A DNA stretch of 64,000 nucleotides from Actinokineospora enzanensis DSM 44649 (GTDB lineage: Bacteria > Actinomycetota > Actinomycetes > Mycobacteriales > Pseudonocardiaceae). Made by a program: the position numbers and the translations under genes. Under the pieces are notes generated by a model. That model saw nothing but the letters and a program-made list of their open reading frames with translations, did no database searches and was not told where the DNA came from. This document shows positions 1 through 64,000 of this stretch, piece by piece; position 1 is the stretch's first letter; each line of letters begins with the position of its first letter. Location: contig NZ_KB894404.1 of the NCBI RefSeq assembly GCF_000374445.1, positions 1 to 64,000 on the forward strand, written 5' to 3'.

Positions 1-38
1 GCCACCCCCACCCCAGCCACCCCCAACTGGACCACCAC

Positions 39-160
39 GCGGGATCGCGCCGGTCTCTTCCCACCCGATCCCGTGCGGCCCGGGGGGCCGAACGGGATCG
101 GGTGGGAAGAGACCGGCTAAAGGCGATCCCGCCGCGAGGCGAAGCCGAGCCAACAAACAC
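39..160. repeat. 122-bp hairpin repeat, copy 1
   Basis: Perfect 23-bp inverted arms at 51-73 and 93-115 enclose a 19-nt GC-rich loop (74-92) that can itself partly pair. A near-identical unit lies at 4822-4943. The left flank (GATCGCGC) and the right flank (gaggcgaagccgagccaac) are in the same orientation in both copies, but the loop of copy 2 is the exact reverse complement of this loop. No coding potential is apparent. It sits just upstream of the small gene that precedes glmS. It could be a REP or MITE-like element; mobility is inference. Confidence 0.85.
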
Positions 161-176
161 TGCCCGATATCGGGCA
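161..176. promoter_or_regulatory. perfect 16-bp palindrome upstream of the first gene
   Basis: The sequence tgcccgatatcgggca is its own reverse complement and lies 26 nt before the GTG of the following small gene. A second small hairpin (agagc-tt-gctct) follows at 178-189. This is a plausible operator, but no binding protein can be assigned. Confidence 0.35.
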
Positions 177-202
177 CAGAGCTTGCTCTCTCGGCCGTCA
201 AG

Positions 203-487
203 GTGTCAGGGTCTGGCGTGACCGAGTCACCGCCGTCGGATCTGGTCCGGCATGTAGTGGGCACCACCGGGCTGCCGCCCGAGGTGGCCGCCCGTGTCGT
301 GGCCGATGTCGTGGCCTATTTCGGGGAGACCGTCGAGCAGTACGTGCGGCGCAGGCACGGGGAGCTGCGCCGCGGGCAGCACCGCAACGCCGAGATCTGG
401 GCGTTGCTGCGCGCCGAGCTGGCCGCCCGGCCGGTGGCCGCGCCGCCGCTGAGCGAGCGGCAGCTGCGCAGGCTGGTCTACGGGTGA
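203..487 (+). CDS. small protein of unknown function upstream of glmS
   Basis: A 94-residue acidic-then-basic protein, probably cytoplasmic, with no signal peptide or membrane segment. The middle (about residues 30-75) is rich in Arg and Glu and looks helical; the end reads SERQLRRLVYG. The GTG at 203 is taken as start; a GTG at 218 is an equally plausible alternative. It ends 48 nt before the GTG of glmS on the same strand, so co-transcription is likely. The position beside glmS hints at a regulatory or housekeeping role, but I do not recognise a family and assign no function. Confidence 0.6.
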   Translation: MSGSGVTESPPSDLVRHVVGTTGLPPEVAARVVADVVAYFGETVEQYVRRRHGELRRGQHRNAEIWALLRAELAARPVAAPPLSERQLRRLVYG

Positions 488-535
488 GACCCGGGTCGAC
501 CCGGAAACAACTTCTACTGGCTGAGGGAGCCGCCT

Positions 536-2365
536 GTGTGTGGGATCGTCGGGTACATCGGGAGTCGGGTGGCCACGCCCGTGCTGGTCGAGGGGCTGCA
601 CCGGCTGGAGTACCGGGGCTACGACTCGGCCGGGGTGGCGGTGCTGCGCCGCGGCCGGATCACCGTGACCAAGGCCGCGGGCCGGGTCCGCGACCTGCGT
701 GAGCGGCTGGCCGAGTCGGCGCCGAGCCCGGCCACCGTGGGCATCGCGCACACCCGTTGGGCAACCCACGGCGAGCCGTCGGACCGCAACGCGCACCCGC
801 ATCTGGACGCCGAGGGCCGGATCGCGGTGGTGCACAACGGCATCATCGAGAACGCCGAGCAGCTGCGCGCCAAGCTGGTCGCGGACGGTGTCGAGCTGGT
901 GTCCGAGACCGACACCGAGGCGCTGGCGCACCTGATCGCCGCCGAGCTGGCCACCGCGCCCAGCCTGGAGGACGCGGTGCGGGCGGCGCTGCGCGGGGTG
1001 GAGGGCACCTACGGCCTGGTCGTGCTGGACCGTACCCGCCCGGACGAGCTGGTGGTCGCCCGCAACGGCAGCCCGATCGTGCTGGGCGTGGGCGACGGCG
1101 AGATGTTCGTCGCCTCGGACGTGGCCGCGCTGGTGCACCACACCCAGCGGGTGGTGTTCCTCGACGACGGTGAGCTGGCCACGGTGTCCGCAGGCGCGTA
1201 CCGTACGTCCACCCTGGACTCGCGGCGCACCAGCAAGGAGCCCACCACCGTCGACCTGGTCGCCGACGACTACGAGCTCGGCGGGCACAGCGACTTCATG
1301 CGCAAGGAGATGTACGAGCAGCCGGAGGCGATCGCGCGGGCGCTGCGCGGGCGGCTGGACGAGCGGTTCGCCACCGCGCACCTGGGTGGTCTCGGGCTGG
1401 ACCCGATGGCGCTGCGCGCGGTGAAGCGGGTCAAGTTCCTCGGCTGCGGCTCGGCCTACTACGCCGGTCAGATGGGCGCCACGCTGGTGGAGGAGCTGGC
1501 CAGGATCCCGGCCGACGCCGAGCCCGCCTCGGAGTTCCGCTACCGCAACCCGGTGGTCGACCCGGACGCCCTTTACGTGGCGATCTCCCAGTCCGGCGAG
1601 ACCCTGGACACCCTGGCCGCGGTGCAGGAGCTGCGCCGCAAGGGCGGGCTGGTGATCGGCGCGGTCAACGTGGTCGGCAGCGCGATCGCCCGCGAGTGCG
1701 GCAGCGGCGTGTTCCTGCACGCCGGTCCCGAGGTGTCGGTGGCCTCCACCAAGGCGCTGACCAACATGACCGTCTCGTTCGCCATGCTGGCGCTGCTGCT
1801 GGGCCGGGTGCGCGACCTGAGCGCGGCCGCCGGGCAGCGGATCGTGACCGGGCTGCGCGCGTTGCCCGAGCGGGTCGACGAGATCCTGGCCGGGGAGTCC
1901 GAGGTGGAGCGGATCGCCAAGCGGTTCGCGCACGCCCGGCACATGTTCTTCCTTGGCCGGGTGCGCGGCTGGCCGGTGGCCCGCGAGGGGGCGCAGAAGC
2001 TCAAGGAGATCTCCTACGTGCACGCCGAGGCCTACCAGTCCGCCGAGCTCAAGCACGGCCCGCTGGCGCTGATCGACGCCGAGATGCCCAGCGTGGTGAT
2101 CGTGCCGGAGGACGAGCTGCTGGCCAAGAACATCGGCACCATCGAGCAGATCCGCGCCCGCGGCGGCCCGGTCATCGCGGTCACCAACGCCGACCTGCCG
2201 GACGGGCTGGCCGACGAGGTGATCCGGGTGCCGCGCGGCGAGCCGGAGCTGGATCCGATCCTGCTCACCGTCCCCTTGCAGCTGCTCGCCTACCACACCG
2301 CCACCGCGCTGGGCCGCGACATCGACAAGCCGCGCAACCTGGCCAAGAGCGTCACCGTGGAGTAG
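536..2365 (+). CDS. glmS: glutamine--fructose-6-phosphate aminotransferase (isomerizing)
   Basis: This cytoplasmic enzyme makes glucosamine-6-phosphate from fructose-6-phosphate and glutamine, the first step towards UDP-GlcNAc for peptidoglycan. The 609 residues match the usual family length. The protein begins MCGIVGYIG, so Cys2 becomes the N-terminal nucleophile of the class II glutamine amidotransferase domain (about 1-220). Two SIS sugar-isomerase domains follow (about 285-600), with SQSGETLDT in the first and the end NLAKSVTVE typical of GlmS. The GTG start at 536 is fixed by the required N-terminal Cys and preceded by GAGGGAG. It probably shares a transcript with the small upstream gene. 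Nothing is missing. Confidence 0.97.
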   Translation: MCGIVGYIGSRVATPVLVEGLHRLEYRGYDSAGVAVLRRGRITVTKAAGRVRDLRERLAESAPSPATVGIAHTRWATHGEPSDRNAHPHLDAEGRIAVVHNGIIENAEQLRAKLVADGVELVSETDTEALAHLIAAELATAPSLEDAVRAALRGVEGTYGLVVLDRTRPDELVVARNGSPIVLGVGDGEMFVASDVAALVHHTQRVVFLDDGELATVSAGAYRTSTLDSRRTSKEPTTVDLVADDYELGGHSDFMRKEMYEQPEAIARALRGRLDERFATAHLGGLGLDPMALRAVKRVKFLGCGSAYYAGQMGATLVEELARIPADAEPASEFRYRNPVVDPDALYVAISQSGETLDTLAAVQELRRKGGLVIGAVNVVGSAIARECGSGVFLHAGPEVSVASTKALTNMTVSFAMLALLLGRVRDLSAAAGQRIVTGLRALPERVDEILAGESEVERIAKRFAHARHMFFLGRVRGWPVAREGAQKLKEISYVHAEAYQSAELKHGPLALIDAEMPSVVIVPEDELLAKNIGTIEQIRARGGPVIAVTNADLPDGLADEVIRVPRGEPELDPILLTVPLQLLAYHTATALGRDIDKPRNLAKSVTVE

Positions 2366-2372
2366 TGCGAAC

Positions 2373-2434
2373 GGGATGGTCAAGGGGTGCCATACCAACC
2401 GGATACCCACCCTTGAGCAACCCTTGCCCATCCC
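2373..2434 (+). terminator. candidate terminator hairpin after glmS
   Basis: Imperfect inverted repeat: gggatggtcaaggggt (2373-2388) pairs with acccttgcccatccc (2420-2434), with a 31-nt loop, followed by a short T-rich run. It starts 7 nt after the glmS stop and lies before the metalloprotease leader. The long loop makes it weaker than the other terminators in this window. Confidence 0.45.
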
Positions 2435-2555
2435 TTTGTAATATTCACCGTTCGCCATGTGACACCTAGTTTCCACGCACCGGCCCGTTTGCCCGTGTCG
2501 TGCCGCGAGGCACGCCGGGTCCCCTGTCCTTCCGGGCCGGTGAAGGAGAAACGAC

Positions 2556-4694
2556 ATGTCACGCAAGGCTGTGGTCGCTGCCGCGACCGCGGTGGCGACC
2601 GCCGCGGCGGGCGTGGTCATCGGGGTGACCGCCTCATCGGCGGGCGCTGCGCAGGACCAGCCCACCCGCGGCGCCAAGGCGCTGAGCCCGCAGGCACGGG
2701 CGTCCGAGTTGGACCGCGCAGGCGCGGAAGCCGACTCGACCGCCCGCGCGCTCGGCCTGGGCGCCAAGGAGAAGCTCGTCGCCAAGGACGTCGTCGTGGA
2801 CAACGACGGCACCCGGCACGTCCGCTACGACCGTACCTACGACGCGCTGCCGGTGGTCGGCGGCGACATCGTGGTGCACCGCGCCGCGGACGGCCGGATC
2901 AGCACCACCGACAAGGCGACCGGCGAGACGATCAACGTCCCGACGGTCACCCCCGCGATCGCGGCCCCCAAGGCCGCCGCCGCGGCGCCCGCGCTGACCG
3001 CGGAGAACAAGACCGGCACGGCGAAGCCCGAGCTGGTCGTCTACGCGGTCAACCGCAAGCCGGTCCTGGCCTACCGCACCACCGTCGAGGGCGGCGGCGC
3101 GGAGGTCGTGGTCACCGACGCGGCCACCGGCGCGCTGCTCGACCGCTATGAGAAGCGGCACCAGGCCACCGGCAACGGCTACCACGTCGGCACGGTGGAC
3201 ATCTCCACCAGCGGCAGCGCGGGCAACTACACCCTGACCGACACCACCCGCGGCAACACCCGGGTGCTCGACGGCAACGGCGGCTCGGAGAACAGCCCGT
3301 CCTCCCGCGCCACCGCCTACACCGACGCCGACAACGTGTGGGGCAACGGCCAGCTCAGCAACCGCCAGACCATCGCCGTGGACGCGTACTACGGCCTGGC
3401 GAAGACCTGGGACTTCTACAAGAACACCTACGGCCGCAACGGCATCCGCAACAACGGCCAGGGCCACACGATGTACGTCCACATCGGATCCGGCCTGCTC
3501 AACGCCTTCTACGACGACTCCTGCTTCTGCATGGTCTTCGGCGATGGCAGCTCGCAGAACGGGAACACCCCGCTGACCCAGATCGACGTGGTCGGCCACG
3601 AGATGACCCACGGCGTCACCGCGGCCACGGCGAACCTCAACTACTCCGGCGAGTCCGGCGGCCTCAACGAGTCCGCCAGCGACATCTTCGGCACCATGGT
3701 CGAGTTCTCCGCGAACAACCCCAACGACCCGGGTGACTACTACATCGGCGAGAAGCTGCGCATGCCCACCGGGTACTTCCGGCGCATGGACAACCCCGCC
3801 GCCGACGGCAGCAGCCTCGGCTGCTGGAACAGCAGCGCGGGCTCGGTCGACGTGCACTACTCCTCGGGCATCGGCAACCGCTGGTTCTACCTGGCGTCCG
3901 AGGGCACCGGTGCGAAGACCATCGGTGGGCTCTCGCACAACGGTGGTACCTGCAATGGCACCACGTTTGCGGGCGTCGGTCGGGACAAGGCCGCGGCGAT
4001 CTTCTACCGGGCGCTGAGCACCTACATGACGTCGACCACGAACTACTCCGGGGCGCGCACCGCGACCCTGCAGGCCGCCGCCGACCTGTACGGGTCCGGC
4101 AGCCAGGAGCGGTACCTGGTCAGCGTCGCGTGGGCCGCGGTGAGTGTGGGCACGGCACTGCCGCCGCCCACCACGACCACCACCCGTCCGACGAGCACCA
4201 CGAGCCCGACCGGCCCGACCAACCCGACCACCACCACGACCACCACGACCACGCCGCCGACCGGCAACGCGGTCCGCAACGGTGACTTCGAGTCCGGCCA
4301 GACCGGCTGGAACGAGTCCGCGGTGGTCACCAACAACACCCAGCAGACGCCGCATGGTGGTTCGTACTACGCGTGGCTGTTGGGCAATGGCAGCACCGCG
4401 AGCGAGTCGATCAGCCAGCAGGTCGCCGTGCCGTCCACGGGGACGCCTACTCTGCGGTACTGGTTGAAGATCACTACGCAGGAGACCGGCAGCACGGCCT
4501 ACGACGTACTGCGGGTGCAGGTCAACGGGACGACGTTGACCACGTACTCCAACGCGAACGCGGGGACCGGGTATGTGCAGCGGGTGCTGGATCTGTCCGC
4601 CTACCGGGGACAGACGGTGACGTTGCGGTTCGCCGGGGTGGAAGACGCGTACCTGGCGACCAACTTCCTGGTTGATGACGTGAGTATCGGATAG
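2556..4694 (+). CDS. secreted M4 (thermolysin-like) zinc metalloprotease
   Basis: A preproenzyme of 712 residues. A signal peptide (about 1-32, ending SSAGAAQ) is followed by an FTP/PepSY-type propeptide (about 40-200) that normally inhibits and folds the enzyme. The M4 catalytic domain spans about 205-530. The zinc site is HEMTH (His348, Glu349, His352) with the third ligand Glu372 in NESASD, all intact. A Thr/Pro-rich linker (about 533-570) leads to a C-terminal beta-sandwich-like module (about 573-712, opening NGDFESG) that may bind substrate or cell wall. The ATG at 2556 follows GAAGGAGAA at 2542. It is expected to be exported by Sec and self-processed outside the cell. Confidence 0.95.
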   Translation: MSRKAVVAAATAVATAAAGVVIGVTASSAGAAQDQPTRGAKALSPQARASELDRAGAEADSTARALGLGAKEKLVAKDVVVDNDGTRHVRYDRTYDALPVVGGDIVVHRAADGRISTTDKATGETINVPTVTPAIAAPKAAAAAPALTAENKTGTAKPELVVYAVNRKPVLAYRTTVEGGGAEVVVTDAATGALLDRYEKRHQATGNGYHVGTVDISTSGSAGNYTLTDTTRGNTRVLDGNGGSENSPSSRATAYTDADNVWGNGQLSNRQTIAVDAYYGLAKTWDFYKNTYGRNGIRNNGQGHTMYVHIGSGLLNAFYDDSCFCMVFGDGSSQNGNTPLTQIDVVGHEMTHGVTAATANLNYSGESGGLNESASDIFGTMVEFSANNPNDPGDYYIGEKLRMPTGYFRRMDNPAADGSSLGCWNSSAGSVDVHYSSGIGNRWFYLASEGTGAKTIGGLSHNGGTCNGTTFAGVGRDKAAAIFYRALSTYMTSTTNYSGARTATLQAAADLYGSGSQERYLVSVAWAAVSVGTALPPPTTTTTRPTSTTSPTGPTNPTTTTTTTTTPPTGNAVRNGDFESGQTGWNESAVVTNNTQQTPHGGSYYAWLLGNGSTASESISQQVAVPSTGTPTLRYWLKITTQETGSTAYDVLRVQVNGTTLTTYSNANAGTGYVQRVLDLSAYRGQTVTLRFAGVEDAYLATNFLVDDVSIG

Positions 4695-4704
4695 TTCTCT
4701 TTGC

Positions 4705-4742
4705 CCCCGTTCTCCGGCGGCGGCACTGCCGGAGAACGGGGC
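4705..4742 (+). terminator. terminator after the M4 protease
   Basis: Stem of about 14 bp: ccccgttctccggc (4705-4718) pairs with gccggagaacgggg, loop ggcggcact. It begins 10 nt after the stop codon. There is no T-tract, as is usual for actinobacterial hairpins. Confidence 0.75.
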
Positions 4743-4821
4743 AATGGGCCCTGGGGTTCTGGGTAGTCGAGACACCCTCCTCTCTCTTCCCCCCCTTCCC
4801 CCCCAACCCCCTCCCCCCACC

Positions 4822-4943
4822 GCGAGATCGCGCCGGTCTCTTCCCACCCGATCCCGTTCGGCCCCCCGGGCCGCACGGGATCGGGTGGGAAGAGACCGGC
4901 TGAAAGCGATCGAGCCGCGAGGCGAAGCCGAGCCAACAAGCAC
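4822..4943. repeat. 122-bp hairpin repeat, copy 2 (loop inverted)
   Basis: Arms at 4834-4856 and 4876-4898 are identical to those of the copy at 39-160. The 19-nt loop (4857-4875) is the exact reverse complement of the loop in copy 1, while the outer flanks keep the same orientation. A pyrimidine-rich tract (about 4773-4822) precedes it. The unit ends 31 nt before the start of the LAL regulator gene and may affect its leader or promoter. Confidence 0.85.
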
Positions 4944-4974
4944 AGCGTGTTGGTGGTTGGGTACGTTCTCGGGC

Positions 4975-7653
4975 ATGTCGGCGCTGACTCCGGTTCTTGG
5001 GCGGGCCTCGGTGATCGCTCGTGGGCGGGTGGGGTTGGTCGACGGGGGCGGGGTGGTGTTGTTCGGGGCTGGGGGGATCGGGAAGTCGCTGCTGGTCGAG
5101 AGGCTGGTGGGGGAGTCCGGTGTGGAGCTGGTGCTGCGCACCTCGCCCGCGGTGGCTGATCGGGGGTTGCCGTATGTGGCCCTGTTCGATCTGTTCGCCA
5201 AGGTGTTGGGGACGTCCGGGGTGCGGTTGCCCGCGCATTTGAGGGCCGCGCTCGATGCGGCGTTGTTGCGGGCGGCGCCGGATCGGCCGGTTGATCCGTT
5301 GGCGTTGCGGTTGGCCGTGGTCGATCTGCTGCGGGGGCTCACCGAGCGTGGGTCGGTGTTGTTGGTCATCGACGACGCGCAGTGGCTGGATGCGGCGAGT
5401 GCGGATGTGCTTGCGTTTGCGGCGCGCAGGCTGGCTGAGCATCCGGTGCGGGTGTTGGTGGCCGAGCGTGCTGATGGTGGGCCGACGCGTACCGACCTGG
5501 TCCCGGCGCCCGCGGTCGAGGTCGAGGTGTCCGGGTTGGACGAGGAGACCACCGCCGAGTTGCTGCGTACGCGGTTGGAGCAGCCGTTGCAGCCGGACAT
5601 CATCGCGCGGGTGGCGCGGGCCAGTGGCGGGAATCCGTTCTACGCGCTGGAGCTGGGGCGTGCCCTGGTCCGGCATGGCACGGTCGGGGCGGATGAGCCG
5701 TTACCGGTGCCGGATCGGCTGCGTGAGCTGGTCGGTGACCGGTTGGCGGAGCTGCCCGAGCAGGCTTGGGAGGTGCTGCGGCTGGTGACCGTGGCCGTTC
5801 GGCCTGGGCTCGATCTGTTACCCCTGGGCGACCCCGGGCTCGCCGCCGCCCGTGCCACCGGGGTGTTGGTGGCCGACCAGGACGGTGCGTTGCGGTTCGG
5901 GCATCCGTTGCTGGGGGAGATCGTGTCCGCGGCGGCCACGCCGGAGCAGCGGATGGCCGCGCACGCGGCGATGGCGGCCGTGGTCACCGACCCGATCGAA
6001 CGGGCCCGGCACCGCGCGCTGGCCACGCCGAGGCCGGACGCGCCGATCGCGGGTGAGCTGGTCGAGGCCGCTCGGCTGGCCACCGCGCGCGGCGCCCCGG
6101 CGACCGCCGCCGACCTGCTGAGACTTGCCGCGCACCGCACGCCCGCGGCCGGACCGCGCGGGGAGCGGCTGCTGGCCGCCGCGCGTGCCGCCACCGACGC
6201 CGGACTCACCGATACCGCCGCTGACCTGTGCCGCGCGGTGATCCGCACGGCCACCGGCGCGACCCGCGCGTGGGCGCGGTTGCAGCTGTTCGACCTCGCG
6301 GGCCGCGACATCGTGGCCGTCACCGGGCTGCTCGACGAGGTCGCCGCCGACGCGGGCGACGACCCGGGCCTGCGCGCGGCGGTCGTGCTGCGCCGCGCCG
6401 AGGTCGGCACCAACCTCGGGCACCTCGCCGAGGTGCAGGCGCTGCTGGACGAGGCAGACGAGCTGGCCGCGCGCGCGGGTGACCCGGACCTGTCCACCCG
6501 GGCGCTGATCATGCGCATCCCGTTCGCCGCCACCGCCGGGCCCGAGGTCGAGTCGGACCTGCTCGGCAGGCTGGAGCGGCACACCGCCGACCTGCCGCTG
6601 TCCGAGTCGGTGGTGTTCTCCCGGCTCTACCTGGCGGTGATCAGCCTGCGCCGGGGCGCCACCTCCCGCGCGGTGGAGCTGCTGGAGCGGCTGCGGCACG
6701 AGACCGAGGTGGCGGGCCGGGTCCGCGACGAGATCATGGTGCTGTACTCGCTGACCTCCGCCTACGAGCGCGCGGGCCGCTGCGCCGACGTCCGCCGCAC
6801 CGCCCTGCTCGGCGCGCGGCTGCGGGTGGACGTCGACCGGCACCCGGGCGTCGGCCTGACCATGCGGGCCATCGCCGAGCTGAACACCGGCGGCCTCGCC
6901 GAGGCGACCACGCTGCTGGAGCGCGCCGCGGCGGCCGACGAGCAGGCCCGCGACAGCGAGTGGGCCGCCTACGCCAACGGTTTACGCGGTCGGGTCGCCT
7001 TCCTGCAGGGGGACTTTCGCGCGGCGGCCCGGTTGCTCGGGATCTGCCGACGGACCTTGCACGACATCGGCTTCCCGGACCCCGCGCTGTTCCTGGTGGA
7101 CGCCGACCTGGTCGAGTCGCTGGCCTGGTCGGGCGGCACCGACCAGGCCGCGGAGACCCTGCGCGACGCCCGCGCCCGGGTCGCCGCCCAGGGCCGCACG
7201 GTGATCACCCTCGGGCTGGACCGTGCCGCCGCGGTGCTCGCCGCGATCACCGGCGACCCGCGCGGCGGCGCGGACGCCCTGCGCGCCGCCATCCCCAAGT
7301 CCCACCCGTACCCGCTGGAGCTGGCCCGCGCCTGGTTCACCCTGGGCGTGCTGGAACGCCGCTCGCGCCGCAAGGCCGCCGCCCGTGACGCCCTGGCGGA
7401 GGCGCTGAACCGCTACACCGCCGCCGGGTGCCTGCCATGGGTGGAGCGCGTCGCCCAGGAGGTGGCCAAAGTGGACGCGCCGGACGCGCCACTGTCCGAG
7501 TTGGAGCACCGGATCCTCGACCAGCTCCGGGATGGCGCCACCAACCGGCAGATCGCCGCCGCCCTGCACCTGTCGGTGAAGGCGGTGGAGGCCAACCTCA
7601 CCCGCCTCTACCGGAAACTCGGGGTCCGCAACCGCGCCGAACTGCCTTTGTAG
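4975..7653 (+). CDS. large ATP-binding LuxR-family (LAL-type) transcriptional regulator
   Basis: A cytoplasmic regulator of 892 residues with LAL architecture: an N-terminal AAA/NACHT-like ATPase, a long helical (TPR-like) middle region, and a C-terminal LuxR helix-turn-helix (about 835-890). Walker A is GAGGIGKS at 31-38; a Walker B-like LLVIDDAQW lies near 128-137. The ATG at 4975 is chosen because the P-loop should lie close to the N-terminus. Three TTA codons (5701, 5818, 6982) suggest dependence on the bldA leucyl-tRNA. The gene stands alone between hairpin repeat copy 2 and a convergent membrane gene; its target genes cannot be read from the sequence. Such proteins often activate secondary metabolism or sugar uptake. 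Confidence 0.9.
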   Translation: MSALTPVLGRASVIARGRVGLVDGGGVVLFGAGGIGKSLLVERLVGESGVELVLRTSPAVADRGLPYVALFDLFAKVLGTSGVRLPAHLRAALDAALLRAAPDRPVDPLALRLAVVDLLRGLTERGSVLLVIDDAQWLDAASADVLAFAARRLAEHPVRVLVAERADGGPTRTDLVPAPAVEVEVSGLDEETTAELLRTRLEQPLQPDIIARVARASGGNPFYALELGRALVRHGTVGADEPLPVPDRLRELVGDRLAELPEQAWEVLRLVTVAVRPGLDLLPLGDPGLAAARATGVLVADQDGALRFGHPLLGEIVSAAATPEQRMAAHAAMAAVVTDPIERARHRALATPRPDAPIAGELVEAARLATARGAPATAADLLRLAAHRTPAAGPRGERLLAAARAATDAGLTDTAADLCRAVIRTATGATRAWARLQLFDLAGRDIVAVTGLLDEVAADAGDDPGLRAAVVLRRAEVGTNLGHLAEVQALLDEADELAARAGDPDLSTRALIMRIPFAATAGPEVESDLLGRLERHTADLPLSESVVFSRLYLAVISLRRGATSRAVELLERLRHETEVAGRVRDEIMVLYSLTSAYERAGRCADVRRTALLGARLRVDVDRHPGVGLTMRAIAELNTGGLAEATTLLERAAAADEQARDSEWAAYANGLRGRVAFLQGDFRAAARLLGICRRTLHDIGFPDPALFLVDADLVESLAWSGGTDQAAETLRDARARVAAQGRTVITLGLDRAAAVLAAITGDPRGGADALRAAIPKSHPYPLELARAWFTLGVLERRSRRKAAARDALAEALNRYTAAGCLPWVERVAQEVAKVDAPDAPLSELEHRILDQLRDGATNRQIAAALHLSVKAVEANLTRLYRKLGVRNRAELPL

Positions 7654-7735
7654 TCGGATGCCCGCGACGCTTGGGCTCCATCGGTGACTGTGCGGTTGCC
7701 GGATCGGGAACGATGCCGGGCGGGAAGTGGGGGCG

Positions 7736-7769
7736 GGTGGTGGGACTCAATGGCTCTGCACCCACCACC
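7736..7769. terminator. weak convergent terminator hairpin
   Basis: ggtggtggg (7736-7744) pairs with cccaccacc (7761-7769), loop 16 nt. It overlaps the last codons of the convergent membrane-protein gene and could end transcription from the LAL regulator. Confidence 0.35.
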
Positions 7770-8325
7770 AGCCATCGCCTAGTTCAAAAGATGGGTGGAC
7801 CGGGAATCCATGGAGGTCTATCTGTTGGTCGGGATCGCCGTCGAGGTGGACGAAGCCGCGCGCGTACTCGGGGTCGTCTTTGGACCGGTTGAGGAACCAC
7901 GCGGGGTGGGCGCGGTCGTAGCCGACGGTGTAGATGTCGCCGGTGGTGGACAGATCGTCCAGCGGGTCGGGCAGTTCGCGGCGCTCGCGCGGGATGACGT
8001 CCATCCACCCTGGAGACTCGACCAGCGTGGCGGCACCGGCGAAGTCGGCGCGGTGCAGTGCGAAGTAGACCCGCGCGTACACCGCCGACCACTGGGGGAG
8101 CAGCGTCGCCGCCGCCACCGTGACCGTCGCGACAAGCCCCACCACCATGTGCCGCCAGCCGTGCCGACGGGCGCGGGTGGCCGTGAGACTGCCGGTGAAC
8201 AGCGTGAGCGGCACCCCGAGAATCAGCACCAGCGACCGAGCGTCGAGATACAGGCCGAGCGCGACCAGCGGCACCCACCCGACCGGCAGCAGGGCGTAGG
8301 GCAGCCACCAACGCGCACCCGCCAC
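7747..8325 (-). CDS. membrane protein of unknown function
   Basis: A 192-residue protein with about three hydrophobic segments in its first half (near residues 5-25, 28-45 and 60-85) and a soluble C-terminal half rich in Asp, Trp and Pro, probably outside the membrane. The GTG at 8325 is chosen because GAGGAGGC lies 4 nt upstream; longer in-frame readings run into low-complexity sequence. It lies 89 nt downstream of the EAL/GGDEF gene on the same strand, so the two may be co-transcribed. No known family recognised. Confidence 0.7.
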   Translation of the reverse strand: MAGARWWLPYALLPVGWVPLVALGLYLDARSLVLILGVPLTLFTGSLTATRARRHGWRHMVVGLVATVTVAAATLLPQWSAVYARVYFALHRADFAGAATLVESPGWMDVIPRERRELPDPLDDLSTTGDIYTVGYDRAHPAWFLNRSKDDPEYARGFVHLDGDPDQQIDLHGFPVHPSFELGDGWWWVQSH

Positions 8326-8414
8326 GGTGCCTCCTCGTCGACCGTCCACTTCCGACCCCAGGGAACACCGGGGTGCGCGGACGCCGAGTGGCGGACCGGT
8401 GAAGATTCCGCGCG

Positions 8415-10148
8415 TTATCCCACCCGGGCGTGCTGGGCGCGGGAGCCGCGCAGCACCTCGACCCGGTCGCTGCCCGGACGGCCGAGCACCCAGCTGGACC
8501 CGGGCACGGCCTTGGCCTGTTTCTTCAGCGGTGCGAGCAGCCGGGAGGCGTCCCGGTAGCTGCCGACCGAGCCGACCCCGCAGACCAGCGAGGCCAGCGA
8601 CACGCTGACGGTCATGTTCTCGGTGACCCACCGCCGGTCCACCAGCCTGCTCGCCAGGGTGGCGATCTCGTCCAGGTCGGTGACGATGAGGAAGTCGTCG
8701 CCGCCGACGTGTGCCACCCGGGTGCCGCGCAGGTCCCGCTCGGCCTCGGCCAGCGCGTGCCCGATGTGCCGGATCAGGTCGTCCCCGGCGGCGAACCCGA
8801 CGGTGTCGTTCACCAGCTTGAAGGAGTCCACGTCCAGCCAGGCCACCACGAACATCTCGGCGTGCTGGATGCGCCGGTCGATCTCCCGGTCCACCGCCTC
8901 GCTGCCGGGCAGCCGGGTCAGCGGGTTGAGCGCGGCGGCCTGCTCGATCTTGGCCTCGGCGATGCCGCGGACCACCTCGGAGAGCCGGGCCACCCCGACG
9001 CAGACCCGGTCCGCGTCGACCACCACGACCTCGTCGCCCTGCCGGTCCCAGTCCACATCGCCGACCAGGTCGAGCAGCTGCAGGCAGGTGGCGTCGGCGC
9101 GGATGGCGCGCACCATGTCACCGTGCCGCACCGCGGGCTTCTTGGCGTTGAGCGCGTGCCCGTAGAGGCCGGTGACCGCCAGCAGGAACCGGCTGCGCAG
9201 CAGCGAGACCACCGGCCTGCCCTCCGCGTCGACCAGCACCACGGTGCTGACCTGCGGGTTCTGCGCGAACGTGTCGCGCGCCTCCTCGGCGGTCGCGCCC
9301 TGGTCCATGATCGTGGCCGGGCGCAGGAAGTCGGACACCAGCGGCACGGTGGCCGCGCCGGTGGTCGCGTTCAGCTCGATGATCTCGGCGACCGGGCGGG
9401 GCAGCGGCAGGCTGATGCCGCCGGAGCGGGACTCGCCCGCCAGCAGGTTGCCCTGCGCCAGCCGCACGCCCAGCCGGTTCAGGCAGAGCAGCTGCTCCTC
9501 CGACTCCACCCCGACCGCGGCGAGCCGGATCCCGGTGCGGGTGCAGTACTGCGCCAGGCACTCGACCACGGCCAGCGCGGCCGCGTCGTCGGGCAGCCCG
9601 CCCACCAGTCGCGGGTCGATCTTGACCAGGTCCGGCCCGACATCGGCGAGCAGCGAGAGCGGCAGGTCGCCATCCCCGAGCCCGTCGAACGCGATCCCGT
9701 ACCCGTCCTCGCGCAGCGCGTCCAGCCCGCGGATCAGGTTGCCCCGGTGCACCCGGCTGAACGGCGGCGTGATCTCCAGCACGATGTCGGACGGCCGCCT
9801 GCGGGTCTGCGCGAGCGCGGGGCGCAGGAACCGCACCAGGTCGGCACTCGCGGCCGCGGTCGCGGCGACGATGTTGATGTGCAGCGGCAGCGGCGGCTCT
9901 TGTCGGGCGGAGGCGAGCACGGCCCGGCTGGCGAGCGAGATGTCGGTCTCGATCAACCGCCCCGCCTTCCCGGCGGCGCGGAGAAGATCGTAGACGGCAC
10001 CGGTCCGGGGACGGGCGAGCGCCTCGACGGCGATCGGTTCACCGGTACGGGTACTGAGCAACGGCTGAAACGCGAAGCTGACGTCCGGCGCGACGGTCAC
10101 CCTGTCATGGTGCCAAGGGGACCCGCGAAGGTGATAGTTAGTCACCAT
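8415..10148 (-). CDS. EAL-CBS-GGDEF domain signalling protein
   Basis: A 577-residue protein likely to make, break or sense cyclic di-GMP. An EAL phosphodiesterase domain (about 22-260) comes first, then a CBS pair (about 275-395), then a GGDEF domain (about 400-560). The EAL signature is at 42-44 and KIDPRLV is kept, but the metal-binding DDFG motif reads FDGLGDG, so the second Asp is Gly and activity may be reduced. The GGDEF loop is GGDDF, a conservative change. There is no signal peptide or membrane segment, so it is cytoplasmic, with CBS domains possibly sensing a nucleotide. The start is uncertain: ATG 10148 or GTG 10100; the domain begins just after the latter. Confidence 0.88.
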   Translation of the reverse strand: MVTNYHLRGSPWHHDRVTVAPDVSFAFQPLLSTRTGEPIAVEALARPRTGAVYDLLRAAGKAGRLIETDISLASRAVLASARQEPPLPLHINIVAATAAASADLVRFLRPALAQTRRRPSDIVLEITPPFSRVHRGNLIRGLDALREDGYGIAFDGLGDGDLPLSLLADVGPDLVKIDPRLVGGLPDDAAALAVVECLAQYCTRTGIRLAAVGVESEEQLLCLNRLGVRLAQGNLLAGESRSGGISLPLPRPVAEIIELNATTGAATVPLVSDFLRPATIMDQGATAEEARDTFAQNPQVSTVVLVDAEGRPVVSLLRSRFLLAVTGLYGHALNAKKPAVRHGDMVRAIRADATCLQLLDLVGDVDWDRQGDEVVVVDADRVCVGVARLSEVVRGIAEAKIEQAAALNPLTRLPGSEAVDREIDRRIQHAEMFVVAWLDVDSFKLVNDTVGFAAGDDLIRHIGHALAEAERDLRGTRVAHVGGDDFLIVTDLDEIATLASRLVDRRWVTENMTVSVSLASLVCGVGSVGSYRDASRLLAPLKKQAKAVPGSSWVLGRPGSDRVEVLRGSRAQHARVG

Positions 10149-10196
10149 CTGTTCACCCAGCCGTGTTCTCGATAACGACGGTCGTACCGTACACCG

Positions 10197-11318
10197 TCAC
10201 CGTGGTGAGGAATACCGCGAAAGCGCCAGCTTCCCGCGAATCTCCCACGGAACCGCACCGAACACCTCGACCATCGCGGCAGCCGTGCCCCGGACGTCCT
10301 CCCGCCCGCTGAGGAACGTCCGCTGCAGCTGGTCCGGCAGCTCGAAAAACACCTGGAAGAACGTGCTGAGCTGCCCCGGCGACATGGCCAGCAGTGCCCG
10401 CAACCCGTAGCGCCGCAACCGATGCACGACCCGCGCGGCGGGCGACCAGATCACCCGCCTGGCCGCTTCCGCGGCGGCTTCCGGGCTGGTATCGAGGTTG
10501 TCACCGATCGCCGCCGCCACTCCCGGCGCGACCGCGAGCGCGTCACCGACGCTGTAGCCGGTGGCGGGGTGAACCATGCCCGCCGCTACTCCGAACGGCA
10601 CGGAACCGCTGTGCCACACGGGTGTCGGTCGAGAGTTCACGGAGAACCGGACCCGCTCCTCGGCCAACGGCTCGACATGTCCGATACGGCACCGCAACCT
10701 GTCCCGCAACACTTCCCACGAAACCCCGGGCCTCGCCGCGAGCGACGTCTCCTCCAGGAGGGTGCGCCCATCCGAGAGCGGAACCGCATAAAGAAAGCTT
10801 GCGTCCGGTCCCCACTCCATGAACACCGCCTCACCCGACTGGACATGCGCCTCGGCGTCCTCGGAACGCACTACGACCCCGTAGGCCGTTTGCTCTATCC
10901 GTTGCCCCTTGGCCGGTCCGCCGGAGAGGACCCGGCGCTCGCCACTCGCGTCGATGACCACCGCGCAGGCGAGTCGCTGTCCGGACTTGAGAAGGACGGT
11001 GGCGCCTTGCCTGCCGTAGCGGGCGGCCGTGGCCTGGTCGTCGATGGGGTGGATGGCGGGGTGGGCGAAGGAGCGGAGGACGGAGGGGTTGTCGAGGATG
11101 GAGTAGCCACGGGCGAGCAGGCGGCCGGAGGCGTGGACCGCGGTGGCCCGGGTCAGTCCGGAGCCTGGCGGGAGGGCGTGTTCCTGGTCGGACCAGATGC
11201 CGTAGGTGGCGGGCCAGCCGGTCGGGGGGCCGACCAGGCCGACGTCGAACCCTCGCCGAGCACACGCATACGCGACAGCCCGTCCAGCAGGCCCGGACCC
11301 CACCACCACGACATCCAT
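10197..11318 (-). CDS. lycopene cyclase family FAD protein
   Basis: A 373-residue flavoprotein of the CrtL/CrtY lycopene beta-cyclase family. It opens with the dinucleotide-binding motif VVVGSGPAG (residues 4-12), contains the cyclase-type stretch FMEWG and has the family's C-terminal half (PFGVAAGMVHPATGYSVG). Such enzymes convert lycopene ends to beta-rings at the membrane. No other carotenoid genes are next to it, so substrate and pathway remain inferred. Start ATG 11318. An 11-nt gap separates the start from a long inverted repeat (11329-11402), a possible control site. A distantly related FAD oxidoreductase is the alternative. Confidence 0.85.
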   Translation of the reverse strand: MDVVVVGSGPAGRAVAYACARRGFDVGLVGPPTGWPATYGIWSDQEHALPPGSGLTRATAVHASGRLLARGYSILDNPSVLRSFAHPAIHPIDDQATAARYGRQGATVLLKSGQRLACAVVIDASGERRVLSGGPAKGQRIEQTAYGVVVRSEDAEAHVQSGEAVFMEWGPDASFLYAVPLSDGRTLLEETSLAARPGVSWEVLRDRLRCRIGHVEPLAEERVRFSVNSRPTPVWHSGSVPFGVAAGMVHPATGYSVGDALAVAPGVAAAIGDNLDTSPEAAAEAARRVIWSPAARVVHRLRRYGLRALLAMSPGQLSTFFQVFFELPDQLQRTFLSGREDVRGTAAAMVEVFGAVPWEIRGKLALSRYSSPR

Positions 11319-11328
11319 GCGGACAACG

Positions 11329-11402
11329 TAGTGGTGCGACTCAGAACGTCGACCGCGTCTGGACCCGCCGATACACGGCCGACGTCCTGAGTCGCACCAC
11401 TA
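11329..11402. promoter_or_regulatory. long inverted repeat between lycopene cyclase and dgt
   Basis: Arms at 11329-11351 and 11380-11402 pair over 22 of 23 positions; the outer 16 bp (tagtggtgcgactcag) are perfect. The spacer is 28 nt. It lies 10 nt before the start codon of the cyclase gene in the region between divergent genes. It could be a regulator binding site or an mRNA hairpin in the cyclase leader. Confidence 0.55.
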
Positions 11403-11602
11403 GCCACGGGGAAGGAACCAATCAGCGCCAACGACCGCATCCCGCGCCCCGACACCCCGCACAACAAACCTGACCGACAACGGCAGCCATCCCGCCAGCC
11501 GAACGGGATCCCGTTCCTGCTCGTGGCCAGGGACCCTGCGGCGGTCGCCTGCGACAAACCCCGCACCCTGCCGCCACTCGCGCCACCCCCTAGGCTCCCC
11601 TC

Positions 11603-13138
11603 ATGTCGCCCACCGACCCCCGCACAACCCGCCGCGACGGCACTCCTTCGTTGGGCGACCTGGCCCCCACCCCCTTCCGCGCCGACCGCGACCGCATCGT
11701 CGCCTCCCCCTTCTTCGCCCGCCTCGGCGGTGTCACCCAGGTGGTCAGCGCCAGCGGCTCCGGTCTACTGCACAACCGCCTCACCCACAGTCTCAAGGTC
11801 GCCCAGGTGGCCCGCGCCATAGCCGAGCGCGTCAAGAACAACCCCGTCGTCGAACGCCTGGGCGGCTGCGATCCCGACGTCGTGGAAGCCGCGGCCCTCG
11901 CCCACGACCTGGGTCACCCGCCGTTCGGTCACCTCGGCGAGCAGGTCCTGGACCGCCTCGCCCGCCACCGGTTCGGTCTCCCCGACGGTTTCGAAGGCAA
12001 CGCCCAGAGTTTCCGGATCATCACCACCATCGACACCCGTGGTCCCCGTGCCGCCGGTCTCGATCTCACCGCCGCCATCCGGGCCGCCACCCTCAAGTAC
12101 CCCTGGACCCGCCTCTCCCACCCGACCCCGCACCCCCGCACCCTCCCCGACCCGCCGCGCGGTGCCGCCGAGCCGAGTGACTTCCCGGGGACCGGGTCCA
12201 GCAAGTTCTCCGCCTACGTCACCGAGCTCGACGACCTCGTCGAGGCCCGCACGCTCGCAGGCGCGCTCGAACCGTGGCAGCAGACCATCGAGGCGTCGGT
12301 GATGGACAACGCCGACGACATCGCCTACGCGATCCACGATCTGGAGGACTTCCACCGCATCGGCGTCCTGCAGCACGCGCCGGTCTCCGCGGAACTCGGC
12401 CAGTGGGAGGCGGACCGCGCCGAGTTCGGCAAGATGGACGAGGACGAGCTGGCCGCCGCGCGCAGGCCGGGGCAGTCGCTGGAACGGCTGCGGCGGCGGC
12501 TGCACGCGCGGGACTCCTGGATGGTCGACGACGACGCGTTCGCCGCCGCCGTCTCGCGGGTCCGGGCCGAACTGGTCGACGATCTCCTGGCCATGCCGTT
12601 CGACGGTTCGGTCGCCGCGGAGCAGGCGTTCGGGAGGTTCTCCGCCGGGTGGACCGCCAGGCTCGTCGAGGGGATGCACGTTCTGGAGCAGCCGCCCACG
12701 CGGTCCGGGCATGTGCTGCTCGCGCCCCAGCAGTGGCACGAGGTGCAGGTGCTCAAGTTCGTGCACCGGCGTTTCGTCCTGTTGCGTCCCGATCTCGCGC
12801 TGCACCAGCGCGGGCAGGCGCGGCTGCTCACGAAACTGGTCGAGGCGTTGGAGCAATGGCTCAGCGACCGCTATGAGGCGGACCGGCTGCCGCGTCGGCT
12901 GCACGACCTGGTCGAGTTGGCCCGCGGTGAGTACAGCAGGCTCGCGGAGGAACACCCGACGGCGCTTGTCGGTGCCACCGGGGAGATCCCGGAGGGGCCC
13001 GCAGCGCTGCTGGCGCTCGCGCGCGGCCGGGCGGTGATCGACTTCGTGGCGTCGTTGGCCGACGGGCAGGCGGCCACCCTGCTGGAGGCACTCTCCGGCC
13101 GTACCGGGCAGTTCTGGTCGGACGCGTTCGTGCTGTAA
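11603..13138 (+). CDS. dgt: deoxyguanosinetriphosphate triphosphohydrolase family protein
   Basis: A cytoplasmic HD-domain enzyme of 511 residues that hydrolyses dNTPs to deoxynucleosides and triphosphate, tuning dNTP pools. The metal-binding motifs are intact: His in RLTHSLKVAQVAR (about 58-70), then HDLGHPPFGHLGE (about 100-112), and the late Asp in MDNADDIAYA. Length and the internal Pro-rich insert (about 172-200) fit actinobacterial members. The ATG at 11603 is adopted although only a weak ribosome binding site precedes it. The gene is divergent from the lycopene cyclase and followed by a small hairpin. Confidence 0.93.
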   Translation: MSPTDPRTTRRDGTPSLGDLAPTPFRADRDRIVASPFFARLGGVTQVVSASGSGLLHNRLTHSLKVAQVARAIAERVKNNPVVERLGGCDPDVVEAAALAHDLGHPPFGHLGEQVLDRLARHRFGLPDGFEGNAQSFRIITTIDTRGPRAAGLDLTAAIRAATLKYPWTRLSHPTPHPRTLPDPPRGAAEPSDFPGTGSSKFSAYVTELDDLVEARTLAGALEPWQQTIEASVMDNADDIAYAIHDLEDFHRIGVLQHAPVSAELGQWEADRAEFGKMDEDELAAARRPGQSLERLRRRLHARDSWMVDDDAFAAAVSRVRAELVDDLLAMPFDGSVAAEQAFGRFSAGWTARLVEGMHVLEQPPTRSGHVLLAPQQWHEVQVLKFVHRRFVLLRPDLALHQRGQARLLTKLVEALEQWLSDRYEADRLPRRLHDLVELARGEYSRLAEEHPTALVGATGEIPEGPAALLALARGRAVIDFVASLADGQAATLLEALSGRTGQFWSDAFVL

Positions 13139-13145
13139 GAAAGCA

Positions 13146-13192
13146 CGGTAAGAAAATACCGAGTGTCACCAATAGCTTGGTAAAGCTCACTC
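13146..13192 (+). terminator. weak hairpins after dgt
   Basis: cggta (13146-13150) can pair with taccg (13157-13161), and gagtg (13161-13165) with cactc (13188-13192) around an inner agctt/aagct stem. These are short stems in a comparatively AT-rich stretch directly after the stop; it could equally be the promoter region of the following protease. Confidence 0.3.
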
Positions 13193-13300
13193 GATCGGCT
13201 GATGCCACCCCGTTAGCGTGAACCCTAGTTTGGCCCGAGCCGGAGGCTCCTCCGGCAGAGGGCGGCGTGGGTCGGGGCACGCGCGAACGGGGGAGGACAC

Positions 13301-16144
13301 GTGCGATCGTCCGTACCGAGACGCTTGTCCAGACGTGCCCAGGCGGCGGTCGCGGGAGTGGGGGTGCTCGCGCTGGTGTTGGGCGCGGTGACCCCCGCGA
13401 CCGCACAACAACCGTTGCCGGGAGCGGGATCCGCACAGGACAACGCGGCAAGGCAGATCGCCGCGTTGCAGCGGTTCAAGCAGGGGCTGGGCAAGGCAGA
13501 GTCCAAACTGGATAGTAAGCTCGTGGTCGAGCAGCGGCTCCGCCGGGACCGCTCCGCCGCGGCCGCGACCCCCCGGCTGCAGACCGGGGTCAAGACCTCC
13601 CGCGCCGACACGGTGCTGGTGGACATCTCCGCCACCAAGGTCTCCGACGACCTGCTGGCCACGCTCACCAAGGCGGGCGCGGGGATCCGGGCCGTGTCCA
13701 CCACGGTCGGCTCCGTCCGGGCCGAGGTCCCGTTCGGTGCGCTGACCGGCATCGCGGGCCGCGCCGACGTGCGCAAGGTGAGCGCCGCGTCCGGGGCGAT
13801 CACCGCGCGCGAGACCAGTCCCGCCGCGGCGCCCGCGAAGGTGGAGACCAAGCAGCAGAAGGAAGCCCGCATCGCTGCGCGCGTCCGCGCCGCCGTGCAG
13901 CAGCGGTCCGCAGCCCCGCTCACCAGCGAGGGCGACCGCGCGCACAGCGCCGACGTCGCGCGTAGCCACTTCGGCGTCACCGGCGTGGGCGTGAAGATCT
14001 GCGCGCTGTCCGACGGTGTCGACTCGCTGCGCGCCTCGCAGGCCGCGGGCGAGCTGCCCGATGTCGACGTGCTGCCCACCCAGGCGGGCGAGGGTGACGA
14101 GGGCACCGCGATGCTGGAGATCCTGCACGACGTCGCGCCCGGCGCCGACCTCGGCTTCGCCTCCGCGTTCAACGGCGAGGCCGGCTTCGCCGACAACATC
14201 CGCGCGCTGCGCCACGACCGGCACTGCGATGTCATCGTCGATGACGTCCTCTACTTCGCCGAGTCCCCGTTCCAGGACGGCGTGATCGCCCAGGCGGTCA
14301 ACGACGTCACCGCCGACGGCGCGCTCTACTTCTCTTCCGCGGGCAACGAGGGCAACACCGGCGACGGCACTGCCGCGCACTGGGAGGGCGACTTCGTCGA
14401 CTCCGGCCGTACCGTCGGCAAGTTCGTCGGCAGCGCGCACGACTTCGACCCGTCCAGCGCCGTGCAGATCTACGAGCCGCTGTCGGACTACTCCGCCGCG
14501 CGGCTCCCGATCACCCTGTTCTGGTCCGACCCGCTCGGCCACGCCGCCGACGACTACGACCTGTACCTGCTCGACGCCGCGGGCAACGTGGTGCAGTTCA
14601 GCCAGGACGTGCAGGACGGCAGCCAGGATCCGACCGAGCTGTTGCAGACGTCCTCGCAGCCGCCCAAGGGTCTGCGGGTCGCGATCGTGAAGTACTCGGG
14701 GCAGAACCGCTACCTGTCCCTGTCCGCGTTACGCGGTCGGTTCGTCGACAGCGGCGGCCTCAAGGCGTTCAGCACCCCGGGCGTGACCCTGGGCCACTCC
14801 GCCGCCCGCGACGCGTTCAGCGTGGCCGCGGCCCCGGCCGACAAGGCGCTGCCGTTCGACCTCGAACCCGGTGACCCGGCCAACCCGACCGGCCCGTGGC
14901 CCAACTCGTTCTCCGCGACCTCGGCCCTGGAACGGTTCTCCTCCGACGGCCCGCGCCGCGTCTTCTACCAGGCCGACGGCACCCCGATCACGCCAGGCAA
15001 CGTGGCCGCGACCGGCGGCGAACTGCGCCACAAGCCCGACCTCACCGCCGCCGACGGCGTGCGCACCAGCGTGGACGGCTTCGACCCGTTCTACGGCACC
15101 TCCGCCGCCGCCCCGCACGCGGCCGCCATCGCCGCGCTCGTGCTGTCCGGCAACCCCGGCCTGGCCCCCGCGGACGTCCGCGAGGCGCTGACCAGGACCG
15201 CGGTCGACCTCGGCCCACCCGGCTGGGACGGCCGCAGCGGCGCGGGCATCCTGCTCGCCGACCGCGTCCTCGACTGGACCGGCGCCAGCCCGCAACCGCG
15301 CGCCCAGGCCCAGACCCCCACCGCGGTCCCGGCCGACGGCGACACCTACATCGACCCGGGCGACTCGGTCCTGGTCACCCTCCCGGTCACCAACACCGGC
15401 GACGCCGACGCGGTCTCCACCAGCGTCGTCCTCACCTCCCCGACCCCGGGCGTAGCACCGGGTCCGCGTTCGGCGAGCTACGGCACCGTCCAAAAGGGAC
15501 AGACGGTGACCCGTCAGTTCACCCTCTTCGTCCCGCCCACCCACCCGGTCGGCACCCCGATCATCCTGGACGCCAAGGTCAGCTTCGCGGCCGCCGCCTC
15601 CCCGACCCGCGCGTCGTTCCCCATCCAGATCGGCCGCCCTTCCCCGACCGCCCGCGACTTCGCCTACACCGGCGCCCCGGTCCGCATCCCGGACGCCAAC
15701 CCCCTGGGTGCCTCGGTGACGATCCCGGTCACCGGCGTCGGCCACGCCTCCCGGGTGACCTTCGCCATCGACGGCACCACGTGCAGCGCCGTCCCCAACA
15801 CCACCACGAACGGCATCGACCACACCTACGTCGGCGACCTGGTCGGCACCCTGACCTCCCCGGACGGCCGCATCGCCACCCTGCACAACGGCAACGGCGG
15901 CTCCGGTAAGAACTACTGCCAGGTCCTCTTCGACGACACCGCCACCAAGGACTTCACCAAGGTCACCTACGTCGACGCCCCCTTCACCGGCACCTGGCGC
16001 CCGGCGTCCCCCCTGTCCCTGTTCACCACGACCCAGGCAGACGGCGACTGGACCTACAAGGCAGTGGACACCACGGCAGGCGACACAGGCTCGATCCGAG
16101 CCGTCTCCCTGCACGTCTACGGCTACCTCCCCCCAACCCCCTGA
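13301..16144 (+). CDS. secreted S8-fold serine peptidase with C-terminal P-type domain
   Basis: A 947-residue exported peptidase. A signal peptide (about 1-37, ending TPATAQQ) and propeptide region (to about 200) precede a subtilisin-like domain. Asp238 lies in ALSDGVD and Ser601 in GTSAAAPH. At the position where subtilases carry the catalytic His (HGT), the sequence reads DEGTAMLEI, so Glu267 replaces His; this echoes the Glu-Asp-Ser triad of sedolisins. The end (about 780-947) resembles a proprotein-convertase P domain, after a CARDB-like stretch (about 680-770). GTG 13301 follows GGGAGGA. One TTA codon at 14729. It likely acts outside the cell; substrate unknown. Confidence 0.9.
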   Translation: MRSSVPRRLSRRAQAAVAGVGVLALVLGAVTPATAQQPLPGAGSAQDNAARQIAALQRFKQGLGKAESKLDSKLVVEQRLRRDRSAAAATPRLQTGVKTSRADTVLVDISATKVSDDLLATLTKAGAGIRAVSTTVGSVRAEVPFGALTGIAGRADVRKVSAASGAITARETSPAAAPAKVETKQQKEARIAARVRAAVQQRSAAPLTSEGDRAHSADVARSHFGVTGVGVKICALSDGVDSLRASQAAGELPDVDVLPTQAGEGDEGTAMLEILHDVAPGADLGFASAFNGEAGFADNIRALRHDRHCDVIVDDVLYFAESPFQDGVIAQAVNDVTADGALYFSSAGNEGNTGDGTAAHWEGDFVDSGRTVGKFVGSAHDFDPSSAVQIYEPLSDYSAARLPITLFWSDPLGHAADDYDLYLLDAAGNVVQFSQDVQDGSQDPTELLQTSSQPPKGLRVAIVKYSGQNRYLSLSALRGRFVDSGGLKAFSTPGVTLGHSAARDAFSVAAAPADKALPFDLEPGDPANPTGPWPNSFSATSALERFSSDGPRRVFYQADGTPITPGNVAATGGELRHKPDLTAADGVRTSVDGFDPFYGTSAAAPHAAAIAALVLSGNPGLAPADVREALTRTAVDLGPPGWDGRSGAGILLADRVLDWTGASPQPRAQAQTPTAVPADGDTYIDPGDSVLVTLPVTNTGDADAVSTSVVLTSPTPGVAPGPRSASYGTVQKGQTVTRQFTLFVPPTHPVGTPIILDAKVSFAAAASPTRASFPIQIGRPSPTARDFAYTGAPVRIPDANPLGASVTIPVTGVGHASRVTFAIDGTTCSAVPNTTTNGIDHTYVGDLVGTLTSPDGRIATLHNGNGGSGKNYCQVLFDDTATKDFTKVTYVDAPFTGTWRPASPLSLFTTTQADGDWTYKAVDTTAGDTGSIRAVSLHVYGYLPPTP

Positions 16145-16186
16145 CGCTCTTCCGACCAGCCGCCCCCAGCCCCTCGGCGGTTTCTA

Positions 16187-17459
16187 GGGGTCGTCGCAAC
16201 ACGAGTGGTTAGCTGGCGTCGGTCAGCAGGGTAGCGAGACGCTCGGCTGGGGTGTCCCAGCCGAGCGTTTTGCGTGGGCGGCCGTTGAGTTGGACGGCGA
16301 CTGCGTCGAGGTGTTCGCGGTTGTGGACGGAGAGGTCTGTGCCTTTGGGGAGGTATTGGCGCAGCAGGCCGTTGGTGTTCTCGTTGCTTCCGCGTTGCCA
16401 GGGGCTGTGCGGGTCGCAGAAGTAGACCGGGATGTCGGTGGCGATGGTGAACGCGGCGTGGCTTGCCATTTCGGCGCCTTGGTCCCAGGTCAGTGACCTG
16501 GCCAGATGTTCGGGCAAGCCGTTCATGGTGTCGATGAGGGCGTCGCGGACGACGTCGGAGGTGCGTCCGTGGGGCAGGTGCACGAGCAGGACGTAGCGGG
16601 TAGCGCGTTCGACCAGGGTGCCGATGGCGGACTTGCCGTCCTTGCCGATGATCAAGTCACCTTCCCAATGTCCTGGCACCGCGCGGTCGTCGGCCTCGGC
16701 GGGCCGTTCGCTGATCATGACCATCGGCGCGGCCATCCGCGGAACGCGCTGCTGGGTGTGGCGGCGTGGGCGGCGTAGTGCCCGGCCGGTGCGCAAGGCG
16801 GCGGCGAGCTCGCGGCGCAGTTCACCACGCCCTTGGACGTAGAGGGCCTGGTAGATCGTTTCGTGCACCACGTGCAGCTCCGGCCGGTCGGGGAAGTCCC
16901 GGCGCAAGCGTCGCACGATCTGTTCCGGGCTCCACCGCAGGTCCAGACCGTCCTGGACGATCTGCCGCAGTTCGGGGTTCGCGGCGATCTTGCCGGTCTT
17001 CGGGCGCGGCCGTCGTGACTGGGCACGCCGCTGGGCTGCGTGAGGCCGGTAGTCCCCGCTACCGGGATGGGCGTTGCGTCGCAGCTCCCGGCTGATCGTG
17101 GCGGGATCACGGTCCAGCTCGGCCGCGATCTGACCGATCGTGGCACCTGCGCGCCGGCGATCGGCGATGACGATGCGCTCGTCCTCGTCAAGGAACCGGC
17201 CCCGTACAACAGAAGGCGCCGCCGAGGTGATCGGCGGCGCCCCTGCTCTGCCATTCGTCGGGTTACTGCCGTTGCGCCAGCGTTTGCCGGTCCGAACGTT
17301 GATCCCGACGATCCTGCATGCTTCCCGGCTGCTCACGCCCTGACCCACGAGCGCAAGATAGGCCTCGCGCTCGCGCGTCAGACGCCGGCCCTGATTGATC
17401 GACCGGTCCCGGACCTCGAAGTCCATCGCATCCCCTGAACTGGGGTGTTGCGACGACTC
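16187..17459 (-). mobile_element. IS30-family insertion sequence, complete
   Basis: About 1.27 kb with one transposase gene. Near-perfect terminal inverted repeats: gggtcgtcgcaacac at the left end matches gagtcgtcgcaacac read from the right end. The apparent repeat extends further because the target TTCTAGAA is itself a palindrome. The sequence cta flanks both ends (16184-16186 and 17460-17462) and fits a 3-bp target duplication. The element sits between the S8 peptidase and the acVLRF1 gene and disrupts no recognisable gene. Confidence 0.88.
16209..17426 (-). CDS. IS30 family transposase
   Basis: A 405-residue DDE transposase that cuts and joins the ends of its own element. An N-terminal helix-turn-helix region (about 25-60) and a second one (about 92-118, GATIGQIAAELDRDPATIS) bind the inverted repeats. 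The catalytic core carries Asp257 in GHWEGDL, Asp315 in TWDQGAEM and Glu349 in GSNENTNG, so all three acidic residues are present. The ORF is intact and fills the element, suggesting recent or active insertion. ATG 17426 is preferred. Confidence 0.95.
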   Translation of the reverse strand: MDFEVRDRSINQGRRLTREREAYLALVGQGVSSREACRIVGINVRTGKRWRNGSNPTNGRAGAPPITSAAPSVVRGRFLDEDERIVIADRRRAGATIGQIAAELDRDPATISRELRRNAHPGSGDYRPHAAQRRAQSRRPRPKTGKIAANPELRQIVQDGLDLRWSPEQIVRRLRRDFPDRPELHVVHETIYQALYVQGRGELRRELAAALRTGRALRRPRRHTQQRVPRMAAPMVMISERPAEADDRAVPGHWEGDLIIGKDGKSAIGTLVERATRYVLLVHLPHGRTSDVVRDALIDTMNGLPEHLARSLTWDQGAEMASHAAFTIATDIPVYFCDPHSPWQRGSNENTNGLLRQYLPKGTDLSVHNREHLDAVAVQLNGRPRKTLGWDTPAERLATLLTDAS

Positions 17460-17573
17460 CTAGAACCCAAGCTCCCGGCTGGGGGCGGCTACCTGTTTCC
17501 CGCCCAAGCTCGCTGCTCCGCTGCACTCGCCCCAGGACAAGGCCCCACCCTCCCGGGGGCTGGCCCTGACGCC

Positions 17574-17645
17574 ATTCTATCGGGTATAGGCGCAGGTCAA
17601 AGAGGGTGCGAAGGGCCTGTGGACAGATTCCGGGACTGTGGATAA
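17574..17645 (-). repeat. dispersed intergenic element D (DnaA-box-like motif plus TAGAAT box)
   Basis: Read on the minus strand: TTATCCACAG (17645-17636), a second ctgtccacag about 10 nt on, then TAGAATgg (box at 17579-17574) and a CCCCCGGG-containing palindrome. Spacing from the first motif to the box is 56 nt. Three relatives lie at 18476-18550, 59668-59742 and 62074-62128. The box resembles an actinobacterial -10 hexamer; a promoter role is inference. IS30 inserted about 110 nt beyond the box. Confidence 0.55.
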
Positions 17646-17721
17646 CCAGCCCGCAGGTCAGGGCAGGGACAGCGGAGCGGAGGCCGGGAAATCACCCGGA
17701 TGGGACCAGGTCGTAGCGTCT

Positions 17722-18393
17722 ATGGGTATGGGCAACGGGCGGGCGGTCGCAGGCGGTGGGCGGGCCGTGGAGGTCGAGGCCGGGCGGGTGTCGGGATGGT
17801 TCGACCGGTTCGCCGAGCGGCACGACGGAGTGGTGCGGACGGTCGTCGGAGCCGAGGAAGTCGTTGCCACAGCGGCAGACGGAGCGACCGCGACCGCCGG
17901 TGTGCCGTTCCCGCCGTTGCGGGAAGTGGGCGAGACAGCGGGGTTGGATGTGTCCGCGTTGGTCGCGCATCTCGCCATGCCGCGCCGGGTCGGGTTGTTG
18001 TTGGTGCGGCTCGGTGGGCACAGTCTCGGGATCGCGGAGGCGGGCAAGGTCGTCCTGTCCCGCACCGATCGTCATCTCGTGCACGGGCGGAGCGCCGCAG
18101 GCGGTTGGTCGCAGCAGCGGTTCGCGCGGCGGCGGGAAGGGCAGGCGCGGCAGGCGTTGGAGGCGGCGGCGCGGGATGTGGTGGAGGTGCTCGGCGGTCG
18201 CGTCGGCGAGTTGGATGCCGTGGTGCTCGGTGGTGATCGTGCCGCGCTGGACACCTTGCGCGCCGACCGTCGCCTCGCGCCCGTCTTCGCTCTGGCAGGC
18301 GCCCGCGTGCTGGACGTCCCCGAGCCGCGCCGCTCCGTCCTGGAGGACGCGGCCGAGCGGGCGTTCGCCGTGGAGATCGTCATCCGGGACTGA
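17722..18393 (+). CDS. acVLRF1 family peptidyl-tRNA hydrolase
   Basis: A 223-residue protein of the actinobacterial VLRF1 family, related to eukaryotic Vms1/ANKZF1 and to eRF1. Members are thought to release nascent chains from peptidyl-tRNA on stalled large ribosomal subunits. The core motif GGWSQQRFARR lies at 127-137; Gln131 is in the place of the catalytic Gln of the family. The remainder (LDAVVLGGDRAALDTL) fits the fold. ATG 17722 is chosen; ATG 17728 is also possible, and upstream in-frame codons overlap element D. The gene is monocistronic and followed by element A. Confidence 0.85.
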   Translation: MGMGNGRAVAGGGRAVEVEAGRVSGWFDRFAERHDGVVRTVVGAEEVVATAADGATATAGVPFPPLREVGETAGLDVSALVAHLAMPRRVGLLLVRLGGHSLGIAEAGKVVLSRTDRHLVHGRSAAGGWSQQRFARRREGQARQALEAAARDVVEVLGGRVGELDAVVLGGDRAALDTLRADRRLAPVFALAGARVLDVPEPRRSVLEDAAERAFAVEIVIRD

Positions 18394-18475
18394 GAACCGA
18401 TTTCCGCCCCGGCGCCCACAATCGGCCCGATCCCCGGCTCACCCCATGATCACACCGAAAACATCACCCGTCCCA

Positions 18476-18550
18476 GCGACAAAAGTTATCCACAGCCCGA
18501 CCATTTTCAAGATCCACTTCTACCGCCCCGGCACCCCCGCCCGATAAAAT
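18476..18550 (+). repeat. dispersed intergenic element A
   Basis: The 20-mer gcgacaaaagttatccacag (18476-18495) matches 19 of 20 bases of element B at 59668-59687. TAAAATgg (18545-18550) follows after exactly 49 nt, the same distance as in element B, and then a CCCCCCGGG-centred imperfect palindrome. It lies 150 nt before the next gene on the same strand and may be its promoter. The rest of the 306-nt gap shows nothing else that I can support. Confidence 0.6.
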
Positions 18551-18699
18551 GGAGCGGGGCTGTCCCCCCGGGATGGGTGGGGGCTGCTCGGAAGTAGGGG
18601 GTAGCAGGGGCGCGGATTTCGGACCAGTGCTCGATGGGGTGAAATTCCGGTGAAGGGGTTCACAGGGGAAGCACAGGTTCCGGGAGGACACTGCGCGGT

Positions 18700-19134
18700 A
18701 TGAACGACGCCCCGTCCCCATCGGAAGGCGCGCAGCCCACTCAGCCGTTGGCTAGTGAGCCGCCCGTCGTCCCACCGGCACCGCCGCCACCCGCCGAGCC
18801 CGTTCAGCCCGTTCAGCCGGTCGCCGCCGAGAAGGCGCCGAAGCGGACGGTGAACCTGCTCGTCGCCTCGCTCGCCGGGGTGGCGCTGCTGCTCGTCGGC
18901 GGCATCACCGGCTACGCCATCGGCCACACCACCGACCGCGACAACCGGCCCGGTGTCGCCCGGTTCGGCCCCGGCGGCGACCGCGGCCCCGGCCCCGGCT
19001 TCCACCGCGGCGGGCCCGGCCCGTGGCACGGCAACCAGCCCGGCCGCCAGAACCGGCCCAACCCGACCCAGGCACCCCCGGCCCCGTCCACCACCAGCGC
19101 GGCCCCGACCACCCAGCCCGCCCCCACGAGCTGA
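18700..19134 (+). CDS. proline-rich single-pass membrane protein
   Basis: A 144-residue protein of unknown function. A Pro/Glu/Gln-rich cytoplasmic segment (1-48) precedes one transmembrane helix (about 51-74, LLVASLAGVALLLVGG region); the outer part is Gly/Pro/His-rich (75-110) and ends in a Thr/Pro/Ala-rich tail, as in cell-wall-spanning actinobacterial proteins. ATG 18700 has GGGAGGA upstream. It is followed at once by a strong terminator, so it is transcribed alone, possibly from element A. Confidence 0.75.
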   Translation: MNDAPSPSEGAQPTQPLASEPPVVPPAPPPPAEPVQPVQPVAAEKAPKRTVNLLVASLAGVALLLVGGITGYAIGHTTDRDNRPGVARFGPGGDRGPGPGFHRGGPGPWHGNQPGRQNRPNPTQAPPAPSTTSAAPTTQPAPTS

Positions 19135-19138
19135 CACC

Positions 19139-19168
19139 GGCGCGCTGGGCGAACCCGCCCAGCGCGCC
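19139..19168 (+). terminator. terminator after the proline-rich protein
   Basis: Perfect 12-bp stem ggcgcgctgggc (19139-19150) with gcccagcgcgcc (19157-19168), loop gaaccc, 4 nt after the stop codon. Confidence 0.85.
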
Positions 19169-19454
19169 GCGAGCCGTACCCCAGCGTGCGACGCACCAGC
19201 GCGCCCGCTGCCCGCACCAGGATCGTCGTCTCGCCGCGCGCACGTCCGCCGGCCCACCGAGGCGCTGGCCCATAGTCCATGCGCCACGCCCGACATGCCC
19301 CGACAGAGTGCCGCTCACCTGGCGCGTTCGGCCGCCCCCAGCCTGGCGGCCCCGCCCACAGCGGTAGCCGAGCGCGTCAAGCAACCTGGACTCGCCCAGG
19401 AACGGGTCTGCATCCCCACCCGCGAGCCCCAACGAGCCCGCGGACCAGGAGCCC
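19169..19454. other. 286-bp intergenic stretch, nothing supported
   Basis: Lies between the terminator above and the stop of the convergent SDR gene. Short readings exist on both strands but none has a ribosome binding site, a family signature or convincing composition. Confidence 0.5.
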
Positions 19455-20222
19455 TCACCCGAGCGTCCCCGTCGCGAGCAGCCCCCCATCCACCCGCACC
19501 GTCTCCCCGGTGATCCACGACGCCCGGTCCGACACCAGGAACGCCACCAGCTCCGCCACATCCGCAGGGGTCCCCAACCGCCCCATCGGGTACGCCGCCG
19601 AAGCCTCCGCCTCCCGCCCCACATACAACGACGCCGCGAACCGTGTCCGCACCACCGCGGGCGCCACCGCGTTCACCCGGATCCCCGGCGCCAGCTGCCA
19701 CGCCAGCTCCTCCGTCAGCCGGATCAGCGCCGCCTTGCTGGCCCCGTAGGCGGCGATCACCCCCGACGACCGCAGCCCCGCCACCGACGCGATGTTCACC
19801 ACCGAGCCCCCGTGCTCGCCCATCCACGCCCGGTAGGCCAGCTGCACATACCCCAACGCCGCCACCACGTTGGTGTCGAAGATCTTGCGTACGGCGTCCA
19901 GGTCCATCTCGACCAGCGGCCCCGCGACCGGGTTGATGCCGGTGTTGTTGACCAGGATGTCCAACCCGCCCAGCTCCGCCACCGTCCGCGAGACCACCTC
20001 CGCCCGCTCCGCGTCTCGCCCGGTGTTGCCCGTGACCGCCAGCACCCGTGCCCCCGGCACCGCTGCCCGCACGGACGCCGCCGCGGCGGCCAACGGCTCC
20101 GGCCTGCGTCCGGACACCGACACCGCCGCGCCCGCCCTGGCCAGCGCCGTGGCGATGGCCAGCCCGATACCCCGGCTGGCCCCCGTGACCAGCGCCGTTC
20201 GCCCCGTCAGGTCACCGCTCAT
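19455..20222 (-). CDS. SDR family oxidoreductase
   Basis: A short-chain dehydrogenase/reductase of 255 residues, probably NADP(H)- or NAD(H)-dependent and cytoplasmic. It has the glycine motif TGASRGIG (13-20), the NNTG variant of NNAG (near 90), the catalytic Ser region NIASVAG, and Tyr-x-x-x-Lys in AYGASKAAL. The C-terminal WITGETVRVDGG is typical of FabG-like classical SDRs. ATG 20222 is chosen since a longer reading adds non-family sequence. Divergent from the ABC-F gene. Substrate not predictable. Confidence 0.92.
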   Translation of the reverse strand: MSGDLTGRTALVTGASRGIGLAIATALARAGAAVSVSGRRPEPLAAAAASVRAAVPGARVLAVTGNTGRDAERAEVVSRTVAELGGLDILVNNTGINPVAGPLVEMDLDAVRKIFDTNVVAALGYVQLAYRAWMGEHGGSVVNIASVAGLRSSGVIAAYGASKAALIRLTEELAWQLAPGIRVNAVAPAVVRTRFAASLYVGREAEASAAYPMGRLGTPADVAELVAFLVSDRASWITGETVRVDGGLLATGTLG

Positions 20223-20416
20223 CCGCGTGACCCTAGCCAACCGGCGAGACGTCGGGAAACGGCTCGCGGGGGCTCGGTAGACTGGTGTGGTGGTCCTCTT
20301 CGACGGAACCCGGTTCGACGGCGTGATCCGCACCGCCTGACGGGCGGCCGGGCTCGCGTGCCATGGCGCGCGGGCCGCCGACGCCTGCCCCGACCACGCC
20401 AACCACGGAGCTTCCC

Positions 20417-22045
20417 TTGATCACCGTCACTGACCTGGAACTGCGCGCGGGCTCGCGCATCCTGCTCTCCGGCGCCACCCTGCGCGTCCAGCCGGGCGAC
20501 CGCATCGGCCTGGTCGGCCGCAACGGCGCGGGCAAGACCACCACGCTGCGCGTGCTCGCGGGCGAGGGCGAGCCGTACGGGGGCGAGCTGCGCCGCACCG
20601 GCGAGCTGGGCTACCTGCCGCAGGACCCGCGCGAGGGCGACCTGTCGGTCACCGCCAAGGACCGGGTGCTCTCCGCTCGCGGGCTCGACGAGCTGCTGCG
20701 CGACATGGAGAAGGCGCAGACCGCGATGGCCGAGCACGCCGACGAGTCGGTGCGCGACAAGGCGGTGCGCAAGTACGGCAGGCTGGAGGAGCGGTTCTCC
20801 TCGCTCGGCGGGTACGCCGCGGAGAGCGAGTCGGCGCGGATCTGCTCCAACCTGGGCCTGGCCGACCGGGTGCTGGCCCAGCCGCTGCGCACCCTGTCCG
20901 GCGGCCAGCGTCGCCGGGTGGAGCTGGCGCGCATCCTGTTCGCCGCCTCCGACGCGGGCGCCGGCGGCGGGGCAGGCACGATCCTGCTGCTCGACGAGCC
21001 GACCAACCACCTGGACGCGGACTCCATCTCCTGGCTGCGCGGCTTCCTCAAGAGCCACAACGGCGGCCTGATCGTGATCAGCCACGATGTGGAGCTGCTC
21101 GCCGACGTGGTGAACAAGGTGTGGTTCCTGGACGCCACCCGCGGCGAGGTCGACGTCTACAACATGGGCTGGCAGCGCTACCTGGACGCGCGCGCCGCCG
21201 ACGAGAAGCGGCGCAGGCGCGAGCGGGCCAACGCGGAGAAGAAGGCCTCGGTGCTGATGGCCCAGGCCGACAAGATGCGCGCCAAGGCCACCAAGGCGGT
21301 CGCCGCGCAGAACATGATCAAGCGGGCGGAGAAGCTGGTCTCCGGCCTGGACGAGGTGCGCCAGGCGGACAAGGTCGCCAAGATCCGCTTCCCGGAGCCC
21401 GCGCCGTGCGGCAAGACGCCGCTGATGGCCGAGGGGCTGAGCAAGTCCTACGGCTCGCTGGAGATCTTCACCGGGGTCGACCTGGCCATCGACAAGGGCT
21501 CCCGGGTGGTCATCCTGGGTCTCAACGGCGCGGGCAAGACCACCCTGCTGCGGCTGCTGGGCGGCATGGAGAAACCGGACTCCGGCGGCGTGGTCGCCGG
21601 GCACGGGCTGCGGCTGGGCTACTACGCGCAGGAGCACGAGACCCTCGACCACAACGCCAGCGTGTGGGCGAACATCCGGCACGCCGCCCCGGACACCCAG
21701 GAGCAGCAGCTGCGCTCGCTGCTGGGCACCTTCCTGTTCGCGGGCGAGCAGCTGGATCAGCCCGCGGGCACCCTCTCGGGCGGCGAGAAGACCCGGCTGG
21801 CGCTGGCGGGCCTGGTCTCCAGCGCGGCGAACGTGCTGCTGCTCGACGAGCCGACCAACAACCTCGACCCGGCCAGCCGCGAGCAGGTGCTGGACGCGCT
21901 GCGCCGCTACTCCGGGGCGGTCGTGCTGGTCACGCACGACCCCGGCGCGGTGGAGGCGTTGGAACCCGAGCGGGTGATCCTGCTCCCAGACGGGACCGAG
22001 GACCACTGGTCCGCGGAGTACCTGGAACTCGTTCAGCTCGCCTGA
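20417..22045 (+). CDS. ABC-F family ATPase
   Basis: A soluble protein of 542 residues with two ATP-binding cassettes and no membrane part, as in EttA-like translation factors that act in the ribosomal E site. Walker A motifs are GRNGAGKTT (first half) and GLNGAGKTT (second half); signatures LSGGQRRR and LSGGEKTR; Walker B LLLDEPTNHLD and LLLDEPTNNLD. The charged linker (about 250-320) is the P-site tRNA-interaction motif region. The TTG at 20417 is chosen because ITVTDLELRAGS follows directly, with GGAG upstream. A small HTH gene follows, the same order as Rv1473-Rv1473A in Mycobacterium tuberculosis. Antibiotic protection is a possible alternative role. Confidence 0.93.
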   Translation: MITVTDLELRAGSRILLSGATLRVQPGDRIGLVGRNGAGKTTTLRVLAGEGEPYGGELRRTGELGYLPQDPREGDLSVTAKDRVLSARGLDELLRDMEKAQTAMAEHADESVRDKAVRKYGRLEERFSSLGGYAAESESARICSNLGLADRVLAQPLRTLSGGQRRRVELARILFAASDAGAGGGAGTILLLDEPTNHLDADSISWLRGFLKSHNGGLIVISHDVELLADVVNKVWFLDATRGEVDVYNMGWQRYLDARAADEKRRRRERANAEKKASVLMAQADKMRAKATKAVAAQNMIKRAEKLVSGLDEVRQADKVAKIRFPEPAPCGKTPLMAEGLSKSYGSLEIFTGVDLAIDKGSRVVILGLNGAGKTTLLRLLGGMEKPDSGGVVAGHGLRLGYYAQEHETLDHNASVWANIRHAAPDTQEQQLRSLLGTFLFAGEQLDQPAGTLSGGEKTRLALAGLVSSAANVLLLDEPTNNLDPASREQVLDALRRYSGAVVLVTHDPGAVEALEPERVILLPDGTEDHWSAEYLELVQLA

Positions 22046-22231
22046 AATTGGCCGTTTTGCTGGGATCTTGTTTTGCCGGATCACGCTGGGTTCCCGGACC
22101 CGCATCGACGGTGAGCGCCCCCCGGGCGGGCTTTCGGGACATCTCGTCTGGCATTTCGGGCGGCGGTGTTCGATCATTGCGGCGGTAGGGGCCACCCGTG
22201 GCCCCGCCACTCGCGAAGGAAGGCGGACAAC

Positions 22232-22441
22232 GTGGCTGACCTCAAGAAAGGCGCGCGGATCACCGGTGCCACGCGCGAAAAGCTCGCCACCGACTTGAAG
22301 AAGAAGTACGAGAAGGGGGCCAGCATCCGGGCGCTGGCCGATAGCACCGGCCGTTCCTACGGATTCATCCACAGAGTGCTGTCGGAGGCCGGGGTGACGC
22401 TGCGCGGGCGGGGTGGCGCCACCCGGACCAAGAAGAAGTGA
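22232..22441 (+). CDS. small helix-turn-helix protein
   Basis: A basic protein of 69 residues. The helix-turn-helix (about 22-48, GASIRALADSTGRSYGFIHR) is followed by a Gly/Arg/Lys-rich tail (TLRGRGGATRTKKK). The GTG at 22232 has GAAGGAAGG upstream. Small proteins of this type are conserved in actinobacteria, next to an ABC-F gene as here (Rv1473A in M. tuberculosis). It presumably binds DNA; no target is known from the sequence. Transcribed from its own region about 190 nt after the ABC-F gene, or co-transcribed with it. Confidence 0.88.
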   Translation: MADLKKGARITGATREKLATDLKKKYEKGASIRALADSTGRSYGFIHRVLSEAGVTLRGRGGATRTKKK

Positions 22442-22471
22442 AGTAGGGCGGCGGTACCGCGTCGGTCCGGT

Positions 22472-23842
22472 TCACCCCGGGCGGGAGCGGTCCACAGTGT
22501 CGTCGGCGCCGGGCACGGGGCCGACCGCTGTGGCAGCCGAGCTGGTGTCCACTGTGGTATCAGCACTGGAACCGACCACCGATGCGGGCTCCCCGGTCCC
22601 CACCCGGACCCGCGCGGCGGCGAAGGCGAGCGCGGCACCCAGCAGCGCCACCGGGTACACCAGGTAGCCCCAGCGGGTCGCCGGGAGCAGCACGATCGCC
22701 GCGCCCAGCCCCACCGCGACGCGCAGTACGGCGTCCGCCGCGGTCCGGGGTGGACGGACGGCAACCCAGCAGGCGACCACGCAGGCGGCGAGTCCCAACA
22801 GGACCAGCGCGGCGGTGTGGCCGACCGGCCCGAGACCGGCGAGCAGGTGGCCCGGCAGCGGGCTCGACGCGGGCGAGGACGCCCGGCCGAGCCCGACCGG
22901 GAACTTGACCACGTGCTCGACGAACGCGGTCGGGTCGACCAGCAGGACCGGCAGCACGATCGCCGCGCCCACCACGGCCAGCGAGCCGAGGAACACCGCC
23001 AGCGCGCGGGACCCTCGGCTCGCCAGCACGCCGATCGCCAGCACGGCGGCGGCAGGCACCGCGGTCAGCTTCATGGTGACCAGGACCGCGGCCAGTGCCC
23101 CGGCCCCGGCCGTCCACCATGGACTCACCGGTACCCGCGGTGCCTGGTTCGGCGTGCCCGCGGGCACGCCCCGGTAGGCCAGCGCGCAGGCGAGCACGAT
23201 CAGTGCCAGCACCGCGACGTCGTCGCCTGCGACGGCCAGGGTGAGCGCGGTCAGCGGGCTGGCGATCAGCAGCTGACCGGCGCGCGCTGGCACCGCGGGC
23301 CTGCCCGCGACCAGCCAGGCCGCGACCAGCGCGGCCGCGGTCACCACCAGGAAGGCGACCCGCGCGTCGGTCAGCGGGTGGTCGCCGAACAGCGCGCGCG
23401 GGAACCCGAACAGCGTCATCGACGGGCCGTACGGGGTGTAGTCGTCGGCGTGCGGGGTCGGCCCGAGGGTGGCCAGGTCGAGGTACGGGGTGCCGCGCGC
23501 GAGCAGTGAGCGCGCGGACCGCTCGATCACCCAGACTTCCGGCTGCGACGGGAACGACCACGGCCACGGCCCCCAGGTGAACCCGGGATCCCGCCGGAAC
23601 GACAGGTACAGCAACGGCGCCACGGTGGCGACCGCCGCGCTGATCCACACCGGCAGCCAGCGCGACCCGATGCCGAGCAGGGTGAGCGCCAGTGCCACCA
23701 GGTAGGCCGGGGTGGCGAAGTTCGCCCACACCCGGTAGCCGTAGAACTCCGAGGCGAACGCGGTGACCAGGGCGAATGCCGTCGCGCCGGTGTAAACGGT
23801 CAGGTCGAGCGCGCGTGCGCGGCGTGCCGGGGCCCGCTCCAT
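22472..23842 (-). CDS. multi-pass membrane protein, GT87/DUF2029-like
   Basis: An integral membrane protein of 456 residues with about ten hydrophobic segments and a loop after the first helices rich in Asp, Tyr and Trp. This layout fits polyprenyl-phosphate-dependent mannosyltransferases (GT-C fold; DUF2029/GT87), which add mannose to lipoglycans on the outer face. The family assignment rests on topology only. A Ser/Thr/Val-rich C-terminal tail (about 425-456) is cytoplasmic or disordered. ATG 23842 has GGGGAGGA upstream. Convergent with the small HTH gene and divergent from the ABC exporter. Confidence 0.65.
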   Translation of the reverse strand: MERAPARRARALDLTVYTGATAFALVTAFASEFYGYRVWANFATPAYLVALALTLLGIGSRWLPVWISAAVATVAPLLYLSFRRDPGFTWGPWPWSFPSQPEVWVIERSARSLLARGTPYLDLATLGPTPHADDYTPYGPSMTLFGFPRALFGDHPLTDARVAFLVVTAAALVAAWLVAGRPAVPARAGQLLIASPLTALTLAVAGDDVAVLALIVLACALAYRGVPAGTPNQAPRVPVSPWWTAGAGALAAVLVTMKLTAVPAAAVLAIGVLASRGSRALAVFLGSLAVVGAAIVLPVLLVDPTAFVEHVVKFPVGLGRASSPASSPLPGHLLAGLGPVGHTAALVLLGLAACVVACWVAVRPPRTAADAVLRVAVGLGAAIVLLPATRWGYLVYPVALLGAALAFAAARVRVGTGEPASVVGSSADTTVDTSSAATAVGPVPGADDTVDRSRPG

Positions 23843-24014
23843 ACCCTGGTGTCCTCCCCGTGCGCGCACGGGCGATTCCCCCGTGCGTCCCCCGGTGGCA
23901 AGGCTACCGAGGGTCGCCGCGCGGGTCGGTCCGGGGCATGCCGGACCCGCTCGCGGCGTTGATGGTTGCGCGCCGGGATCATCGAGGCGTGGGTCGGCTG
24001 GAAGGGGATCGGGC

Positions 24015-25871
24015 ATGGACAGTCCGCGCAGGGTGATGATGGGCGCTATCCGGGCGGCGGACGCCCCGCGTGGCGTGCGCAAGGGCACGGTCCGGCGGGT
24101 GTTCCGGTTCAGTGCCCGGCATCGGCCGCGGCTCCTGCTGTTCCTGCTGTTCACGGTGATCTCGTCGGTGCTGGGCGTGACCTCCCCGCTGCTCTCCGGC
24201 CGGGTGGTAGACGCGTTCGTCAATCACGAGAGCGTCGCCACCGTGGTCTGGCTGGCCGTCGCGATCGCCGCGCTCGCGATCCTGACCGCGGGCCTGGGCC
24301 TGGCCGAGCGCAGCCAGTCGGCGAGCATCGGCGAGGGTCTGATCTACGATCTGCGCCGCGCCGTCTTCGAACACGTCCAGCGGATGCCGGTGGCGTTCTT
24401 CACCCGCACCCGCACGGGCGCGCTGGTCAGCAGACTGAACAACGACGTGGTCGGAGCCCAACGGACGTTTACGTCGACGCTCTCCGGCCTGGTCGGCAAC
24501 GTGATCCAGCTGGTCCTGTCGCTTGGCGTGATGATGACGCTGTCGTGGCAGGTCACCGCGCTCGCCCTGGTCCTGCTGCCGGTCTTCGTCCTGCCGTCCC
24601 GGCGCCAGGGCAGGCGCATGGCCGACCTGCAACGCGAGGCGGCGGGCCTGTCTGCCTCGATGACCACCCAGATGACCGAGCGGTTCTCGGCGCCCGGCGC
24701 CACCCTGGTGAAGCTCTTCGGCCACCCCGAGGCGGAGGCCGAGGAGTTCGGCGGCAGGGCCGACCGGGTCCGCGCGATCGGCATCCGCACCGCGATGGCC
24801 GCCCGCTGGTTCATGACCGGCCTGCAATTGGTCGCGGCCCTGGCCCAGGCGCTGGTCTACGGGCTCGGCGGCTACTTGGTCCTCACCGGCGAACTGGCGC
24901 CCGGCACCGTGGTCGCGCTCGCCCTCCTGCTGACCCGCCTCTACTCCCCGCTGACCGCACTGGCGAACGTCCGCGTGGACGTGATGACGGCCCTGGTGTC
25001 CTTCGAACGCGTCTTCGAGGTCCTCGACCTGGCCCCCGCGATCGCCGAGAAACCCGACGCCCGGCCGTTGCCCGACGGCCCGGTGTCGGTGGAGTTCTCC
25101 GGTGTCCACTTCGGATACCCGGCGGCGGACAAGGTGTCCCTGGCGTCGTTGGAGGAGGTGGCCGTGCTGGATCGCCGGGGCGGGCACGAGATCCTGCACG
25201 GGGTGTCGTTCACCGCCGAGCCGGGGAAGATGGTCGCACTGGTGGGGCCTTCGGGGGCGGGCAAGTCGACCATCGCGAGCCTGGTGCCCCGGCTGTACGA
25301 CGTCGATTCCGGGGCCGTGCGGTTATCCGGGGTCGACGTCCGGGATCTCTCGTTCGCGGCGATCCGGGGCGCGGTGGGGGTGGTCACCCAGGACGGGCAC
25401 CTGTTCCACGACACGATCCGGGCGAACCTGGCCTACGCGCGACCCGATGCCACGGACGAGGAGCTGGTGGCGGCCATGCGCGGGGCTCGACTGTCCACTG
25501 TGCTCGATTCACTGCCGGAAGGGTTGGACACGGTGGTGGGGGAGCGGGGATATCGGTTGTCCGGTGGGGAGCGGCAGCGGTTGACGATCGCGCGGATCCT
25601 GTTGGCGCAGCCTCGGGTGGTGATTCTGGACGAGGCCACCGCGCATCTGGATTCCGAGTCGGAGGTGGCGGTGCAGGAGGCGTTGGCGGATGCCTTGGTG
25701 GGGCGGACCGCGTTGGTGATCGCGCACCGGTTGTCCACGATCCGGGCGGCGGATCTGATTCTGGTGGTGGAGGAGGGAAGTGTGGTGGAGCGCGGGACTC
25801 ATGACGAGCTGCTTGCCCTCGGTGGCCGTTACGCGGACCTCTACAACACCCAGTTCACCCCGGCCGCATGA
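24015..25871 (+). CDS. ABC exporter (fused permease and ATPase)
   Basis: A 618-residue half-transporter that works as a dimer to export lipids, peptides or drugs. The six-helix membrane domain spans about 38-330; the nucleotide-binding domain (about 355-610) has Walker A GPSGAGKST, signature LSGGERQR, Walker B VVILDEATAHLD and the H-loop IAHRLS. An insert of about 15 residues (SLASLEEVAVLDRRGG) precedes the Walker A strand, slightly unusual. ATG 24015 follows GAAGGGGA. One TTA codon near 25324. It stands alone; the convergent response regulator gene ends 12 nt away. Substrate unknown. Confidence 0.93.
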   Translation: MDSPRRVMMGAIRAADAPRGVRKGTVRRVFRFSARHRPRLLLFLLFTVISSVLGVTSPLLSGRVVDAFVNHESVATVVWLAVAIAALAILTAGLGLAERSQSASIGEGLIYDLRRAVFEHVQRMPVAFFTRTRTGALVSRLNNDVVGAQRTFTSTLSGLVGNVIQLVLSLGVMMTLSWQVTALALVLLPVFVLPSRRQGRRMADLQREAAGLSASMTTQMTERFSAPGATLVKLFGHPEAEAEEFGGRADRVRAIGIRTAMAARWFMTGLQLVAALAQALVYGLGGYLVLTGELAPGTVVALALLLTRLYSPLTALANVRVDVMTALVSFERVFEVLDLAPAIAEKPDARPLPDGPVSVEFSGVHFGYPAADKVSLASLEEVAVLDRRGGHEILHGVSFTAEPGKMVALVGPSGAGKSTIASLVPRLYDVDSGAVRLSGVDVRDLSFAAIRGAVGVVTQDGHLFHDTIRANLAYARPDATDEELVAAMRGARLSTVLDSLPEGLDTVVGERGYRLSGGERQRLTIARILLAQPRVVILDEATAHLDSESEVAVQEALADALVGRTALVIAHRLSTIRAADLILVVEEGSVVERGTHDELLALGGRYADLYNTQFTPAA

Positions 25872-25883
25872 CAGGGCCGCCGG

Positions 25884-26480
25884 TCAGATCCAGCCCTCCT
25901 CCCAGGCTTTCCGGGCGGCGTCATGCCGTGATGTCACACCGAGTTTCGTCATCGCCGAGGAGAGATAGTTCCGAACGGTCCCATGCGCCAGGTGCACCTC
26001 CTGCGCGACGTCCTGAACCGACCCCCCACCCCGGGTCAACCGGAGCACCTCCAGCTCCCGCCCGGTCAACGGACAGCTGTCCGCCGTCAACGCACTGGCG
26101 GCGATCTCCGAGTCCACATACCTGCCCCCACCATGCACATCCCGCAGAATCGAGGCCAACCGAGCGGCCGGGGTCGTCTTGGGCACGAACCCCCGGACCC
26201 CGGCCGCCAACGCCCGCCGCAGCACCCCGGGCCGAGCATGCCGGGTCACGATCACCACAGCCGTCCCGGCACCGATGGCCCGCGCGGCGGCAACCCCGTC
26301 CCGCCGCGGCATCTCCAGGTCCAGCACCGCGATATCCGGTGCGAACTCGGCCACCGCGGCCACGGCGGCGTCCCCATCGCTGACCTGCGCCACCACGGTG
26401 ATATCCGACTCCAGCTCCAGCAGCGCGGCCAACGCACCCCGGATCAGGTCCTCGTCGTCCGCGAGCACGACCCGGATCAC
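25884..26480 (-). CDS. NarL/FixJ-type response regulator (DesR-like)
   Basis: A 198-residue DNA-binding regulator. The receiver domain (1-120) has Asp54 as phosphate acceptor in AVLDLEMP, with acidic DDED at 8-11 and Lys in FVPKTTP. The C-terminal LuxR-type helix-turn-helix (about 138-195) contains LTGRELEVLRL. It starts with GTG at 26480, overlapping the stop of the upstream histidine kinase gene by 4 nt, so the two are translationally coupled. By analogy with DesK/DesR it probably controls the divergent ABC-2 transporter genes at 27769-29381. Confidence 0.94.
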   Translation of the reverse strand: MIRVVLADDEDLIRGALAALLELESDITVVAQVSDGDAAVAAVAEFAPDIAVLDLEMPRRDGVAAARAIGAGTAVVIVTRHARPGVLRRALAAGVRGFVPKTTPAARLASILRDVHGGGRYVDSEIAASALTADSCPLTGRELEVLRLTRGGGSVQDVAQEVHLAHGTVRNYLSSAMTKLGVTSRHDAARKAWEEGWI

Positions 26481-27622
26481 GGCGTCACCGCCTCACCGGT
26501 CAACCGGAACGCGTCATCCGAGCACTCCGCACGAACGACACCGCCCACGGTCGCGAACCGTTCCCGCAAGCCCAGGATGCCGCTCCCTGGAACCACCGCC
26601 GAAGCGCGCACGCCGTCATTCCGGACGTCGACCCGCACCCGGCCGTCGGCGATGGCGACCGTGACCGCGCATTCCGTCGCGGTGCTGTGCCGCAGCACGT
26701 TCGTGGTCCCTTCCCGCACCAACGCCCCGAACAACGGTTGCAACGGCGGCGGTACCTCGGCCGCGTCCCCGCGCACTGTCGCGCTGATTCCGGCCGCGCG
26801 CAGGATATCCACCGCGTTTCCGATCTCGGTGGACAGACTCGATCGTCGATACCCGTGCACCACCGCACGGGTCTCGCGCAACGCGGTCCGGGCAAGTTCG
26901 GTCAGCTCCGATGCCTGCACGCGAGCGGCGGCGTCGTCGTGGCCGATGAGGCGTTCGGCGAGTTCGCCCTTCAACGCGATCGCCTGCAGGTGGTGGCCCT
27001 GGATGTCGTGCAGCTCGGTGGCGAACCGGAGACGTTCCTCGGCCACCGCGAGCTCGGCCGCCATGTGCCGGGCCTCGTCGAGCTGGCGGACGACGGACCA
27101 GAGCCAGATCTGCAGGGCGTTGGTGGCCGTGATCAGGGGGACGGTGATCGTGATGACCACCAGCCATCCGGTGTTCGCCGCGTGGCCCGCCGCCGTCGTG
27201 ACCGCGAGGCCTGCCAGGGCGAGGGCGATCCCGGCGGCCAAGGACACCGGCCAGCGTCGGATCGGTCGGTCCGCGGCGATGAGGGCGCCGAGGATCAAGG
27301 CCGGGATGAAGGTGAAGATGACCGCCTCGGGCAGGACCGCCGCCACCCACAGCCAGGCGCCGACGGCGAGCGCCACGGTCACCGGGATCTCGCCGGGGCG
27401 TGCGGTCGCCTTGCCGAGGCCGGGCATGCCGAACGCGCTGAACCGGACGTACTGGGGCGCCAGCAGGCAGGCCACGACGCCCAGGACGATCGCCTGTGGG
27501 GCGCCCATCAGGCGGGTGGACAGGCTGAACACCAGGGTCAGGGTGAAGATCGCCGCCGTGAAGCCCAGGGTCAGCCAGGTGTAGCGGCGCACCCGGTCGA
27601 GCGGTGACGGTCGTCGGTCCAC
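26477..27622 (-). CDS. DesK-like sensor histidine kinase
   Basis: A 381-residue membrane sensor kinase. Six hydrophobic segments occupy about 15-175, followed by a HisKA_3 dimerisation domain with phospho-accepting His205 in ATELHDIQGHH, and an HATPase_c domain (about 290-375) with VREGTTNVLRHS and GSGILGLRERF. It phosphorylates the response regulator encoded next. Membrane-embedded sensing suggests a lipid, membrane-active compound or temperature signal. The GTG at 27622 begins the reading. Divergent from the ABC transporter pair, 146 nt away, the likely regulated target. Confidence 0.93.
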   Translation of the reverse strand: MDRRPSPLDRVRRYTWLTLGFTAAIFTLTLVFSLSTRLMGAPQAIVLGVVACLLAPQYVRFSAFGMPGLGKATARPGEIPVTVALAVGAWLWVAAVLPEAVIFTFIPALILGALIAADRPIRRWPVSLAAGIALALAGLAVTTAAGHAANTGWLVVITITVPLITATNALQIWLWSVVRQLDEARHMAAELAVAEERLRFATELHDIQGHHLQAIALKGELAERLIGHDDAAARVQASELTELARTALRETRAVVHGYRRSSLSTEIGNAVDILRAAGISATVRGDAAEVPPPLQPLFGALVREGTTNVLRHSTATECAVTVAIADGRVRVDVRNDGVRASAVVPGSGILGLRERFATVGGVVRAECSDDAFRLTGEAVTP

Positions 27623-27768
27623 ACCGTGAATCTAACGAGCGGGAACGCCGGGTGACCCGTCGCGGGACGGGGAGCTGACATTTGTCACGGCGGACCCGGG
27701 TGGATGGCCCGGGAACTGCTGATCGCCGATCCTGGTCCGCGCCCGCCCGGCCCGACAGGCTGGACCGC

Positions 27769-28686
27769 ATGAGAGAGGCAGTGATCGGGGTGCACGACCT
27801 GCGCTGCGCGTATGGCGCGTTCGAGGCCGTGCGGGGGATCGATTTCGAGGTCGGCTCGGGGGAGCTGTTCGCCTTGCTGGGCACCAACGGCGCGGGGAAG
27901 ACCACCACGCTGGAGGTACTGGAGGGGCTGCGTTCGCCCACCGACGGGCAGGTGCGGGTGTTCGGGCTGCGGCCGGACGCGGACCGCGCGCGGGTGCGGC
28001 CCCGCACCGGGGTGTTGTTGCAGGACAGCGGGTCGGGCGGGGAGCTGACCGTGGTGGAGACGTTGCGGCTGTGGCGTTCGCTGGTGTCCCGGCCGTCCGA
28101 TGTGGACGAGGCGCTGGCCTCGGTCGGGCTGACCGGGCGCGCGGACGTTCGGGTCGGCAGGCTCTCCGGGGGCGAGCGCAGGCGGCTCGACCTGGCCGTG
28201 GCGACGCTGGGCGACCCGGAGCTGCTGTTCCTGGACGAGCCCACCACCGGCCTGGACCCGGAGTCCCGGCGACAGACCTGGGCGCTGCTGCGCGGCCTCG
28301 TCGCGCGCGGCACGACCGTCCTGCTGACCACCCACTACCTGGAGGAGGCCGAGCACCTCGCGCACCGGCTGGCGATCATGCACGAGGGCCGGATCGCGGT
28401 CTCCGGCTCGCTGGTCGACGTGCTGGAGCGGGAGGCGTCCCGGATCACCTTCGACCGCCCGACCGGTCTCACCCCGGGCGACCTGCCCGCGCTGGTCGGT
28501 TCGGTGGACGGCGAGGCGCTCGCCGCCGGACGCGTCGAAGTGCGCACCCGCGCGTTGCAGGACGACCTCACGGTCCTGCTGTCCTGGGCCGCCGCGCGCG
28601 ACCTGCAACTGTCCCGGCTCAAGGCGAACCACGCGTCCCTGGCCGAGGTGTTCCACGGTGTCCGCGAGAAGGCGGTGGCGGCATGA
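27769..28686 (+). CDS. ABC transporter ATP-binding protein
   Basis: A 305-residue ATPase subunit of an ABC-2 type exporter. Walker A GTNGAGKTT, Q-loop LLQDSG, signature LSGGERRR, Walker B LLFLDEPTTGLD and H-loop THYLEE are all present; the extra C-terminal domain (about 215-305) is like those of drug or lipid ABC-2 exporters. ATG 27769 is chosen as the first codon close to the conserved beginning. Its stop overlaps the permease start as ATGA. It likely responds to the divergent two-component system. Confidence 0.94.
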   Translation: MREAVIGVHDLRCAYGAFEAVRGIDFEVGSGELFALLGTNGAGKTTTLEVLEGLRSPTDGQVRVFGLRPDADRARVRPRTGVLLQDSGSGGELTVVETLRLWRSLVSRPSDVDEALASVGLTGRADVRVGRLSGGERRRLDLAVATLGDPELLFLDEPTTGLDPESRRQTWALLRGLVARGTTVLLTTHYLEEAEHLAHRLAIMHEGRIAVSGSLVDVLEREASRITFDRPTGLTPGDLPALVGSVDGEALAAGRVEVRTRALQDDLTVLLSWAAARDLQLSRLKANHASLAEVFHGVREKAVAA

Positions 28687-29381
28687 ACGGCGTGATAGCG
28701 CTGTCCCGCTCGGAGATCCTGCAGCTGCTGCGCAACAAGACCACGGCGGGCATGGCGTTGCTGCTGCCGCTGGTGATGGGCGCGTTCCTGCTGTTCGGCA
28801 CCGGCGTTCCCGACTGGGACCTCACGCTGACCCTGCAGCTGGTCGCCGCCCAGGCGCTGACCGTCTACATCAGCGCCACCACCGCGTTCGCCGGGCGCCG
28901 ACAGGATCTCTCGCTCAAGCGGTTGCGCACCGGCGAGCTGTCCGACGTGCAGATCCTCGGCGGCGTGCTGGCGCCCTTCGTCGCGCTCGGCCTGGTGCAG
29001 TGCCTGCTGCTGACCGCCGCGTCGTTGATCGCGGGCGCCCCGGCCCCGGACCCGCTGCCCTACGCGGCCGCGGTGCTGGGCGGCGTCACGGTCAACGCGG
29101 CCGCGGCCCTGCTGACCTCGTCGTTCACCGCCACCCCGGAGGCCGCGCAGATCACCACCGCGCCGTTCTTCTTCGCCGGGCTGGGCGGCGCGATCTGGCT
29201 GCTGGCCACCGACCCGGGCCAGGTCACCCGCTGGATCCTGCTGCTTCCCGGCGGCGCCGTCGCCGACCTGGTGCGCGGGCCCGCGCTGGGGCTCTGGCAG
29301 CCGGTCGCGGTGCTGGTCGTGTGGACCGTGGTCGGCTGGTCGCTGGGCACGCGCCACGTGCGGTGGGACCGCCGGGGCTGA
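28683..29381 (+). CDS. ABC-2 type transporter permease
   Basis: A 232-residue integral membrane subunit with about six transmembrane helices; the short ELSDVQILGG stretch fits the coupling region. It pairs with the ATPase gene that precedes it, overlapping by 4 nt (ATGA), which implies coupled translation and equal dosage. Together they would form an efflux pump for a small molecule or lipid. A 14-bp terminator hairpin ends the operon. Confidence 0.9.
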   Translation: MNGVIALSRSEILQLLRNKTTAGMALLLPLVMGAFLLFGTGVPDWDLTLTLQLVAAQALTVYISATTAFAGRRQDLSLKRLRTGELSDVQILGGVLAPFVALGLVQCLLLTAASLIAGAPAPDPLPYAAAVLGGVTVNAAAALLTSSFTATPEAAQITTAPFFFAGLGGAIWLLATDPGQVTRWILLLPGGAVADLVRGPALGLWQPVAVLVVWTVVGWSLGTRHVRWDRRG

Positions 29382-29392
29382 CCGAGGGGAAA

Positions 29393-29426
29393 CCCTGGCG
29401 GGCCGGGACGAACCGGCCCGCCAGGG
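29393..29426. terminator. bidirectional terminator
   Basis: Perfect 14-bp stem: ccctggcgggccgg (29393-29406) with ccggcccgccaggg (29413-29426), loop gacgaa. It lies between the convergent permease and sugar-isomerase genes and can serve both. Confidence 0.9.
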
Positions 29427-29431
29427 GCGGA

Positions 29432-30157
29432 TCAGCCCAGCTGGGGGACGCGGTCGCCGTAGCGCTCCAGCAGTCCCGCGTTCGCCGCGTCGCCACCCTC
29501 CACGTTGGAGCTGCGCCACAGCGGCAGCTCCACGCCGGCCGCCGAGGCCTTGTCGAACACCCGCGCCAGCACCTGGTTCCACAGGTAGGCGTTGCTCAGC
29601 GTGGACAGCGACGCGGTCACCGGCGAGTCCACCGGGTAGCTGACGTCCCCCGGCCCGGTCAGCGTGTCCAGGATGATCGTGGCGTTCACCGACAGCTTCG
29701 TGCCCGCCCGCGGCAGCGTGTCCGCGGACGCGGCGGGCGAGGTCACCGCCACCACCGGGCAGCCCGCCGCCAGCGCGGTCACCGCCAGCTCCACCGGGTA
29801 GTGGTTGATGCCCGAGTTGGAGAAGATGAACAGCACCTCGTGCCCGGACAGCGGCACCATGCCGAACACCGACCGGGCCAGGCCGGGCCGCCGCTCGGCC
29901 GCGGTGGCCCGCCGGGCGCCGCCGAACACCTGCAGCTCCTCGGTGAACAGCGGCCGCACGCAGGCCAGCCCGCCCGCGCGGAAGAACGTCTCGGCGACGG
30001 CGGCCAGCGAGTGGCCCGCGCCCGCGGTCAGCACCAGGCCGTCCGCCCGGATGGCCGCGAGCACCAGGTCGGACACGTCCTCCAGGGTGTCCGCGTTGTG
30101 CTCGCCCACCTTGGCGAGATGGGCCAGGACCTGCTCGCCGTAGACGTCAGCCTGCAT
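29432..30157 (-). CDS. SIS-domain sugar isomerase-like protein
   Basis: A 241-residue cytoplasmic protein of the phosphosugar-binding SIS family, similar in layout to the UPF0309 group. The glycine/Ser motif TAGAGHSLAAVAE (about 37-49) and the FIFSNSGINHYPVE stretch (about 110-123) form the sugar-phosphate site. ATG 30157 has AAGGAGA upstream. Its start lies 11 nt inside the 3' end of the upstream nucleotidyltransferase gene, so the pair is an operon. A sugar-phosphate isomerase or MurQ-like function is possible; substrate unknown. Confidence 0.85.
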   Translation of the reverse strand: MQADVYGEQVLAHLAKVGEHNADTLEDVSDLVLAAIRADGLVLTAGAGHSLAAVAETFFRAGGLACVRPLFTEELQVFGGARRATAAERRPGLARSVFGMVPLSGHEVLFIFSNSGINHYPVELAVTALAAGCPVVAVTSPAASADTLPRAGTKLSVNATIILDTLTGPGDVSYPVDSPVTASLSTLSNAYLWNQVLARVFDKASAAGVELPLWRSSNVEGGDAANAGLLERYGDRVPQLG

Positions 30158-30743
30158 GTGTGTCTCCTTGGGTTCCGCGTGGGCACTGTTCGGTGAGTTG
30201 TTCGGGCCGGTCCACGTCGGCCCCGTCGGCGATGTCCGCGCACGGGACGCCGGTGACCGGGTGTCGGGCCAGGTAGTCCCGCGCACCCGCGTCGCCGACG
30301 GCCAGCTCGGCGACCCCCGCCCAGTGCGCGCGTCCGATCAGCACCGGGTGCCCGGGTTCGCCCCGGTAGGTGGCGCGGGCCAGCGCGTCCGGCGCGGCCA
30401 GGGCGGCCAGCCTGCGCACCGCGGCGACCCCGATCCCGGGGGTGTCGACGGGCAGCACGACCGCGGCCACCGCGTCGGTCCCGGTGAGCGCGGCCAGACC
30501 CACGCGCAGCGACGATCCCAGGCCGGTCGGCCAGTCCGGGTTGAGCACGGTGGTGGCGTCCAGCGGCGGCACCCGCTCGGCGCCCGCGCCCAGCACGACC
30601 ACCCGCGGCGCGCACCCGGCGAGCGCCCTCAGCGCGTGCTCGACGAGCAGCCCGCCCCGGTGCGGCGCCAGCGCCTTGGGCATGCCGAAGCGCCTGCCCC
30701 CGCCCGCGGCGAGCAGCAGACCCGCCACCCCGGCGACCGCCAT
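30147..30743 (-). CDS. MobA/MocA-like nucleotidyltransferase
   Basis: A 198-residue NTP transferase. The N-terminal LLLAAGGGRRFGMPKAL (about 9-25) is the nucleotide-binding signature of the MobA/MocA/IspD fold; VVLPVDTPGIG carries the metal-binding Asp. Such proteins transfer a nucleotide to molybdopterin or to a sugar phosphate. With a sugar isomerase gene overlapping its end, a sugar-activating role is as likely as cofactor maturation. No molybdoenzyme genes are in the window. ATG 30743. Confidence 0.8.
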   Translation of the reverse strand: MAVAGVAGLLLAAGGGRRFGMPKALAPHRGGLLVEHALRALAGCAPRVVVLGAGAERVPPLDATTVLNPDWPTGLGSSLRVGLAALTGTDAVAAVVLPVDTPGIGVAAVRRLAALAAPDALARATYRGEPGHPVLIGRAHWAGVAELAVGDAGARDYLARHPVTGVPCADIADGADVDRPEQLTEQCPRGTQGDTHAG

Positions 30744-30762
30744 GGGCAGAGCGTAGAGGGCA

Positions 30763-31587
30763 CTACCGCAGATGATCGAGTAGCAGGCCCGTCATCAGGT
30801 CGGGAGCCTCCTCCGGTACCCAGTGCGAGACGTCCTCGACCAGCTCGAACCGGTATGGACCATTCACCCATTTGGCGCAGCCGAACGCGGCCGTGGAACC
30901 GACCGTCACGTCCTCGGTGCCCCACACGTACATCGTCGGCACGGACACCAGGTCCGGCGCCACGTTCCACCGCTCGGCGCGGAACCAGTTCAACGCGGCG
31001 GTCAGCGCGCCCGGCTCGGACAGCCGCGTCACGTAGTCCTCGATCGCCGACCCCGGGATCCGCCACTCGAACAGCTGGCGCAGCGCGGCCGAGTTGTCCG
31101 CCGAGAGCCGCCGCTCGGCCGAGCGGTCCTTGAGTAGCGGCACGTGCTGCGAGCGCAGGGCCTGGTCCTCGTCCTCGCGCTGCGCGGCCGCCAGCGCCGC
31201 CGGGTGCGGCGCGGACACGGCGGTGAACGTGCGCAGCCGATCCGGCCGCTCGGCCGCCACGTGCCAGCCGACCACCGCGCCCAGGTCGTGCCCGACCAGG
31301 TCGAACTCCACCCAGCCCAGCGCGTCGGCCACCGCCAGCACGTCCCCGACCAGCTCGTCCACCTGGTAGTCGGCCACCTCGGCCGGGCGCACACCGGGGG
31401 AGTAGCCGCGCTGGTCGAACGCGACCGCGCGCAGCCCGGCATGCCCGAGTACGCCCACCTGGTGCTCCCAGGCCACCGCGGCCTGCGGGAAGCCGTGCAG
31501 CAGCAGCACCGGCCGGGCCCCGGGCGGGCCCGCGACCAGCGCGTCGAACGCGCCCGCTGCGGTCTCGATCTGGCGATGCTCGGTCAC
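30763..31587 (-). CDS. alpha/beta hydrolase, epoxide hydrolase-like
   Basis: A 274-residue cytoplasmic hydrolase. It shows HGFPQ (oxyanion region), GHDLGAVVG (nucleophile elbow with Asp, as in epoxide hydrolases and dehalogenases), and a late His in VSHWVPEEAP. The catalytic Asp nucleophile, rather than Ser, favours epoxide hydrolysis. GTG 31587 is chosen since ETAAGAFDALVAGP is a typical beginning; longer starts at 31638 or 31641 would leave only about 30 nt to the divergent neighbour. It is the first gene of the leftward group ending at the sugar isomerase. Confidence 0.85.
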   Translation of the reverse strand: MTEHRQIETAAGAFDALVAGPPGARPVLLLHGFPQAAVAWEHQVGVLGHAGLRAVAFDQRGYSPGVRPAEVADYQVDELVGDVLAVADALGWVEFDLVGHDLGAVVGWHVAAERPDRLRTFTAVSAPHPAALAAAQREDEDQALRSQHVPLLKDRSAERRLSADNSAALRQLFEWRIPGSAIEDYVTRLSEPGALTAALNWFRAERWNVAPDLVSVPTMYVWGTEDVTVGSTAAFGCAKWVNGPYRFELVEDVSHWVPEEAPDLMTGLLLDHLR

Positions 31588-31673
31588 GCCGGGCAGGCTA
31601 CCGAGCGCTACCGACAGCCCCGGCGGCCGTCCGCTCACCAAGCCGAAACCGGGCCGTGCGCGAAGATTGTGCT

Positions 31674-32384
31674 GTGACCGACCCGATCCCGCCCCGCCCC
31701 CACCTCGCCGCGTACGGTGCCACCGCGCCCGCGGCCGTGCGCGCGGCGGTCCTCGTGCTGCACGGCGGACGGGAGCACAGCCACGCCCCGGTGACCCGTC
31801 ACCAGCTCGCCTACCTGCGGATGGTGCCCTTCGCCCGGGACATCGCGGCCAACGGCGCGCGGCACGGCGTGACGGTCCGGCTGCTGCGCAACCGGGTCCG
31901 CGGCTGGAACGAACCCGACCTGGACCCCGTGCGGGACGCCCGCTGGGCGCTCGGCGAGATCCGCCGCGAGTACGGCGACGTGCCGGTGGTGCTGGTCGGG
32001 CACTCCATGGGCGGCCGGGTCGCGCTGCGCGTGGCCGACGACCCGGCGGTGGTCGCGGTGTGCGCGCTGGCGCCGTGGACCGAGCCGGACGAGCCGGTCG
32101 AGCAGCTCGCGGGCCGCGCGGTGCTGATCGCGCACGGCCTGCTCGACCGCACCACCGACCCGCGGGCGTCCTATCAGTACGCCCGCCGCGCCAAGGACGT
32201 CACCGACCGGGTGGCGCGCTTCGACGTGCACGGCGAGCGGCACGCCATGCTCCGCCGCGCCGTCCGGTGGACCCGGATGGTGACCGCTTTCGCGCTGGGT
32301 GCGCTGGCGACCCAACCGGACGACCCCCGGATTACGAATGCCATGCGGCAGCCCTCACCGGGAGGGTTGCGCATACCGCTCTAG
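31674..32384 (+). CDS. alpha/beta hydrolase (lysophospholipase/dienelactone hydrolase-like)
   Basis: A 236-residue hydrolase with VLVLHGGREHS near the start, the Ser nucleophile elbow VGHSMGGRVAL (about 103-113), an Asp in GLLDRTTDPR and His in GERHAML, so a Ser-Asp-His triad is present. GTG 31674 is preferred; an in-frame codon 18 nt earlier is possible. It lies 10 nt upstream of the FAD oxidoreductase gene and may be the first gene of the lipid-modification operon, where it could release or supply acyl chains (inference). Confidence 0.82.
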   Translation: MTDPIPPRPHLAAYGATAPAAVRAAVLVLHGGREHSHAPVTRHQLAYLRMVPFARDIAANGARHGVTVRLLRNRVRGWNEPDLDPVRDARWALGEIRREYGDVPVVLVGHSMGGRVALRVADDPAVVAVCALAPWTEPDEPVEQLAGRAVLIAHGLLDRTTDPRASYQYARRAKDVTDRVARFDVHGERHAMLRRAVRWTRMVTAFALGALATQPDDPRITNAMRQPSPGGLRIPL

Positions 32385-32394
32385 AGGAGGCCCC

Positions 32395-33669
32395 GTGACG
32401 GGTGGCGATCGGCGGCAGGTGGCGGTCATCGGGAGCGGGGTTTCCGGACTCACCGCCGCCCACCTGCTGCAACGGCGGCACGACGTGACCCTGTTCGAGT
32501 CGGACGACCGGCTCGGCGGGCACGCGCACACGCACGACCTGCCCACCCCGGACGGTCGGGTGACCCAGGTCGACAGCGGGTTCATCGTGCACAACGACCG
32601 CACCTACCCCACCCTGCTGCGGCTGTTCGGCGAGCTGGGCGTGACCACCCGCGACACCGAGATGTCGATGAGCGTGCGCTGCGACGGCTGCGGCCTGGAG
32701 TACGCGGGCGCGCGCGGCCTGCTCGGCGTGTTCGCCCAGCCCGCGAGCCTGCGGCGGCCCCGGTACCTGCGCATGCTGGTCGAGATCCAGCGGTTCTTCC
32801 TGCACGCCCGCCGGGTGCTGCGCGCGCCGGAGTCGGCGGACTTCCCGTTGAGCGCGTTCGTGACCGTGGGTGGCTACTCCCGGTACTTCGTCGACCACTA
32901 CCTGATCCCGGTCGTGTCCGCGGTGTGGTCGGCGGGCGCGGAGCTGAGCATGCGCTACCCGGCGCGGTACCTGTTCCGGTTCCTCGACCACCACGGGATG
33001 CTGGCCGTGTCCGGTTCGCCGCAGTGGCGGACGGTGGTGGGCGGCTCGCGGACCTATGTCGACCTGGTGGCCAAGCAGCTGACCTCGGTGTCGGTGTCCA
33101 CGCCGGTCCGCGAGGTGCGGCGCGGCGCCGACCGGGTCGAGGTGCGCGACGACGCCGACCGCGTGCGCGAGTTCCGGCACGTGGTGGTCGCCACGCACCC
33201 CGACCAGGCGCTGCGGCTGCTGGCCGAGCCGACCGCCGCCGAACGGGACGTGCTGGGCGCGATCGACTACTCCACCAACGAGACCCTGCTGCACACCGAC
33301 ACCTCGGTCCTGCCCCGCGCCGAGCGCGCCCGCGCCTCGTGGAACTACCTCAAACCCGCGTGCGACTCCGGCGATGGGCCGGTGCGCGTGAGCTACCACA
33401 TGAACCGGCTGATGGGCCTCGCCGAGCCCGAGGACTATGTCGTCACGCTCAACTCGCACGAGCGCGTCGCCCCGGACCGCGTACTGCGCCGGATGGTCTA
33501 CCAGCACCCGATCTATACCCCGGAAAGCCTTGCCGCCCAACGCAGGCTGCCCGAGCTGAACGACGGAACACTGGCCTACGCGGGTGCCTACCACGGTTGG
33601 GGCTTCCACGAGGACGGGTGTCTGTCGGGTGTGCGGGCGGCCGAGTCGCTCGGGTGTGGTCGGCGGTGA
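32395..33669 (+). CDS. FAD-dependent amine oxidase-like oxidoreductase
   Basis: A 424-residue flavoprotein with the dinucleotide-binding motif VAVIGSGVSGLTAA (about 8-21), then FESDDRLGGHAHT and the FAD-binding SGFIVHNDRTYP. It belongs to the group found next to DUF1365 and cyclopropane-fatty-acid-synthase-like genes in many bacteria. It probably oxidises or desaturates a modified acyl chain. GTG 32395 has GAGGAGG upstream. Its stop overlaps the next start as GTGA, giving tight coupling. The same trio occurs at the ufaA1 locus of mycobacteria (Rv0447c-Rv0449c). Confidence 0.9.
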   Translation: MTGGDRRQVAVIGSGVSGLTAAHLLQRRHDVTLFESDDRLGGHAHTHDLPTPDGRVTQVDSGFIVHNDRTYPTLLRLFGELGVTTRDTEMSMSVRCDGCGLEYAGARGLLGVFAQPASLRRPRYLRMLVEIQRFFLHARRVLRAPESADFPLSAFVTVGGYSRYFVDHYLIPVVSAVWSAGAELSMRYPARYLFRFLDHHGMLAVSGSPQWRTVVGGSRTYVDLVAKQLTSVSVSTPVREVRRGADRVEVRDDADRVREFRHVVVATHPDQALRLLAEPTAAERDVLGAIDYSTNETLLHTDTSVLPRAERARASWNYLKPACDSGDGPVRVSYHMNRLMGLAEPEDYVVTLNSHERVAPDRVLRRMVYQHPIYTPESLAAQRRLPELNDGTLAYAGAYHGWGFHEDGCLSGVRAAESLGCGRR

Positions 33670-34391
33670 CGTCCGCCGCGCTGTACCACGCGCGGGTCCG
33701 CCACATCCGGCACGAGCGGATAAAGACCCGGTTCGAGCACTCGGTGTACATGTGGCTGGTCGACCTGGACGACCTGCCTCGGTTGCCGCGCTGGCTGCGC
33801 CCGTTCGCCCGGTTCGCCGCACGCGACCATCTCGGCGACCCCGCGCTGTCCATCAAGGACAACCTGACGCGGTGGCTGGCAGGCCAAGGCATCGAGGTTC
33901 GTGGGCAGGTGCTGATGCTCACCAACGCGCGCGTGCTCGGATACGTGTTCAACCCGCTGACCGTCTTCTGGGTACACGACGCCACCGGCGCGCTCGACTG
34001 CGTGGTCGCCGAGGTGCACAACACTTACGGTGAACGGCATTGCTATCTGCTTCGGACGGACGAGGCCGGGCGAGACAGTGTCGACAAGGAGTTCTACGTC
34101 TCGCCGTTCCTGGCGATGGGCGGCCACTACCTCATGCGCCTGCCCCGGCCCAACGAGCGGCTGGCGCTGACGATCACCCTGCGGCAGAACGGGACGACAC
34201 CGTTCACCGCGTCCATGGTCGGCACCCGGGCCCCCGCGACCACGGCGGCGGTCGCGCGCGCCGTGATGCGCAAGCCCCTGATGCCCCACCGGGTCACCGC
34301 GTCGATCCGCGCACACGGCATCGCGCTGTGGCTGCGGCGGATCCCGGTCGTCCCGCGCCCCAGACACGTTCCCCGAGAAGGAGTCCGATGA
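33666..34391 (+). CDS. DUF1365 family protein
   Basis: A 241-residue protein of unknown activity. The opening YHARVRHIRHERIKTRFEHS and the stretch NPLTVFWVHD are characteristic of DUF1365. It lies between an FAD oxidoreductase and a CFA-type methyltransferase, overlapping both by 4 nt (GTGA and ATGA), so it is probably a partner in the same acyl-chain modification. GTG 33666 gives the coupled start; GTG 33654 is also in frame. Confidence 0.9.
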   Translation: MTSAALYHARVRHIRHERIKTRFEHSVYMWLVDLDDLPRLPRWLRPFARFAARDHLGDPALSIKDNLTRWLAGQGIEVRGQVLMLTNARVLGYVFNPLTVFWVHDATGALDCVVAEVHNTYGERHCYLLRTDEAGRDSVDKEFYVSPFLAMGGHYLMRLPRPNERLALTITLRQNGTTPFTASMVGTRAPATTAAVARAVMRKPLMPHRVTASIRAHGIALWLRRIPVVPRPRHVPREGVR

Positions 34392-35620
34392 CCGACACCC
34401 GTGTCCGGCCGACACTGTCCGTCCCACAGTGGGGGGATCTGTTCACCACGCCGCACAGCCCCGCGCGCGCCCGGATCGCGCAGGCCCTGTTCCACAACGC
34501 CGTGCGGACACTGCCCGTCCGTGTCGTCTACCCCGGCGGCCGCCGCGTCGGCGCGGGCGGCCCGGACACCCCGGTCATGCGGCTGCACCGCCCGGACTCC
34601 TTCTTCCACCGGCTCGGCGCCGACGCCAAGATCGGCTTCGGCGAGTCCTACATGGTCGGCGACTGGACCACCACCGCGCTGCCCGACCTGCTCACCGAGT
34701 TTTCCGCGCGGATGGCGACCCTGGTCCCGCCCGCCCTGCAACGCTTCCGCAGGCTCGCCGAGCGGCGCCAGCCGACCACCGAGGAGAACACGGTCACCGG
34801 CTCGCGCAGCAACATCCGCAGGCATTACGACCTGTCCAACGACCTGTTCTCGGTCTTCCTGGACGAGACGATGACCTACTCGTCGGCCCTGTTCGAGCCC
34901 GGCTCGACCGACCTGCGCGCGGGCCAGCTGCGCAAGCTCGACGGCGTCCTCGACTACGCGGCCGTCGGCCCGGGGACACGGGTGCTGGAGATCGGCACCG
35001 GCTGGGGCTCGCTGGCCGTGCGCGCGGCCGAGCGCGGCGCCAGGGTGACCACGCTGACGATCTCCGCCGAGCAGAAGGCGCTGGCCGAGGAGCGGATCGC
35101 GGCCGCGGGCCTGTCCGACCGCGTGCAGGTGCTGCTGCGCGACTACCGCGAGGCCCGGGGCTGCTACGACGCGGTGGTCAGCGTGGAGATGATCGAGGCG
35201 GTGGGGGAGCGGTACTGGTCCACCTACTTCGCCGCGGTGGACCGGCTGCTCAAACCCGGGGGCCGGTTCGGCCTGCAGGCCATCACCATCGCCGACGACC
35301 GGCTGCAGGCCACCAAGGGCAGCTACACCTGGATCCACAAGTACGTCTTCCCCGGTGGCATCATCCCGTCCCCCGAGGCGATCGACCGCGCGCTCGCCGG
35401 GCACACCGACCTGCGCGTGCAGCGCTACCGCGACTTCGGCCAGGACTACGCGACGACCCTGCGGCTGTGGCGCGAACGGTTCCTGGCGGGGTGGCCCCGG
35501 GTCGCGGCGCTCGGGTTCGACGAGACGTTCCGGCGCATGTGGGAGTTCTACCTGGCCTACTGCGAGGCCGGGTTCCGGTCCGGTTACCTGGGCGTCCGCC
35601 AGTTCGCCATCGGCCGCTGA
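34388..35620 (+). CDS. cyclopropane-fatty-acyl-phospholipid synthase family methyltransferase
   Basis: A 410-residue SAM-dependent enzyme of the CFA/UfaA1 family that adds a methyl or methylene carbon to unsaturated acyl chains of membrane phospholipids. An N-terminal domain (about 1-125) precedes the Rossmann core; motif I is LEIGTGWGSLA (about 198-208), and RRHYDLSNDLF and YTWIHKYVFPGG are family signatures. The final gene of the coupled operon starting at 32395. A second, divergent family member is encoded at 39074-40393. Confidence 0.94.
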   Translation: MTDTRVRPTLSVPQWGDLFTTPHSPARARIAQALFHNAVRTLPVRVVYPGGRRVGAGGPDTPVMRLHRPDSFFHRLGADAKIGFGESYMVGDWTTTALPDLLTEFSARMATLVPPALQRFRRLAERRQPTTEENTVTGSRSNIRRHYDLSNDLFSVFLDETMTYSSALFEPGSTDLRAGQLRKLDGVLDYAAVGPGTRVLEIGTGWGSLAVRAAERGARVTTLTISAEQKALAEERIAAAGLSDRVQVLLRDYREARGCYDAVVSVEMIEAVGERYWSTYFAAVDRLLKPGGRFGLQAITIADDRLQATKGSYTWIHKYVFPGGIIPSPEAIDRALAGHTDLRVQRYRDFGQDYATTLRLWRERFLAGWPRVAALGFDETFRRMWEFYLAYCEAGFRSGYLGVRQFAIGR

Positions 35621-35734
35621 CCCCTGTCGGGCAACCGACGACGTCGTGCCGCGTCTAGGGGATGGGACAATCCCGTCGAACGGTACCCACGCGAGGGGAC
35701 AGGCCACGGTGACGTGCCAGGTTGGGGGACTCGG

Positions 35735-36940
35735 ATGAGCTACGGGCAGGGCAACGGCCCCGGGCGGCCGCGCTACAACCCGACGCGCAAGATGCCGCAA
35801 CCGTACGACGAGCAGCGCGGACACCGCCCGCCGCCGTACGTGCCGGAGCGCGTGCCACCGTACGAGCCGCCGTCCCGCCACCAGGGCCCGTCACGGCACG
35901 AGGGCCCGTCGCGTCCGCCGTCACGCCCGGGCGGACCGCCGTCCGATCGCGGCGCGGGCCACCCGCCGCCACCGCCGCGTCGCAAGCGGCGCAAGGGCCG
36001 GATCGCGCTGATCGTCTTCGCGGTGATCATCGCGTTGATCGGCGGCACCTGGGTGTACCTGGAGACCTCGCTCAACCACGTCGCCGCGCTCACCGACTAC
36101 CCTGGCAGGCCCGCCCAGGGCGCGGGCACCAACTGGCTCATCGTCGGCTCCGACAGCCGGGAGGACCTGTCCGCCGCGGACGAGGACCGGCTGGCCACCG
36201 GCGACGCCAAGGGCAAGCGCACCGACACGATCATGCTGATGCACCTGCCGGACAACGACACCAAACCGACGCTGGTGTCGCTGCTGCGGGACTCCTACCG
36301 GGACATCCCCGGCAAGGGCAAGAACAAGCTCAACGCCGCCTACGCCTTCGGCGGCGCCCCCCTGCTGGCCAGGACCGTCGAGCAGAGCACCGGCCTGCGC
36401 CTCGACCACTACATCGAGATCGGTTTCGGCGGCTTCGCGGACGTGGTGGACGCGGTCGGCGGCGTGGAGATGTGCCTGCCCGCCCCGATCGACGACCCGC
36501 TCGCGGGCATCAACCTCCCCGCGGGCTGCCAGGAGCTGGACGGCGCCAACGCCCTGGGCTACGTGCGCACCCGCAAGGGCCCGCGCGCCGACCTCGACCG
36601 GGTGATCCGGCAGCGCCAGTTCATCGCCGCGCTGACCGACAAGGCCACCAGCTTCGGCACCCTGGTCAACCCGTTCCGCCTGTTCCCACTGCTCGGCAGC
36701 GCCCCGGACGCGGTCACCCTGGACGACGGCGACCACCTGCACAACCTGCCGGGTCTCGCCTTCGCCATGGGCGCGGGCGACGGCCTGGTCACCACCACGG
36801 TCCCGATCGGTGCCACCCCGACCGTCAAGGGCGTCGGCTCGGTGGTCCTCTGGGACGACAAGAAGGCACCCCGCCTGTTCGACGCCCTGCGCACGGACAC
36901 GGCGGTCCCGGCCGACGTCATCGTGGCCCCGCCGAAGTAG
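35735..36940 (+). CDS. LCP (LytR-CpsA-Psr) family cell-wall ligase
   Basis: A 401-residue membrane-anchored enzyme that attaches glycopolymers such as arabinogalactan or teichoic-type chains to peptidoglycan. A Pro/Arg-rich cytoplasmic part (1-90), one transmembrane helix (about 95-117), then the LCP domain outside: GSDSRED, KRTDTIMLMHL, RDSYRDIPGKGKNKLNAAYAFG in two parts, and the Arg-rich VRTRKGPRADLDR that binds the polyprenyl pyrophosphate. ATG 35735 with GGGGGAC upstream. Separately transcribed between two lipid operons. Confidence 0.95.
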   Translation: MSYGQGNGPGRPRYNPTRKMPQPYDEQRGHRPPPYVPERVPPYEPPSRHQGPSRHEGPSRPPSRPGGPPSDRGAGHPPPPPRRKRRKGRIALIVFAVIIALIGGTWVYLETSLNHVAALTDYPGRPAQGAGTNWLIVGSDSREDLSAADEDRLATGDAKGKRTDTIMLMHLPDNDTKPTLVSLLRDSYRDIPGKGKNKLNAAYAFGGAPLLARTVEQSTGLRLDHYIEIGFGGFADVVDAVGGVEMCLPAPIDDPLAGINLPAGCQELDGANALGYVRTRKGPRADLDRVIRQRQFIAALTDKATSFGTLVNPFRLFPLLGSAPDAVTLDDGDHLHNLPGLAFAMGAGDGLVTTTVPIGATPTVKGVGSVVLWDDKKAPRLFDALRTDTAVPADVIVAPPK

Positions 36941-37062
36941 CGGCCGGTTGCGCCGTTCGGCCGCCACCGGGTGTGGACGGTCGGACCTGTTCTGGTGACG
37001 GGACCGTGCCCTACCCTCGCCGTCGGCGGTCGAGACCCGGCCGCCGCACAAGGAGGAACCCT

Positions 37063-37797
37063 GTGACGTCCCTGCTCATGCGAGGGGTGGTGGCGGCGGC
37101 ACTGGCGGTGTCCGCGGCCGTGCTCGTGCCCGGCGCGGCGTCGGCCGACGCCCACCCGCGGCCGCCGAAGGTCACCAAGGGCCCGTGCCAGTACACGGCG
37201 ACCCCGGACGACCCCGCCGCCCGTCCCGTCCCGCTGCCGCCCGACCCGCGGCACACGCCGGACCGGGGCCGGGTGCGGGTGGACCTGCCCACCTCGCAGG
37301 GACAGATCGGGCTGACCCTGGACCGGGCGAAGGCGCCGTGCACCGTGCAGAGCTTCCTGCACCTCACCGAGCACCACTTCTACGACTTCACCACGTGTCA
37401 CCGGCTCACCGCCTACCCGACGCTGAAGGTGTTGCAGTGCGGGGACCCGAGCGGGACGGGGGAGAAGGGGCCGGGCTACAAGTACAAGGACGAGCTGCCC
37501 ACCGATCTCCCCGACTACCCGGGGGACACCACCGGGACCCGGAAGCTGTACGCGCGCGGGCTGCTCGCCATGGCGAACGCCGGGCCGGACACCAACGGCA
37601 GCCAGTTCTTCCTGGTCTACGGCGACTCCCGGCTGCTGCCCAACTACACCGTCTTCGGTTCCGTCGACCAGCGCGGGTTGTCCACGTTGGACAAGGTCGC
37701 CGCGGGCGGGATCGTGCCGACCGCGGATGACCCGGCCCCGGTCGACGGCGCGCCGGTGAAGACCACCAAGATCCTCCGGCCACGGGTGGCCTGCTGA
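37063..37797 (+). CDS. secreted cyclophilin-type peptidyl-prolyl isomerase
   Basis: A 244-residue exported isomerase that helps fold proteins outside the membrane. Signal peptide about 1-29 (ending GAASADA). The cyclophilin domain spans about 65-240, with CHRLTAYP in place of the usual FHRVIPGF, QCGDPSGTG and the signature MANAGPDTNGSQFFLVYG. Two Cys (near 43 and 85) and CHR could form disulphides, consistent with export. GTG 37063 follows AAGGAGG. A terminator follows at once. Confidence 0.93.
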   Translation: MTSLLMRGVVAAALAVSAAVLVPGAASADAHPRPPKVTKGPCQYTATPDDPAARPVPLPPDPRHTPDRGRVRVDLPTSQGQIGLTLDRAKAPCTVQSFLHLTEHHFYDFTTCHRLTAYPTLKVLQCGDPSGTGEKGPGYKYKDELPTDLPDYPGDTTGTRKLYARGLLAMANAGPDTNGSQFFLVYGDSRLLPNYTVFGSVDQRGLSTLDKVAAGGIVPTADDPAPVDGAPVKTTKILRPRVAC

Positions 37798-37803
37798 GAG
37801 TCC

Positions 37804-37832
37804 CGGCCCGTGCGTCGTCGGCGCACGGGCCG
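37804..37832. terminator. bidirectional terminator
   Basis: Perfect 11-bp stem cggcccgtgcg (37804-37814) with cgcacgggccg (37822-37832), loop of 7 nt, between the convergent cyclophilin and peroxiredoxin genes. Confidence 0.85.
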
Positions 37833-37848
37833 CTCTCGGTTCACCCGA

Positions 37849-38313
37849 TCACGCCGTTCTCGACTGCCGGTTCCGCAGTACTTCCAACGCCCGGTCCGCG
37901 TGCACGGCCATCCGCAGCTCGCTCTTGATCGCGGCCAACACGGTCCCGTCCGTCTCGATCACGAACGTCTTCCGCTTGGTCAACAACGGCCCGAACCGAC
38001 GCCGCACCCCGAACCGGGTGGCCACGGCCCCGTCCACGTCCGACAGCAGCGGGAAGTCGAACGAGTTCACCGCCGAGAACTCGGCCTGCCTGCCCACCGC
38101 GTCCGGACTGATCCCGACCCGGTGCGCCCCCACCTCGGCGAACTCCGCCGCCAGGTCGCGGAAGTGACAGCTCTCCGCCGTGCAGCCACCGGTCATCGCC
38201 GCCGGGTAGAAGAACAGGACCACCGGCCCGGTCTTCAGGAAGTCGCGCAGCGCGCGGTCGGTGCCGGTCTCGTCGGGGAGGGTGAAGTCGGCGACCCGCT
38301 CTCCCACGTTCAT
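37849..38313 (-). CDS. peroxiredoxin, Bcp/PrxQ type
   Basis: A 154-residue thiol peroxidase. The peroxidatic Cys44 lies in PAAMTGGC and a second Cys49 gives the CX4C arrangement of PrxQ/Bcp proteins, which reduce hydrogen and lipid peroxides with thioredoxin. ATG 38313 overlaps the stop of the DUF1295 gene as ATGA. Being the last gene of an operon with lipid-modifying enzymes, it may protect unsaturated or modified acyl chains (inference). Confidence 0.93.
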   Translation of the reverse strand: MNVGERVADFTLPDETGTDRALRDFLKTGPVVLFFYPAAMTGGCTAESCHFRDLAAEFAEVGAHRVGISPDAVGRQAEFSAVNSFDFPLLSDVDGAVATRFGVRRRFGPLLTKRKTFVIETDGTVLAAIKSELRMAVHADRALEVLRNRQSRTA

Positions 38314-39077
38314 GTGCCTGCTCCAGGTTTTCGGGGCGGCAGCGGGAAGAACCCGCTGGTCCGCGCGACGTAGTCGGCGTAGCCGGGGCGGCTGCCCGAC
38401 AGGTGCTTCTCGGTCAACGGCTTCCCGGTCCCCTTGGCGAGCAGGTACGTCATGAGCACCGGGGCGAGCACGGTGGCGGCGCCCGCCCAGGACGTGCAGG
38501 CGGTCAGGTAGAGACCCCACCACACGCAGGCGTCGCCGAAGTAGTTGGGGTGGCGGGTGTAGTGCCACAGCCCGGTGTCCAGCACCCTTCCCCGGTTGGC
38601 CGGGTCGGCGGTGAACCGGGCCAGCTGCCAGTCTCCCACGGTCTCGAACACCAGGCCCACCAGCCACACCGCGACGCCGACCCAGGTGAGCGGGCCCAGG
38701 TCGCCCTTGACGGCCACCTGCACGGGCAGCGACACGAACCACATGATCGCGCCCTGGGGGAGGAAGACGCGGCGCAGCATGTGCCGGCGTGGGTCGCCCG
38801 GGGCGTTCGCGAGGATCGCGACGTAGCGACGGTCCTCGGGCCTGTGCCGGTTGCGGCGGTGCAGGTGGACCGCCAGCCGGACACCCCAGACGACGGTCAT
38901 CGCCGCGACGGGCAGCCGGGCCTCCCCTGTGGACACCGCTGCCGAGACCACCGCGATCGCCGCGAAACCGAGACCCCAGACGGTATCGATCGTGTCGTAC
39001 TTCCCCCGGCGCACACTCACCGCGAAGGTCGCCGCGAGCACGACGACCACGGTGGCCAGGGACAGCAGGAACGTCAC
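38310..39077 (-). CDS. DUF1295 (steroid 5-alpha-reductase-like) membrane protein
   Basis: A 255-residue integral membrane protein with about six helices. The C-terminal HYTRHPNYFGDACVWWG is the motif of DUF1295 proteins and of isoprenylcysteine methyltransferase/steroid reductase-like enzymes that bind NADPH or SAM. It probably acts on lipids in the membrane. GTG 39077 overlaps the stop of the methyltransferase gene as GTGA, and its own stop overlaps the peroxiredoxin start. Confidence 0.9.
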   Translation of the reverse strand: MTFLLSLATVVVVLAATFAVSVRRGKYDTIDTVWGLGFAAIAVVSAAVSTGEARLPVAAMTVVWGVRLAVHLHRRNRHRPEDRRYVAILANAPGDPRRHMLRRVFLPQGAIMWFVSLPVQVAVKGDLGPLTWVGVAVWLVGLVFETVGDWQLARFTADPANRGRVLDTGLWHYTRHPNYFGDACVWWGLYLTACTSWAGAATVLAPVLMTYLLAKGTGKPLTEKHLSGSRPGYADYVARTSGFFPLPPRKPGAGT

Positions 39078-40393
39078 ACCGGCTCCCGCGCGAGCAGCTC
39101 CGCCCGGGTCCTGGGCAGGCCGGACAGCCCCTCCGCCGTCGGCCGCACAGCCAACACCTGGTGCACCCCGATCCGGTTCTCCGCGAACGCCAACGCGCTC
39201 CCCGCGAGGTAGAGCCGCCACACCCGGGCGGTCTGTTCACCCGCCAGGGCGACCAGCTCGCCCCAGTTCCGCTCGACGGTCTCACCCCAGGCCCGACACG
39301 TCCACACGTAGTGCTCGCGCAGCGCCTCCACGTCCCGGACCTCCAGGCCCGCGCTCTCCAGCATGTCCACCGTCTGCCCCACCGGCCGCATGTTCATGTC
39401 CGGCGCGATGTAGGTCTCGATGAACGCCCCACCACCCTGCGCGACCGCACCGCGCGACATCTGCTGCAACAGCAGCCGGCCCTGCGGCTTGAGCATCCGG
39501 AACAGGGTGGCCGCGTAGGCGGGGTAGTTCTCGGCGCCGACGTGCTCACCCATCTCCAACGTGCCGATCACGTCGAACGGCTCATCGGCGAGATCGCGGT
39601 AGTCCTGCAACCGCACCTCCACCCGGTCGCCCAGGCCCTCCCGTTCTATCCGGGCCTGCACGAACTCCTGCTGCTGCTGCGACAGCGTGATCCCGGTGAC
39701 GTGCACGTCGTGGTGCCGTGCGGCGTGCAGTGCGAGCGAGCCCCAACCACAGCCGACATCCAGCATGCGCATGCCCGGCCGCAGCCCGAGCTTCACACAC
39801 ACGAGTTCCAACTTGTCCCGTTGCGCGTCCTCGACCGTGTAGTCCGGTGCGTCGGATGTCCAATAGCCGCACGAGTACGCCATATTCGGTTCGAGCACAC
39901 TCGCGTAGAAGTCGTTCGACATGTCGTAGTGGTGCGCGATGGCGGCCCGGTCCCGCACCTTGGTGTGCTTCGCCCCCGACAACCGCGCCTCCTCCCCGGG
40001 CGGCGCGGGCCGCGGACCGACGATGCCGAGCCGCAACGCGTTCCCGACAAGTCCCACCTTGTCCCGCACGGTCGGCCGACCGATCCGTCCCGACCTGGTC
40101 AGTGCCCAGAACCGGGCCAACGCCTCGGCCAGGTCTCCCTCCACGTCGAGATCACCGGACACATACGCGCGCGCCAGCCCCAACTCGTTCGGGTCCCACA
40201 ACAACCGCCGCAACGCCCGCCGCGTCCGCACCACGGCGACCGGCCCGGTCGCGGGTCCGGCCTCACTGCCGTCCCAGGCCCGCAGCCGGATCGGCAGGGC
40301 CGCACCGAGCACCCGCTCGGCAACATCGGCGAGAACGGCCGCGACAGGGCGTGTGGCCACCAGGAGACTCCGATCGTCGGGAATGTCGACCAC
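39074..40393 (-). CDS. cyclopropane-fatty-acyl-phospholipid synthase family methyltransferase (second)
   Basis: A 439-residue SAM-dependent lipid methyltransferase distinct from the one at 34388. The N-terminal domain (about 1-145) contains LPIRLRAWDGSEAGP, followed by IAHHYDMSNDFY and motif I LDVGCGWGSLA (about 226-236), with the late GGGAFIETYIAPDM. This N-terminal layout resembles actinobacterial enzymes that make mid-chain methyl-branched fatty acids, but the usual FAD-binding partner of that pathway is absent here. GTG 40393 heads the coupled operon with DUF1295 and peroxiredoxin. Confidence 0.93.
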   Translation of the reverse strand: MVDIPDDRSLLVATRPVAAVLADVAERVLGAALPIRLRAWDGSEAGPATGPVAVVRTRRALRRLLWDPNELGLARAYVSGDLDVEGDLAEALARFWALTRSGRIGRPTVRDKVGLVGNALRLGIVGPRPAPPGEEARLSGAKHTKVRDRAAIAHHYDMSNDFYASVLEPNMAYSCGYWTSDAPDYTVEDAQRDKLELVCVKLGLRPGMRMLDVGCGWGSLALHAARHHDVHVTGITLSQQQQEFVQARIEREGLGDRVEVRLQDYRDLADEPFDVIGTLEMGEHVGAENYPAYAATLFRMLKPQGRLLLQQMSRGAVAQGGGAFIETYIAPDMNMRPVGQTVDMLESAGLEVRDVEALREHYVWTCRAWGETVERNWGELVALAGEQTARVWRLYLAGSALAFAENRIGVHQVLAVRPTAEGLSGLPRTRAELLAREPV

Positions 40394-40580
40394 CGGTCAT
40401 TCGCGGCAGTGCCCTCGGAGGATTGGGACCGCGTCCGATACCTGGCAGCCAGGGCGGGCCACCGTGTCGACCGTCGGTCGAGCAGACGTGGTGGGCGCGG
40501 TCGTCCGGCCTTCTGGCTCGCAGATACGTCGACCTGGTGGGCTACCCGGTGAACGTGCCGCCGTGTGGTGGGATATCCAC

Positions 40581-41180
40581 GTGGATACGGCTGTGACCGC
40601 GCCGAACCGGCTGGCCCGGGTGGTGACCGAGGTGTTCTCCCCGGCGGTGGTGGTGCTGGTGCTCCCACTGGCCGTGGCCTGGGCCGCCACCGGCCACGAC
40701 TGGGCGCGCACCCTGCTGTGGGGCCTGGAGGTCGCCCTGTTCTCCAGCATCCTCCCGATGCTCTTCATCATCCGCGGCGCCCGCGCGGGCCGCTGGGACG
40801 GCCACCACGTCCGCGACCGCGAACACCGCTTCCTCCCCCTCGCGGTCGGCCTGGGCTCCACGGCCGTCGGCATCACCATCCTGGTCGTCGCCGACGCCCC
40901 GCACGACGTCCTGGCCCTCGCCCTGGCCATGTTCGCCACCCTCGCCGTCTGCGTGGCCATCACCCGCGCCTGGAAGATCTCCATCCACGGCGCCGTGGCG
41001 GGCGGCGCGGTCGCCATGGTCACCCTCCGCTACGGCCCCTGGTCCCTCCTCCTGATCGCCATCGTCGCCCTCGTCTGCTGGTCCCGCGTAACCCTCGGCG
41101 ACCACACCCCGACCCAGGTGATCGCGGGCGCCCTCACCGGCCCACTCGTCGGCGGCACCGTTTTCCTCCTGGTCCCCTGA
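40581..41180 (+). CDS. PAP2-like membrane protein
   Basis: A 199-residue protein with about five transmembrane helices. The segment KISIHGAVAGG resembles the second, and WSRVTLGDHTPTQVIAG the third, PAP2 phosphatase motif (SR...H), though the final Asp is Gln. It may be a phosphatidic acid or polyprenyl phosphatase, or an inactive relative. GTG 40581 is chosen for the GGTGGGA 8 nt upstream; GTG 40563 and 40593 are alternatives. Divergent from the methyltransferase operon. Confidence 0.75.
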   Translation: MDTAVTAPNRLARVVTEVFSPAVVVLVLPLAVAWAATGHDWARTLLWGLEVALFSSILPMLFIIRGARAGRWDGHHVRDREHRFLPLAVGLGSTAVGITILVVADAPHDVLALALAMFATLAVCVAITRAWKISIHGAVAGGAVAMVTLRYGPWSLLLIAIVALVCWSRVTLGDHTPTQVIAGALTGPLVGGTVFLLVP

Positions 41181-41213
41181 CCCCAGTGACCCAGGACCAC
41201 GGTTGTGCGGGCC

Positions 41214-42662
41214 TCAGGCGACGTTGGCGGTCGAGGGGCTTGGTTCGTCGGTCGGGGCTCGTCGGGTGCGGAGGATTCCCCAGCCGACGAGGGCAGCGGC
41301 GGCGAGGGTCAGGACGAGGCTGGAAAGGGTGACCGCGCCCCGGAACTCGGATGTCCGGGCGGCGGTCCAGCCGTGCGTCGCGATGTTGCCGGTGAACATG
41401 GCCGCGATGATCGTGCCCGTCACCGCGATGCCCGCACCGGAGGTGACCTCGGTAGCGGTATCGGTGAGCGCGACACCGATCGTGGTCCGGGTCTTGGGTA
41501 GGCCGCGCAGCACGTTGAGCGCGGCGACCACGCCGACCACGCGCAGACCGGCGGCCACGAGAACGAGGGCGATCGCGACCCAGATGTAGCCGAGGTTGCC
41601 GAACAGGGCGTAGACGGCGAGACCTGCGACGACCGCCACCGCGCTCAGCCAGGCGGCTCGTTCCAGGCCGACTCGCTGGACGAACGGGTTGACGAAGGCG
41701 CCGCCCGCGATGAGGACGACGACCTGGGGCAGCAGGCCGATGGCGGCGAGCGCGGGCGTCCAGCCCCAGTCGAGCTGCAGCTGCAGGGTGACCAGGTAGC
41801 CGAGGCCCGCGGTGGCCAGTCCGGCGGCGGCCTTGAAGGCCAGGCCGCTGGCGACGAGGGGGCGGGCGACGAGTTTCAGGTCGAGGAGCGGGTAGCGGGT
41901 CGAGCGTTCCCGGCGGACGAACAGGAACATGCCGACGACGGCGGCCGCGGTGACCGTCCACGGTGCCCACGAGCCGGTGCCCTCGTTGACGAACAGCGTC
42001 GGCGCGACGAGCGCGAGCACGATCGTGGCCGTGCCGAGCACGGCACCGGGAAGGTCGGCCGGGTCGCGGTGCAGGTCGGTCGGGTCGTCCGCGGCGATGC
42101 CCGCCCGGATGCCGATGATCGCGAGTGCGGCTATCGGCACGTTCACCAGCAACAGGACCTGCCAGGGCGCGACCGAGAGCACGAAGCCGCCGACCGTCGG
42201 GCCGATCGCGAGGCCGACCAGGCCGACGGTCGAGATCAGCGTGGTCGCCCGGACGCGCAGGCCGTCCTCGTCGAACAGGCGGAAGGCGAGGGCCATCGAG
42301 CCAGGGGTGGTCATCGCCGCCGCGACGCCGGTGACCGCGCGGGTGGCGATCAGTTGGGGTGCCGTGCTGACGAAGGCGGTGGCCAGGCTGGCGAGGCCGA
42401 GCAGGACGAGGCCGATGAGCATGACGCGCCGTCGGCCGAAGCGGTCGGCGAGGGCGCCGAAGGCGAGCATCAGGCCGCCGAACACGACCGCGTAGACGCC
42501 GGTCACCCACTGCAGGGCGACGGTCGAGGCGTGCAGGTCGCGGCCGATGGTGGGCAGGGCGACGTTCAGGATCGAGTTGTCGAGCATCTCGAAGAGGAAC
42601 ACCGCGGACAGTCCGGTCAGAGCGACCCAGGCCGCTCGGAGGGACTGAGGTGGACGGTTCAT
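41214..42662 (-). CDS. MFS transporter, DHA2 (14-helix) drug efflux type
   Basis: A 482-residue proton-driven efflux pump. Motif A appears as GALADRFGRRRVML and motif C-like sequence GLAIGPTVGG follows; LDNSILNVALP near the start is the DHA2 motif D1. About 14 helices are predicted by hydrophobicity. ATG 42662 has AAAGGAGCG upstream. Divergent from a TetR gene; the shared 130-nt region holds a spaced palindrome array, so drug-responsive repression is likely. Confidence 0.94.
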   Translation of the reverse strand: MNRPPQSLRAAWVALTGLSAVFLFEMLDNSILNVALPTIGRDLHASTVALQWVTGVYAVVFGGLMLAFGALADRFGRRRVMLIGLVLLGLASLATAFVSTAPQLIATRAVTGVAAAMTTPGSMALAFRLFDEDGLRVRATTLISTVGLVGLAIGPTVGGFVLSVAPWQVLLLVNVPIAALAIIGIRAGIAADDPTDLHRDPADLPGAVLGTATIVLALVAPTLFVNEGTGSWAPWTVTAAAVVGMFLFVRRERSTRYPLLDLKLVARPLVASGLAFKAAAGLATAGLGYLVTLQLQLDWGWTPALAAIGLLPQVVVLIAGGAFVNPFVQRVGLERAAWLSAVAVVAGLAVYALFGNLGYIWVAIALVLVAAGLRVVGVVAALNVLRGLPKTRTTIGVALTDTATEVTSGAGIAVTGTIIAAMFTGNIATHGWTAARTSEFRGAVTLSSLVLTLAAAALVGWGILRTRRAPTDEPSPSTANVA

Positions 42663-42701
42663 GAGCGCTCCTTTCGGGGGTAAGCGCAGGTCAGTGGACG
42701 T

Positions 42702-42770
42702 GAACACTGCATCATAGGAACGGTGTTCTGAATAGTGCGAACACTGTTCTTGTGATGAGGAACACTGTTC
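42702..42770. promoter_or_regulatory. operator array of GAACACTGTTC palindromes
   Basis: Two perfect GAACACTGTTC palindromes (42739-42749, 42760-42770), one variant GAACGGTGTTC (42718-42728), and a half site GAACACTG at 42702. The three full sites are spaced by exactly 21 bp, two helical turns, so bound dimers would face the same side. The array fills the gap between the MFS and TetR genes. A TAGACT box (42781-42786) ends 6 nt before the TetR start codon, suggesting a leaderless TetR transcript. Confidence 0.8.
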
Positions 42771-42792
42771 GGCGACGCGCTAGACTGCCCGC

Positions 42793-43521
42793 ATGTCACC
42801 GACTCCGCAGCAGCGCCGCGCCGCCCGGCACCAGCTCGGCACGGACGCGCCCGCGGCCCGGCGTGGCCCGTCCGGCGGGCAGAAGAAGCCGATCACGGTC
42901 GAGGCCATCGTCGACACCGCGTTCGACATCGTGGAACGCGAGGGATACGAGGCCCTGACGATGCGCCGCCTGGCCACCGAACTGGAGACGGGGCCGTCCT
43001 CGCTCTACGCCCACGTGGTCAACAAGGAGGATCTGGACGAACTGCTCCTCGGCCGCCTGTGCGCCGGGATCGACCTGCCCGAGCCGGACCCCGCCACCTG
43101 GCGCCGACAGATCACCGACGTCTGCACTCAGCTGCGCGACCGATACCTGCGCTACCCCGGCATCTCCCGGGCCGCCTTCGCCACCGCTCCGTCCAACCTG
43201 GACACCCTGCGGGTGACCGAGGGCATGCTCGCCATCCTGCTGGCGGGCGGCGTCCCCCCGTGGGCGGCTGCCTGGGCGATCGACTCGCTGTACCTCTACG
43301 TCAACGCCTACAGCCTCGAAGTGTCCCTTGCGGACAGTCGACGCGGCCGCGGCAACGACAACTGGGTCATCAGCCGCGACGAACTGCTACGCCGGTTCGG
43401 TGCCCTGCCCGACACTTTCCCCCAGACCAAGCGCTACGCCGCCGAGCTGACCGCGGGCACCGGCCACGACCGCTTCGACTTCACCATCACCCTCATGCTG
43501 ACCGGGCTCCCGACCGGCTAG
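42793..43521 (+). CDS. TetR family transcriptional regulator
   Basis: A 242-residue repressor. The N-terminal helix-turn-helix (about 36-80) contains IVEREGYEALTMRRLATEL and SSLYAHVVNKEDL, typical of the TetR subgroup with a TetR_C-like ligand domain (about 95-235). A basic, Gly/Ala-rich extension of 34 residues precedes it. It is divergent from the MFS pump gene and very probably represses both from the palindromes at 42718-42770. Confidence 0.94.
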   Translation: MSPTPQQRRAARHQLGTDAPAARRGPSGGQKKPITVEAIVDTAFDIVEREGYEALTMRRLATELETGPSSLYAHVVNKEDLDELLLGRLCAGIDLPEPDPATWRRQITDVCTQLRDRYLRYPGISRAAFATAPSNLDTLRVTEGMLAILLAGGVPPWAAAWAIDSLYLYVNAYSLEVSLADSRRGRGNDNWVISRDELLRRFGALPDTFPQTKRYAAELTAGTGHDRFDFTITLMLTGLPTG

Positions 43522-43695
43522 GGGAATGCACCTCACACCTGTGGACAGCTCGCTGCATCGCCGTTGCCCAAGTCGCGGACATGGACATCATCGACGCGCA
43601 CGCCTGCTCCGCCGGGTGATGCCTTCGGCCGTGCTGCCCAGGAATGAGGTCCAGCCAGATGGTCCTGTTTGATCGGAGCACGTCAGGTGAGGGTT
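43522..43695. other. non-coding stretch at the edge of the accessory region
   Basis: Between the TetR stop and the decayed gene fragment. No supported gene, terminator or promoter; composition is slightly less GC-rich than its surroundings. Confidence 0.4.
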
Positions 43696-43800
43696 GCGGC
43701 GGAGGGAGCTGCGGCCGTCGCGGCGGTACATCTCGGCGCCCATCTCGATCCAGTCGCCGACCTGGTTGAGGGTGCCGTGGCCGATTTCCAGGCGGTCCAC
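43696..43800 (-). pseudogene. decayed 3'-end fragment of the 479-aa module gene
   Basis: On the minus strand this encodes LEIGHGTLNQVGDWIEMGAE and then MYRRDGRSSLRR, almost the same 32-residue end as the gene at 47604-49043 (positions 48927-49022). A 29-nt core is identical (43720-43748 versus 48970-48998, inverted). Upstream of it the similarity stops, and downstream the frame runs into unrelated sequence. It is therefore a remnant of a duplicate, in inverted orientation, 5.1 kb from the intact copy. Confidence 0.8.
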
Positions 43801-43831
43801 TCGGTGGCCGACTTGGCCACGGCGGTGTTGG

Positions 43832-44413
43832 TCATATTCCGTTGATCTGGAGCAGGATGGTGCCGTCCTGGGTGGTCAGGCCGCCGGGTGCCAGGCATTG
43901 CAACGGGTTCACGAGTGCGTAGATCCAGGCGATAGTGGCGCTGGCGCCGGTGAACTCGCCTGCGGTGACGGTGCCGGTGGCGGTGTTCTGGACGATTCCG
44001 CCGGTGGCGGTCAGTGTGCTGGCGAGGCCGGTGAGGGTGGAGGTCTGGCCGTTGTTCCAGTGGATGGTGAGGGTGCCGCCGCCGGTGGGGTTGAGTTCGA
44101 GATAGTTGCAGGCGGCGTCCGGGGCCGGGTAGGAGAACGGGCCGCCGGTGATGACGCTGGTCAGGGTGGGGTCGGTGGAGGTGCAGGAGGGGATGGTGTC
44201 GGTTTCCTGCACGGTGACGGTCTGCGGGGTGAGGGTCAGGCCGGGTGTGTAGGTGACGTGGCTGTTTCCGGTGCAGGTGACCGAGCCGACCGCGGCGTGC
44301 GCGGCTGGGGCGGGCAGTAGGGCACACAGGGCGGTCAGCGCGGCGACGGCGCTCGCACGGCGCCTGGGCCGTACCGTGACGATGCGTCGGCTGGGGTGGG
44401 TGGTGGTGTTCAT
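43832..44413 (-). CDS. secreted protein of unknown function
   Basis: A 193-residue exported protein: signal peptide about 1-40 (ending APAAHAA), then a Thr/Gly-rich, probably beta-sheet domain with four Cys. No motif names an activity. ATG 44413. It lies downstream of the YVTN/RTX gene on the same strand with a 128-nt gap, and just inside the inverted gene fragment at 43696. Similar Thr-rich small secreted proteins are common in actinomycetes. Confidence 0.75.
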   Translation of the reverse strand: MNTTTHPSRRIVTVRPRRRASAVAALTALCALLPAPAAHAAVGSVTCTGNSHVTYTPGLTLTPQTVTVQETDTIPSCTSTDPTLTSVITGGPFSYPAPDAACNYLELNPTGGGTLTIHWNNGQTSTLTGLASTLTATGGIVQNTATGTVTAGEFTGASATIAWIYALVNPLQCLAPGGLTTQDGTILLQINGI

Positions 44414-44541
44414 CGGGGTACCGTCCCGTTCGGCTGGTTGTCGTGCGGTTTTCGGTGCGGGCGTGGCGTCGTTGCCGTCTGATCAGGGGCACGAAGGGGG
44501 CGGGTGCGCCCGCGGGTAGCGGGCGCACCTGTCCTTTGTGG

Positions 44542-46416
44542 TCAGCAGCTGGTGGTCGTGTCGCCTGCGTCGACGGTGCAGGTGTCGGTGCCGAGTCCGC
44601 CGTTGGCGGTGTCGCCGCCGACGCCGTCCTGGACGTCGATGGTGTCGTTGCCGTTGGAACCGCTCATGGTGTCGGTGCCGTCGTGGTCGACCAGGACGTC
44701 GTTGCCGGGGCCGCCGTAGATGTGGTCGTTGCCGTTGTCGAACAGGTACAGCAGCGACCCGAGCAGGGTCTCGCCGTAGTTGGTGTCGTTGCCCGCCTCG
44801 CCGTAGAGGTAGTCGGCGCCGTTGCCGCCCCCGATGACGTCGTCGCCGTCGCCGCCGTGGATCACGTCGTCGCCGTTTCCGCCGTCGATCGTGTCGTTGC
44901 CCGCGCCGCCGTAGATGACGTCGTCGCCGTTTCCGCCGTTGATCGTGTCGTCACCGCCCAGTCCGCAGATGACGTCGGCGCCGTTGGTGCCGTTGAGGGT
45001 GTCGTTGCCGGGTGTGCCGGTGATGGTGCAGCCCAACGCGTTGTTCACGGTGGTGGACTCGGCGTCGGTGTTGTTGCCTGCGTTCGGGTCGGTTTCAGTG
45101 GCCGACACGGTCGACGTGGCGGTGATCGTGCCGGTGGCCGACGGGGTGACCGAGATCGTCACGGTCGCCGAACCCGATACCGCGACGGCGCCGAGAGCGC
45201 AGGACACGGTCGGCGCGGACACCGTGCACGAGCCCTGTGATGAGGTGGCGGAGTTGATGGTGCGGTTGGCGCCGGACAGGGTGGTGGACACCGTCACCCC
45301 GGTCGCCCCGAGCGGTCCGGCGTTGGCCACGCTCACGGTGTAGGTGTAGGGGTCACCGCCGAGAGCGACCGGGTCCGTGGAGTCGGCCACCGACACCGAC
45401 AGGTCGGCGTCGATCACGGGCGCCGGGCCGATGACGATGGCGGTGGCGGCGTGGAATCCGCTGAGGGTGCCGGTCACGGTGTTGGTGGCGGTGTCGATCA
45501 CGGACGCGGTGCTGCCATGGGTCGCGTAGGCGGTGCTGCCGTCCGCCGACACCGCGACGCCGCTCGGGTACGAGCCGACCGACACGGTGGCGGTCACGGT
45601 GTTGGTGGCGGTGTTGACGACCGACACGGAGCTGCCGAGCAGGTTCGTGACGTAGGCCGTGCCGCCGGACGGGGTGAGCGCGACCGCGCTCGGGAAGGAG
45701 CCCACCGGGATCGTCGTGCTGATCACGTTGGTGGCGGTGTTGATCACGACCAGGTTGTTGTTGTCCCGGTCGGTCGCGTACAGCATGGTACCGGCGGGGT
45801 TGACCTCCACCGCGGAGACGCTGCCGCCGATCGGGATGACCGCGATCACGGTGTTGGTGGCGGTATCGATCACCCGGACCGCGGCCTGGTCACCGACGTA
45901 GGCGCGGGTGCCCGCGGGGTTGTAGGTGACCGACAGCGGGAAGTCGAGTCCGGGGATCGTCGCGGTGACGGTGTTGGTCGCGGTGCTGATCACCGACACG
46001 GAGTTGTCGCTGGCGTTGGTGACGTAGGCAGACTGGCCGTCGGGGTTGATCGCTATCCCGCCGGAGTTGCGACCGACCCCGATCGTGGCGGTCACGGTGT
46101 TGGTGCCGGTGTCGATCACCGAGACCGTGCCGTTGACGATGCCGTTGGCGGAGTTGGCGACATAGACCCGTGCGCCGTCCGGGGTGATCGCCTCGTCGTC
46201 GGGCTGCGACCCGACCGGGACCGTCGCGGTGATCGTGCCGGTCGCCGCGTTCACGACCGAGACCGTGTTGGTGCTCTGGTTGGCCACGTAGAGCGTGCCG
46301 GTCGCCGCGGCCTGCGCAGGCGAACCGGTCACCACCGACAGCGCGGCGGCGACGATGGCCGCGCCGAGGCCGAGCGCGCCCCAGCGTCGTTGTTGTTCCT
46401 GCGTGTGTCGAGTCAC
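44542..46416 (-). CDS. secreted YVTN beta-propeller protein with RTX-type repeats
   Basis: A 624-residue exported protein. Signal peptide about 1-37; then about seven YVTN-type blades (about 38-330) with repeats of the kind ATNTVTATIPVG; then a DUF11-like domain (about 345-455); then hemolysin-type calcium-binding repeats (about 470-600) such as GGNGDDVIYGG. The calcium repeats fold after export. The protein likely acts as a surface or extracellular adhesin or binding protein. GTG 46416 is chosen: GAAGAAGG precedes it and a signal peptide follows. The repeats at DNA level are a candidate for copy-number variation. Confidence 0.88.
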   Translation of the reverse strand: MTRHTQEQQRRWGALGLGAAIVAAALSVVTGSPAQAAATGTLYVANQSTNTVSVVNAATGTITATVPVGSQPDDEAITPDGARVYVANSANGIVNGTVSVIDTGTNTVTATIGVGRNSGGIAINPDGQSAYVTNASDNSVSVISTATNTVTATIPGLDFPLSVTYNPAGTRAYVGDQAAVRVIDTATNTVIAVIPIGGSVSAVEVNPAGTMLYATDRDNNNLVVINTATNVISTTIPVGSFPSAVALTPSGGTAYVTNLLGSSVSVVNTATNTVTATVSVGSYPSGVAVSADGSTAYATHGSTASVIDTATNTVTGTLSGFHAATAIVIGPAPVIDADLSVSVADSTDPVALGGDPYTYTVSVANAGPLGATGVTVSTTLSGANRTINSATSSQGSCTVSAPTVSCALGAVAVSGSATVTISVTPSATGTITATSTVSATETDPNAGNNTDAESTTVNNALGCTITGTPGNDTLNGTNGADVICGLGGDDTINGGNGDDVIYGGAGNDTIDGGNGDDVIHGGDGDDVIGGGNGADYLYGEAGNDTNYGETLLGSLLYLFDNGNDHIYGGPGNDVLVDHDGTDTMSGSNGNDTIDVQDGVGGDTANGGLGTDTCTVDAGDTTTSC

Positions 46417-46975
46417 GTGCGCCTTCTTCCTGGAAAAGTGCGGCAGTGATTTCGGATGGGCGACGAAAGCGCGACACCCGGCTCGTACAAATATCACCAC
46501 AGATGCCGAAGTTCTATAAGAAGGTCGCCCTTCGCCCGGGCGCGAGCATAGAGTCACCTTTTTGGCTTAACGCTCGAAGGTTGGGCCATTGGTTGGGTAG
46601 CAACAGGAAATCAAGGGTTCGCCCGACTGTCACCCGCCGCGCTATCGGTTTTTTTCACACCGGACTCGACCGGTTTCGGATCAGTGAGGAAGCCTTGACA
46701 TGAACCGTACCGAAACTGCATCGGTCCATCCTGTCGCGAGTGCAGTAGTTATCCACTTGGTCGATCAGTCGCACAAAAGTTTTCACACAGTGGGCCTGTC
46801 CGTGGAGGACCTGTGCCCGTCGTGGGATCGAGGCGGGACCGGCGCCGTCGTCATCGGAACGTGTGGTCTTCGTGGCGGGATCGGGTGATCGGGGCCGTTG
46901 GCGGGTGAAGTCCGCCCGTGAGTGTGGCCAGGCTTGGTGGGGTCAGCGTGTACCGATTCGTCCGAGGGGTTGACC
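46417..46975. other. 559-bp intergenic region, relatively AT-rich
   Basis: Lies between divergent genes and probably holds both promoters. Its first 350 nt are visibly less GC-rich than the rest of the window, with T-runs such as ggtttttttcac. A 62-codon reading from 46700 exists with a GAGGAA upstream, but composition and lack of similarity do not support it. A lone TTATCCACT (46748) resembles the DnaA-box-like motif of elements A-D without their TAGAAT box. Confidence 0.45.
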
Positions 46976-47590
46976 GTGTCGCCGACCGCCGCGTCCACAA
47001 CCGAGCTGCCGATGTCGTTCTCGGTGCCGGAGCAGTTCCACGAGGTCGACTTCACGGTGTCCGCGGAGGACAACACCAACAAGTTGATCGACAAGTTGAA
47101 CATGGTGAACCCGAGACCGTCGGACGAGCAGATCGCGCACGCGGTGCTGGCCCAACAGGCGATGTACGAGATGTTGGCCGCGGCGGGCGCGGTGTGGGCG
47201 GGCATCCTGCTGTGCCGACCCGAGGGCGAGGGCCACCTGAGCTCGGTCATGCTGACCGTCACCGCGCGGCCGAGCGAATTGGCGAACGAGCAGACAGTGC
47301 ACCGGTTGGCGCGGACGATGGGGGCGATCTACCCGGACGCTGAGGTCGGGGTGGTGCGGCTGCCGTGCGGGGACGCGGTGGTGCTCACCGAGGAGGCCAA
47401 GGTCGACCGACCGGTAAACCTGCTGGTCGACGGTGGTGGTCCCACGCGGGTGCGGCAGATGCACGTGTTCGTGCCCATCCCCGACCGCTACGCGATGGCG
47501 GATTTCGCGGTCGCCACGGAGAACATCCCGCAGTGGGACGAGTGTGTCGACATCGTCGGCGCGGTGTGCAAGACCATCGAGTTCGCCTGA
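46976..47590 (+). CDS. unrecognised protein, first gene of a two-gene module
   Basis: A 204-residue soluble protein without signal peptide. It appears as an alpha/beta protein with the hydrophobic segment EMLAAAGAVWAGILLC (about 60-75) and an ordered end VFVPIPDRYAMADFAV. I do not recognise the family. GTG 46976 has GAGGGG 6 nt upstream; TTG 46970 is an alternative. It ends 13 nt before the next gene, so the two are one operon. As a small protein encoded just before a large one with a hydrophobic core, it could be a chaperone, immunity or adaptor protein (inference). Confidence 0.7.
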   Translation: MSPTAASTTELPMSFSVPEQFHEVDFTVSAEDNTNKLIDKLNMVNPRPSDEQIAHAVLAQQAMYEMLAAAGAVWAGILLCRPEGEGHLSSVMLTVTARPSELANEQTVHRLARTMGAIYPDAEVGVVRLPCGDAVVLTEEAKVDRPVNLLVDGGGPTRVRQMHVFVPIPDRYAMADFAVATENIPQWDECVDIVGAVCKTIEFA

Positions 47591-47603
47591 TCAGGGGTTG
47601 GAC

Positions 47604-49043
47604 ATGCAGACGTTGTACCGGACCATCGATGGCAACGGGTACTTCCCGATGCCGACCCTCGGTTACCAGGCGGGTGGCGACGACCAGATCGTGGCCGCTG
47701 TGCACTCCAAACTCGGCATGTACACCGCCGACGAGCAGATGTCGCTGCGGATCTGGGGGTGGAAACCGGACGCACTGCGCGACGAGGACCGCTACCACAT
47801 CGACCAACTCATCCGGATCTTCCTCTACCAGGAGGAGCGCATCCTGGCCGCGTTGCGCCGCTTGGACCACGACCTCGCGGCGCTGAGGGAGTCCTCGGCG
47901 GAAACGGCCGAGGCGATCGATGCCTTCACCCAGAGCCTTTACGACCGCCGCGCCACCCTGGTGGCGGAGATCGAGGCTGCGGAAGAGGCCCGGTACCAGA
48001 AGCGCGTTGAGGAGTACCGCGAGTTCGGCAAGAGGCCCCCGCGCGAGATACCGCCCAAGGACGGCGAGTGGTTCAGGTTGCGCGCACCGGCGGGCGCGAT
48101 CATCGACCTCACCGACCCGGAGGTCGCCCGCGACCTCGGCCACGTGGCCTCCTTGGCCAGGGGTGGAATGTCGTTCGGCCGCTGCGGTATGTGGCGGCTC
48201 AAGGACGTCGGCTACGGCTCCGACCGCATCCCGCACGACGCGCTGCGCGCGTTGGTGGATCTGGTGTTGGCGGTGCAGGCGGAGTACCAGTTGCAGTCGC
48301 TGCTTCTGGACCGCGAGTTCGACCGGCTCATCGACACCCGCGGCGCCGAGTACGACTACCTCCTCGCCAAAGCCGAGGCGGAGAAGGCCGCGTCCACCGG
48401 GTGGGGCATTCTCGGTGACATCCTCGGCATCGTCTCCGCGGTGACCGGTGTCCTCGCGCTGATCCCGGTGCTCGCGCCGATCATGGGCCCGGTCGCGTTG
48501 ATCACTGCGGCCGGATCGCTGGCGGCGAACACCGTCGACGCCGTGCTCAAGGGCGACTGGGACGCCGCGACCGTCGTCGGACTCGGCGCGGACGCGCTGG
48601 GCGCCATCCCGTTCGTCGGCGCCGTGGGCAAGGCCGCCAAAGCGGGCAAGGCCGCGATGAAGTCCGTCGGCAAGGTCTCCGTCGCGACCAAATCGGCGGG
48701 CCGGGCGTTCCTCGCCGCCTCGGTCAAGTCCTCCGGCGACGTCGGCAAGATCGCCAACTACCTTGGCACCCGCGGCGCGAAGCTCGTCGGCGCGAGCGCC
48801 AAGAACGGCAAGATCGCTGCCAAGGTGCTCAAAGGCGCCGTGGACCTCGCCACCCAGATCCCCACCGCGATCAGCCTCGGCGTCGACGACGACGCGGTCG
48901 ACGTCGCCGAGAACACCGCGGCGGGCTTGGAGATCGGCCACCACACGCTCAACAAGGTCGGCGACTGGGTCGAGATGGGCGCCGAGATGTACCGCCGCAA
49001 CGGCCGCTCCTCGCTGCGCCGCCTCGCAGGCGCCCTCGCCTGA
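47604..49043 (+). CDS. unrecognised 479-aa protein with hydrophobic core, second gene of module
   Basis: No signal peptide. An N-terminal domain (about 1-110) contains a coiled-coil-like stretch around residue 75-130; a middle domain to about 265; then a strongly hydrophobic Gly/Ala/Val-rich segment (about 272-325), followed by a Lys/Ala/Gly-rich stretch (about 330-405) and the C-terminal module LEIGHHTLNKVGDWVEMGAE (about 442-461). The hydrophobic and Lys/Ala-rich parts resemble linkers of large secreted toxins of Gram-positive bacteria, but no toxin domain is recognised. ATG 47604. A decayed inverted copy of its last 32 codons lies at 43696. Confidence 0.75.
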   Translation: MQTLYRTIDGNGYFPMPTLGYQAGGDDQIVAAVHSKLGMYTADEQMSLRIWGWKPDALRDEDRYHIDQLIRIFLYQEERILAALRRLDHDLAALRESSAETAEAIDAFTQSLYDRRATLVAEIEAAEEARYQKRVEEYREFGKRPPREIPPKDGEWFRLRAPAGAIIDLTDPEVARDLGHVASLARGGMSFGRCGMWRLKDVGYGSDRIPHDALRALVDLVLAVQAEYQLQSLLLDREFDRLIDTRGAEYDYLLAKAEAEKAASTGWGILGDILGIVSAVTGVLALIPVLAPIMGPVALITAAGSLAANTVDAVLKGDWDAATVVGLGADALGAIPFVGAVGKAAKAGKAAMKSVGKVSVATKSAGRAFLAASVKSSGDVGKIANYLGTRGAKLVGASAKNGKIAAKVLKGAVDLATQIPTAISLGVDDDAVDVAENTAAGLEIGHHTLNKVGDWVEMGAEMYRRNGRSSLRRLAGALA

Positions 49044-49405
49044 CCACACTGTGCTAACAACCGGCTCTGCGGTGCAGAAATCAGCAACGACGCCCACCTG
49101 GGGCGAGTCAACACAAGGCCAACCACTCGAACGAGAGATTGGTTCAAGTTCGTTGCGTCCAATGATGAATTCATGCATTGTCACAACCGCGCGCACCACC
49201 TGGCAGGAAGCGCACTCGCCCGGGGCGGCGGTCAGTGGAGACCCGTGCTGGACGCCGAGGCGTTGGCGCCCGCGGCCAGGCGCGATCGGGTGGATCTGTC
49301 GACGTGGTAACCAAAGGGAAACACCCAGGGTGGCGCCGGTAAGTAGGGAACAATCCGGGTGCGCGATCATCTCTGGTGCTGGTGCGATCGCGGTGTGAGG
49401 TGGCC
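49044..49405. other. 362-bp gap with a possible gene remnant
   Basis: From about 49170 to 49310 one plus-strand frame reads like the end of a protein (AGSALARGGGQWRPVLDAEA, then ALAPAARRDRVDLSTW and a stop), but it has no start or ribosome binding site. It may be the 3' scar of a lost gene at the right edge of the accessory region. Nothing else is supported. Confidence 0.35.
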
Positions 49406-50440
49406 ATGCTGATGGGCATGCTGCTTGCCACGGAATTGACCCAGCCGACTGTCCGCGCCTTCGTCGATGCTCTGCGCGAGCGGGACAACCGGGTGTTGGC
49501 CGATGCCACCTCGGATGACTTCATGTTCATCACCTCCGATTTCGACGACGACGCCGATCTCTTGATGGGCAACCTCAGCGAGTTCCTGCACGCTGAGGCG
49601 GTGCTCGCGGTGACCGATCAGAGTGCGGACGGTCTGACGTTGACCGGGCTCACGAGTTGGTGCCTGCATTTCGTCGGCGTTCGATGGACGTTCGAGGTGG
49701 AAGACGAGAAGGTGGAACGACTGAATATCGCCCGGGTGTCGCTCGCGGAGGCGGATCGGGCGCAGGCCGACGCCGAACTGCGGGGGCTGGTCGAACAGGC
49801 GCGCATCGAGACGTTTGAGACCGCCCGTGATAGCAACGGTCGTACTCACACCCGGGGCAAACTCCGTCGTACGTCGATGGGGCACGGCCACTACAAGGTG
49901 TCGGCGTGGACAGTGGGCGCGCTCGGTGGGATCAGTTGGATCATCACCGACGAGCGGCTGTCCGATCCGGACGTCTACCGCGCACTGCGCAGCCCCGAGT
50001 CAGGAGAGCGCACCGACAGCGAGAGGTACCACAAGGTCGAGTCCCACCTCGACCTCATCCTGGGCTGGGACGACGACTCGTACCAGAAGGCGACGGTGTC
50101 TTTCCACGCCACGCCGCTGCGCTGGGACGCGGTGATGTGGCTGTCGGAGAACCTGCACCTGGTCGATGCGGCTGTACCGGTGGTCTGGGGAACACTGACC
50201 CTGACCGGCCCCGACGGCAATGTGGTCAGCACCGAGGAGGTCACGGCAAAGGGCGCAAAGCCGCCATACCCACTGTCGTTCACCCGCGAGTTCGCCCTCG
50301 CCGACCTACCGCTCGGCCGCTACACCATCACGTTCACCAACGCGGTCAAGGCAGGTGGCTACGGGGCGCACGGCGAAGACGCCGCCTCCGCTCGGATCAA
50401 CATGGCGGACTACACCATCACCTTCACCGTCGGCGCCTGA
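49406..50440 (+). CDS. NTF2/SnoaL-like N-terminal domain protein of unknown function
   Basis: A 344-residue protein without signal peptide. Residues about 5-115 fit the SnoaL/NTF2 cone fold (helix then beta strands; DNRVLADATSDDF at 27-39). The remainder is beta-rich with no known motif and ends in an immunoglobulin-like pattern (GTLTLTGPDG, ADYTITFTVGA). ATG 49406 is chosen; in-frame ATGs at 49412 and 49418 are possible. It stands alone beside the two-gene module and ahead of the MerR gene. Confidence 0.65.
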   Translation: MLMGMLLATELTQPTVRAFVDALRERDNRVLADATSDDFMFITSDFDDDADLLMGNLSEFLHAEAVLAVTDQSADGLTLTGLTSWCLHFVGVRWTFEVEDEKVERLNIARVSLAEADRAQADAELRGLVEQARIETFETARDSNGRTHTRGKLRRTSMGHGHYKVSAWTVGALGGISWIITDERLSDPDVYRALRSPESGERTDSERYHKVESHLDLILGWDDDSYQKATVSFHATPLRWDAVMWLSENLHLVDAAVPVVWGTLTLTGPDGNVVSTEEVTAKGAKPPYPLSFTREFALADLPLGRYTITFTNAVKAGGYGAHGEDAASARINMADYTITFTVGA

Positions 50441-50520
50441 TCCCACCCACACGAAGTCACTATGCGGACCACTGCCCCTGAGGTGCTTCGCGTGGCAGTC
50501 CGGCGATGCGTGGAGGGACG

Positions 50521-50922
50521 TCAGTCCTGGGTGTCGACCAGGGTCGCGAGTCGGGCCCGGTAGTTCGGGCAGGTCGTGATGTCCTCGTGTGAGCAGTTCA
50601 ACCCGGCTTCCACGAGTTCGAGCGCGGACCGCAATGCCGCCATCCTGGCCTGGAGCGCGCGCTGGTTGCGGCGGAGTATGTCCTTGCGGGCCGCCGGGTC
50701 GCACGCGGCGAGGAATGTGCGGATGTCCGGTAGTGACAGGCCTGCCTCCTTCGCGCGCACGATCGACGCCACTCGGAACAGGTCGTCGCGGGTGTAGCGG
50801 CGGCGGCCGCCGGTGACGCGGCCGGGGGAGAGCAGGCCGACCGACTCCCAGTGGCGCAGGACGTGGGTCGGCAGGCCGAAGTGGTCGGCAACCTCGCCGA
50901 TCGTCATCGGGGTTGACTTCAT
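50521..50922 (-). CDS. MerR family transcriptional regulator
   Basis: A 133-residue regulator. The winged helix-turn-helix (about 6-75) begins MTIGEVADHFGLPTHVLRHW; a coiled-coil dimer helix follows, then Cys residues in LNCSHEDITTCPN that might bind a metal or thiol. ATG 50922 lies inside the palindrome at 50915-50936, with a TAATGT -10-like box on this strand ending 4 nt before it, so the transcript may be leaderless and autoregulated. Divergent from the methyltransferase gene 20 nt away, its likely target. Confidence 0.92.
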   Translation of the reverse strand: MKSTPMTIGEVADHFGLPTHVLRHWESVGLLSPGRVTGGRRRYTRDDLFRVASIVRAKEAGLSLPDIRTFLAACDPAARKDILRRNQRALQARMAALRSALELVEAGLNCSHEDITTCPNYRARLATLVDTQD

Positions 50923-50936
50923 GTCGACATTAAGTC
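50915..50936. promoter_or_regulatory. 22-bp palindrome between MerR and methyltransferase genes
   Basis: Pairs 20 of 22 positions around the centre tcga; half site GACTTNATGT. It covers the MerR start codon and ends 5 nt before the methyltransferase ATG. The position and symmetry fit a MerR-type operator serving both divergent genes. Confidence 0.65.
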
Positions 50937-50941
50937 CGAGC

Positions 50942-51646
50942 ATGGTGGGCATGTCCAGCCTGCTTGCCGTACTCGACGCCGGTGACGCGCAGCCCGCGGC
51001 CGTCCGGCTCCGCGCCCGGTCCTACGACCTGCTCGGCGACCTCCCCGGACAGACCGTGGTCGACGTCGGTTGCGGTGGCGGCCGCGCGGTCGCCGAACTG
51101 GCCGAACGCGGCGCAGGCGCGATCGGCGTCGACCCCGGTCCCGAGATGATCGCCGCCGCCCGGAAGCGTTTCCCGTCCGGCGAGTTCCGCCACGGTGACG
51201 CCTACGACCTGCCGCTTGAGTCCGGATCGGTCACCGGCTACCGCGCCGACAAGGTGCTGCACCTGCTCGACGACCCGGCGCGCGCCATGGCCGAGGCCCG
51301 CCGGGTACTGGCGCCGGGCGGCCGGATCGCGCTGCTCGGTTCGGACTGGGACACGATCGTCATCGACTCGGACGACCCGGCGACCACCCGCCGCCTGGTC
51401 CACGCGAAGGCCGACTCGTTCCCGTCCCCGCGCATCGCCCGCCGCCACCGCAACCTGCTGCTCGACGCCGGGTTCACCGATCCGGTCGTCGAGGTGCACA
51501 CGCTCGTGCTCACCGACGACACCGCGCTCGCCCTCGTCCACCGGATCACCGACGACCCCGCCTGGCTCGCCGAGCAGACCGAACGTCACCGCACGGACCG
51601 GATCTTCGTCGCCATCCCGATGTTCCTGGTGGCGGCCCAGGGGTAG
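50942..51646 (+). CDS. class I SAM-dependent methyltransferase
   Basis: A 234-residue methyltransferase of the UbiE/Methyltransf_11 type. SAM motif I is VVDVGCGGGRA (about 35-45), followed by the acidic GVDPGPEM and the post-motif LAPGGRIALLGSDW. Substrate unknown. ATG 50942 or 50951 can start it; no clear ribosome binding site precedes either, consistent with a leaderless message. Divergent from and probably controlled by the MerR gene. Confidence 0.9.
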   Translation: MVGMSSLLAVLDAGDAQPAAVRLRARSYDLLGDLPGQTVVDVGCGGGRAVAELAERGAGAIGVDPGPEMIAAARKRFPSGEFRHGDAYDLPLESGSVTGYRADKVLHLLDDPARAMAEARRVLAPGGRIALLGSDWDTIVIDSDDPATTRRLVHAKADSFPSPRIARRHRNLLLDAGFTDPVVEVHTLVLTDDTALALVHRITDDPAWLAEQTERHRTDRIFVAIPMFLVAAQG

Positions 51647-51664
51647 GGGCGCCTTCCGGAGCGG

Positions 51665-52066
51665 TCAGCGGAGAATCCGGCTCCGGCCGCGGAACTCCGC
51701 GACCACTTCCGTCCCACGCGTCACGGTCACGTCGTAGATGCCGCTGCGCCCATACCGGGTCCGTTCCTCCGCCCGCGCCACCAGCACGTCCCCCAACCGC
51801 ACCGGCGCGACGAACGTGATGTCCGCCCCCGCGGCCACCGTCACCGGTCCGTGGCTGTTGCAGGCGCACGCGAAAGCGGTGTCGGCGAGCAGGAACACAT
51901 ACCCGCCGTGACCGATGTCGTGGCCGTTCACCATGTTCTCGGTCACCGGCATGGTGACCTCGGCCCAGCCGAGCCCGGCCGACCGCAGCGTGATGCCGAG
52001 GGCGCCGGAGGCACGGTCGTCGGCCAGCATGCGGGTCACCGGGTCGGGGGTCACGCTGTCATCCAA
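51665..52066 (-). CDS. paaI: PaaI-type acyl-CoA thioesterase
   Basis: A 133-residue hotdog-fold thioesterase. NGHDIGHGGYVFLLADTAFA (about 47-66) carries the PaaI motif with the catalytic Asp and Gly-Gly. PaaI hydrolyses aryl-CoA esters that accumulate in phenylacetate breakdown, but no other paa genes are present here, so it may clear other CoA esters. ATG 52066. Divergent from icmF, 89 nt away. Confidence 0.9.
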   Translation of the reverse strand: MDDSVTPDPVTRMLADDRASGALGITLRSAGLGWAEVTMPVTENMVNGHDIGHGGYVFLLADTAFACACNSHGPVTVAAGADITFVAPVRLGDVLVARAEERTRYGRSGIYDVTVTRGTEVVAEFRGRSRILR

Positions 52067-52155
52067 GCACGGCGTGTCGGATACCCCACAGGTGGTTGCA
52101 CGTCCGAAAGTAGGAAGCCAGACTATTCACAGGACCCACCCATCCGGAGGCCACC

Positions 52156-55100
52156 ATGCCCGCCGAGCTGTACCGACCGGCCAACCCGGTCCGGTTCGTC
52201 ACCGCGGCCAGCCTGTTCGACGGGCACGACGCGGCGATCAACATCATGCGCCGGATCCTGCAGTCGCAGGGTGCCGAGGTGATCCACCTCGGGCACAACC
52301 GCTCGGTGCGCGAGGTGGTCGCGGCGGCCATCCAGGAGGACGTGCAGGGCGTGGCGATCAGCGCCTACCAGGGCGGCCACGTCGAGTATTTCAGCTACCT
52401 GGTCGAGCTGCTCGCCGAGTGCGGCGCAGGCCATGTCAAGGTGTTCGGCGGGGGCGGCGGCGTGATCGTCCCGGAAGAGATCAGGCTGCTGCACTCGCGC
52501 GGGGTGGCGCGGATCTTCTCGCCCGCGGACGGGCAACGGCTCGGGCTGGCGAAGATGATCAACTCCATGGTCGAGGCCTGTGATGTCGACCCGGCCGCGG
52601 CCGCCCCGGCGAGCCGCGAGGCGCTGGTGTCCGGCGACCACGCGGCGCTGGCCAGGACCATCACCCAGATCGAGGCGGGCACCCTGGCCGACGACGTGCG
52701 GGCGGCGCTCGCGGGCGTCGACCGGCAGGTCCCGGTGCTGGGCATCACCGGCACCGGCGGCTCCGGCAAGTCCTCGCTCACCGACGAGCTGGTCCGCAGG
52801 CTGCGCCTGGACCAGCAGGACAAGCTGCGGATCGCGGTCATCGCCGTGGACCCGACCCGGCGCCGCGGCGGGGGCGCGCTGCTGGGCGATCGGATCCGGA
52901 TGAACTCGCTCGGCGGCGGCACCGACCCGGTCTTCTTCCGCTCGCTGGCCACCCGCGGCGCCGGGTCCGAGGTGCCCGAGGGCCTGTCCGACACGATCGC
53001 CGCGGCCAAGGCGGCGGGCCACGACCTGGTGATCGTGGAGACCCCCGGCATCGGCCAGGGCGACGCGGCGATCGTGCCCTATGTGGACGTCTCGCTGTAT
53101 GTGATGACGCCCGAGTTCGGCGCGGCCTCGCAGCTGGAGAAGATCGACATGCTCGACTTCGCCGACGTGGTGGCCATCAACAAGTTCGAGCGCCGGGGCG
53201 CCGAGGACGCGCGCCGCGACGTGGCCCGCCAGCTGGTGCGCAACCGCGAGGCGTTCGGCCAGTCCTGGGAGGACATGCCGGTCTACGGCACCAGCGCCGC
53301 CACCTTCAACGACGACGGCGTCACCGCCCTCTACCAGGAGCTGCGCACCCTCCTCGCGGACAAGGGCGTCCCGTTCGCCGAGGGCGTGCTGCCGCGGGTG
53401 GAGGGCCGGGTGTCCACTTCGGCCGCCACGGTCGTGCCGCCGCAGCGCGCGCGGTACCTGTCCGACATCGCCGAGACCGTCCGCGCCTACCACCGTGCCA
53501 CCGACCAGCAGGTCGAGGCCGTGCGCGCGCACTCCGCGCTGCAGTTGGCGCACAAGGCACTCGACGCGGCCGGAGCGTCCACAGAGGACATCGAGCGGTT
53601 GGCCGCCGAGGCCGCGCGCCGGGTCGAGCGCGACACCGAGGACCTGCTGGCGCAGTGGCCGCGGACGGTCGAGGAGTACCGCGCCGACGAGCTCGTGGTC
53701 AAGATCCGCGACAAGGAGCTGCACACCCAGCTCTGGCGGGAGACCCTGTCCGGCAACCGCGTCCCGCGTGTCGCGTTGCCGCGGTTCGACGACGACGCCA
53801 CGCTCGTCCGCTACCTGCGCAAGGAGAACCTGCCCGGCCGGTTCCCGTTCACCGCGGGCGTGTTCCCGTTCAAGCGCGAGGGCGAGGACCCGGCGCGCAT
53901 GTTCGCGGGCGAGGGCGACGCGTTCCGCACCAACCGCCGGTTCAAGCTGCTGTCCGAGGGCAACCCGGCCACCCGGCTGTCGACCGCGTTCGACTCGGTC
54001 ACCCTCTACGGCCGCGACCCCGACACCCCGCCGGACGTCTACGGCAAGATCGGTACCTCCGGTGTGTCGATCGCCTCCTTGGACGACATGAAGGCCCTCT
54101 ACGACGGCTTCGACCTGACCGCGCCCACCACCTCGGTCTCGATGACCATCAACGGCCCGGCGCCCACGATCCTGGCCTACTTCCTCAACACCGCCATCGA
54201 CCGCCGCGTCGACGCGTTCGTGCTGGAGCACAATCGCGAGCCGGATGCCGAGGAGCGCAAGGAGCTCACCGCCTGGGCGCTGGCGAACGTGCGCGGCACG
54301 GTGCAGGCCGACATCCTCAAGGAGGACCAGGGCCAGAACACCTGCATCTTCTCCACCGAGTTCAGCCTGCGGATGATGGCCGACATCCAGGAATGGTTCA
54401 TCCGCAACAAGGTCCGCAACTTCTACTCGGTGTCGATCTCCGGCTACCACATCGCCGAGGCGGGCGCGAACCCCATCAGCCAGCTGGCCTTCACGCTGGC
54501 CAACGGGTTCACCTACGTCGAGTCCTACCTGGCCCGCGGCATGGCCATCGACGACTTCGCGCCGAACCTGTCGTTCTTCTTCTCCAACGGCATGGACGCC
54601 GAGTACTCGGTGATCGGCCGTGTCGCCCGCCGGATCTGGGCGGTCGCGATGAAGCAGCGCTACGGCGCGGCGGAGCGGTCGCAGAAGCTCAAGTACCACG
54701 TGCAGACCTCGGGTCGCTCGCTGCACGCGCAGGAGATGAACTTCAACGACATCCGCACCACGCTGCAGGCGCTGTGCGCGCTCTACGACAATGCGAACTC
54801 CCTGCACACCAACGCCTACGACGAGGCGATCACCACGCCGACCGAGTCCTCGGTGCGCCGCGCGATGGCGATCCAGCTCATCATCAACAAGGAGTGGGGC
54901 CTGTCGATGAACGAGAACCCGCTGCAGGGTTCCTTCGTCATCGACGAGCTGACCGACCTGGTCGAGGAGGCGGTGCTCACCGAGTTCGACCGCATTTCCG
55001 ACCGCGGCGGCGTGCTGGGCGCCATGGAGACCGGCTACCAGCGCGGCCGCATCCAGGACGAGTCGATGCGCTACGAGCACCGCAAGCACGACGGCTCGCT

Positions 55101-55395
55101 GCCGCTGGTCGGCGTGAACACGTTCCTGCCAGCCAAGGGCGACGAGGACGAGGTCGTCGAGATCGAGCTGGCGCGCGCGACCGAGGACGAGAAGCGCTCG
55201 CAGGTCGACCGCACCCGCGCCTACCAGGAGCGACACCGCGACGAGGCCGTGCGTGCGCTGGCGAGGCTGCGCGCGGTGGCCGCGTCCGACGGCAACGTGT
55301 TCGAGGTGCTGATGGACGCCGCGCGGGTGTGCACGCTGGGCCAGATCACCGAGGCCTTCTTCGAGGTCGGTGGGCAGTACCGGCGGAATGTGTGA
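52156..55395 (+). CDS. icmF: fused isobutyryl-CoA mutase / G-protein chaperone
   Basis: A 1079-residue adenosylcobalamin enzyme interconverting isobutyryl-CoA and n-butyryl-CoA (and related acyl pairs), with its own GTPase for cofactor loading. The N-terminal B12-binding domain (about 10-150) has DGHDA with cobalt-ligand His24. The MeaB-like GTPase (about 190-410) has P-loop GTGGSGKSS (199-207) and NKFE. The mutase domain (about 540-1070) has the substrate-binding TSG and the NSLHTN region. ATG 52156 with GGAGG upstream. It links branched-chain amino acid breakdown to butyryl-CoA; the dehydrogenase next to it fits. Confidence 0.97.
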   Translation: MPAELYRPANPVRFVTAASLFDGHDAAINIMRRILQSQGAEVIHLGHNRSVREVVAAAIQEDVQGVAISAYQGGHVEYFSYLVELLAECGAGHVKVFGGGGGVIVPEEIRLLHSRGVARIFSPADGQRLGLAKMINSMVEACDVDPAAAAPASREALVSGDHAALARTITQIEAGTLADDVRAALAGVDRQVPVLGITGTGGSGKSSLTDELVRRLRLDQQDKLRIAVIAVDPTRRRGGGALLGDRIRMNSLGGGTDPVFFRSLATRGAGSEVPEGLSDTIAAAKAAGHDLVIVETPGIGQGDAAIVPYVDVSLYVMTPEFGAASQLEKIDMLDFADVVAINKFERRGAEDARRDVARQLVRNREAFGQSWEDMPVYGTSAATFNDDGVTALYQELRTLLADKGVPFAEGVLPRVEGRVSTSAATVVPPQRARYLSDIAETVRAYHRATDQQVEAVRAHSALQLAHKALDAAGASTEDIERLAAEAARRVERDTEDLLAQWPRTVEEYRADELVVKIRDKELHTQLWRETLSGNRVPRVALPRFDDDATLVRYLRKENLPGRFPFTAGVFPFKREGEDPARMFAGEGDAFRTNRRFKLLSEGNPATRLSTAFDSVTLYGRDPDTPPDVYGKIGTSGVSIASLDDMKALYDGFDLTAPTTSVSMTINGPAPTILAYFLNTAIDRRVDAFVLEHNREPDAEERKELTAWALANVRGTVQADILKEDQGQNTCIFSTEFSLRMMADIQEWFIRNKVRNFYSVSISGYHIAEAGANPISQLAFTLANGFTYVESYLARGMAIDDFAPNLSFFFSNGMDAEYSVIGRVARRIWAVAMKQRYGAAERSQKLKYHVQTSGRSLHAQEMNFNDIRTTLQALCALYDNANSLHTNAYDEAITTPTESSVRRAMAIQLIINKEWGLSMNENPLQGSFVIDELTDLVEEAVLTEFDRISDRGGVLGAMETGYQRGRIQDESMRYEHRKHDGSLPLVGVNTFLPAKGDEDEVVEIELARATEDEKRSQVDRTRAYQERHRDEAVRALARLRAVAASDGNVFEVLMDAARVCTLGQITEAFFEVGGQYRRNV

Positions 55396-55434
55396 TGCTG
55401 GCCGGGATCCGTGCGTTGGAGGAGGGACAGTCGG

Positions 55435-56292
55435 GTGAGTGAGATCAGCCGCGTCGGTGTGATCGGGTCGGGTCTGATGGGCTCGGGCATCGCGGAGGTG
55501 TGTGCGCGGGCCGGGCTGGACGTGCTCGTCGCCGAGGTCAACGCCGCCGCCCTGGACGCGGGCCGGGGGCGGATCGAGAAGTCCCTGGCGCGCGGGGTGA
55601 AGAACGGCAAGCTGAGCGAGGACGAGCGGGACGCGGCGCTGGCGCGGCTGCGGTTCGGCACCGACCTGGGCGAGTTCGCCGACCGGCAGCTCACCATCGA
55701 GGCGGTCGCCGAGATCGAGCAGGTGAAGACCGAGGTGTTCCGCACCCTGGACAAGGTCGTCGAGGACCCGGCCGCGATCTTCGCCTCGAACACCTCGTCC
55801 ATCCCGATCATGAAGCTGGGCATGGCCACCGCGCGCCCGCAGCAGGTCGTCGGCGTGCACTTCTTCAACCCGGTGCCGGTGCTCAAGCTGGTCGAGCTGG
55901 TGCCGTCCCTGCTCACCGCGGCCGAGACCCGCGACCGGGCGAAGGACTTCGTCGAGGGGACGCTGGGCAAGCAGGTCGTGCTGTCCCAGGACCGGGCCGG
56001 GTTCGTGGTGAACGCGCTGCTGATCCCGTACCTGCTGTCGGCCATCCGGATGCTGGAGTCCGGGTTCGCCTCCGCCGAGGACATCGACAACGGCATGGTC
56101 CTGGGCTGCGCGCACCCGATGGGCCCGCTGCGGCTCACCGACCTGATCGGCCTGGACACCACCAAGGCCATCGCGGACTCGCTGTACTCGGAGTTCAAGG
56201 AGCAGCTGTACTCGGCACCGCCGCTGCTGCTGCGCATGGTGGACGCGGGCCTGCTGGGCAAGAAGAGCGGCCGCGGTTTCTACCAGTACTGA
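55435..56292 (+). CDS. 3-hydroxybutyryl-CoA dehydrogenase
   Basis: A 285-residue NAD(P)-dependent enzyme oxidising or reducing 3-hydroxyacyl-CoA. The nucleotide motif GVIGSGLMGSGIAE lies at about 8-21; ASNTSSIPI and HFFNPVPVLKLVELV are the catalytic signatures, with His and Asn present. FadB2/Hbd type. GTG 55435 has GGAGGAGGG upstream, 39 nt after icmF, so co-transcription with the mutase is likely. It would act on butyryl-CoA-derived intermediates. Confidence 0.95.
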   Translation: MSEISRVGVIGSGLMGSGIAEVCARAGLDVLVAEVNAAALDAGRGRIEKSLARGVKNGKLSEDERDAALARLRFGTDLGEFADRQLTIEAVAEIEQVKTEVFRTLDKVVEDPAAIFASNTSSIPIMKLGMATARPQQVVGVHFFNPVPVLKLVELVPSLLTAAETRDRAKDFVEGTLGKQVVLSQDRAGFVVNALLIPYLLSAIRMLESGFASAEDIDNGMVLGCAHPMGPLRLTDLIGLDTTKAIADSLYSEFKEQLYSAPPLLLRMVDAGLLGKKSGRGFYQY

Positions 56293-56354
56293 GGGCCGTA
56301 GCTGGGAATGCGCTGTGAAGCGTATGAGTTGGCTGTGCGGATCGGCGGTTCCCT

Positions 56355-56402
56355 CGGACGGGGGACCGCCGGGCCGACCTCACGGGGGCAAGCGAAACCC
56401 CA
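56355..56402 (+). promoter_or_regulatory. riboswitch-like leader motif (c-di-AMP ydaO-like, tentative)
   Basis: The leader of the next gene contains cggacgggggacc and, after 20 nt, acgggggcaagcgaa. These resemble the conserved cores of actinobacterial ydaO leaders, but the usual second half cannot be identified with confidence. It could also be an unrelated GC-rich hairpin. Confidence 0.25.
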
Positions 56403-56420
56403 CCGCGAGGCAGGAAGCAC

Positions 56421-57170
56421 ATGACCGTCAGCTCCATCTCGGGTAGCTCGAACGTCTCCTACGTTCCCACCCAGCGCTCGGACAACCACGCCACCATGCG
56501 CAAGGCGTTCGACGCCGCCGCCAAGACCCTGGGCATGTCCACCGACGACCTGCGCAGCGCCCTGAAGAACGGGCAGTCGATGTCCTCGCTGGCGCAGAGC
56601 AAGGGCGTCAGCACCGACACCCTCACCTCGGCCATCAGCGACGCGCTGACCGGCGCCGACAGCACCCTGGACGCGTCCAAGGCCAAGGAGGTCGCCCAGC
56701 ACGTGGTGGCCGGTCCCGGCGGCCACGGTGGCCCCGGCGGCCCGGGTGGCGCGCGCCCGGCGGGCCCGCCGCCCGGTGGCGGTAAGGACCAGAAGGTCGA
56801 CGACGCGCTCGACTCCGTCGCCGACGCCCTCGGTCTGACCTCCGACGAGCTGCAGGACGAGCTCCAGTCCGGCACCAGCCTCACCGACGTCGCCGCGTCG
56901 AAGGGCATGGACGCGGCCACCCTCAAGACCACCATCACCTCGGCGCTGACCAAGAGCGACACCTCGCTGTCCGCCGACCAGGCCGACGAGCTCGCCGACA
57001 AGATCATCCAGGGCCCGCCGAAGCCGGACGACAGCACCGACCGGATGGCCTTCGACCTCGCGCAGGGCTCCGACTACAGCTCGTCGGCCAATGTCAGCCA
57101 GGCCATGCTCAGCACCCTCTACCAGCAGTCCACGACGACCGCGACCAGCACCACCGGCGCGTGGGCCTGA
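56421..57170 (+). CDS. two-repeat protein of unknown function
   Basis: A 249-residue protein with no signal peptide or membrane helix. Two related helical units of about 50 residues (about 26-78, LGMSTDDLRSALKNGQSMSS; about 123-178, LGLTSDELQDELQSGTSLTD) are joined by a Gly/Pro-rich linker (about 95-117). The Ser/Thr-rich ends look disordered. I do not recognise an activity. ATG 56421 has AGGAAG upstream, with a conspicuous structured leader. A perfect 15-bp terminator follows. Confidence 0.75.
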   Translation: MTVSSISGSSNVSYVPTQRSDNHATMRKAFDAAAKTLGMSTDDLRSALKNGQSMSSLAQSKGVSTDTLTSAISDALTGADSTLDASKAKEVAQHVVAGPGGHGGPGGPGGARPAGPPPGGGKDQKVDDALDSVADALGLTSDELQDELQSGTSLTDVAASKGMDAATLKTTITSALTKSDTSLSADQADELADKIIQGPPKPDDSTDRMAFDLAQGSDYSSSANVSQAMLSTLYQQSTTTATSTTGAWA

Positions 57171-57180
57171 CCCCTCGATC

Positions 57181-57216
57181 CCCTGGTCGGGCGGGGGTGT
57201 GCCCGCCCGACCAGGG
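57181..57216. terminator. bidirectional terminator
   Basis: Perfect 15-bp stem ccctggtcgggcggg (57181-57195) with cccgcccgaccaggg (57202-57216), loop ggtgtg, between the two-repeat protein and the convergent serine hydrolase gene. Confidence 0.9.
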
Positions 57217-57222
57217 CACCTC

Positions 57223-58311
57223 CTACCCCTCGTCCACCAGGGCGGCGAGCCTGCCCGCGGCATCGAAGTTCATGGTGAGCCGGTTCTTGCACACCGCCAG
57301 CGCCACCCCGGTCGCGCTGTCGACGCCCGCGTAGCTGCCGCCGACGCCGTGCCAGCCGAACCAGCTGTCCTGGGTCCCCGGCTGTGTGCCGGGACGTCCG
57401 CAGGCCAGGCCGAGCGACCAGGTCGACGGCATGCCCAGCAGCTCGTCCGGTCCGCTGTAGGCGACCTTGAACAGGTCGGCCGCGCGCTCGTCGGACAGCA
57501 GCCGGACATCCAGGGTCCCGGCCAGCGCCGCGTACAGCCGGGCCATGGCGCGGGCGGTCACCTTGCCGCCCGCCGGGATGTCGGCCCGCAGCACGTCCGC
57601 GCGGTTGCCGAAGGTCGCCGACGGGTTCACCGCGGGCGGGGCGAGCCGCCAGAACGGCGAGTCCGCGGGCATCTCGAACCCGGCCGTCGCCGGGTCGTCC
57701 GCCAGCACGGCCACCCGGGACAGCTGGTCGTCTGGCATGCCGAACCACAGCTCGTCGGCCACCCCCAGCGGTTCGCCGACCAGCTCGCGCAACGCGACCG
57801 AGATCGGCGCGCCGGTGGCCCGGCGGACGACCTCGCCGAGGATGAAGCCGAACGTGTAGGCGTGGTACGCGGTCTTGGTCCCCGGCTCCCACCACGGCTC
57901 CAGCGCCGCGACCCGCGCGGTGATCCGCTCCCAGTCGCAGACCTCCTCCGGCGTGACATCCGCGGGCAGGCCGGGCACGCCCGCGGTGTGCGTGAGCACG
58001 TGCCGGATGGTCACGTCCCGCTTGCCGCCCTGGGCGAACTCCGGCCACAGCTCGGCCACCGGCGTGTCGTGGTCGAACGCGCCGCGCTCGGCGAGCCGGT
58101 GCACGACCGTCGTGGTCAGCGCCTTGCCCACGGAGTAGGCGTAGAACGGCGTGTCGGCCGTGACGGCGCGCCCGGTCGCCGGGTCCGCGACGCCCGCGGA
58201 CACGTCCGCCACCAGCTCCCCGCCCGCGTAGACCGCGACCTGCAGCCCCGGCTCGGCACCGCTGTCCACCAGCTCGCGCACGACCGCGTCGACCCGATCC
58301 CGCAGTGACAT
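57223..58311 (-). CDS. serine hydrolase, class C beta-lactamase/esterase family
   Basis: A 362-residue protein with the SxxK nucleophile in YSVGK (about 60-64), Tyr in HAYTFGF in the place of the YxN motif and a late HGVGGSY (in place of HTG/KTG). Such proteins are esterases or DD-peptidases rather than true beta-lactamases. There is no clear signal peptide, so it is probably cytoplasmic. ATG 58311 has GAGGTGG upstream. Divergent from the HIBYL-CoA hydrolase gene. Confidence 0.9.
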   Translation of the reverse strand: MSLRDRVDAVVRELVDSGAEPGLQVAVYAGGELVADVSAGVADPATGRAVTADTPFYAYSVGKALTTTVVHRLAERGAFDHDTPVAELWPEFAQGGKRDVTIRHVLTHTAGVPGLPADVTPEEVCDWERITARVAALEPWWEPGTKTAYHAYTFGFILGEVVRRATGAPISVALRELVGEPLGVADELWFGMPDDQLSRVAVLADDPATAGFEMPADSPFWRLAPPAVNPSATFGNRADVLRADIPAGGKVTARAMARLYAALAGTLDVRLLSDERAADLFKVAYSGPDELLGMPSTWSLGLACGRPGTQPGTQDSWFGWHGVGGSYAGVDSATGVALAVCKNRLTMNFDAAGRLAALVDEG

Positions 58312-58440
58312 GCCCCACCTCTTCCCTTCCGCGCCGCGGCCGGTCCGGTGCGGCATCCTCACTTGTCGGTCGAAGCCGTCCGACGGCGCTCGACACCGTC
58401 ACTTGTGACGGGTACCACAGTCTCGCCCCGAGGAGTGTGC

Positions 58441-59430
58441 ATGTCCGACGTACGGATCCGCGTGGCGGACGGGCTGGGTCGGATCACCCTGGACCGCCCG
58501 CGCGCGATCAACGCGCTGACCCACGCCATGATCACCGACATGGCCGCGGCCCTGGCCGCCTGGGCCGAGGACGACGACGTACGCGCGGTGCTGATCGACG
58601 GCGCGGGGGAGCGCGGCCTGTGCGCAGGCGGCGACATCCGGGCCATCCACGACGACGCCCGCGCGGGCGGCCGGACCGCCCCCGCCTTCTGGGCCGACGA
58701 GTACCGCCTCAACGCCCGGATCGCCACGTACCCCAAGCCGTACATCGCGCTCATGGATGGCATCGTCATGGGCGGCGGCGTCGGCGTGTCCGCGCACGGC
58801 TCGGTCCGCGTGGTCACCGAACGCACCCGGCTGGCCATGCCGGAGGTCGGCATCGGCCTGGCCCCCGACGTCGGCGGCACCTACCTGCTCGCCCGCGCCC
58901 CCGGCGAACTGGGCACCCACGCCGCCCTCACCGGCGCCCCCGTCTCCGGCGCCGACGCCATCCACTGTGGACTCGCCGACCACTTCGTGCGCGCCGACCG
59001 GCTGCCTTTGCTGATCGAGGACCTGCTGGTGCTGCCGATCGAGGACGCCCTGGCCCGACACACCGAGACCCCACCACCGTCCCGCCTGGCGGCCGACGCG
59101 CCGTGGATCGACAAGTGCTTCGCCGCCGACACCGTCGAGGAGATCCTGGAACGGCTCACCGAGGCGGGCCAGGACACGGTGGTCGCCGAGATCGGCACCC
59201 GCTCGCCGACCGCCCTCAAGGTCACCCTTGCCGCCCTCCGCCGCGCCCGCCTGCTGCCGCTTGCGGCGGTGCTGGCCCAGGACCTGCGCGTCTCGGTCGC
59301 CTGCCTGCGCGGCCACGACCTGGTGGAGGGCATCCGCGCCCAGGTGATCGACAAGGACCGCACCCCGCACTGGCGGCCCGCGACCCTGGCGGAGGTCACC
59401 GAGGACATGGTCGCCGCCCACTTCGCCTGA
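58441..59430 (+). CDS. 3-hydroxyisobutyryl-CoA hydrolase
   Basis: A 329-residue crotonase-fold enzyme that frees 3-hydroxyisobutyrate from its CoA ester in valine degradation. GERGLCAGGDIRAI provides the oxyanion hole; MDGIVMGGGVGVSAHG follows; the catalytic Glu is in MPEVGIGLAPDVGG, as in HIBYL-CoA hydrolases rather than hydratases. The end (RPATLAEVTEDMVAAHF) is also typical. ATG 58441 has GAGGAG upstream. Together with icmF it points to branched-chain acyl-CoA use in this region. Confidence 0.92.
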   Translation: MSDVRIRVADGLGRITLDRPRAINALTHAMITDMAAALAAWAEDDDVRAVLIDGAGERGLCAGGDIRAIHDDARAGGRTAPAFWADEYRLNARIATYPKPYIALMDGIVMGGGVGVSAHGSVRVVTERTRLAMPEVGIGLAPDVGGTYLLARAPGELGTHAALTGAPVSGADAIHCGLADHFVRADRLPLLIEDLLVLPIEDALARHTETPPPSRLAADAPWIDKCFAADTVEEILERLTEAGQDTVVAEIGTRSPTALKVTLAALRRARLLPLAAVLAQDLRVSVACLRGHDLVEGIRAQVIDKDRTPHWRPATLAEVTEDMVAAHFA

Positions 59431-59443
59431 CCCCGGACATGAC

Positions 59444-59473
59444 GATGGCCTGCCCCGGGAGAGGCAGGCCATC
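59444..59473 (+). terminator. terminator after the HIBYL-CoA hydrolase
   Basis: Perfect 11-bp stem gatggcctgcc (59444-59454) with ggcaggccatc (59463-59473), loop of 8 nt, 14 nt after the stop codon. Confidence 0.85.
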
Positions 59474-59667
59474 ATCACTCGTCGCCGACATCCGGGCCGG
59501 AACCCATCCGCCGACTTCGCAGGCACCCGAACGCAGTGTGGCACGCGTTTCCGACCACCGCCCGCTTCTTCACTCGTTCGTGGATGGGTCTCGGCAGATT
59601 CCCGCTCCCGACGGCTCTTGTCCTTTGTGGACTCTCGGGCCCCTTGCCCTGAACTTCCCCCGTTCAG
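59474..59667. other. non-coding part of a 545-bp gap
   Basis: The gap between the hydrolase stop (59430) and the lipoprotein start (59976) holds the terminator above, element B (59668-59742) and its palindrome. The stretches at 59474-59667 and 59765-59975 show no supported gene on either strand. Confidence 0.5.
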
Positions 59668-59764
59668 GCGACAGAAGTTATCCACAGGCACCCCTCGAAC
59701 GCCGGTCGACCAAGATCCTTTGACACCCCCACCCGGTAGAATGGGCCCTGGGGGATCCCCCTGG
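59668..59764 (+). repeat. dispersed intergenic element B
   Basis: gcgacagaagttatccacag (59668-59687), then after exactly 49 nt TAGAATgg (59737-59744), then the palindrome gggggatccccc (59750-59761). The first 20 nt match element A in 19 positions, with identical spacing to the box. It is oriented towards the lipoprotein gene, whose start lies about 230 nt downstream. Confidence 0.65.
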
Positions 59765-59975
59765 GAGCGGCGGGCTATGTGGTGGGGGACGTGGGGGGCC
59801 AACGGATTCAGCCCGGCTTCGCGCGCGTTGCCTGTGCGGTAGCGCGGCAAGGTGGTGTGCTGGGCAAGATCGAGAGCGTGGGCGCCGCGATCGATTTCGC
59901 CCAGCCGTCACCCACACGGTTAGGCGTGGTGATCGGGAGCGGGTTCCGGTCGCGCGGCCTGCTTATCGTGCGGGC

Positions 59976-60872
59976 ATGGGCAATCGTGGGTGGCGGTTCG
60001 GGGTCGTGGCGCTCGTCCTGGCGGTGGTCGCCGGGTGTTCCGACAAGGCGCGGAACGAGTCAGCGGCCGTGCCGACCACCACGACCCCGACCACAACCGG
60101 AGAGAACGAGCAGATCGGCTGCCTCACCACAGGCGCCGCCGCGACGACCACGCCCGCCACCCCGCAATCGTTCGCGCCCAGGTTGCGTGTACAGACGACG
60201 CAAGGCAGTGCGGCCGTCTGGGCGGAGATCCAGCACGAGCTGTCGACCTACCAGAAATCCGACTACCAGCACACGACCTCTCTCGACCGGACCGCAGGCA
60301 CCTACATCGTGGATTGCTCCGGCTGGGGCAACGTCCTGCTCCGGATTGCCTCCTGCAACGCCTACGGGGATCTCGTCCAATCGGCCAACGCGGCGCGGAA
60401 GACGGACTTCAGTACCTCGTGCCAACTCCCCACCGGGACGGTCGAGCACGGTCCCTACGCGGTCGACTGGGCGAGCATGTTGGCCAAACTGACCCCGGGT
60501 CAGACCAGTGGCCACTGGACCCGGGTCGCGCACGTGCCGGACCTTGTCCCCGGCGATGTCGTCACCTACGCTCTCGGCCCCGGCGCGCAGGACACCGGGC
60601 ATGTCATGTTCGTCGCGGGAACACCGACCGTCGACCCGCAGGACCCGACCCAGTGGCGGGTGCCGATCGCGGACTCGACCGCCAGCGAGCACGGCCCGGA
60701 CGACAGCCGGGCCGGGAACTCCCGCAACGTCGATGGCAAGGGGATCGGATCCGCCGCGCTGGAGTTGATCGTGGACGGTGGCGGGGCGCCGACCGACCGG
60801 TTCCGGTGGTATCCAGGAGCTCCGAAGATCGACCAGGTGCCCGCACCGGTGATGCTGGGGCACTTCGGCTGA
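59976..60872 (+). CDS. lipoprotein with NlpC/P60-like fold
   Basis: A 298-residue exported lipoprotein: lipobox AVVAGC with Cys21 anchored to the membrane, a Thr/Pro-rich spacer (about 30-60), then a domain with [10 protein letters not shown] (Cys near 114) and [10 protein letters not shown] (His near 211), the order and spacing of a papain-like Cys-His pair as in NlpC/P60 or CHAP enzymes. It may cleave or bind cell-wall peptides. ATG 59976 begins a clear signal. A short amidase gene follows 43 nt later on the same strand. Confidence 0.8.
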
Positions 60873-60915
60873 GTGGAGGTGCGCTGTCGAGACCGCGCTG
60901 GAGATCGCGGCGGCC

Positions 60916-61980
60916 GTGAACCAGGGCAGGCGACGGGCGGCCGACGTCGTCGCCGAGGGGTTCGAGCGGCTCGCGGCCGTGGAGGACGAGGTGTCGGCGT
61001 TCCGGAGCGTCGATCGGGAGCGCGCACTGCTCCGAGCGGTCGAGGTGGATCGTCGGATCAATGCGGGCGAGTCGCTTCCGTTCGCGGGCGTGCCGATCGG
61101 GGTGAAGCACTCCGAGCGGTCGCGGTCGGTACAGGTGCACAGATTGCTGGCGGCGGGCTGTGTTCCGCTCGGTACGACCACCGTGCCGGGACCGGGAACG
61201 CCGTGGCGGACCTGGGGGCAGGCCGATGGCGGGCCCACGCGCAATCCGTGGCGGGGTGACCGGACGCCGGGAGGGTCGTCGGCGGGGTCCGGGGTCGCGG
61301 TGGCCACGGGGGTGGTGCCGGTCGCGACCGGGGTCGACGGCGCCGGTTCCGTGCGGATCCCCGCCGCGTGGTGCGGTGTGCTGGGGATCAAGACCACCGG
61401 TCGGACGGCGCCCGGACCACTGGTGTTCGACGTCGCGGACGCGGCGGCGTACCTCCAGGTCGTGTCGGGCCGGGCGACGAAGTCACGGCGATTGTCGGTC
61501 GCGTGGTCCTCCGACCTGGGGTACGCCGAGACCGACGACGAACAGGCCCGGATTGCCTGGCAATGCGTGCACCGAGTGCTCGACAGCGGAGCGGTCCGGT
61601 TCGTCGACATGGACGTGCGATTACTCGACCCCGCACCCGCCTGGTACGCGCTGCGCGCGAACGAACCTGCTCGCCACGCGGAGAACGATCACCGGCTGGC
61701 GTCCGTGTTCGAGACGGTCGACCTGGTGCTGACGCCGACCACGCCCGGTCCACCACACCGGCACGAGGGCCCGGGGGAGCGGATCAACACCACCCTGACC
61801 TGGGCATTCAACGTCAGCGGCCACCCGGCCGCCACGATCCCGGCAGGTCTGGACCACGAGGGATGCCCGGTGGGCGTGCAGGCGGTCGCACGGCCGCACC
61901 ACGAGGACGACCTCATCACCTTCGCCGCCGCCGTGCACGCGGTCGCGCCCTGGGAAAGACCGCCGATCCGGGCGATGTGA
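60916..61980 (+). CDS. amidase-signature family protein, short
   Basis: A 354-residue protein of the amidase (GatA-like) family, about 100 residues shorter than usual. GVPIGVKHS has the catalytic Lys; [10 protein letters not shown] and [12 protein letters not shown] carry the Ser-cisSer pair. Similarity to amidase N-termini ([13 protein letters not shown]) continues upstream of the GTG at 60916 back to about 60889, where the nearest codons are CTG (60898) and GTC (60886, with GGAGGT upstream), so the true start may be non-canonical or lost. A TTA codon lies at 61621. Substrate unknown. Confidence 0.8.
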
Positions 61981-62073
61981 GCACCCGCCCGCGCGAGCCG
62001 TACATGCGGCACTGCTCGGTCAATCCCGCACAGCCGAACCCCGGCGAGCGCCGAGGATCGGAACCCACCGGGG

Positions 62074-62162
62074 TTGTCCACAGGCATGATCATTACGGCC
62101 GGGCACTGTCGGTCTTGCCGGGTAGAATTGACTTCGGGGGTCCCCCACGGAGTTGTCCACAG
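62074..62162 (+). repeat. dispersed intergenic element C
   Basis: TTGTCCACAG (62074-62083), 39 nt, TAGAATtg (62123-62130), then the palindrome gggggtccccc and a second TTGTCCACAG (62153-62162). It follows the amidase stop and points towards the 3' end of the convergent PP2C gene, so no gene lies downstream; a remnant or an RNA with no coding role is possible. Confidence 0.5.
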
Positions 62163-62190
62163 GTCGACCGCAGCGCTTGACAAGCGGCGC

Positions 62191-62901
62191 TCAGGGGATG
62201 TCCAGCACCACGGCGGTGAGGTTGTCGGGGGCGCCCAGGCCGTAGACCGTGGTGCGGAGCGTGTCGACCAGTGCGACCGGGTCGGGGATGCGGCACAGGT
62301 TGTGCAGCGTGCCCGGGTCCAGCACCGAGCTGATGCCGTCCGTGCACAGGAACAGCCGCGTCGGGGTCGACAGCGGGAGTTCGAGGACGTGCGGGACCGG
62401 GCCGGGGTCGGGGGGATCGCCGAGGGCCTGGGTGAGGCCGCCGGTCACGGCGTCGTCCACGGTGAGCTGGGTGAGGGTGCCGCGGGTGATGTCGTAGACG
62501 CGGCTGTCGCCGATGTTGAAGCAGACGGCGTGGTCGGCGGCGACCAGGACGCCCGCGATGGTGGTGCCCATGCCGGAGGTCTCGACGCCGCGGTTGGCCA
62601 GGTCGTAGAGCTCGGCGTTGATGTCCACCAGGCCCGCGGCGGTCTCGCCGGGGGTGGTCCAGGCCAGGTAGCGGTCGGCGGCGGTGACCAGGGCGGTCGC
62701 GCTGGCGACCTCGCCCGCGGCGTGGCCGCCCATGCCGTCGGCGACCGCGCACAGGACGGTCCGGGACGGTTGCGCGCGCAGGTCCACCACTGCGGGCTCG
62801 GACGACTGGGTGAACCAGCCGAACACCAACACCGCGTCCTCGTTGCCCTCGCGCACCCGCCCCCGCCCGGTCATCGCGACCGCGCGCACCGCCGTCTGCA
62901 T
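62191..62901 (-). CDS. PP2C family serine/threonine phosphatase
   Basis: A 236-residue metal-dependent phosphatase. All core motifs are intact: REGNEDA near 17-23, ADGMGGHAAGE (about 54-64), NIGDSRVY, CTDGISSVL and APDNLTAVVL near the C-terminus. It removes phosphate from Ser/Thr residues modified by Pkn-type kinases. No transmembrane segment, unlike PstP. ATG 62901. It stands alone. Confidence 0.95.
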   Translation of the reverse strand: MQTAVRAVAMTGRGRVREGNEDAVLVFGWFTQSSEPAVVDLRAQPSRTVLCAVADGMGGHAAGEVASATALVTAADRYLAWTTPGETAAGLVDINAELYDLANRGVETSGMGTTIAGVLVAADHAVCFNIGDSRVYDITRGTLTQLTVDDAVTGGLTQALGDPPDPGPVPHVLELPLSTPTRLFLCTDGISSVLDPGTLHNLCRIPDPVALVDTLRTTVYGLGAPDNLTAVVLDIP

Positions 62902-63110
62902 CCCCCGACGCCTCCCTCAGCACGTGCCGGTGCGGCGATCCCGCCTCCCCGTCGAGTCGCGGGCCAGGTCAGCATACGGGCCTGCCGCGCGCGGTCGGCA
63001 GGCACGCCCCGGAGCTCGAACTGTCCACAGTGGACGCAGGCGCGGCCGGACAGTCCACAGTGGCGGGCAATCCGGTGGACACCCGGTCGCGCGCGGGGCA
63101 CCATCCGGGC

Positions 63111-63482
63111 ATGGCACGGATCGAGCTGGTGCGGGGCGACCTCACCGAGCAGGACGTCGACGTCGTGGTGAACGCGGCCAACTCGTCGCTGCTCGGCGGT
63201 GGCGGGGTCGACGGGGCGATCCACCGCAAGGGCGGGCCGGAGATCCTGGCCGAGTGCAGGCGGCTGCGGGCGGCCGCGGACCTCGGCGCGCGGACCGTGG
63301 CATTCCCGGCCATCTCCGCCGGTATCCACGGGTGGCCGGTCGACTCGGCCGCGCGCATCGCCGTGGGTACGATCTCCGAGGCCCTGCCGGGGGCTCCTGG
63401 CGTCGAGCTCGTGCGGTTCGTGTTGTTCGACGATCGGACGCTCGCGGCCTACACCGCGATATCCGGCGGACTGTCGGGTTGA
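63111..63482 (+). CDS. macro-domain protein with internal deletion
   Basis: A 123-residue protein of the YmdB/MacroD type, which bind or hydrolyse ADP-ribose. The first part is intact (VVNAANSSLLGGGGVDGAIH, 19-38) and so is the last part (GARTVAFPAISAGIHGWP), but they are joined at residue 54 (about 63270): the normal 45-50-residue middle, with the CPTG...LPA...HTVGPVW region, is absent. The reading frame is kept. It may be inactive or altered. ATG 63111. Confidence 0.9.
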   Translation: MARIELVRGDLTEQDVDVVVNAANSSLLGGGGVDGAIHRKGGPEILAECRRLRAAADLGARTVAFPAISAGIHGWPVDSAARIAVGTISEALPGAPGVELVRFVLFDDRTLAAYTAISGGLSG

Positions 63483-63554
63483 CGGCGCGAATACACCAGG
63501 GTGCCCTGCGGGACAACGGCAAAGGTTACCGGCCGGTGCTACCGACGGGTGAGC

Positions 63555-63582
63555 TGACGGTCAAAAGTGACTGTCGTATAAC
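63555..63582 (+). promoter_or_regulatory. candidate promoter of the fabH-like gene
   Basis: TGACGG (63555-63560) and TATAAC (63577-63582) with a 16-nt spacer, in a locally AT-richer stretch upstream of the ketosynthase start. Confidence 0.45.
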
Positions 63583-63646
63583 ACTTTCGGTGAGAAGTTC
63601 ATCACAGGGCGAGCGTTACCCGATGGTAATTCTCCATGGTGTGGCG

Positions 63647-64000
63647 GTGACAGTCATCGCATTGCGCCAAGGCCCGGGGGTCGGCGGCGCGCGGCTGGTC
63701 GGGCTCGGCTCGTACCGGCCGCAGACAGCCGTGGGCAGCGCGGAGATCGCCGCGCGGTTCGGGCGCACCGGCGAGTGGATCCGGGAGCGCACCGGCATCG
63801 TGTCCCGGCGGTTCGCCCGCACCGAGGCCATGGAGGCAATGGCGGTGACCGCGGGTACCCGCGCGCTCACCCAGGCCGGGTACGGCCCGCGGGAGATCGA
63901 CCTGGTGATCGTCGCGACCTGCAGCGCGCAGTCCCCGGTGCCGGTGCGCGCCGCCGCGGTCGCCAAGGCGCTCGGCGCGCCGGACGCGGCCGCCTTCGAC
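63647..64000 (+). CDS. beta-ketoacyl-ACP synthase III family protein (partial)
   Basis: Only the first 118 residues are in the window. GEWIRERTGIVSRRFA (about 44-59) and LVIVATCSAQSPVP (about 86-99) are FabH signatures; the catalytic Cys would follow just after the cut. FabH-type enzymes start fatty acid or polyketide chains from an acyl-CoA. GTG 63647 or the in-frame GTG 63641 is the likely start. No stop is seen because the window ends. Confidence 0.92.
   Translation, partial: MTVIALRQGPGVGGARLVGLGSYRPQTAVGSAEIAARFGRTGEWIRERTGIVSRRFARTEAMEAMAVTAGTRALTQAGYGPREIDLVIVATCSAQSPVPVRAAAVAKALGAPDAAAFD

Follow-up and report, generated by a model that had tools for sequence, protein, structure and literature searches.

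Small hairpin-associated inversions are found in chloroplast DNA, where the loop of a non-coding stem-loop changes its orientation relative to the arms. The repeats described here resemble them in the flip of a loop between its arms and in their location in non-coding DNA, and they differ in lying on a bacterial chromosome, in belonging to a multicopy element, and in forming a larger structured unit.

Template switching between inverted repeats gives rise both to homogenization of the arms and to inversion of the spacer, and the mechanism prefers long arms, as set out in the parts of two reports considered here (PMC8604942, PMC8794818). With inverted repeats in yeast, inversion of the spacer was seen only with arms of >9 bp and in one case was accompanied by arm conversion, according to the portion of the first report on which we draw (PMC8604942). 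Our case is like those in the same portions of the two reports in the exact inversion of the spacer, in the preference for long arms, and in the homogenization of arms that sometimes occurs alongside (PMC8604942, PMC8794818), and unlike them in that the inversions are deduced from dispersed copies of a bacterial repeat rather than from orthologous genes. With regard to the repeat itself, REP elements with RAYT, which carry GTAG or CGTC tags, are likewise palindromic, present in many copies, and patchy among species as described in the section of the source consulted (PMC3733652), whereas the present unit is ~124 nt long, contains two hairpins, has the ends GCGRG and CACNG, and occurs without a Y1 transposase in the two genomes searched for one (G000 and G010). 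The 127-bp RU-1 (ERIC-like) repeat and other enterobacterial MITE-like repeats are similar in size and also dispersed in many copies, to judge from the excerpt of the source used here (PMC2759123); in contrast to them, neither target duplication nor terminal inverted repeats were detected for our repeat. The mutational process discussed below is a known one, and the repeat family was not found described in the sources searched, which for the open PMC literature were judged by title or the start of the abstract.

Two repeat copies with opposite loops

The window, meaning the whole stretch of DNA analysed, comprises positions 1 to 64,000 of contig C2 (C2:1-64000) in an 8.1-Mb assembly of 87 contigs, for which we use the label G000; other contigs of this assembly are designated C1, C60, and so on, repeat elements are numbered with the prefix L, and genomes with the prefix G. 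Direct repeats at 38–163 and 4821–4946 of the window are 90% identical. Within them, positions 49–117 and 4832–4900 are exact reverse complements (100% over 69 nt) between co-oriented flanks, so that the two co-oriented hairpin units with reverse-complementary loops reported in the preliminary description were borne out. A hairpin forms within each copy, with 97% complementary arms at 49–81/85–117 and 4832–4864/4868–4900. The perfect arms span 26 bp (49–74/92–117 in copy 1 and 4832–4857/4875–4900 in copy 2) and enclose asymmetric 17-nt cores at 75–91 and 4858–4874, respectively; the 23-bp arms and 19-nt loop given previously denote this same feature with the arms drawn slightly short. When 21 nt are taken as the core, GTGCGGCCCGGGGGGCCGAAC is the exact reverse complement of GTTCGGCCCCCCGGGCCGCAC, and the two differ at five positions.

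Copy 1 (L001), delimited by repeat search at 39–162 on the + strand, consists of a main hairpin with an inverted loop, a small 3' hairpin, and a tail ending in CACTG, and its nearest copies in a search of this genome with copy 1 are 93–94% identical. Its inner hairpin (49–117, +) contains a G·A mismatch at the seventh pair counted from the loop, and its core (75–91, +), with the centre GGCCCGGGGGGCC, is in the rare, inverted orientation. Folding placed a one-sided bulge, TAAAG, at 118–122 (+), which is present in relatives, and a small 3' hairpin region preceding the tail at 134–150 (+), of which helix 4 covaries in relatives. Copy 2 (L028), likewise delimited by repeat search at 4822–4945 (+), has the canonical loop; sequence comparison identified its inner hairpin (4832–4900, +) as the exact reverse complement of 49–117, and its core (4858–4874, +), with the centre GGCCCCCCGGGCC, is in the common orientation. 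The orientation of the flanks is fixed because the bulge and the small 3' hairpin lie on the right in both copies. Given that the inner stem is a palindrome, inversion alters only the small core. Folding scores relative to shuffled sequences were z = −11.5 for copy 1 and −10.3 for copy 2, with 0 of 200 shuffles folding equally well.

The pair represents two of about 37–38 copies of a dispersed ~124-nt repeat in G000. Copy 1 as query matched 82 times in this genome, both strands counted, and a right-arm pattern allowing ≤3 mismatches gave 40 matches, of which 38 fall at sites recognized as whole or fragmentary copies. All copy numbers are minimum values, because 40 of the 94 first-look candidates from the copy-1 search of G000, and 17 per genome in the family sample, were scored. 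The units are 123–129 nt long, start with GCGRG, and mostly end with CACNG. At two contig ends, L037 shares 92 nt with L021, and a single copy divided between contigs may account for both. Contigs of G000 that end in or beside the repeat are C1, C2, C5, C17, C22, C29, C30, and C68. Among damaged copies in G000 is L038, which has lost the hairpin; other hairpin-less copies include L070, L076, L078, L082, and L186. A degenerate C-rich repeat of ~15 nt, similar to CAACTCGACCACCCC, precedes many copies in G000, for example at window positions 1–38 and before L037, and is not obvious upstream of the copies in G010.

In the window, copy 1 is followed by an ORF of 94 amino acids with 0 Pfam matches (203–487), a glmS-like gene with GATase and SIS domains (536–2365), and a gene for a thermolysin-type M4 peptidase (2556–4694). 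Copy 2 precedes a gene for an AAA/LuxR-type regulator (4975–7653), whose frame stays open from 4744 through the whole of copy 2; 4975 is the likely start, 23 residues ahead of the conserved AAA domain. According to a heuristic ORF call at 32 places in G000, the repeat lies between ORFs at 25 and overlaps one at 7, the latter including both window copies, which overlap because the ORF starts were extended. The same heuristic ORFs showed mixed gene orientations beside the copies, and a role as terminator between convergent genes was rejected given that neighbours occur in all orientations at these 32 places.

Loop inversion and its explanations

Among the 38 entries in G000 with a complete inner hairpin, the loop is canonical relative to the flank in 35 and inverted in 3, namely L001 (window 39–162), L006 (C1:20804), and L022 (C60:12350). 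Two pairs of copies are exact 69-nt reverse complements, L001/L028 with arms CCCACCCGATCCC and L006/L026 with arms CCAGCCCGATCAC. Since these arms differ, at least two events took place in G000, if arms were not exchanged. The cores of L006 and L026 differ in three adjacent bases and nothing else. The core of L022 is inverted as in L001 apart from one base, and the two elements may share one inversion event. In L022 the left outer arm, GCGGGATGCTTTTGAGCCGG, matches the reverse complement of the right arm exactly, bulge included, and 47 pairs form within the unit with one mismatch, near the loop.

Inversion was also found in Saccharothrix with another loop, GATCACGCTTTTCGATC versus GATCGAAAAGCGTGATC. 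Across 25 genomes of this genus, a pattern of the canonical loop plus CGACT gave 121 matches and the inverted pattern gave five, of which three represent canonical copies seen from the opposite side, and two are real: L164, identical with L270 (G162), and L269 (G240). Genus g20 (7 genomes) has stems interrupted by internal loops; its main loop class gave 69 canonical matches (62 distinct by position) and one in the inverted form, which is a canonical copy read backwards, so that no real inversion was found for that class. The loop patterns for Saccharothrix and g20 each detect one loop class. The remaining fetched elements with a readable loop showed no inversion, with 11 ambiguous and 5 in genera without a class. 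L170 and L221 had been called inverted automatically; by eye both have the canonical core (GCTTTT and CCTA), nearly a palindrome in the reference used, and they were excluded from the count. The loop is thus not fixed relative to the flank in every other copy, the inverted orientation being present in 3 of 38 entries on two arm sequences in G000 and in two Saccharothrix elements. The search of the whole genome and of relatives for the arm, suggested at the outset, yielded copies and both orientations in G000, whereas the exact arm sequence occurred in 0 stretches of other species.

The five inverted copies had stem scores of 22.1 to 43.5, higher than those of the 169 others (p = 5e-4 by one-sided Mann-Whitney, in a test devised after the data had been seen and treating L001 and L022 as independent, which they may not be). 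A score of ≥28 was reached by 4 of 5 inverted copies and 9 of 169 others (Fisher p = 9e-5); the score misplaces the apex in some elements with large loops. Within G000 the corresponding test gave p = 0.0026, and within Saccharothrix p = 0.09, which is not significant. The arms differ in sequence among L001, L006, L164, and L269. Inverted copies therefore have pairing, not a fixed site, in common, and by this post hoc score their arms are long and well paired.

The two units belong to a dispersed palindromic repeat that is probably mobile, and we consider it likely that the loop of copy 1 was flipped by rare template switching at its long, well-paired hairpin, with no regulatory switch involved. 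On sequence comparison, template switching between inverted repeats fits the loop inversions best. A polymerase copying one arm would jump onto the other strand by way of the complementary arm, take the loop sequence from that strand, and return to its first template in the other arm. Equal hops would flip the loop and inner arms in place, as proposed for L001, L006, and L269, and unequal hops would additionally copy one arm onto the other, as proposed for L022. Such an event would presumably be rare per replication and would depend on the pairing of the arms, independent of any particular sequence. The spacer is exactly reverse-complemented between the arms with unchanged flanks, a change that in the L006 pair amounts to three adjacent core bases.

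Arm homogenization in L022 is non-reciprocal. A double switch with unequal hops would flip the inner part together with its mismatch and homogenize the outer part, as in L022, whereas reciprocal recombination between the arms would flip without homogenizing; L022 therefore points to template switching. The arm-to-arm recombination envisaged in the preliminary description is thus not favoured, given that both the arm copying in L022 and the well-paired stems argue for template switching. Inversion followed later by homogenization may have generated the same product in two steps. In Saccharothrix, some copies combine a TGAG right arm with a canonical loop, which suggests that arm correction also occurs without inversion. 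The left arm of G010 copies retains an unpaired GGACTGA, and the left arms of G000 copies look homogenized by comparison. The inversions are read from copies at separate loci. Multicopy hairpins with a polar loop may offer a built-in tally of template-switch mutation in wild bacteria, with every copy recording its own loop flip and L022 representing the unequal-hop kind.

An assembly artefact, in which palindromic arms allowed a short-read assembler to traverse the loop in the wrong direction, is an unlikely source of the inversions. All five come from assemblies of multiple contigs, only 38 nt separate copy 1 from the end of its contig, and several contigs of G000 end in or beside the repeat. 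Assembly also becomes more difficult as palindromes lengthen, and this by itself would produce the association with stem score. However, orientation is lost only if k does not exceed the symmetric arm, longer k-mers fixing it, and the symmetric arms measure 26 nt (L001), 33 nt (L006), about 41 nt (L022), 32 nt (L164), and 20 nt (L269). In addition, L004 and L012 were assembled between unique flanks even though they are identical across 124 nt, a coin flip would leave about half of the copies inverted rather than 3 of 38, and L022 carries private bases in its arms and core. Assemblies known to comprise ≤5 contigs contain no inversion beside 85 canonical copies, compared with 5 beside 145 elsewhere (p = 0.16, not significant), the latter group including several Saccharothrix genomes without a contig number.

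Less probable still is an origin without inversion, whether by substitutions that arose independently or from two old subfamilies that differ in their loops. Loop classes do exist (AGGAGGCC.. and GTTCGGCC..), cores also vary by point changes, and only three adjacent core bases separate L006 from L026. Against this, all five positions that differ between L001 and L028 do so as inversion predicts, and the same relation is found on other arms and, with the GATCACGCTTTTCGATC versus GATCGAAAAGCGTGATC loop, in Saccharothrix. Least probable, in our judgment very much so, is an enzyme-driven invertible switch in which a site-specific recombinase acts on the arms and regulates neighbouring genes: both orientations are present in one genome, copy 1 lies upstream of the small ORF, and the regulator's likely start follows directly after copy 2, but orientation is strongly biased (35 of 38 canonical), the arms of inverted copies are unrelated in sequence, so that no fixed recombination site is evident, and a reciprocal exchange would not yield the copied arm of L022. 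Of the earlier proposal of a switch or loop-inverting activity, then, the inversion of the loop relative to the flank stands, and the activity itself is disfavoured by this bias and by the differing arms. A scan for sigma-70-type promoters found no promoter-like site in window 1–5200, so that nothing here shows an effect of loop orientation on neighbouring genes, and the suggested change in transcription of the small gene and the LAL regulator gains no support.

The wider repeat family and its possible mobility

Of 15 further genomes from the genus, G010 alone showed clear matches, at about 75% identity, and it contains 11 full-length copies plus several with the hairpin lost; G003 and G007 gave one short match each. 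A covariance model, R1, was built from the 11 G010 copies, and a second, R2, from 59 matches to R1. With R1, matches were obtained in 29 of 200 sampled Pseudonocardiaceae genomes, G000 included, and in 8 of 46 genera, among which are Lentzea (g8) and Saccharothrix (g22), both Pseudonocardiaceae; 123 elements from outside G000 and G010 were inspected among the R1 matches listed. With R2, 150 genomes of the order gave one match, the window's own, under filters stricter than those of the family search, and at least 18 of the 149 others belong to the same family, Pseudonocardiaceae. A search for plasmid carriage of the repeat gave 0 matches in 72,556 records.

The fold comprises two hairpins and manifests strong covariation. 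When the 11 G010 copies were aligned without structure, 97.9% of cells paired and 13 of 43 pairs changed on both sides. In A5, an alignment of 58 distinct sequences made with the model, 96.7% paired, 39 of 43 pairs changed on both sides, and 0 of 500 shuffles showed covariation as high, values that lean towards structure because R1 came from the 11 G010 copies and R2 from R1 matches. Alignments A3 and A4 hold reverse-strand matches and were left out of the models. Paired columns of A5 contain 50 G·T cells and 4 A·C cells (16 versus 4 by pair column), and the 11 G010 copies alone contain 16 versus 5, with 11 of these 16 at one fixed position. The excess of G·T, which is inflated by kinship and model scoring, gives a hint that the structure belongs to one strand in particular. 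Comparison of copies at 13 loci in 8 genera with Rfam gave 0 families at the gathering score; the best sub-threshold hit, mir-4436 (E 2.4e-7, 46.1 bits versus a cut-off of 74), was rejected, as it looks like a generic hairpin match. In some genus g20 elements, a second small 3' hairpin and tail lie within the apical loop, as in L161 (363–520, G176), L198, and L204.

Copies sit in scattered unique flanks and their distribution is patchy, which, together with one comparison of occupied and empty sites, suggests that the repeat is mobile. The rplK-rplA spacer measures 184 nt in G000, 137 nt in G225, and 166 nt in G021, which represent three genera, and ends in all of them with ACACAGTGGGAG, compared with 11–54 nt in 21 other genomes measured. 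In G000 the insert is at C9:207032-207157 (L032, L121; see also L096 and L136), between genes that we take to be rplK and rplA. Two of these inserts belong to the repeat family, and that of G021 resembles it at the right end alone.

Among 135 elements, matching flanks of the sort that target duplication would leave were not in excess, and the ends of the repeat are not complementary. A MITE of a DDE transposon was provisionally rejected given that no terminal inverted repeat and no target-site duplication were found, the exact left boundary being uncertain. The Y1 transposase domain PF01797 was found in neither of two genomes (G000 and G010) by a search that detected the control in 5 of 14 known genomes. 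With no PF01797 in these genomes and units of 123–129 nt, assignment to REP/RAYT was likewise rejected; rather than a palindrome of 20–40 bp with a terminal tetranucleotide tag, the unit has a GCGRG start and mostly a CACNG end. No mobilizing enzyme was recognized.

Covariation in 8 genera, the excess of G·T over A·C, the lack of detected target duplication, and the rplK-rplA inserts lead us to propose, tentatively and with more doubt than confidence, that Pseudonocardiaceae harbour a hitherto undescribed class of small mobile elements that would move as a structured single strand, perhaps RNA. If this is so, loop orientation would be a natural record of template-switch events. A structured, patchy repeat family with strong covariation and without a recognized mobilizing enzyme is in any case directly testable.

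Copies arranged head to tail in tandem were observed for L152 and L153 (G034), L151 (G215), and L117 (G167), with a spacing of about 131–136 nt where measured, and the tandem junction in G215 is ACACAGCGAGG. A right-end fragment of the repeat (L079, 191–224, G010) lies shortly downstream of a gene that is presumably for 5S rRNA.
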